From a virus: DNA of 23,029 bases. The notes below the pieces were generated by a model. It was not told where the DNA came from, made no database searches, and worked only from the letters and a program-made list of their open reading frames with translations. Where the stretch lies: IMG/VR virus record IMGVR_UViG_3300030450_002022, positions 1-23,029 of that record, one strand, 5' to 3'. Every line of letters begins with the position of its first letter. The stretch's first letter is position 1. The translations under genes and the position numbers were made by a program. Shown here piece after piece: positions 1 to 23,029 of the stretch.

Positions 1-138
1 AATCATTTTCAAGGTGCGGGTGGTTAATTTGATAGTTAGCACTATTCAAATAATTACTTTCTCTGTATATTTCTTTAAAGACAATTTGTGATTGTCCTTT
101 ATCGTTTGCTTTATAATTGTTGTATTCAAATGTATTCA
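1..138 (-). CDS. Unknown protein, N-terminal part (cut by left edge)
   Basis: An open frame starts at the ATG at 138 and runs off the left edge; 46 codons are visible. The start is preceded by an AAAGGAAA ribosome site. An in-frame ATG at 166 is also possible, but the same leader occurs before the gene at 3983-4420, where the equivalent downstream ATG also follows AAAGGAAA. The visible part is polar and rich in Asn and Tyr, begins MNTFEYNNYK, and matches no family I recognise. It has its own promoter/operator (173-200), so it is probably an independently controlled accessory gene and not the next structural gene. Confidence 0.7.
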
Positions 139-172
139 TTTTATTTCCTTTGTTTGTTTCTTTCATACTTAA

Positions 173-200
173 ATAATACATAATCTTTGATTATATTCAA
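173..200 (-). promoter_or_regulatory. Promoter with palindromic operator
   Basis: On the minus strand, TTGAAT (195-200) and TATTAT (173-178) are 16 bp apart, a sigma70-like layout. The spacer is filled by the palindrome ATAATCAAAGATTAT (180-194), so a protein bound there would block the promoter. The same layout occurs at 7207-7234. Confidence 0.65.
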
Positions 201-230
201 GTATTAATTGTAAATATCACAATATATAAG

Positions 231-244
231 TCAATGTTTATAGG
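231..244. repeat. 14-bp intergenic repeat TCAATGTTTATAGG, copy 1
   Basis: The 14-mer TCAATGTTTATAGG is identical to the one at 19264-19277, and a 13-bp core occurs inverted at 14801-14813. All three copies lie in intergenic DNA, 18-42 bp upstream (in the sense of transcription) of an ATAATC-NNN-GATTAT palindrome. It may be a regulator site or part of a weak terminator. Confidence 0.6.
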
Positions 245-283
245 GTTTTAAAAAATAATTTAAAAAATTATATAATTTGACCT
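241..283. repeat. AT-rich imperfect repeat, copy A
   Basis: This 43-bp stretch aligns with 14821-14864 at about 37 of 44 positions with a single one-base gap. Shared blocks are TAGG, TTTAAAAAATT and AATTTGACCT. Copy A overlaps the 3' end of the adaptor gene; copy B is wholly intergenic. Confidence 0.5.
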
Positions 284-891
284 GTTAAAGTCGTTTTTTT
301 GTACCCTTTAATCAATTGTAAGGCGTCAGGGTCAACCTTTGAAAATAGTTCTGATACGCCAGTTGAATCGCTTCCATAAGTATTAAATGGAGTATCTTTT
401 CTTTTGAATAGTCTTAAAGCTTGTATCAAGCAAGCTGTTTCGATATCTTTTGGAACTGAAGCGAATCCATATTTAGCTGTTACTTGAATATTATTAACTA
501 TTGTTGTATCGAATCTTTCAGAACTTCTTGTATCTAAAATCTTAATGCACTCATAAGGAAGTGATTCATCTTCTGCATTAGCGGGTGTTACATAATAATC
601 TGTGTTTAGTGTTAGTGTTGTATCGTAAGTTCCGTTATCATTTGTATCTAGTTTAACTATTAAACCTGTTGTTGTAGCAATATCAGGCACATCAAGGTAA
701 TAAGTTGATACTGGAGTAAAGGTTCTAACAACAACTGAGCCGTCAATCCAAAATTTTCTTCCAGCTATTTTATCTATTTGTCTTGAAGCTGTTTCAACAG
801 CTCTTTCCAAGTTATCATCTTGAGCCGAGCCTGATATTCCCATATAAGCTTTTATGCCTGACAAAGTAGTATAGCCATTAGTAATAGCCAT
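268..891 (-). CDS. Head-tail adaptor (gp6/gp15-like connector)
   Basis: A 207-residue protein that probably forms the ring under the portal where the tail docks. The N-terminal 45 residues have the pattern usual for phage head-tail connectors, with a short opening strand, then LSGIKAYMGI, DDNLERAVETASRQIDKIAGRKFW. A beta-rich middle with hydrophobic YYLDVPDI follows, and a helical C-terminus (ETACLIQALRLFKRKDTPF). It is the last visible gene of the late block, downstream of capsid and of the small gene at 900-1097, the usual place for a connector. The protein ends TGQII, and its stop lies inside an AT-rich repeat. Family assignment is by sequence pattern and position. Confidence 0.75.
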   Translation of the reverse strand: MAITNGYTTLSGIKAYMGISGSAQDDNLERAVETASRQIDKIAGRKFWIDGSVVVRTFTPVSTYYLDVPDIATTTGLIVKLDTNDNGTYDTTLTLNTDYYVTPANAEDESLPYECIKILDTRSSERFDTTIVNNIQVTAKYGFASVPKDIETACLIQALRLFKRKDTPFNTYGSDSTGVSELFSKVDPDALQLIKGYKKTTLTGQII

Positions 892-899
892 AATTTGTC

Positions 900-1097
900 C
901 TACTTAGATTTATCTTCAACGGGTGCTTTAGCTTTTGTTGCTTTACCTAATCCCCATTCCTTAGCTTGAGCTTCAGATACTTCGTGGCCTTTAACGCCAA
1001 GTAGTTTTCCTTTTCTCCAAGCTTTTGGAAGTTGGTTATCAGTTGTTTCAGCAACTTTACCTGCTTCATCTACCCATACATATTTTTTTAAAATCAT
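900..1097 (-). CDS. Small protein between capsid and adaptor
   Basis: A 65-residue basic protein starting MILKKYVWVDE. An in-frame ATG at 1160 would add 21 residues, but the ATG at 1097 has a clear AGGAG eight bases upstream, and the longer N-terminus would be encoded by an RNA hairpin (1111-1158). The sequence has a short beta-like start and a KGHEVSEAQAKEWGL segment resembling small head-associated proteins that carry a FluMu/Ish1-like helical motif. The C-terminus is Lys/Ala-rich and probably disordered. Its place between capsid and adaptor suggests a head-completion or decoration role, which is inference only. Confidence 0.6.
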   Translation of the reverse strand: MILKKYVWVDEAGKVAETTDNQLPKAWRKGKLLGVKGHEVSEAQAKEWGLGKATKAKAPVEDKSK

Positions 1098-1110
1098 AAT
1101 TTTCTCTCCT

Positions 1111-1158
1111 GACTTTAACTCGCCCGTGCCGTTAAAGCTTGAGCGAGTTATTAAAGTC
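1111..1158 (-). promoter_or_regulatory. RNA hairpin between capsid and downstream gene
   Basis: Minus-strand RNA can form a 13-bp stem, GACUUU + AACUCGC (1158-1143) with GCGAGUU + AAAGUC (1123-1111), with a 3-nt bulge and a 19-nt loop. An alternative 7-bp hairpin, CTTTAAC (1112-1118) with GTTAAAG (1131-1137), overlaps it. There is no U-tract, so it is more likely a processing, stability or attenuation element than a classical terminator. Confidence 0.55.
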
Positions 1159-1178
1159 ATATAATTTCTAAGTTATCC

Positions 1179-2426
1179 TTAGAAGTTTGTAATCTTTGCG
1201 AAAGCTGTTGCTCTATAAATAGGCAAGCCCATTCTTACAGTTGCTTTCATAACAACTATATCTTTAACAAAGTTCTCGTCGTGTGAATCAGACATTGCAA
1301 CTTCCATACCTTGTCTTGCGACTATATGTATTGCTTGTCCACCACCGAAAGTACCAACTAAACAGTCTCCTGCTGAAGTTTCTGTTGAAACTACAACTGG
1401 AACACCCCATATGCTTGGTCTTACAGCGTCATTAAAGTTTCCTGCTCCAACAAATAATGGATTCAAAGCTCCACTTGTTGTTACAGCATTTACTTCAGTA
1501 ACTACTTGATACCAGTCAGACGGGTGCATAATGATAGCGTCAGGATTCATAAATGCGTCTTTTTGAATTTCTGTAATCGCTTCAAATAATTGTCCAATTC
1601 TCTTTAAGCTTCCACTAAAAGATGAATAGTTAAATGCGTTGATTCCTGTTTTATTCAAGATACCTGTTAAGTTCACGCCTGAGCCTGAACCACCGATAAT
1701 TTGGTCAGATATTGTCTGTCTTATCATAAATCGTAATCTACTGTCAATATATCCCTGTGAAGCGGAAACATCTGCAAGAAGTTCCTCTGTCATTGGAATA
1801 AAAGCACCGATTTTTCTTATTTCTTCTGTTCTTTCGGTAAATGCCAAAGCATTTTCTCCGAGAGCAGAACCCTCAGCAGTTGGTGCAGCGTTATTAGTGT
1901 ATGTTGTTTCCTCAAGATACTTGTACTGATATTGGTCAGTAGTAATTGTATCTATCAAATTAGGAATTACATACGGGTCTAACTGTGCAGATTCTTCAAT
2001 TCTTGAAGAACGAACAACCGCAGGAGGCCAAGTTGATTCGGTAACAGTAGTTTTTAATTCTACTTGTGGATTCCACTTCAACTCAGAAGTAATGTTTTTT
2101 TGTCCATTCTCTTTAAATGCTTTAAAAGAATTTGAATCAAGAAATCGTTGTCCAAGAGTCTTTACTTCTTCCTTAGGTTCAGCGTGTATAGCCATTGGCT
2201 CTACATTGTTGCTTTTCTCTAATTCAGCTTCTAGCTCTTTTTTCTCTTTTTCTATTTTCTGAGCTTCTTTTATCTCATTAACAAGTTCTGACATTTTTTC
2301 ATTACGATTAGCCCACTCTTCTTTTTTATCAGAATCAAAATCAGTTGTATCAACATCTTTAAATTCATTAAGAGTGTTCTCTCTAAGTGAATGGAGTTCC
2401 TTTTTTAGCTCTTCTAATTTAGCCAA
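1179..2426 (-). CDS. Major capsid protein, HK97 fold
   Basis: A 415-residue HK97 gp5-like capsid subunit that builds the icosahedral shell. Residues 1-75 are charged and predicted coiled coil (LEELKKELHSLRENT onward), corresponding to the delta/scaffold domain removed by the prohead protease. After about residue 85 comes the shell domain, with typical capsid segments such as the E-loop-like TERTEEIRKIGAFIPMTEE and MHPSDWYQVV and WGVPVVVS of the A and P domains. The start is a TTG at 2426, eight bases after a perfect AAGGAG. No in-frame ATG precedes residue 45, and the N-terminal helix is needed for a delta domain. It lies directly behind the protease gene. Confidence 0.92.
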   Translation of the reverse strand: MAKLEELKKELHSLRENTLNEFKDVDTTDFDSDKKEEWANRNEKMSELVNEIKEAQKIEKEKKELEAELEKSNNVEPMAIHAEPKEEVKTLGQRFLDSNSFKAFKENGQKNITSELKWNPQVELKTTVTESTWPPAVVRSSRIEESAQLDPYVIPNLIDTITTDQYQYKYLEETTYTNNAAPTAEGSALGENALAFTERTEEIRKIGAFIPMTEELLADVSASQGYIDSRLRFMIRQTISDQIIGGSGSGVNLTGILNKTGINAFNYSSFSGSLKRIGQLFEAITEIQKDAFMNPDAIIMHPSDWYQVVTEVNAVTTSGALNPLFVGAGNFNDAVRPSIWGVPVVVSTETSAGDCLVGTFGGGQAIHIVARQGMEVAMSDSHDENFVKDIVVMKATVRMGLPIYRATAFAKITNF

Positions 2427-2436
2427 TTTAATCTCC

Positions 2437-3279
2437 TTAAATAATATCAGGGTCTAAAGTTTCCGATAGAACCCTTGTTGTGTCAGCTATCAAAGTATCT
2501 GCTTCTTGAGGTTCTTCTATTTCTGCGTCTAGTTCGTCAATTTCCATTTCAACATTTGATTCATCAGAACCAAATCCGATTATCATATCCAATTCGTTAT
2601 AAACTTCTTGGATTCTGTCTTGTAAATTAACCAAAGATTCAGTAGCACCCTTTGATAACTTTTTCTTTTTTTCAAGCCGTAAAGAAGTAAGTTCTTTAGC
2701 CCTGTCGATAAAACTGTTAATTGTGTTAAGCACATTATCAGCTTCATCAGTAAACCTTAAATTAGATTTAGGCTCACTTTGCACTTCAGCAGAGGAATTA
2801 TCTTCCTTAACTGCTAAAGTATGCGTTTCTTGATTAGCACCGACTAATACGGGACTAACTTCGAAAACTGTTGCGGACTTGATGTATCTCACTTCTTGTG
2901 ATTGTCCGTCCTTTTGAAATTCTCCATTTTCTGATTCAGTAACTTGATATCCAAAACTCCATTGTTGTAAATCTCCCATAGCTTTAACTGTATGGAAAGC
3001 GTCTCTTCCTCTTTCGGTGTCCATAATGAACTGACCTTTGAATACAGCTTTTTCTTCGTCTTGAACTATTTCGCCTCTACCGATTACATCTTTCCAATCG
3101 TGAGACCAAACCATAGGGACGCCTTTATCTCCCCAAGCTGATTTTATTGAATTAGGAAGAACAACATCTTCATCTGAATCGACGGTATTAAATACAGAGA
3201 AAACTGCTTCTACTTTTCCCTCTATGTCGTCTGATACTTGTAAATCTAAAGTCTTAAAAGTCATATTTTCTTTTTTCAT
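2437..3279 (-). CDS. Prohead maturation protease, HK97 (S78) family
   Basis: A 280-residue serine protease that cleaves capsid delta domains during head maturation. The N-terminal 160 residues match the S78 family: VFNTVDSDEDVVLPNSI, then the catalytic His in PMVWSHDW (H60), GRGEI, a GQFIMDTERGRDAF stretch, and the catalytic Ser in LQQWSFGY (S108), followed by FEVSPVLVGAN. The remaining C-terminal part is helical and acidic and may serve as an internal scaffold extension. The start at 3279 overlaps the upstream stop (ATGA) and follows GAGGAGCAAGA. It sits just ahead of the capsid gene, the standard arrangement. Confidence 0.9.
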   Translation of the reverse strand: MKKENMTFKTLDLQVSDDIEGKVEAVFSVFNTVDSDEDVVLPNSIKSAWGDKGVPMVWSHDWKDVIGRGEIVQDEEKAVFKGQFIMDTERGRDAFHTVKAMGDLQQWSFGYQVTESENGEFQKDGQSQEVRYIKSATVFEVSPVLVGANQETHTLAVKEDNSSAEVQSEPKSNLRFTDEADNVLNTINSFIDRAKELTSLRLEKKKKLSKGATESLVNLQDRIQEVYNELDMIIGFGSDESNVEMEIDELDAEIEEPQEADTLIADTTRVLSETLDPDII

Positions 3280-3518
3280 TCTTGCTCCTCATAAGCTTCA
3301 TTCTTTTCTGTTGCTGGGTCGTCGGCAATGAAATGTCCTTTAGCGTTTCTAGCTCTTTTCTTTTGAAGAGCTTCTGCTTCTTCTAATCCTTTTACTTCTT
3401 CAATTAGACCTTGTTTTTTTAGCCACTTAACAGACTTCGCAGGAATCTCATCAATGATGTCTCCCTCTTCATACTGCTTGTCGCCAAACATTAATCCAAC
3501 TTTTAATATATAACTCAA
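3276..3518 (-). CDS. Small head/tail-associated protein, TTG start
   Basis: An 80-residue protein starting at a TTG (3518) that overlaps the upstream stop as TTGA and has AGAGG eight bases upstream. An ATG at 3494 is the alternative. Visible parts are a short beta/helical domain (VGLMFGDKQYEEGDIIDEIP, KSVKWLKKQGLIEE) and a C-terminal tail RNAKGHFIADDPATEKNEAY of a kind common in small phage proteins near head genes. The exact role is unknown; position between the tail-completion-like gene and the protease suggests a virion-assembly function. Confidence 0.65.
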   Translation of the reverse strand: MSYILKVGLMFGDKQYEEGDIIDEIPAKSVKWLKKQGLIEEVKGLEEAEALQKKRARNAKGHFIADDPATEKNEAYEEQE

Positions 3519-3922
3519 GTTATTACCTCTATCTCAAATTCTACGCCTAAGTATTCAATACTGTTTATAGTATAAACACCATAATTGCTTGCTTCAACAA
3601 CTCTAGCAGAAGATACTGCACCACCAAGTGTTGTATCGCCCTCAATCGCAAATTTAATTGAGCTTGCACCTGAGCCAGCAAGATATCCGTCTAAAGTATC
3701 TTGTGAATCTTCAGCGTCCACTCTTGAAACATAAAGTTGAATTGGAATTGTGTAAGTATCTGAACCTCGACTAAAAGTATTATCGTATTCCAATGAAGAT
3801 AAAGTACCTACGATTGCACAAGGTGGTTCAATCGAATCAGGCACATAATCATATACTAATAAAGAACTTATCGTTTCAAGTCTAGTTCCTAAACCTGAAC
3901 GAATACTTGTAAGACTAGCCAT
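3515..3922 (-). CDS. Tail-completion / tail-terminator-like protein
   Basis: A 135-residue protein with the pattern of siphophage tail-completion (head-tail joining or tail-terminator) proteins. The N-terminal helix (SLTSIRSGLGTRLETI) is followed by a VYDYVPDSIEPPCAIVG strand pair, then RGSDTYTIPIQLYVSR and a final beta hairpin ending EYLGVEFEIEVIT. Finding it before the protease and capsid genes, and not after the adaptor, is unusual. It begins 20 nt after a strong hairpin terminator (3938-3963), so it needs read-through or a promoter I could not identify. The family call is by sequence feel and could not be searched. Confidence 0.6.
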   Translation of the reverse strand: MASLTSIRSGLGTRLETISSLLVYDYVPDSIEPPCAIVGTLSSLEYDNTFSRGSDTYTIPIQLYVSRVDAEDSQDTLDGYLAGSGASSIKFAIEGDTTLGGAVSSARVVEASNYGVYTINSIEYLGVEFEIEVIT

Positions 3923-3937
3923 AGGTTTAACTATAAC

Positions 3938-3963
3938 AAAAAACCCGCCAATGTAGGCGGGTT
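3938..3963 (-). terminator. Intrinsic terminator
   Basis: A perfect GC-rich 8-bp stem, AACCCGCC (3942-3949) with GGCGGGTT (3956-3963), has a 6-nt loop. On the minus strand it is followed by a run of six T. It ends the unit containing the gene at 3983-4420. Confidence 0.9.
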
Positions 3964-3982
3964 CTTTTAATTTGTTATTTTC

Positions 3983-4420
3983 TTAAAGTTCGATACAAGA
4001 ACTTTCTAGCACTCCATACCAACCTCTATGAACAAAACAGAATTTACATTCTTCGACATATTCTTCGTGATTTGGTACTTCGAGCAATTCTACTTTTATA
4101 TCTTTGTAAAAATAGTTTGCCATTTCGTTATCAAAATGGTGTCCGTCTCCCCAACGGTCAATTAACTCTAAGAATTGAGACCAACCTTGACCGTTTCTTA
4201 TGCAACTATAATTTACTGTGAAATTATAATCGTAAGCAAAACAATCGTACCAAGTATCTTCTTCTTCATTTTTTACTTCTTTCCAAGTAACTTTAAGAAT
4301 TTGATTCTCAGTTCTTTGTTCTTCTAATTTTTTAATGTCATTTACTAACTTTGTAATTCTTCTATCTTTTCCTGAAGAATAATCGTTGTATTCTTTGACA
4401 TATCTTGTTTTTGTATTCAT
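3983..4420 (-). CDS. Unknown accessory protein (moron-like unit)
   Basis: A 145-residue protein starting MNTKTRYVKE at an ATG preceded by AAAGGAAACGAT. An in-frame ATG at 4447 is possible, but this leader repeats before the left-edge gene. The protein is rich in Trp, Tyr and Asp, has no obvious membrane segment, and contains CEFCF-type cysteines (EECKFCF) near its C-terminus. I recognise no family. Own promoter/operator upstream and terminators on both sides (4506-4570 and 3938-3963) make it a self-contained transcription unit inserted between head genes, which suggests a host-directed or exclusion function instead of a structural one. Confidence 0.65.
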   Translation of the reverse strand: MNTKTRYVKEYNDYSSGKDRRITKLVNDIKKLEEQRTENQILKVTWKEVKNEEEDTWYDCFAYDYNFTVNYSCIRNGQGWSQFLELIDRWGDGHHFDNEMANYFYKDIKVELLEVPNHEEYVEECKFCFVHRGWYGVLESSCIEL

Positions 4421-4445
4421 ATCGTTTCCTTTGTTTATTTCTTTC

Positions 4446-4482
4446 ATAATCAAAGATTACTACATATTGTAAAGTAATGCAA
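4446..4482 (-). promoter_or_regulatory. Promoter/operator for gene 3983-4420
   Basis: TTGCAT (4477-4482, minus strand) is a good -35 box. The expected -10 region, 16-17 bp downstream, is covered by the palindrome ATAATCAAAGATTAC (4446-4460). The -10 match itself is poor (TAATCT), so the promoter may be weak or activator-dependent. Confidence 0.5.
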
Positions 4483-4505
4483 GGATTTATGGTGAAAATC
4501 ACTAT

Positions 4506-4570
4506 AAATAAAAATAGCAGAAACCCTTAGAAACAAAGGGGAATTAAAGAAAGACCTAAGAGTCCCTGCT
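4506..4570 (-). terminator. Intrinsic terminator with long stem
   Basis: Minus-strand RNA forms a 15-bp stem between 4570-4556 and 4530-4516 (12 Watson-Crick and 3 G-U pairs) with a 25-nt loop, followed by ATTTTTATTT. It overlaps the stop of the upstream gene and closes the accessory block. Confidence 0.85.
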
Positions 4571-4970
4571 AAATCTCGAATCCAAATTCTTCTTTTAAGA
4601 ATCCTACTCGTTTATATATCTTTTCTGAAGTTCCGAAATCTGTTTTATCATTCATTATTCTAAAACTCCAATTGAAGTCATAACCTGTTCTGCAAAGTTC
4701 TGTTATATCCCAAGCTATTATCTTTCCGTTGTATTCATTAACATACCAAAACTTTTTTTGTTCAGCATTAGCAAGTTCCATATTCGTTGCAAGCTTATCG
4801 TATTCAATAAACCACTCATCAAATTTTTGCCTGCGAGATTTAATCTCTATATGAACATCTATTCCAGTTGCGTCATAAGGACAATACTGGTCGTCCTCTT
4901 CAGTTGAATGCACTAAGCAAGACAATGAACTTTTCTCATTAATAATATCTATTATTTCTGATGTTTCCAT
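4569..4970 (-). CDS. PD-(D/E)xK-like nuclease-fold protein
   Basis: A 133-residue protein. The segment YDATGIDVHIEIKSRR (residues 32-47) has the D-(x8)-ExK signature of the PD-(D/E)xK nuclease fold, with D33, E42 and K44 as candidate metal and catalytic residues. It is followed by an aromatic strand (KKFWYVNEYNGKIIAWDI). Such small folds occur in phage nucleases and resolvases and in some non-catalytic proteins. I chose METSEI at 4970 because it overlaps the upstream stop as TAATG; an ATG at 4985 would add five residues. It is the last gene before the terminator at 4506-4570. Confidence 0.55.
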   Translation of the reverse strand: METSEIIDIINEKSSLSCLVHSTEEDDQYCPYDATGIDVHIEIKSRRQKFDEWFIEYDKLATNMELANAEQKKFWYVNEYNGKIIAWDITELCRTGYDFNWSFRIMNDKTDFGTSEKIYKRVGFLKEEFGFEI

Positions 4971-5092
4971 TAAATCCAATCCCATTCTCTATCTGTCATA
5001 TTTTTTTCAATTGTTCTATCAGCAAATTTATCTAGCCAAGTAAAGAATTTTTTCAAATAATATCCAAAAAGAAAACCTACAAAGTAATCCAC
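4970..5092 (-). CDS. 40-residue aromatic membrane-like peptide, GTG start
   Basis: A 40-codon frame starts at GTG (5092), three bases after the upstream stop, with GAGGAG nearby, and ends as TAATG into the next gene. It begins MDYFVGFLFGYYLKKFF, a short hydrophobic aromatic helix that could sit in the membrane, followed by an amphipathic charged part ending REWDWI. No family is recognisable. Coupling on both sides and the ribosome site support it as a real gene. Confidence 0.55.
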   Translation of the reverse strand: MDYFVGFLFGYYLKKFFTWLDKFADRTIEKNMTDREWDWI

Positions 5093-5094
5093 TA

Positions 5095-5211
5095 TTAACT
5101 CTCCTCTCTTTCCATTTCTTTTAATCTTTGTTTAACTAATTCATCACGAACAAGGTTCGGATTCTTTTTCATTTCTTTTGCTTTATATCTAACCCAGTAA
5201 CTTCTATTCAT
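5095..5211 (-). CDS. 38-residue basic peptide
   Basis: An ATG at 5211 overlaps the end of the gene at 5204-5392. The product (MNRSYWVRYKAKEMKKN...) is highly charged and helical, ending KEMEREES. The last codons, AGAGAGGAGAGT, provide the ribosome site for the GTG-started gene downstream. The function is unknown. Confidence 0.5.
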   Translation of the reverse strand: MNRSYWVRYKAKEMKKNPNLVRDELVKQRLKEMEREES

Positions 5212-5392
5212 TTTCTTGCTCTTTAAATAACTTAGTTAGCCATCTTTCATATTGATTTGTTTTAATAGCTATAAATTCGTTAGTTACTTTACTAAATAAC
5301 TTATCTCCATCTTCTCTGTCTTGCCATTTATTAACAACTTCTAATGCTTTTTTAAGCTCTTTTTGTTGCTCTATTATTATTTCATCTGTCAT
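5204..5392 (-). CDS. Small charged helical protein
   Basis: A 62-residue protein starting MTDEIIIEQQ at an ATG that overlaps the upstream stop as TAATG; the longer TTG start is unlikely. It contains a coiled-coil-like first half (QQKELKKALEVVNKW) and a C-terminal stretch TNQYERWLTKLFKEQENE. No family is recognised. It is one of a run of translationally coupled small genes. Confidence 0.55.
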   Translation of the reverse strand: MTDEIIIEQQKELKKALEVVNKWQDREDGDKLFSKVTNEFIAIKTNQYERWLTKLFKEQENE

Positions 5393-5457
5393 TATTCTTC
5401 TTCTTCCAAATAAAACCAAGCATTTTCATTATCATATCCATTTGCCTCATCTTCCAT
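5392..5457 (-). CDS. 21-residue acidic micro-ORF
   Basis: ATG at 5457 to TAA at 5392, giving MEDEANGYDNENAWFYLEEEE. It begins two bases after the upstream stop and ends TAATG into the next gene. It may be a real peptide or a coupling device whose GAAGAAGAAGAA codons act as the next gene's ribosome site. Confidence 0.35.
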   Translation of the reverse strand: MEDEANGYDNENAWFYLEEEE

Positions 5458-5459
5458 TA

Positions 5460-5645
5460 TTATTCTTCTTCCAAAGCTACTGGTTTAAAATCAAGATTAA
5501 CAATTCCTGTTCTTCTTAAATTCAATTGCGGGTATCTATCGCATTGTTCTTTTGCATAGGCTAGAGCTTGCTGAGTATCATTACAAAGGTAAGTCATCTC
5601 GCCAGTAAACAATATTTTTATTTTCTTAATTGTTGGTTCAGACAT
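5460..5645 (-). CDS. Small unknown protein
   Basis: A 61-residue protein starting MSEPTIKKIK with a strong AAAGGAG ribosome site. The alternating pattern (KIKILFTGEMTYLCN, then a helix QQALAYAKEQCDRY, then GIVNLDFKPVAL) suggests a small beta-alpha-beta fold. It resembles the many short phage accessory proteins with a substituted-strand/helix/strand layout; no function is assigned. It overlaps the zinc-ribbon gene upstream and ends in EEE. Confidence 0.55.
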   Translation of the reverse strand: MSEPTIKKIKILFTGEMTYLCNDTQQALAYAKEQCDRYPQLNLRRTGIVNLDFKPVALEEE

Positions 5646-5793
5646 TTTTCTCCTTTAACTTAATATCTTCTTGTTCTATTTCCGCTTTACAGAATATACA
5701 TTCCAAAGCAGACCAAAATAAATGTGTTACTTCTAATTCTAAATGACATTCTATGCAATCAAATTTAAAAGTAGTTCTCTTTTGATAAATCAT
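5638..5793 (-). CDS. 51-residue zinc-ribbon protein
   Basis: ATG at 5793 overlaps the upstream stop as TAATG; the stop at 5638 overlaps the next start region. The product has two CxxC knuckles, C13/C16 (DCIEC) and C32/C35 (ECIFC), separated by 15 residues, a classic small zinc ribbon. Such proteins often bind nucleic acid or a partner protein. It lies in a coupled run after the 394-residue unknown gene. Confidence 0.65.
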   Translation of the reverse strand: MIYQKRTTFKFDCIECHLELEVTHLFWSALECIFCKAEIEQEDIKLKEKNV

Positions 5794-6977
5794 TATTCCT
5801 CTTCCTCAAATTTATAATCCTTGTGAACAATTCCTAGTTTTGATTCTCCAACGAGTGTTTCAGGGTAAAAGAATGTTCCGATATTGTTTTTATGTGCCTT
5901 ACCAAATCTTGGTCGCTCAGGAGTATAAGTCTTTGTATGACCTCTTCTCGTATGCTCCTTAAGTCCACCAAAGGTAAGTTTCTTATATCCACCCTCAGTC
6001 TTTATTGCAAGCTTAGGATTTATCTTTAAAGTTTTAAATACCATTTCTGATTCATAAACTTTATATCTACTTTGTGCTTGCTTGCGTGCTTTTTTTGTCG
6101 GTTTAGAATCTGTAAAATGTAATATTTCATATTCAGATTTTATATTCATTAATGCGAATAATTCTATTAAGTGATAAAGCTCATAGAATCTTTCAAATAG
6201 TTCGGAGATAATATCTCTCATTAAAGCAAATGGTAGATTTTCCTTTTTATCAATTTTATCAACAAACGGTGGTGCTGACATATAATTTTCAACAGCTCTT
6301 TGTTGTGGTCTATATAAAGTTACTCTTCCAAATTCGTCAAGAAAAACTTCTGAATTTATTCCATAATGAGTAACATATCTTTTTTTGTCTATCATTTGTT
6401 TTTCAAAAGGAAATATGTTTAATACATATCCGTCATCTCTTTTTAATCTTTCAACATAAACACCTTTACTATTTTGTTGCATATCTGCTGGGTGTCCAAA
6501 ATAATAAAAAGAGTTTTCATAAGGTGGAATAGCCCAAACAAAGTTTTGCTCTTTAATTATTTCTGTAAATTCTAAGCTCCAGTTCTTTACAAAATCTGCT
6601 AATCTATTTTTTGTTTTTTCCTGATAAGTATCTCCTTTTGTTTTTTCTAATTCTTCTTCTCCTCTTATAACATAATCTTCCATACGGGTATTAGTTTTGT
6701 TTGCTCTAATAGCAATTGGATTATGAATTATTTTATCTGTATCAACTATTGATGATTTTGAAAGATAATACTCGCTAATATCAAAATGCGTTGGTAGTTC
6801 CCACTTCTGCATTTGTTTAAGCAAATCATTTCCAAAATCTTTATAGTATTTAATAAGCTTTTGCTCTACTTCAGTTTCTTCTTGATGAAACTCAGTAATT
6901 ATTGTTTGTGCATTAGGCATAAACAAGATTGGTGTATTAGTAACCTCGTAGAATCTAATTGGTTTTGCTTTTAACAT
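5793..6977 (-). CDS. Large unknown phage protein with conserved-looking C-terminal motif
   Basis: A 394-residue soluble protein, the largest in the accessory block. The start is MLKAKPIRFYE at 6977, three bases after the upstream stop with GGGAG in front; the longer TTG start at 6992 is less likely. A helical first half includes FVWAIPPYENSFYYFGHPAD and a middle helix-rich region (MRDIISELFERFYELYHLIELF). The C-terminus carries LKEHTRRGHTKTYT, ERPRFG and GTFFYPETLVGE, ending VHKDYKFEEEE. A motif of this style (RGHxKxYT...PxFG...GxF) recurs, as I recall, at the C-terminus of uncharacterised phage and plasmid proteins. No reaction can be assigned. Confidence 0.6.
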   Translation of the reverse strand: MLKAKPIRFYEVTNTPILFMPNAQTIITEFHQEETEVEQKLIKYYKDFGNDLLKQMQKWELPTHFDISEYYLSKSSIVDTDKIIHNPIAIRANKTNTRMEDYVIRGEEELEKTKGDTYQEKTKNRLADFVKNWSLEFTEIIKEQNFVWAIPPYENSFYYFGHPADMQQNSKGVYVERLKRDDGYVLNIFPFEKQMIDKKRYVTHYGINSEVFLDEFGRVTLYRPQQRAVENYMSAPPFVDKIDKKENLPFALMRDIISELFERFYELYHLIELFALMNIKSEYEILHFTDSKPTKKARKQAQSRYKVYESEMVFKTLKINPKLAIKTEGGYKKLTFGGLKEHTRRGHTKTYTPERPRFGKAHKNNIGTFFYPETLVGESKLGIVHKDYKFEEEE

Positions 6978-6979
6978 CT

Positions 6980-7174
6980 TTACAACTCCCAATGACTTTT
7001 TTGTTCAACAATTGAGCTTGAAAGATATTTAGCAATCCTATGCCAATCATATTCTTGTAAGTCATTCTCATCTTCAAGAGCATTAGTTACGCATATTTCA
7101 ATTGTGTGTTCGAGATACTCTGTAACTATTCTTTGAGCTTCTTCTACTTTTATTTCTATATCTACGGAATCCAT
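6980..7174 (-). CDS. Small acidic helical protein
   Basis: A 64-residue protein starting MDSVDIEIKVEE at an ATG preceded by AAAGGAGAATAAA. An in-frame ATG at 7198 lies too close to the promoter. The composition is acidic and helical (EEAQRIVTEYLEHTIEICV). It is the first gene after the promoter at 7207-7234 and is coupled to the gene at 5793-6977. The function is unknown. Confidence 0.55.
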   Translation of the reverse strand: MDSVDIEIKVEEAQRIVTEYLEHTIEICVTNALEDENDLQEYDWHRIAKYLSSSIVEQKSHWEL

Positions 7175-7206
7175 TTTATTCTCCTTTGTTTTTTCCATAA
7201 TCTACT

Positions 7207-7234
7207 ATTATACATAATCTTTAATTATATGCAA
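7207..7234 (-). promoter_or_regulatory. Promoter with palindromic operator
   Basis: TTGCAT (229-234 of the 7200s, minus strand) and a perfect TATAAT (7207-7212) are 16 bp apart. The spacer is the palindrome ATAATTAAAGATTAT (7214-7228). The architecture is the same as at 173-200. Confidence 0.75.
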
Positions 7235-7235
7235 T

Positions 7236-7427
7236 TCATTCCTCTTCTTCTTTTGCTTCTAAATGAAACTTCCCAACCAGTATCTTTAGGTCAGTATCTT
7301 TCCATTTATCAAACCCAAGCTGTATATTCTTATCAAATAGTTCTGAATAAGCCTTTTTAGCTTTAGCTTCAGTTTCTGATTCAATTTCAAATACAACTTT
7401 GAAAGATTCTACGAATTTATATTTCAT
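7236..7427 (-). CDS. Small unknown protein
   Basis: A 63-residue protein starting MKYKFVESFKVVFEIES; an ATG at 7433 would add two residues. It has a beta strand, a helix (ETEAKAKKAYSELFDKN), a second strand (LKILVGKFHLE), and ends EEEE. This pattern is common in short phage proteins of unknown role. It overlaps the upstream gene's end and stops just before the promoter at 7207-7234. Confidence 0.55.
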   Translation of the reverse strand: MKYKFVESFKVVFEIESETEAKAKKAYSELFDKNIQLGFDKWKDTDLKILVGKFHLEAKEEEE

Positions 7428-7659
7428 TATCATTTTCCCAATCGAATGGTTCGTCGCTTTTTTGACCGATTCTATTCTCTAGTTTATAAATAGCTTCTTT
7501 CAATTCATTTTGAATTGCTTGTTCTATTTGTGGAATATATCTATCAGGGTATTCATACAAACTTTGGTTTGATAGATTACCAAGTAGGCGAATCTGCTTT
7601 AAAGCTTTATTGACTCTTGATACTGCAAGCCTTTTAAACTTTTCTTCTTTACTTTCCAT
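7417..7659 (-). CDS. Small helical protein, first of accessory block
   Basis: An 80-residue charged helical protein starting MESKEEKFKR at an ATG behind AAAAGGAGAAATA. The ATG at 7683 falls at the likely transcription start. Coiled-coil-like segments (KALKQIRLLGNLSNQ, QNELKEAIYKLENR) suggest a protein-protein interaction role. It follows the promoter at 7686-7713. Confidence 0.55.
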   Translation of the reverse strand: MESKEEKFKRLAVSRVNKALKQIRLLGNLSNQSLYEYPDRYIPQIEQAIQNELKEAIYKLENRIGQKSDEPFDWENDNEI

Positions 7660-7685
7660 TATTTCTCCTTTTGTCATAATCATAT

Positions 7686-7725
7686 ATTATATCACATATA
7701 GAAAGTTATGCAAATCAAAGATTAT
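7686..7725 (-). promoter_or_regulatory. Promoter with adjacent operator half-palindrome
   Basis: TTGCAT (7708-7713) and TATAAT (7686-7691), minus strand, are 16 bp apart. A degenerate palindrome copy (CAAATCAAAGATTAT, 7711-7725) overlaps the -35 box instead of the spacer. Confidence 0.7.
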
Positions 7726-7760
7726 TTTTGAAATGTAAAAAAATTTTTTGGGACTGTTAC

Positions 7761-9278
7761 TTACAACCTACGGGTTTTGTAAATCACATTACAATTACAG
7801 TTGGCGACTTCTCTTATTGGAAGTCTAGGGTCAGCAGGATAACTAGCTGGATAACCACCTACTCTAAAATCTTCATCTCTTTCAACTTCTTGTCCGTCTG
7901 CATTTATGTGAGAATCTCTTGACCTTACAAAAGAACATATCCATTCTTTAACAACTGGTATGCCTGTTTCTTTAACAACATTGTATTGTCCAAACTGAGC
8001 AAGAGACTGAGCTTCGGTTCTAGCAATAGTCGAGGCTCTCTTAAGATGTTTTTTCGGTAAGGTGTCTGTAACTTCTGCATTTACATAATCGAAGAGTGCG
8101 TCTCCAGTAAGTCCTAAGTCTCTTCCTGTATCTAATCCTCTTCTGATTGCTCTATTCAAATTAGCTTTAGTGGTTTTAGCCATATCAGGAAAAATTTTAT
8201 CAAACCTATTATTCAGGTAAGCAATGGATTCTCTATTTCTAGTAACTGGAGTATAAGGAGTAACAACTTGTCCCCCTTGTCTTAAGGGATAGAACCCCTC
8301 ATTAATAACTTGTCGTTTTGTTTTTCTTTTCGCCTTGAATAACTCTACTTGCTGAACTTCACTAACACCCTTAAAAGACTCAGGTAACAGTAACCCTAGT
8401 TGAAATAAAGTAAAGTCTGTAAGTATTGATGTATATATATCGTAAACATCTAAAGTCCAATCCTTAGTACTTTCGTCTATATAGTTATCTAATTGATATA
8501 GCGTACCAGTTCTCAAAAACGAATTTTTGTTCGTACTGCTATTTTTCGCTCTCCCCAGTATCTCCACGATTTTTTTATTTTGATTACGCAAGAGATTGAC
8601 ATAGTAGTTCGTAAGCCACGCATTCCAATTCTTTATCAACGCTTCGTAGTTCTGATAGATAGACTGCTTTACTTCTACACTTTCAAACCTGTTCTCTATG
8701 TACTCTGTCTCTTGTAGCTTGAGTAGATGATACCTAGTTAGTAAGTCATCTGCTGTATCTGCTTTCCTATCTTCCCAAGACATCTGTCTTAGTAGCTTCT
8801 CTGCCCATACTCTACCGTCTGTTCCGCCATAAAGCTTCCAAGTGATAGTACCGTTAGTTACCTTATCAGTAAGGATATCTCCACTATGACTGTTGAAGTA
8901 TCTAACCATTTCTATAACTCTTTCAGGCGAGGCTTTAGTATTATCCATTAGATAGTTAGCCATACTGTCTGCTTCCTTACTCACTACTCCCCTACTCTCT
9001 CCAAGCTCTACTCTACCTAGCAAGGCTTCCTCTTTAACCTCAGTAGGAATTAAGAAATCCAAGATTTGATAGTTTCCTTTTTTATGGTTTTGATGTTTAT
9101 GTTGGTCTACCCCTAGACCTAAATCAATAGAATCCTTTAAGTATGTAGTAGATGATACAGTAAGAGAAGAAGATTGATTGTTTACTTCCTTATATGTAGA
9201 TGTATATGAGTGGTTCTTTTTGGCGAGGGTTTTATCCCGAGCCAATAAACTATTCTTCTTCTGAGATAGCTTTACCAT
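7761..9278 (-). CDS. Phage head morphogenesis (minor head, SPP1 gp7/Mu F-like) protein
   Basis: A 505-residue minor head protein. The N-terminal half holds SPERVIEMVRYFNSHSGD and GRVWAEKLLRQM, a module seen ahead of head-morphogenesis domains in many environmental phages. The C-terminal third has the gp7/Mu F-like signature: LKRASTIARTEAQ, then FVRSRDSHINADGQEV and a terminal VANCNCNVIY, where the cysteine pair is typical. It follows the portal gene, as usual, and overlaps it by 29 bp. The first residues are encoded inside the portal gene; a TTG at 9245 with GAAGAAGA upstream is an alternative start. Confidence 0.85.
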   Translation of the reverse strand: MVKLSQKKNSLLARDKTLAKKNHSYTSTYKEVNNQSSSLTVSSTTYLKDSIDLGLGVDQHKHQNHKKGNYQILDFLIPTEVKEEALLGRVELGESRGVVSKEADSMANYLMDNTKASPERVIEMVRYFNSHSGDILTDKVTNGTITWKLYGGTDGRVWAEKLLRQMSWEDRKADTADDLLTRYHLLKLQETEYIENRFESVEVKQSIYQNYEALIKNWNAWLTNYYVNLLRNQNKKIVEILGRAKNSSTNKNSFLRTGTLYQLDNYIDESTKDWTLDVYDIYTSILTDFTLFQLGLLLPESFKGVSEVQQVELFKAKRKTKRQVINEGFYPLRQGGQVVTPYTPVTRNRESIAYLNNRFDKIFPDMAKTTKANLNRAIRRGLDTGRDLGLTGDALFDYVNAEVTDTLPKKHLKRASTIARTEAQSLAQFGQYNVVKETGIPVVKEWICSFVRSRDSHINADGQEVERDEDFRVGGYPASYPADPRLPIREVANCNCNVIYKTRRL

Positions 9279-10800
9279 TAGAATACCTATGTATTTGGTC
9301 TAATCTTCTTTGAGCAAGCTTTCTAGTAGGGTAACAACCCATATTCCTACCTGTTCTTTCAGATATAACGCAATACTCTCCCTCTATTACTTTTATTACT
9401 TTGTATTCAGCATTCTCTTGCGAGGAATATTGGGGTTCTTCTTGCGAAGCTAAAGGGTCTTGTACTGGTTGTTCTAGCGGAGTTTCTACCTGTAACTGTT
9501 GTTCTTTTAACATATCAGCAGGCACAATAACCTTTTCTGTACCTAATAAGTAAACATCTTGGTTAGTATCTATTGGTAATCCAACTGCCTGCCTAGCTTC
9601 AGCAACAGTAGCCCAACCACCTTGAACAGCTACATTCATTCTTTCGTATATCTCATTAGTATCTGTTTGTAAGGCTCTAACATCAGTAAGGTCATACTTA
9701 GTAATTAACTTATCTGCTTCTGTATAGTCAGGTAATAATTGAGCAGATATCTCTCCCGCAACTAAATTCCATAAAGGAATAAGCTTTTGTTCTGTAAAGA
9801 ACTCTCTTAAGGTCTTAGCATTAGCATAGGTAGCATTCTTTAATCCGACTTGTAATCCCGCAAGAATAGCTGGAACACCTAGAACAGCAGAAGCCCTAGA
9901 CTCAAACTCTTCTCTTAATGCTCCTATCTCGAGGTCTTTAGGACTAAATGCAAGCTTTTCAACATTAACTCCACCTGAAAGAACTAAAGGCTTACCTCTA
10001 TTCTTTCCTGATACTTTCCTTTGGAATGTCTTTGAGATAGCTTGACCCTCTTCTTCTGAGAAACCGTATTCATCTTTAGGAGTAATTAAGAAACTTGGAA
10101 CACCCATATTAGCTAATAAAGCTGTTGCTAACTGTCCTGCTGATTCATCTCCGTATATCTCTCTAAGAATTGTTTTTAATGGCGAGAAACCTTTTCTATG
10201 GTTCTTAGGGTCTAGTCCTAGTCTGAAGTGAACAATCATATCTCTTTCAAGCGCAACTGTTTTATTATTAGTCTCATAAGAGTAATATTCAATTAATGTT
10301 TCTTCTGAGCCTTTAGGAGTTACATTCTCAGGCATAAGAGGATATAAAGCAACAACTTCTCCAGCGTCGTTCTTTTGTTTTAGTAAATAAGCGTCTCCTG
10401 AGATGTGCATTGCTGTAATGAGATAGTTTTGAACAACATCTCCACTCATAAAAGGATTTGGTCTTTTAAATAGATTTGATAGCGGGTGTTTAGGAAATAC
10501 TTCTAGTTCTCCTACTTCATTTTCGAAATAAACCTTTAGTTCAGCTTCTGAGAATGAAGTTCCTAATACTTGTAAGCAAGCGACTACTGCTGAGTTAGAT
10601 TGACCGTTTCCAAGTCCCTCAACATTCCAATCTCCTGCTCTTGTGTTATAACCTTGAATAAAAGATAGATTGCTTCCATAAGCGCTGTCGTTTGGGTCGT
10701 CTCTAAGGAAATCATAACCCGTGCTTCTCTTGTAGCTCGTTCTGTTATCTGTAAACCTAATGCTAGAGATTATCTCTCTAAAACTTTTTCGTTCTGCCAT
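9250..10800 (-). CDS. Portal protein, HK97 family
   Basis: A 516-residue portal subunit; twelve copies form the DNA channel at one head vertex. Family features are SNSAVVACLQVLGTSFSE near residue 65, KHPLSNLFKRPNPFMSG, LITAMHISGDAYLLK, the RFLGL-like stretch HFRLGLDPKNHRKGFSP, and the clip/stem region with VPAILAGLQVGL and EQKLIPLWN. A short C-terminal add-on after residue 460 (YCVISERTGRNMGCYPTRKLAQRRL) looks like a separate mini-domain found at the ends of other phage proteins. The start has GATAGG upstream. A folded RNA element (10817-10867) precedes it. Confidence 0.92.
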   Translation of the reverse strand: MAERKSFREIISSIRFTDNRTSYKRSTGYDFLRDDPNDSAYGSNLSFIQGYNTRAGDWNVEGLGNGQSNSAVVACLQVLGTSFSEAELKVYFENEVGELEVFPKHPLSNLFKRPNPFMSGDVVQNYLITAMHISGDAYLLKQKNDAGEVVALYPLMPENVTPKGSEETLIEYYSYETNNKTVALERDMIVHFRLGLDPKNHRKGFSPLKTILREIYGDESAGQLATALLANMGVPSFLITPKDEYGFSEEEGQAISKTFQRKVSGKNRGKPLVLSGGVNVEKLAFSPKDLEIGALREEFESRASAVLGVPAILAGLQVGLKNATYANAKTLREFFTEQKLIPLWNLVAGEISAQLLPDYTEADKLITKYDLTDVRALQTDTNEIYERMNVAVQGGWATVAEARQAVGLPIDTNQDVYLLGTEKVIVPADMLKEQQLQVETPLEQPVQDPLASQEEPQYSSQENAEYKVIKVIEGEYCVISERTGRNMGCYPTRKLAQRRLDQIHRYSNGKAISEEE

Positions 10801-10816
10801 TATTACCTATCTCTAT

Positions 10817-10867
10817 GCAAGGGCAAGGTTGTGGACGCAACCCTAAAAGGCACAACCGAGACCTTGC
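10817..10867 (-). promoter_or_regulatory. Structured RNA element between terminase and portal genes
   Basis: Nested inverted repeats GCAAGG (10817-10822)/CCTTGC (10862-10867) and GGTTGTG (10827-10833)/CACAACC (10851-10857) are separated by a symmetric 4x4 internal loop. A competing hairpin, GGTTG (10827-10831) with CAACC (10838-10842), uses the same strand. There is no U-tract. It ends about 16 nt before the portal start codon, so a translational or RNA-processing role is plausible. Confidence 0.6.
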
Positions 10868-10886
10868 GTCTCTATTGTACATAACC

Positions 10887-12128
10887 TTACCACGCTTTTA
10901 AAGTCTTTCGCCTTTTAGTTTCTAAAACTGCATAAGCTAAAGAGTCAACAATATCGTCGTGTTCTGCTTCAGGAAATCTTAATAGTTCCGTTTGTACATT
11001 ACCTAACCACATTGCATTCTTTGGAAAATAGATATCTCCTGATTCCATTTTAGCAACTAACGGATAAGCTCTTGATACTTTGTCTCTATCAGCTTTCAGT
11101 TCACGAATATTCAAGCCTTGTCTTTTAGCCATTTGTATAAAAGCTAACTGATACCCTGCTTTTTCTATTCCTATATATTGTAAATCAAATTGGTCTACTT
11201 TTCGTTCTAATAGAGGAATAATATCGGGAGCTTCTAATCTCTGTTGGTCTATATCTAAGACAATCAATTCATTGTTCGGTGTTATCGCAACGGAAGTTAT
11301 AACTGTATAGTCAGCAGTTTGTTTAGTTGATGTTGCAAGGTCAACAGTAGCAACTCTCTTACAATCTTTTAACTTAATTGTTCTATCCTTGCTTAATCTG
11401 TATTTAATCTTCTTCCCGAACTGTTCAACTGAATAAAACTTAAACCAATCAGCTTTAAATAAACCACCAGTAGCTTCAATGAACTGAGCTTCATACTCTT
11501 GCGAGAAAAGGAACGAACCAATCTCTTTTTTAGCGTGTTCAAGCTCTTCAGGGTCAATAATAGGATTTGAAATAGTCGGATAAGTAAATCTTTCCCAATT
11601 CTCTAACTGATTTGCTTCAGAATAGATTTTCTCGAACCAGTTATAGCCTTTAGGTGTACTTATGAATAAAGCTGAACCTTTTTTTTCTGTTAAAGCGGGT
11701 CTTATTACTTCAGACCAAGTTTGAGGTTTCATAAAGGCGCACTCATCTAAAACAACGAAGTCTAAACCTGCACCTCTTAATTTCATTGGGTCATCAGCAG
11801 AACGAACTTGAACTGAACCACCAGTAGGCGTAATAATTGTTCTTTCAGCTTCTTTAACTATGATTCCGTACTCTTTACCTATTTGTCTAAGGTCAACCCA
11901 AGCTTCATTAGTCATTGAGTAAGACGGAGCAATCCACCAAGCCCTTTTTCCTTGCCAAGCGTATTTAAGACAAAGCCAAACACCTAATTTAGTTTTACCC
12001 CAACGACGACCAGCAGATAATACTTTAAATCTTGCTTCTGACCTTGCTACGACCTTTTGTGCTTCGTGTAATGCGGGTAAAGTGATTTCATAACCACCAA
12101 CTGCCGTCTGTTCTAATGCAGACTGCAT
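10887..12128 (-). CDS. terL: Terminase large subunit
   Basis: A 413-residue DNA-packaging motor and nuclease. The ATPase domain has Walker A SAGRRWGKTKLG (residues 38-49), Walker B FVVLDECAF (D128, E129) and coupling motif STP (157-159). The nuclease domain has three acidic clusters: TVDLA (D263), IGIEKAG (E322) and HDDIVDSLAYA (D391, D392, D395). The length is normal for Terminase_6-type proteins. The start at 12128 overlaps the upstream stop as TAATG. Confidence 0.95.
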   Translation of the reverse strand: MQSALEQTAVGGYEITLPALHEAQKVVARSEARFKVLSAGRRWGKTKLGVWLCLKYAWQGKRAWWIAPSYSMTNEAWVDLRQIGKEYGIIVKEAERTIITPTGGSVQVRSADDPMKLRGAGLDFVVLDECAFMKPQTWSEVIRPALTEKKGSALFISTPKGYNWFEKIYSEANQLENWERFTYPTISNPIIDPEELEHAKKEIGSFLFSQEYEAQFIEATGGLFKADWFKFYSVEQFGKKIKYRLSKDRTIKLKDCKRVATVDLATSTKQTADYTVITSVAITPNNELIVLDIDQQRLEAPDIIPLLERKVDQFDLQYIGIEKAGYQLAFIQMAKRQGLNIRELKADRDKVSRAYPLVAKMESGDIYFPKNAMWLGNVQTELLRFPEAEHDDIVDSLAYAVLETKRRKTLKAW

Positions 12129-12343
12129 TATTCTTCAGTTGTAATCCAAATAAGAAATGATTCAACTAAATTAACATCAACTGGAATTGATGTGTACATA
12201 ACATTATTATCAATTACTTTTGGAATGAATATAACAGCAGGAAGAACAAACTCTTCAGGATTAAATGAATCAAAATCTTCAAGATATTCTAAATCATTAA
12301 AATCTATTATCTTTTCAAACTGCTCATTGTAATCTTCAGTCAT
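12128..12343 (-). CDS. Small acidic protein between terminase subunits
   Basis: A 71-residue acidic protein starting MTEDYNEQFE. The chosen ATG (12343) overlaps the small-terminase stop and follows GGAAGAAAAC; the longer frame starting at 12421 would overlap the small terminase by 86 bp. It contains a hydrophobic C-terminal half (FVLPAVIFIPKVI) that is probably beta-rich, not membrane. Coupled to terL by TAATG, it could assist packaging, but the function is unknown. Confidence 0.6.
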   Translation of the reverse strand: MTEDYNEQFEKIIDFNDLEYLEDFDSFNPEEFVLPAVIFIPKVIDNNVMYTSIPVDVNLVESFLIWITTEE

Positions 12344-12812
12344 TGTTTTCTTCCAGTTCGGGTTTATTAACCGTATTAATTTGTACAACTTCTTCTTCAT
12401 CATTATCAGACTCCAATACATTTCCGTCTGCCCACTTTAGCGTAACTTTAGGTCTATCTTCGGATTCTATTGCAATTGTATCTCTCTTGCCAAACAAGTG
12501 AGGATATCTTCTCTCAAGATACCAAGCGTCTGCTTGCCAATTACCATTCTGACCTGCTTCATCAATTCTATTTAATCTTCTTTCAATAGCCTTAGCTTCA
12601 GCTATTTGTAATCTTTTCCAAACTTTATCGTAAGGGTGGATTCCTTGTTGACCTTTTTTCTTCCATTGATATAAGGTTGATGTATCTATTCCAACTGATT
12701 GGCACGCAAGGTTAACATACATTCCACTCGCAATTGAATCTAGTAATGTATCTATAAGTTTTTCGTTTCGGACAAGAGCGCTTCCCTCTTTCCAGCTAGC
12801 TTTTTCTGTCAT
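12336..12812 (-). CDS. terS: Terminase small subunit
   Basis: A 158-residue DNA-recognition subunit of the packaging motor. An N-terminal helix-turn-helix (about residues 33-52, NLACQSVGIDTSTLYQWKKK) is followed by a helical region (RLQIAEAKAIERRLNRIDEA) and WQADAWYLERRYPHLFGKRD, a very typical small-terminase motif. The C-terminus is acidic and probably disordered. It lies directly upstream of terL. No clear ribosome site precedes the ATG. Confidence 0.85.
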   Translation of the reverse strand: MTEKASWKEGSALVRNEKLIDTLLDSIASGMYVNLACQSVGIDTSTLYQWKKKGQQGIHPYDKVWKRLQIAEAKAIERRLNRIDEAGQNGNWQADAWYLERRYPHLFGKRDTIAIESEDRPKVTLKWADGNVLESDNDEEEVVQINTVNKPELEENND

Positions 12813-12830
12813 AGGACAATGTTAGCATTG

Positions 12831-13151
12831 CTAAACGAACTTGTTTAAATTCTTTCTGTAATCAATACATTCATCAGAACAATACCACCAATATTCTGAA
12901 TCTAATCCTAATTTTACATACGGCTTATCAGTATAAATCATTTCTTCTTTCGGATAATAATAGAAACACTCTGTGCAAAGAATTTGGTTTAAATACTTTT
13001 TCCTAAAATCAGCAACTCTTTTATCAAACTCTATTTTGTTTTTGTTGTTTCCATAATCAAAAGGGTGCATTTTGGATTCATCATACTCAACATAATCTCT
13101 GAAGTGATGATATTCTTTTCTTACAAAATTTTGAATTATAAATTTAATCAT
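12831..13151 (-). CDS. Cys-rich putative zinc protein
   Basis: A 106-residue basic and aromatic protein with two Cys pairs, C59/C62 (LCTEC) and C91/C95 (WYCSDEC), separated by 28 residues. This suggests a treble-clef or MYM-like zinc site. The N-terminal 55 residues are charged and helical. Its place just before terS recalls the HNH endonucleases found next to terminases in many phages, but I see no HNH histidines, so I do not call it one. Confidence 0.5.
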   Translation of the reverse strand: MIKFIIQNFVRKEYHHFRDYVEYDESKMHPFDYGNNKNKIEFDKRVADFRKKYLNQILCTECFYYYPKEEMIYTDKPYVKLGLDSEYWWYCSDECIDYRKNLNKFV

Positions 13152-13159
13152 TAAACAGC

Positions 13160-13342
13160 TTATAAGTTCAAATCTGATTTGTTTTCTATTATTTCTGTTT
13201 TTCTAATATCAATCATATAATCACAAGAAACACTCTGACAAACTTTCCAATATATAATCCAAGCAGTTGATTTAAGTTTGCCTTTACAGTTTGGACAATT
13301 CCATTCCATTTGAACTAAAAGATTTAAAGTTTCTTCATTCAT
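13160..13342 (-). CDS. Small zinc-ribbon protein
   Basis: A 60-residue protein with C16/C19 (NCPNCKGK) and C35/C40 (VCQSVSC), a probable zinc ribbon with an irregular second knuckle. The start overlaps the upstream stop as ATGA. A nucleic-acid or protein-binding role is likely for the fold; nothing more specific can be said. Confidence 0.55.
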   Translation of the reverse strand: MNEETLNLLVQMEWNCPNCKGKLKSTAWIIYWKVCQSVSCDYMIDIRKTEIIENKSDLNL

Positions 13343-13650
13343 CTTATATCATTATTCCTTTCGCTAAGTTCTTTTCTTAGGCTATCTAATTTTGTTTTAG
13401 CAATCTTAATTTCATCATTAAGAACATCTGTTCTATTCCTTTTGGCTTTACGAAGTTCTTTTGAAGCTTCATCAATCATCTTTACTAAATCACAAAGTAA
13501 CAAATCGTTATGCTTAACTTGGCTAGGATTATTAATTCCTTGAATGATTACTTCCTTACCTTTTGATTCATTATTAAATCTTCCGTAATTAACAGCTAAA
13601 GCTTCATTCATTACTTTGCCAGCGAATCCTTTTTCAGATATATAACTCAT
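13339..13650 (-). CDS. Unknown helical protein
   Basis: A 103-residue protein with a GAGG ribosome site, starting MSYISEKGFAGKV. The N-terminal half is a mixed segment with NYGRFNNESKGKEVIIQGI; the C-terminal half is a long charged helix, probably coiled coil (DEASKELRKAKRNRTDVL through LRKELSE). The function is unknown. Confidence 0.55.
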   Translation of the reverse strand: MSYISEKGFAGKVMNEALAVNYGRFNNESKGKEVIIQGINNPSQVKHNDLLLCDLVKMIDEASKELRKAKRNRTDVLNDEIKIAKTKLDSLRKELSERNNDIR

Positions 13651-13815
13651 TTACTTATCCTCATTGTTTGCGAACGCTTCACATTCAAAGCAATAGTTTG
13701 GTGTAAATAATTCCTTTGTGTATGGTGTAAATAGTTCGCCTAGCTTCTGACCGCAAGTTCCTGTTTCCCTTGTGTAAAGATTGATAGTTATGTTTTGACA
13801 AAATTGTTCTTGCAT
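13651..13815 (-). CDS. 54-residue Cys-containing small protein
   Basis: ATG at 13815 overlaps the upstream stop as TAATG; TAA is at 13651. The product has cysteines at 6, 21, 42 and 45, with the last two as CFEC, so a small zinc-binding fold is possible. A repeated phrase (ELFTPYTKELFTPNY) is visible. It is tightly packed between two genes with good starts, which supports it as real. Confidence 0.55.
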   Translation of the reverse strand: MQEQFCQNITINLYTRETGTCGQKLGELFTPYTKELFTPNYCFECEAFANNEDK

Positions 13816-14270
13816 TAGAAGTAACCTATTTCTTCTAGTTGTTTTTCTAAATCATTAAGATTTTTTTTAGTAAAGAAGCTCATACCTTTTGAATATTCAA
13901 CATAATTAATTTCAACTTTCATAAAGTCCAAAATCATTTTTTCACTTGTTATTACTGCTTGTAGAAGTGCAAGATAAGTAGCTTCATCAATTCCGCCCTT
14001 ACCATTAAATCCTTTAAATTTACTAACAAGAGATACGCCTATATTAACTTGTCGTTCTTCCTTATCTTCAAAAATGATAGAAGTATCATAACTTGTAACA
14101 TTGTTTTCTATTATGTTGCCGTTAGGGTCTATTACTTCTTGGCTTCTTTTATAATCTATACCACTTCTTAGCTTGCCTACTGATTTTAATGTATAACCTG
14201 CGTTTTCAATAATTTTTACTTTGTCAGCAAACGCTCTTGATTTCTTTGTAAATATTTTTAGTGTTTCCAT
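13815..14270 (-). CDS. Unknown protein
   Basis: A 151-residue protein starting METLKIFTKK behind GGAGCAATATAAA. It shows an alpha/beta pattern (ADKVKIIENAGYTLKSVG, TSIIFEDKEERQVNIGVSL) and a C-terminal helix (KKNLNDLEKQLEEIGYF). Helices around EATYLALLQAVITSEKMI suggest a compact soluble domain. No family is recognised. Confidence 0.55.
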   Translation of the reverse strand: METLKIFTKKSRAFADKVKIIENAGYTLKSVGKLRSGIDYKRSQEVIDPNGNIIENNVTSYDTSIIFEDKEERQVNIGVSLVSKFKGFNGKGGIDEATYLALLQAVITSEKMILDFMKVEINYVEYSKGMSFFTKKNLNDLEKQLEEIGYF

Positions 14271-14272
14271 TT

Positions 14273-14362
14273 TTATATTGCTCCTGCTACTGAGTTGAGA
14301 ATCATCTTTAGTAAGTCGATTATTATCTCTGTGTTGTCTGCGATTATCTTTATTGTTTTCAT
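14273..14362 (-). CDS. 29-residue hydrophobic peptide (tentative)
   Basis: ATG at 14362 follows the upstream stop closely; TAA is at 14273. The product starts MKTIKIIADN and continues as an amphipathic or hydrophobic helix (IIIDLLKMILNSVAGAI). No strong ribosome site is present. It fills an otherwise empty 93-bp gap. Confidence 0.35.
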   Translation of the reverse strand: MKTIKIIADNTEIIIDLLKMILNSVAGAI

Positions 14363-14363
14363 T

Positions 14364-14735
14364 TTATTTACCTATCCCGAAAATTTGTCCTGCAACTAAG
14401 TTTGGGTTTACTTGAATATCTCTGCTTGAAGTAAAGTGCATTTTGTTTATAAGCTCATTAGTAGCTTTAAAACCTACTAGCACTTCATATTCAGTTTCAA
14501 CAATATTTGAAGAAACCTTTTTAAGATATCCTGCTTTTACCATACAACCTGTGCAACCTACTCCGTTTTCTATGTTTAAAACACTTTCTCCACCACTTCT
14601 GTTAGAAAATGAAGTTCCACAAATCGCTGTGTTTCCCAAACTTTCTTTTTGTGAGCTTTCAAGAATGTGATAGAAACTACCTCTAGCAAAATTTACTTTT
14701 TCGTTTCCTGTTAAATTTAATTTGTTTGTTTTCAT
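14364..14735 (-). CDS. Unknown protein with own operator
   Basis: A 123-residue protein with cysteines C39, C61 and C64 (GCTGC), perhaps a metal or disulfide site. It begins MKTNKLNLTG and ends NLVAGQIFGIGK. No family is recognised. The ATG at 14735 lacks a Shine-Dalgarno sequence and lies only about 10-20 bp below the operator and likely -10 box, so the message may be nearly leaderless. It follows a 286-bp gap holding a terminator and repeats, so it starts a new transcription unit. Confidence 0.6.
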   Translation of the reverse strand: MKTNKLNLTGNEKVNFARGSFYHILESSQKESLGNTAICGTSFSNRSGGESVLNIENGVGCTGCMVKAGYLKKVSSNIVETEYEVLVGFKATNELINKMHFTSSRDIQVNPNLVAGQIFGIGK

Positions 14736-14744
14736 ACTATAAAT

Positions 14745-14760
14745 ATAATCAGAGATTATA
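14745..14760 (-). promoter_or_regulatory. Operator palindrome with TATAAT-like box
   Basis: The palindrome ATAATCAGAGATTAT (14745-14759) overlaps a minus-strand TATAAT (14755-14760). A TTGTTA lies at 14765-14770, 16-17 bp from TTATAT/TATATT, as an alternative promoter. It is the only signal ahead of the gene at 14364-14735. Confidence 0.5.
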
Positions 14761-14797
14761 AATATAACAATCTTTTATTATAATTTTTAAAGAAAAT

Positions 14798-14818
14798 AAG
14801 CCTATAAACATTGGGCTT
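14798..14818. repeat. Inverted copy of the intergenic repeat, in a hairpin
   Basis: CCTATAAACATTG (14801-14813) is the reverse complement of the core at 231-244 and 19264-19277. Here it lies in a 5-bp hairpin, AAGCC/GGCTT, with an 11-nt loop and T-rich flanks on both strands, resembling a weak bidirectional terminator. Confidence 0.5.
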
Positions 14819-14820
14819 TT

Positions 14821-14864
14821 TAGGTTTCTTAAAAAAACTTTAAAAAATTCTCTAATTTTGACCT
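14821..14864. repeat. AT-rich imperfect repeat, copy B
   Basis: This is the partner of 241-283 (see that entry). Both copies stand at the same distance from a TAGG and next to a copy of the 13-14-bp repeat. Confidence 0.5.
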
Positions 14865-14916
14865 CAAAAAAGGGCTAGAACTTTCATTTTTTATTAACTT
14901 TGTGCATTTGTGAAAT

Positions 14917-14940
14917 TGCGCCTAAGTCTGCGCCTAAGTC
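14917..14940. repeat. Perfect tandem 12-mer
   Basis: TGCGCCTAAGTC occurs twice back to back (14917-14928 and 14929-14940). It lies in the 286-bp gap (14736-15021), just downstream of the terminator at 14952-15012. Confidence 0.8.
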
Positions 14941-14951
14941 ATTTTAAAATG

Positions 14952-15012
14952 AAAAAACGGCAGGAGCGCCTTTGCTCTTGCGAGTTCAAGCGCTATGGAA
15001 TAATTCCTGCCG
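14952..15012 (-). terminator. Intrinsic terminator with large branched loop
   Basis: CGGCAGGA (14958-14965) pairs perfectly with TCCTGCCG (15005-15012); the minus-strand 3' side is followed by six T. The roughly 39-nt loop has inner helices (GCGC, and CTTG with CAAG), making a branched or stacked structure larger than a usual terminator. It closes the replication-type gene block. Confidence 0.85.
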
Positions 15013-15021
15013 AGTTTCCTT

Positions 15022-15276
15022 TCAGTCTAACTGAATAAATGGTTCTCTTGTGTTTCCTCTTTTTTGTTCTATGATTTCTAGTTCAGCTTTAATATCTTCT
15101 TCTCTTAATATCTCTTCTGCTCTTTCAGCAGTAACATCATTTTGATTTACCTCTTTGTTCTCAACTAGAGTTTCTAAATCACTCATCTTCAGCGTCGCTA
15201 ACCAAGTTCGGTCATAACCTAAAGCAAGCAAGTGTCTAGTTAAAGCTAATCTCTTTTCAAATAATTCAGAAGCCAT
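15022..15276 (-). CDS. Small charged helical protein
   Basis: An 84-residue protein starting MASELFEKRL, overlapping the upstream stop as TAATG, with GGAGAGGAAGAG in front. A first helix pair (RLALTRHLLALGYDRTWLATLK) is followed by an acidic helix (ERAEEILREEDIKAELEII). The function is unknown. It is the last gene before the terminator. Confidence 0.6.
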   Translation of the reverse strand: MASELFEKRLALTRHLLALGYDRTWLATLKMSDLETLVENKEVNQNDVTAERAEEILREEDIKAELEIIEQKRGNTREPFIQLD

Positions 15277-15518
15277 TACTCTTCCTCTCCTGTAAACATC
15301 ATTCTCTTTGTCTCTCTTAGTTTCTTTATTGTATTTTCAATCGTGAGCTTCTGTTGTCTCCATTGAATATGCTGTTGGCTCTCTTTTAATTTAGACGGCT
15401 CTATTAAAGTTAAACTAAAATGATTTGCTTCTAGTTCGGCGAGCTGTCTTTCAACTGCATTTCTTTTATCCTTTTCAGTTATGTACTCATAACTAAATCC
15501 TATGTCTTTAATCGTCAT
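15276..15518 (-). CDS. Small helical protein
   Basis: An 80-residue charged protein starting MTIKDIGFSYEY at the TAATG overlap (15518); the longer TTG start at 15530 is rejected. It is mostly helical (EKDKRNAVERQLAELEANHF, QQKLTIENTIKKLRETKR) and probably coiled coil. It ends FTGEEE, whose codons form the ribosome site of the next gene. The function is unknown. Confidence 0.6.
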   Translation of the reverse strand: MTIKDIGFSYEYITEKDKRNAVERQLAELEANHFSLTLIEPSKLKESQQHIQWRQQKLTIENTIKKLRETKRMMFTGEEE

Positions 15519-15619
15519 TAGAATCTCCAATCATAAAATAAATTAAAAGCAGTAAAGATAAAAACAATATAAAGAAATATTATTAAGACCGCTTTCCCAG
15601 TTGTACCTTTGTAGCTCAT
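15518..15619 (-). CDS. 33-residue single-span membrane peptide
   Basis: ATG at 15619 overlaps the upstream stop as ATGA and the stop overlaps the next start as TAATG. After MSYKGTTGKA comes one clear transmembrane helix (VLIIFLYIVFIFTAFNLF), then YDWRF. Coupling on both sides supports a real gene. It could modify the host membrane or anchor a partner. Confidence 0.65.
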   Translation of the reverse strand: MSYKGTTGKAVLIIFLYIVFIFTAFNLFYDWRF

Positions 15620-15831
15620 CTAATTATATTCCCGTGTCTATCAATACCGATATTAACTTCTCGTAACCTTATCAACTTCTTCATCTCCTTACCGCTCTTA
15701 GCCAACCACTCAACAGTTGCTTCGAGTTGTTTAGGATTCTGTTGTTTGTAATCTCTTATAGCTTCCTTGAGTCCCTTACCTTTAACAGTTATGACTTCAT
15801 CATCATCAAATTTAAAATCATATCTCTTCAT
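15616..15831 (-). CDS. Small basic protein
   Basis: A 71-residue basic protein starting MKRYDFKFDDDE at an ATG that overlaps the upstream stop as TAATG; the GTG at 15840 is less likely. The order is short beta hairpin (DDDEVITVKGKGLKEAI), helix and final hairpin (REVNIGIDRHGNIIR). It may bind nucleic acid by charge, but no family is recognised. Confidence 0.6.
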   Translation of the reverse strand: MKRYDFKFDDDEVITVKGKGLKEAIRDYKQQNPKQLEATVEWLAKSGKEMKKLIRLREVNIGIDRHGNIIR

Positions 15832-16604
15832 TAAGTCCACTCCTCTTTGCAGACATTACAAATCTTTATGTTTCCAAAATCTATAATGCTATGTCCGTTC
15901 TCATCACATCTAAGTTTTGGATTATCTATGTAAGCTTGTTTTTGTTTCTCTTCTTTTCCTAGCGACTCGAACTTGCCAAACCATTTTGTTATTGCGTAAG
16001 GAGTTACATCAACATTGTTCCAATGCTTTTTGTACGATTGAATTGCGAACTTAACATCTTCAGGTGTTGCACCTGCTATTTGTAATTCCTTTGCACATTT
16101 GAACCAACCTGACTTTTCCATTTGAGTTTTAGGTTCATATCCAAGTTCTGAAGTAAATGTTTTAAAGATTGCCTTTCGTATTTTACTATCTTCTTCAGAC
16201 AATTTACTTGCTTGCATATCTGATTCTAGTTCATTGGTTATAGTTCTATGACTAACTGATGATACTAGGGTCGTATCATTAGTAATACTAGGGGTAGTAT
16301 CATTCATAACACTAGGCTTAGAAGTTTTCAGGATATAAAGATTAGATTGCTTTGAATTATCTTTAAATCTATTCCTAACTTCTATTGCTTGTATTCCTTT
16401 AAGCTCGTTTAACAATCTGTGAGTGGTCGCTTTATTGACCCCAACACGATTCGCTAAAGTTTGAACTGACGGAAAGCAAGACTTATCTTCTTTATCTGCA
16501 TAAGTCCAAAGAATACAATATAGAACCATTGCTCTTGGATTAATCCCTGAATCTAAAATCCATTGCGGGATTATTGCAAAATAGTTATCTCTTTCAATTT
16601 TCAT
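15831..16604 (-). CDS. HTH_36-type replication organiser-like protein
   Basis: A 257-residue DNA-binding protein. The N-terminal 90 residues form a winged helix of the HTH_36 type: an opening FAIIPQWILDSGINPRAMVLY, then FPSVQTLANRVGVNKATTHRLLNEL (helix-turn-helix at about 47-67) and a wing around IEVRNRFKDNSKQ. A linker rich in Thr/Ser follows, then a DnaD-like helical part (EKSGWFKCAKELQI, PEDVKFAIQSYKKHW), and a C-terminal pair CNVC that with the earlier Cys/His (CDENGH) could bind zinc. Such proteins start phage replication at an origin and recruit host helicase. No helicase, primase or polymerase gene is in this window. Confidence 0.75.
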   Translation of the reverse strand: MKIERDNYFAIIPQWILDSGINPRAMVLYCILWTYADKEDKSCFPSVQTLANRVGVNKATTHRLLNELKGIQAIEVRNRFKDNSKQSNLYILKTSKPSVMNDTTPSITNDTTLVSSVSHRTITNELESDMQASKLSEEDSKIRKAIFKTFTSELGYEPKTQMEKSGWFKCAKELQIAGATPEDVKFAIQSYKKHWNNVDVTPYAITKWFGKFESLGKEEKQKQAYIDNPKLRCDENGHSIIDFGNIKICNVCKEEWT

Positions 16605-16681
16605 TTATCTCCTTTTATGATTGAGTCTAGGTCAAACAAAAGGTGGGAAATGAATATAACCCAAAAAAAACCTAGACCCAA
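16601..16681 (-). CDS. 26-residue membrane micro-protein, TTG start
   Basis: A TTG at 16681 lies six bases after a perfect AAGGAG; the frame ends in TGA overlapping the next ATG as ATGA. The product has one hydrophobic span (GLGFFWVIFISHLLF) and a charged end (DLDSIIKGDK), whose last codons AAAGGAGATAAA serve as the next ribosome site. It lies wholly inside a 12-bp hairpin region, so the apparent gene and the RNA structure may be alternative readings. Confidence 0.45.
   Translation of the reverse strand: MGLGFFWVIFISHLLFDLDSIIKGDK
16621..16681 (-). promoter_or_regulatory. RNA hairpin covering a start codon
   Basis: Arms 16681-16670 and 16632-16621 pair over 12 bp in minus-strand RNA (11 Watson-Crick plus one G-U). 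A small inner TGGG/CCCA helix is also possible. The 5' arm begins exactly at the TTG of the micro-protein, so folding would hide that start. Confidence 0.5.
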
Positions 16682-16704
16682 CCTGTTCTCCTTAACCCTC
16701 GTGA

Positions 16705-17151
16705 CTAAAAGGGTGCGGTTAAATCGTCCTCAGGCTCAATTGCCTTTGGTGTAACAATGTTACTAGAGTTTATTAATTCTGCTGGTATATCATCACTCCA
16801 AGCAGACCAAGCATATCCTGTCTTTTGTATTTCAGGACATTCTTTACTCCCACATTTAAAGTCTGCACTCTTAGGCGAAAGCTTGTTTCCTCTGTTGTCA
16901 AACACCTTAGAATCGCATACAGGACACTTCAAATCACTATTTGGTTTTGTAACTTGAACTGTTGGTGTCTGAGCCGTCTCAGAAAAGGGCTTCTGTTGTG
17001 AGACATTCTCACTCTTAAACGGCTCTAACACCCAATCCTGAATTGATTGCGCCAATTCAAACATATCTGTTCCGTTATCTTTGTCAGCTATAACAAGTTC
17101 AATAGCTCCTTTGATTGCAACTTGCCTTACTATTAATTCATCTTTATTCAT
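16705..17151 (-). CDS. Zinc-ribbon protein, possibly DNA metabolism
   Basis: A 148-residue protein with a GGAG ribosome site. The N-terminal 48 residues are helical (RQVAIKGAIELVIADKD, MFELAQSIQDWVLEPF), followed by a Thr/Gln-rich linker and a zinc ribbon with C76/C79 (CPVC) and C100/C105 (CGSKEC), then the aromatic phrase GYAWSAW. This organisation is common in phage accessory proteins next to recombination or single-strand DNA-binding genes. The function is inferred from neighbours only. Confidence 0.6.
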   Translation of the reverse strand: MNKDELIVRQVAIKGAIELVIADKDNGTDMFELAQSIQDWVLEPFKSENVSQQKPFSETAQTPTVQVTKPNSDLKCPVCDSKVFDNRGNKLSPKSADFKCGSKECPEIQKTGYAWSAWSDDIPAELINSSNIVTPKAIEPEDDLTAPF

Positions 17152-17152
17152 T

Positions 17153-17356
17153 TTATACTCCGCTTCCTATTCGTTTATCTACCCAGCTATTCTCTTGCTT
17201 CCAGTCCATTAAGGTTTCCCTTTTCCAAACTGGAGTAGCTCTAAGATTGTAATCAGGTTCAGGTAGTTTACCCTGAAACTTCCATTGAGCAACTTCTTGT
17301 CGCTTAACTGAAAGCCATTCTCCAATCTCAGCAGTTCCTAATATTTCAAGCGTCAT
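17153..17356 (-). CDS. MerR/AlpA-like small DNA-binding protein
   Basis: A 67-residue protein with a winged-helix excisionase-like pattern: LGTAEIGEWLSVKRQEVAQWKF (helix-turn-helix at about 7-27), a GKLPEPDYNLRATPVWKRE wing, and a recognition-helix-adjacent LMDWK. This is typical of MerR/AlpA/Xis-type small regulators. It is a candidate for binding the repeated palindromes, but nothing links the two directly. The ribosome site GGAGAAGAAGA comes from the upstream gene's last codons. Confidence 0.65.
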   Translation of the reverse strand: MTLEILGTAEIGEWLSVKRQEVAQWKFQGKLPEPDYNLRATPVWKRETLMDWKQENSWVDKRIGSGV

Positions 17357-17616
17357 TCTTCTTCTCCTCTTAATCCACCATATAATATTTCGACTTCCTC
17401 TTCAAAAGTCTCGCTAGCTAAAGAATCTACCGTAGGATAGAGTTTCTTCTTAGCTTTAATTAATGCCCTATTAGTTGCAACTAAACATTCTTCTTTAGTT
17501 AAAGAGTTATAACCAAACTCTTCTGAAGCCATTGCCCAGTTAAACATTTTTCTACGGATTTCATTCCTTAATAATTCGTTTTGAAAATTATTTTGGAACA
17601 TATCTTTATGCGTCAT
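17353..17616 (-). CDS. Small unknown protein
   Basis: An 87-residue acidic helical protein starting MTHKDMFQNNFQN; an ATG at 17622 would add two residues. It contains LTKEECLVATNRALIKAKKKLY and an acidic end GLRGEEE. It overlaps the upstream gene by about 11 bp and the next by 4. No family is recognised. Confidence 0.55.
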   Translation of the reverse strand: MTHKDMFQNNFQNELLRNEIRRKMFNWAMASEEFGYNSLTKEECLVATNRALIKAKKKLYPTVDSLASETFEEEVEILYGGLRGEEE

Positions 17617-17836
17617 AATCATCTATTGTAATAGAAGATTTAAAGTCTGCAACAGTTTTATTATATTCTTTCCATTCCTTTTCCATTTTCATATCTAAAA
17701 AGAAATCAGAAAAAACTTCTTTAATAACTACTACATAAAAGAAACGCCAAAAGATTATATTGCCTATTACAACAAGCAAATCAATTGAGTTCCATAAGTC
17801 GTCGCCTGATACATCAAGCATATTTAAGTCAATCAT
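17606..17836 (-). CDS. Small membrane protein downstream of the ncRNA
   Basis: A 76-residue protein with a strong AAAGGAG ribosome site. Residues 18-40 are hydrophobic (IDLLVVIGNIIFWRFFYVVVIK), a single membrane span, followed by a charged cytosol-type tail (MKMEKEWKEYNK). It is the first gene after the ORF-free region and begins only 23 bp after the 10-bp hairpin at the RNA's 3' side, so it may be cotranscribed. Confidence 0.6.
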   Translation of the reverse strand: MIDLNMLDVSGDDLWNSIDLLVVIGNIIFWRFFYVVVIKEVFSDFFLDMKMEKEWKEYNKTVADFKSSITIDDYDA

Positions 17837-17858
17837 ATATTCTCCTTTATTTATATTG

Positions 17859-17882
17859 TTAAGTTCTTTGTTAAGAACTTAA
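17859..17882 (-). terminator. 10-bp hairpin at 3' side of the ncRNA
   Basis: TTAAGTTCTT (17859-17868) and AAGAACTTAA (17873-17882) form a perfect 10-bp stem with a 4-nt loop. The following minus-strand bases are AT-rich but not a clean U-tract, so it may be a weak terminator, a processing site or the last helix of the RNA. Confidence 0.55.
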
Positions 17883-19150
17883 AGCAACTCGGACTTATGA
17901 GCTGTTAACTAGGCGCTTTACACCCACTCATAACACTTGCCACCTTTGGTTATCCTAATAATTGCTATGCTTGGTTTAACGCAATTAAAACTGTCCTGTT
18001 CGCACTTTGAATGCTATCAACATATATTCCTGCCTTTATTCCACTTTGTTGGGTATCAGTTTATATACTCCACATTAATCTCTACTTAGGCTTTTGCACT
18101 TTATTATCCGAGTTCCTTTAAATTCTTAATTAACTAAACCCTTACGGATATGAGCGTTTATGTTTGCTACTTACCTCTCGTCCCATTGTAAGTCAGTAAG
18201 TAGTTCATACTGTTTATAACCAGTATATGTTTTATAGCAAACCTTGTTCCAATCCAACTTAGTTATTCTCAAACTTAGTTTTCAACTGATAGTTCTTTCA
18301 TAAGTCATTACATAACCTATCAAAGAACTAACAGCAGGGCTTTTAATTTACCAAACAACTACTCATATCCATAAGGATTTAGTTTATGAGTGTATTAAGA
18401 AACTATCGTTATGTATAATCTTACAGCTTGTCGTTACTCTGTCCTCTTATACAATCATATAACTATAACTTCTAATTTCTTGCCAACTTCCGTTCAAGGA
18501 AATGGGTTAAACTCGTTAGCCGATTTCTGCTAATTATCATTTACTTTAAAAGGCGTTCTTTTACTTCATACTCTTACTAATCCTCTCGGATACCTTATCT
18601 AACAATAATTTAAGGCGGGTGGTTTGCACACTGTACATTTACTGAAGTAGTTCCTATATGGCCACTTTCAATGGTGGTCTGTCCTGAATTTCGACGCTAT
18701 TACCCGCTCAAGCTCCTCACACTCTATTAATAAATTAATAAAGACTTATTCCACTCTTAGCAACTTTCCTAGAGTTCATACTCTTAGTAACAGTTAATGG
18801 ATATCTCCTAAGCTCTCTCTTGAGCATTTAACTGCTAAATGTTGATAGTTTCCTAATACACTCATTCCAAAGGTTTAGTTAAAGATAACTCGTTTATCTT
18901 AAGTAAAAGAATCTCCATACAATTGTAATCCGTTCCCACTTACTTAAGGTTACTACGCAGTTTTGACACAACCGAATTGTCGTCATTGTTACTTAATTCC
19001 CTCATACATCGCCTAAACGAGAAGCTAAAATTAAGCCCTTACTAATTTTACTTAGTTACCTTTAGTTAAACCTTTGGTTTTGGGTTTTCCTTGCCCCCCG
19101 TTTTATAGTGTGGCTCTCACTTGGAAGTCTAAATTTTGAGAGACTGACTC
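17859..19150 (-). ncRNA. Giant structured non-coding RNA (candidate)
   Basis: No ORF of 60 codons or more occurs on either strand between 17837 and 19279. The segment is dense in long-range complementarity. Helix A: 18132-18154 with 18362-18384, 23 bp; its only two non-Watson-Crick pairs are C-A on the plus strand, that is G-U on the minus strand. Within A: GTTTGCTA (18162-18169) with TAGCAAAC (18235-18242), CTTAC (18170-18174) with GTAAG (18196-18200), ATACTG (18207-18212) with CAGTAT (18221-18226), and TAGTTCTTT (18290-18298) with AAAGAACTA (18322-18330). Loop bases 18309-18316 match 18408-18415 (8 bp) as a pseudoknot. Helix B: 18556-18566 with 18901-18911, 11 bp. Others: 17895-17901 with 17927-17933, 17959-17965 with 17981-17987, 18615-18620 with 18702-18707, 18769-18775 with 18780-18787, and 19026-19033 with 19043-19050. 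Ends are approximate. The strand is inferred from the G-U pairs and gene direction. The style matches GOLLD/ROOL-type phage RNAs; class unproven. Confidence 0.7.
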
Positions 19151-19168
19151 TTAATCTCTATACCTATA

Positions 19169-19246
19169 ACATTACAATCTTTGATTATTAATTCAATCTT
19201 TTATTATGCCTAATTTAAAATAAGCTTGCATTCAATCTAAGATTAT
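19169..19246 (-). promoter_or_regulatory. Three tandem operators and putative promoter of the ncRNA
   Basis: Copies of the palindrome lie at 19174-19188 (ACAATCTTTGATTAT), 19193-19207 (TCAATCTTTTATTAT) and 19232-19246 (TCAATCTAAGATTAT). On the minus strand TTGAAT (19191-19196) is 16 bp from TAATGT (19169-19174), a weak -35/-10 pair with the first operator in the spacer. This is the only multi-copy operator cluster in the window. Confidence 0.55.
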
Positions 19247-19263
19247 GCTAGGGAACCATAACC

Positions 19264-19277
19264 TCAATGTTTATAGG
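19264..19277. repeat. 14-bp intergenic repeat TCAATGTTTATAGG, copy 3
   Basis: Identical to 231-244. It lies two bases after the stop of the phosphoesterase gene and 18 bp before the first operator of the ncRNA cluster. A short GCCT/AGGT pairing around it could act as a weak terminator. Confidence 0.6.
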
Positions 19278-19279
19278 CT

Positions 19280-20515
19280 TTAAAGTATCTTTAAGTCGTC
19301 CCAACCCTGCTCATTTACAGTCAAAGTTAATACACCTTGTTTAGTTTTTAATCCAGTCCTTGCAAAAAGTTCCTCTGAGTCGTCAACACTTGGACATTGT
19401 AACCACAATCTCATATCATCTTTTCCTGCTCCTTGTTCAACAGCTCGGAAGTGATGATAATGACCCGATATTAAAATCGAGCAGTCCGCCAAAGGACTCT
19501 TACCATACATCTGACCTTTCCAAAAGGTTTCCATTTTCTTCCAAGAATCTCCACCGCCGAAACCTGCAAGGTGTCCGTGAGTAAAACCCACCAAACGATT
19601 AGAAATCTTTAAAGTTAAATGATATCCGTCAGGTACAAGGACTTTAACTTTATCATACATTTTATTTTGCTCAAGGATTTCTCCTATCACTTGTAGTTGT
19701 GCTTGGCCTGAGTCATCTAATCTAGTTGTTGCAACACTAGCCTTAGCACTTCTATTCTCTGAGTGATTGGAAACTACACCTGATAAAACAATTTCATTTC
19801 CATAAGGAAGAAATGTATCAATAATTTTTATAATCATTCTTCGCATTAAGTGTTCTTGTTGAGACCTATCCAAGTCAATTACATAAGCTTGATTAGGATA
19901 GAAATGACAAGTTCCCTCAACTAAATCCCCAAGAGAAATTAAATAGATAGTATCAATCTTCTTTCCAGTCTTTTTAAAGTTCTCTAATTGTTGAACTCCT
20001 TTTTCTAAAGCTTCATTAATTCTTGCAACAGTTGCAACAGAACCTTTTTTACCTTTATACTTGAAATCTTTTTTACCCAATTGGAAGTCGCTCATACAAA
20101 ATACCCACGAAGTATCTGCTTTAACTTTCCTTTGTTTCTTTATTGGAGTTTTCTTTTTAATCTCTTTAAGAAGTTCATCATAATATTTATCGTGATGAGG
20201 ATTCTTTTTTCGGATTTGAAATTTAAAAGCATAGAGGTCAACTATTTCTCCACCTTTTCTTTGAGTCTGCCAAGTACTAAACCTAATTGTATCTTCCATT
20301 ATTTCAAATACCTTTGGGTCAAACCCATTATCTGAAAGTAAATAATTAAATTTAGGATTCTCTTCTTTAGAGATTGCTGTAATCTCTCCTCTGTTATCTT
20401 TATTAACCCAAGTCGCATTAGGTTTCCAACCACTTGGATAGTAGTTATTCCCTAGTTCCTCGTCGTGAGCAACATCTTTGCGCTTCTTTATTATCTTTTC
20501 TATTTCTTTGTCCAC
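19280..20515 (-). CDS. Calcineurin-like metallophosphoesterase
   Basis: A 411-residue protein with all metal-binding motifs of the calcineurin-like/Mre11 superfamily: MSDFQLGKKD (D143, Q145), LGDLVEG (G196, D197), SNHSENR (N250, H251), THGHLAG (H313, H315) and SGHYHHF (H352, H354). The D-x-Q variant is common in phage members. The N-terminal 135 residues are an extra domain (WKPNATWVNKDNRGEITAIS) also seen in phage homologues. A phosphodiesterase or DNA-processing role is likely; the substrate is unknown. The start is GTG (20515) with AGGG upstream. It is the last gene before the ncRNA. Confidence 0.88.
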   Translation of the reverse strand: MDKEIEKIIKKRKDVAHDEELGNNYYPSGWKPNATWVNKDNRGEITAISKEENPKFNYLLSDNGFDPKVFEIMEDTIRFSTWQTQRKGGEIVDLYAFKFQIRKKNPHHDKYYDELLKEIKKKTPIKKQRKVKADTSWVFCMSDFQLGKKDFKYKGKKGSVATVARINEALEKGVQQLENFKKTGKKIDTIYLISLGDLVEGTCHFYPNQAYVIDLDRSQQEHLMRRMIIKIIDTFLPYGNEIVLSGVVSNHSENRSAKASVATTRLDDSGQAQLQVIGEILEQNKMYDKVKVLVPDGYHLTLKISNRLVGFTHGHLAGFGGGDSWKKMETFWKGQMYGKSPLADCSILISGHYHHFRAVEQGAGKDDMRLWLQCPSVDDSEELFARTGLKTKQGVLTLTVNEQGWDDLKIL

Positions 20516-20533
20516 AAGCCCTGCGTCCTTTCC

Positions 20534-21001
20534 TTATGTATCACGCTCCCAAGTTTCAAGGAATGCGTATATAGTTTCTTCTAGCTTATCTAATTCCATA
20601 ACCACTAACCCGTTATTAACACCGTCAGGCATAGCAACAAATACAAAAGGTCTAGCGTCTCCTATCCTTTTATTATCTTCTGATTGTAACTTAGCTTTTA
20701 AAAATTTATTCCATAGAGTTTGAACTTGTTTCCCTGATTTAACTTCTACTCTTACTTCTCCACGCCAATTTTCTTCGTGTCCCATTTGAGACCTAAACTT
20801 TGTATCAGGTATTCTAAGTTTCTTTCGAGCAATGTTTTGTTTTCTTCTACCTTTATTTTTATTATTTAATCCACGCTTCTGAGCAGGAGACCAGTTATCT
20901 TTATTCTTAACATTCTTTTGACCCATTCCTTGCATACCAGCATTCTTCCTAGCTTTATATTCTGAGAATGTTTCATCTTCTTGCCATTCTATTTTAGACA
21001 T
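20534..21001 (-). CDS. PD-(D/E)xK / resolvase-like nuclease
   Basis: A 155-residue protein starting MSKIEWQEDE at 21001, overlapping the lysozyme stop by 8 bp; the frame beginning at 21058 would overlap much more. The N-terminal 70 residues are basic and disordered-looking (GLNNKNKGRRKQNIARKKL). Then comes a nuclease-like core GHEENWRGEVRVEVKSGKQ with E86-x-K88, a second strand ARPFVFVAMPDG and NGLVVMELDKLEE. This fits small phage Holliday-junction-resolvase-like nucleases. Catalytic assignment is by motif only. Confidence 0.6.
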   Translation of the reverse strand: MSKIEWQEDETFSEYKARKNAGMQGMGQKNVKNKDNWSPAQKRGLNNKNKGRRKQNIARKKLRIPDTKFRSQMGHEENWRGEVRVEVKSGKQVQTLWNKFLKAKLQSEDNKRIGDARPFVFVAMPDGVNNGLVVMELDKLEETIYAFLETWERDT

Positions 21002-21419
21002 CTGAACCCCAACAATGTTTACTGCTGTTCCAATGATACCAACCGTCATTATAAACAAGCCAACTTGCTAATTTAGTTGAGAATGTAGGGTCTAATCTAT
21101 TCCAAGAACCAGTCATATTAGTTAATTTATTTTTTAGCCAATCAAAAGTATTGTCATTAAATTGCCATAAGCCTTTGTCTTGTGTTCCGTTTGTATTATT
21201 ACCGATTGCGGAAGCATAACCTGTTGACTCGCAGAATACTATTCTCATTGCTTGAATCACATCTTCCTCTTTAAAGTAAAATTCAATTAGAGGTTGCCAA
21301 TGCAATACAGTTTCAATCTGTATCTCGACCTCTTTACAATCCCTATATTCGTCTAAGCCGTTAGGCGTTAGCGGAGTTGCGATTAGACAACTCATCAAAG
21401 GTGCTAGTAAATAAGTCAT
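20994..21419 (-). CDS. Lysozyme-fold muramidase / transglycosylase (endolysin or virion hydrolase)
   Basis: A 141-residue cell-wall hydrolase. The motif VFCESTGYASAIGNNTNGTQDKGLWQF has the catalytic Glu (E64), followed by GxxQF-type GLWQFND, as in SLT/goose-type lysozyme folds. A C-terminal SWLVYNDGWYHWNSSKHCWG is the form often seen in actinobacterial and phage Rpf-like hydrolases. The first 20 residues (MTYLLAPLMSCLIATPLTPN) are mildly hydrophobic and could be an export signal. It overlaps the upstream gene by 59 bp and lies two genes after the holin pair. Confidence 0.8.
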   Translation of the reverse strand: MTYLLAPLMSCLIATPLTPNGLDEYRDCKEVEIQIETVLHWQPLIEFYFKEEDVIQAMRIVFCESTGYASAIGNNTNGTQDKGLWQFNDNTFDWLKNKLTNMTGSWNRLDPTFSTKLASWLVYNDGWYHWNSSKHCWGSDV

Positions 21420-21546
21420 TAGCTTTTCTCGGCTTTAAATGCCATATTCCAACTGGTAATACAACATTACTAATATTTTCATTCTCATCTTTGAGAATAA
21501 GCATAGTTTTATCGCCGTCATTTTCGAGTGCTATTACATTCGACAT
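21361..21546 (-). CDS. Small unknown protein
   Basis: A 61-residue protein starting MSNVIALENDG at an ATG with GGAG four bases upstream; the TTG at 21555 is rejected. It is beta-rich (KTMLILKDENENISNVVLPVGIW). It overlaps the lysozyme N-terminus in another frame and is the first gene after a terminator and operator, so lysozyme may be under the same control. Confidence 0.5.
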   Translation of the reverse strand: MSNVIALENDGDKTMLILKDENENISNVVLPVGIWHLKPRKANDLFTSTFDELSNRNSANA

Positions 21547-21572
21547 AATCTCCAATAATCACTTATTTAATT

Positions 21573-21587
21573 ATAACTTAAGATTAT
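21573..21587 (-). promoter_or_regulatory. Operator palindrome upstream of lysozyme unit
   Basis: ATAACTTAAGATTAT is a variant of the repeated palindrome. On the minus strand a TATAAT box lies about at its downstream edge, but no good -35 at 16-17 bp was found. The gap 21547-21702 holds this site, the terminator and nothing else I recognise. Confidence 0.45.
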
Positions 21588-21612
21588 GACAAATAGTTAA
21601 AATAATATAATT

Positions 21613-21634
21613 AAAAACCCCAATGATTATGGGA
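21613..21634 (-). terminator. Weak intrinsic terminator
   Basis: Stem CCCCA (21618-21622) with TGGGA (21630-21634; one G-U pair on the minus strand) is followed by five T on the minus strand. It ends the holin/XhlA operon. Confidence 0.55.
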
Positions 21635-21702
21635 TATTCGTTATGGGCAAGTGTTCCATTAGGAATTATAAAGCGCTTAAAACGGCTTTAAATACCCTGT
21701 TT

Positions 21703-21885
21703 TTAGACGAATTGAGACAACCCAGCGATTAAGACCGCCAAAACCGTTGTCCAAGCCAAGAGTTCACTTCTTGAAATTTTAGAGTTAACTTTTTCGTGAA
21801 GCTCGTCAATACGCCCACTAAGTTGGTCTTGACCTTTAAGTAAAAGTCCAAGCATTTCTTTTTGAGTATATCCATTATGAGTCAT
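21703..21885 (-). CDS. XhlA-like membrane-anchored lysis accessory protein
   Basis: A 60-residue protein with an N-terminal amphipathic coiled coil (QKEMLGLLLKGQDQLSGRIDELHEKVN) and one C-terminal transmembrane helix (LLAWTTVLAVLIAGLSQF). This layout and length match the hemolysin XhlA family, which works with the holin in host lysis. The start overlaps the holin stop as TAATG behind AAAGGA. Confidence 0.7.
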   Translation of the reverse strand: MTHNGYTQKEMLGLLLKGQDQLSGRIDELHEKVNSKISRSELLAWTTVLAVLIAGLSQFV

Positions 21886-22070
21886 TATCCTTTCCTGAAA
21901 CTAATTGTAAGTAACCAAATTGTTAAAGTTATAAGCGTAGCCATTGCTGTAATAGTTTGGGCTTGTCCAGTAAGTGTAAGTGTTGCAATAATTAAACCAA
22001 CCAAAGTCCAACTAAGGTTAAGTGTTTCTTTTATTGCTTGAACAAACCAAGACCACAATTTATTTATCAA
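21885..22070 (-). CDS. Holin-like two-span membrane protein
   Basis: A 61-residue protein with two hydrophobic helices (LSWTLVGLIIATLTLT and TAMATLITLTIWLLTIS) joined by a short turn, and a basic C-terminus (FRKG). This is class II holin style. It starts at TTG (22070), six bases after GGAG, overlapping the upstream stop as TTGA. Pairing with the XhlA-like gene supports a lysis role. Confidence 0.7.
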   Translation of the reverse strand: MINKLWSWFVQAIKETLNLSWTLVGLIIATLTLTGQAQTITAMATLITLTIWLLTISFRKG

Positions 22071-23029
22071 TCAAATCTCCTTAATGCAAACGATACAATC
22101 CTTACCAATATGGTTGGCACAATTACTTCCTGTGCCTTATCCTTTTGGTCTTGAGTCATATCATCTGAGATATTACTTAATTCTATTGCGCCTAAATCTA
22201 CATCTATAATAACACTTATAGGCGACTCAATGAAAGACTCAAAAGCAATTTCTGTGGTTGCGTCGGCAAGAGTGTAAGGTTGAGAAGATTTATCAGCATT
22301 TTCTACTGCTCTTTCAACAAACTCATCAACAGCTTGAGCAACATTCTCATCAGTCTTAATTGCTTCAGCAATAATCTGAACATCTTCTGCTCCTGTTTCT
22401 TCTTCGAATCCTAATACTTCAGCTACTGCTTCAGCTTGTTCTTGTGTTATCTCTTCTTCTTGGGCTATTTGAATAACCTCTTCAACCACTTCAGCAATGA
22501 TTTGAATTGCTTCTTCGCTTACTTCACTAAGATTTTCAACCCCAATGTCATTAACTTCTTCAATTATTTCAATAACCTCTTCGGTTTCAAGCTCTTGTAC
22601 AAACTCTTCGATAGCTTCTTCTTTGGCTTCCTCATATTCAACTAACTCCTCTTCAGTAAACTCTTCTAATTCTTCTTCCGTAACTTCAGGAATATCAATA
22701 ACAATAATCTCTTCTATTACTTCTTCTAACTCTGCAACTTCTTCCTCAACCATCTCCTCAGAAAGAACTTCTTCATCATCTTGTTCTGTAAAGATTTCAA
22801 ATATTTCAAAAACTTCTTCATCTTCCTCTTCTATAATCTCCTCAATAATCTCGACCTCTTCTTTAGATATAGATTCTTCTTCTATTAATTCATCTTGTAT
22901 AGATTCTAAATCTTTTAATACATCTTCAGGGTCAGGTGGAAATAAATCATTCGCAATAAATATATCTATTAGGTTTATATCTTCTTCAATAATAATTATT
23001 TCTGTTTCAAATACTTCTATATCATCTAT
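22067..23029 (-). CDS. Very acidic, Glu-rich protein (cut by right edge)
   Basis: The frame has no stop between 22067 and the right end of the window, so at least 320 residues are encoded and the true start lies outside. The ATG at 22753 is internal. Most of the visible protein is Glu/Ile/Val-rich with runs such as VEEEVAELEEVIEEI and EELEEFTEEELVEYEE, likely helical. The last 85 residues are more normal: SSQPYTLADATTEIAFESF, then SPISVIIDVDLGAIEL and RIVSFALRRFD. Position just before the holin is that of tail-fibre or late structural genes. It could be a virion protein or a DNA-mimic-like acidic protein; I recognise no family. Confidence 0.7.
   Translation of the reverse strand: MDDIEVFETEIIIIEEDINLIDIFIANDLFPPDPEDVLKDLESIQDELIEEESISKEEVEIIEEIIEEEDEEVFEIFEIFTEQDDEEVLSEEMVEEEVAELEEVIEEIIVIDIPEVTEEELEEFTEEELVEYEEAKEEAIEEFVQELETEEVIEIIEEVNDIGVENLSEVSEEAIQIIAEVVEEVIQIAQEEEITQEQAEAVAEVLGFEEETGAEDVQIIAEAIKTDENVAQAVDEFVERAVENADKSSQPYTLADATTEIAFESFIESPISVIIDVDLGAIELSNISDDMTQDQKDKAQEVIVPTILVRIVSFALRRFD

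Follow-up and report, generated by a model that had tools for sequence, protein, structure and literature searches.

A modular structured RNA gene of phages built from exchangeable, stem-closed domains

The window analysed here is a 23,029-nucleotide stretch of viral DNA (IMG/VR record IMGVR_UViG_3300030450_002022, positions 1 to 23,029), in which an interval of 1.4 kb lies between a gene for an Mre11-like exonuclease, upstream, and a 76-aa gene, downstream, both on the minus strand (Table 1). The preliminary description had noted that this interval has no credible ORF in otherwise tightly packed surroundings, and both points hold: the neighbouring genes are tightly packed and on the minus strand, the longest ORF on that strand (the coding strand) within 17837-19279 has 33 aa, with none of at least 50 aa, and the sole ORF of 50 aa is on the plus strand and TTG-started. 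A credible RNA extends on the minus strand between about 19160 and about 17871, preceded by a putative regulatory leader and followed by a tail that runs into the following gene's ribosome-binding site, in which no clear terminator was found before that gene. The RNA gene thus located measures ~1.25 kb (1.2-1.4 kb); its relatives range from one 0.16-kb cassette up to ~1.4 kb, with most copies at 0.75-1.4 kb. Elsewhere in the window (22067-22753, minus strand) is a gene for an extremely acidic 228-aa protein that matched no PHROGs or Pfam family.

Table 1. Features of the RNA locus in the window. RNA positions (r) equal 19280 minus the window coordinate.
Feature	Window position	RNA position	Strand	Remarks
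Exonuclease gene	19280-20515		minus	Mre11/SbcD-like, PHROG 284, 411 aa; upstream neighbour, outside the RNA
ORF-free interval	17837-19279		minus	flanked by the exonuclease and 76-aa genes
Leader, putatively regulatory	19168-19279	r1-112	minus	two AATC(N3)GATT palindromes, 19234-19244 and 19176-19186
GTTATAGGTATAGAGATT, putative -10 region and RNA start	19153-19170	r110-127	minus	conserved among copies of the window's clade
Head, H-type pseudoknot	19125-19159	r121-155	minus	S1 AGAGAT/GTCTCT, S2 GAGTC/GACTT, third loop A-rich
Motif AAGTGAGAGCCACACTATAAAACGGGGGGCAAGG / AAGTGAGAGCCACACTATAAA after the pseudoknot	19081-19122		minus	conserved; in the heads of most copies
Domain A, A1 type	18867-19077	r203-413	minus	closing stem 18867-18890 / 19054-19077
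Domain B	18386-18865	r415-894	minus	closing stem 18386-18407 / 18844-18865, 22 bp
Domain C	18132-18384	r896-1148	minus	closing stem ~24 bp; junction frame and two exchangeable sub-domains
Conserved hairpin of domain C	18206-18227		minus	loop hexamer TTATAA at 18214-18219
Domain D	17871-18129	r1151-1409	minus	closing stem 17871-17893 / 18107-18129
Tail	17837-17870		minus	leads to the ribosome-binding site (AATAAAGGAGAATATATG) of the following gene

The RNA folds into four abutting domains, A to D (~210, ~480, 253 and 259 nt), all with closing stems of 22-24 bp, adjacent ones being separated by only 1-2 nt. Five inverted repeats of 22-26 nt occur in the interval, with arms 160-440 nt apart in four of them. 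The three best window stems score 20.0, 21.5 and 22.5 with an ungapped scorer, compared to a best of 16.0 in 500 dinucleotide shuffles, just three of which had any stem scoring at least 16. Fold energy lies 10.1 sd below shuffles for the minus strand and 6.9 sd for its complement, against 1.5 sd for an equal-length control over a neighbouring gene; domains B, C and D folded singly have z scores of -5.0, -8.9 and -4.5, respectively. Among 54 distinct stems, collected with symmetric scoring so that G.T and A.C were treated alike, mismatches are G.U in 100 cases and A.C in 10 (about 1.3 to 1 is our estimate from base composition alone), and hence we assign the RNA to the minus strand, which is also the better-folding of the two strands in all 20 copies. 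Two long-range helices had been singled out in the preliminary description. The 23-nt helix is real and closes domain D, its arms being 91% complementary. The 11-bp helix (18556-18566 / 18901-18911) is unsupported and probably a chance pairing, since it would join two domains and is not conserved, L010 having lost one arm and kept the other.

Upstream of the first domain, the 18-nt element GTTATAGGTATAGAGATT is likely the -10 region and start of the RNA. The AATC(N3)GATT palindrome of the leader recurs upstream of several genes of the same phage (182-192, 4448-4458, 7713-7723 and 14747-14757), and it resembles an operator or promoter element used throughout the phage. The head, tested by direct pattern, has an identical pseudoknot topology in four unrelated sequence versions, namely those of the window and of contigs L131 (stems AGTTAC/GTAACT with TACTC/GAGTA), L008 and L110, with complementarity scores of 10-11, whereas shuffled heads reach at least 10 in 1.25% of cases. 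The head of L121 differs from this shared pseudoknot.

Relatives were collected via the exonuclease (five close viral contigs), via the neighbouring 174-aa gene (80 loci) and, further, with DNA patterns from the leader, the domain C stem and the head. Arrays of the same kind are present in about 22 viral contigs besides the window, and a single cassette in L045; on scanning both strands of the loci collected up to then, abutting long stems were restricted to members of this RNA family. Two sets of matches were discarded as chance: an 18-mer of the leader inside an ORF in L011, and genome matches with the head motif (L141-L143) that fall inside ORFs and have no stem array. Isolate phages contained no sequence related to three arrays, with short chance-level matches only, and the domain C stem was absent from the 84,980 bacterial and archaeal species genomes searched.

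The arrays obey a conserved domain order, A1, A2/F, B/G, C, E and D/H, from which each phage has its own selection: A1-B-C-D in the window, A2-B-E-D in L010, C-E in L009, F-G-C in L008, A1-A2-C-D in L048, A1-A2-G-C-E in L059, A2-C-E-H in L101, two C domains in L104 and three C-type stems in L106. These compositions come from folds together with an automatic stem map, which overlooks some stems visible in the folds. Even where the flanks of two phages are 92-98% identical, domains may be gained, lost or repeated, or have their contents removed and replaced. Thus, L010 and the window share 97-99% identity in the flanks and in domains B and D but differ in sequence at the A and C positions, with an A2-type domain in L010 taking the place of window domain A. 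In domain C the closing stem and junction frame are constant and the two inner sub-domains are swapped wholesale. One cassette stretch is 95.5% identical between L008 and L059, though their exonucleases share only 37%. In L126 a stem is hybrid, its outer and inner halves being of different types, with complementarity retained. Hybrid closing stems with an A2-type outer and a C-type inner half occur in both the L106 and L126 arrays and are apparently recombination products that retained complementarity; the L106 array also holds a mispaired set of stems. Altogether, we hold it almost certain that this is a real RNA gene and a modular one.

Units that are tandem, bounded by inverted repeats, gained and lost, and in one case (L045) single recall integron gene cassettes or MITEs, and the arrays could be read as inverted-repeat mobile cassettes of that sort or as hairpins acting in replication or recombination, that is, as elements working at the DNA level. 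The excess of G.U over A.C in the stems is not expected for DNA, and this strand-specific bias largely refutes such a reading. Moreover, the structure of one RNA strand is selected, with compensatory structure inside the units, the repeats differ by unit type, and domain order is conserved. Of the hallmarks of integrons and MITEs, neither terminal repeats or an attC core common to the cassette types nor a recombinase was found: stems differ between types, and no integrase or transposase gene was recognised among the proteins scanned. We consider a DNA-level element very improbable.

Compensatory changes were found in every domain tested, as judged against shuffles and slid registers that ignore kinship among the sequences. 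They are most extensive in domain D, with double changes in 11 of 59 pairs (20 cells, where shuffles give 6.9 and slid registers give none), followed by nine compensatory pairs in domain E and six in the A2/F domains. The closing stem and hairpin of domain C provide weaker evidence, with two compensatory pairs alone because this core hardly varies; the pair count there is not unusual relative to shuffles (61 of 500), but the cells and the score are. Across the 480 nt of domain B, the window and L010 differ at three positions, all of which keep pairs and two of which constitute one compensatory exchange. AT-rich DNA does yield short inverted repeats, so that a decayed gene might in principle mimic an array by chance, but the shuffles, the covariation and the homologues reject this explanation, to which we assign a negligible probability: none of the homologous arrays examined is a protein gene, nor was a homologous protein gene found at the site. 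The locus hence shows the traits of a large structured phage non-coding RNA, with no coding capacity, conserved structure and compensatory changes, and the earlier reading of it as a giant phage non-coding RNA is borne out on these same grounds.

The window and most copies directly precede a small gene in the same direction, with no clear terminator in between, and the RNA could therefore be a very long, structured 5' leader belonging to the operon that follows it, controlling the small downstream genes in cis through attenuation, RNA stability or RNase III processing. Its distribution among close relatives argues otherwise. With exonuclease genes 94.6-95.7% identical, L053 is without the gene and L060, L059, L048 and L040 carry the whole array, the insertion beginning right at the exonuclease stop codon and ending before TAAAAGATTGCAT; about half of the exonuclease-bearing phages lack an array after the exonuclease (for example, L028-L039, L047, L056 and L091-L099). 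In L110/L116 the array (~950 nt in L110) has an opposite-strand gene on either side and no same-strand gene downstream, and a 19-pair terminator with a T run directly follows it on the RNA strand. Besides, the first downstream gene varies by phage, and genes related to one another occur after the site whether or not an array is present. The clean insertion and the L110/L116 arrangement point to an accessory gene with its own transcription rather than a mere leader, and we find the cis-regulatory alternative improbable.

No Rfam model, including those of GOLLD, ROOL and OLE, matched the window or eight related loci at gathering score, and a scan of 17600-19500 at E up to 10 returned weak unrelated matches only, without GOLLD or ROOL; the best, RAGATH-7 inside domain C (E 0.039, 21.8 bits versus a cut-off of 111.8), was rejected. 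The preliminary description had entertained a new class or a divergent member; our main finding, which it could not see, is that the RNA is modular, is exchanged between phages and comes and goes as a unit. Rfam does not include the family, and the open-access literature yielded no account of this RNA, which would join the small group of giant phage RNAs as a new member. To our knowledge, giant structured RNA families described in phages are very few, and neither GOLLD nor ROOL has a known function. GOLLD and ROOL are phage or prophage RNAs that form a 14-mer and an octamer nanocage, respectively (0.66 kb in the solved case of ROOL), and OLE is a large ornate RNA that dimerizes with symmetric kissing loops (PMC12286853). 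These three are the nearest in kind to the RNA described here, which we do not file under any of them because it lacks a match to their Rfam models. Like GOLLD, it is a giant, ornate, phage-encoded RNA with a conserved and a variable part, but it is a chain of domains whose closing stems of 20-30 bp are gained and lost. GOLLD is often near phage or prophage tRNA genes, a weak criterion for assignment, and the present RNA shares the phage location with no tRNA gene nearby or elsewhere in the window. With ROOL it has in common a large size, a pseudoknot, an origin in phages and no coding capacity, and it differs in its modular domains, in the greater length of most copies and in not belonging to a tRNA island. 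It is large and ornate like OLE, but is a phage gene, whereas that of OLE is bacterial.

As to what the gene does, its product probably functions as a modular structured RNA, acting as RNA. In the mechanism that we propose, the product of an autonomous phage accessory gene would be a large structured non-coding RNA, transcribed from the minus strand at a phage-regulated promoter just upstream of the 5' pseudoknot and organised as an ordered chain of long-stem-closed domains. It would be active as a folded RNA and not as mRNA or antisense; an antisense role against its own genome was discarded, as the array there matched nothing but its own stems. Alone or with proteins, the RNA may assemble into a particle with several arms, in which the pseudoknot head, the abutting stems and contacts between loops would hold the structure together and the exchangeable inner sub-domains would be turned towards a host partner that varies.

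A self-assembling scaffold comparable to GOLLD and ROOL is a tentative form of this mechanism, reached by analogy and favoured because the loop of domain C switches between palindromes as in OLE and GOLLD, where palindromic intermolecular kissing loops switch with self-complementarity kept (PMC12286853). Among 24 copies of the domain C hairpin the loop is TTATAA in 11, TTCGAA in 12 and a longer loop in one, with no intermediates; both hexamers are self-complementary, and the switch is seen on near-identical backgrounds (L123 versus the third C of L106). As evidence for a scaffold this two-state switch is suggestive only, a self-complementary alternative being expected by chance in about one in three double changes, and the loop also fits a T-loop. 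Still more speculative, and in our view unlikely, is a combinatorial self-assembling particle, in which ordered, interchangeable stem-closed RNA domains would recombine as cassettes between phages; if true, it would be the first known RNA with arms shuffled like phage tail fibres, in phages of uncultured hosts.

The main rival is a decoy or inhibitor RNA whose arms mimic host targets or titrate them away (defence nucleases, RNA-binding proteins, or binders of tRNA-like or T-loop structures), the swapping of inner sub-domains then reflecting an arms race against varying hosts. Conserved closing stems around interiors replaced wholesale, the occurrence of single-cassette and multi-cassette forms, the accessory presence or absence of the gene and a T-loop-like hairpin in domain D (GCA-UUCGAAG-UGC) are all consistent with a decoy. 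Yet the RNA has no match to a known RNA or tRNA, and a fixed domain order with a pseudoknot head is more suggestive of a single assembled molecule than of separate decoys. We regard this rival too as unlikely. Several natural experiments make the role and evolution of giant phage RNAs directly testable: phages that are nearly identical but either carry or lack the gene, copies ranging from one domain to five or more, interiors swapped within stems that stay fixed, and one copy that forms a transcription unit of its own.

Other genes were observed around the RNA gene or in its place. In L110 (236-3142, minus strand) it adjoins FolE-, QueE-, QueD-, QueC- and QueF-like genes, named by eye, a set that probably encodes a 7-deazaguanine DNA-modification or queuosine pathway. 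In L009 a gene for a 304-aa Mom-like DNA-modification protein (2797-3711, minus strand; Pfam Mom, E 6e-34) separates the exonuclease gene from the RNA leader, and the intergenic site therefore also receives protein genes. Phages without the RNA (L042, at 7498-7676, L053, L057 and L049) have small alternative ORFs at the same site, for example one for a 33-aa CxxC protein in L042. Judged by its gene content, this intergenic site is an accessory-gene hotspot.
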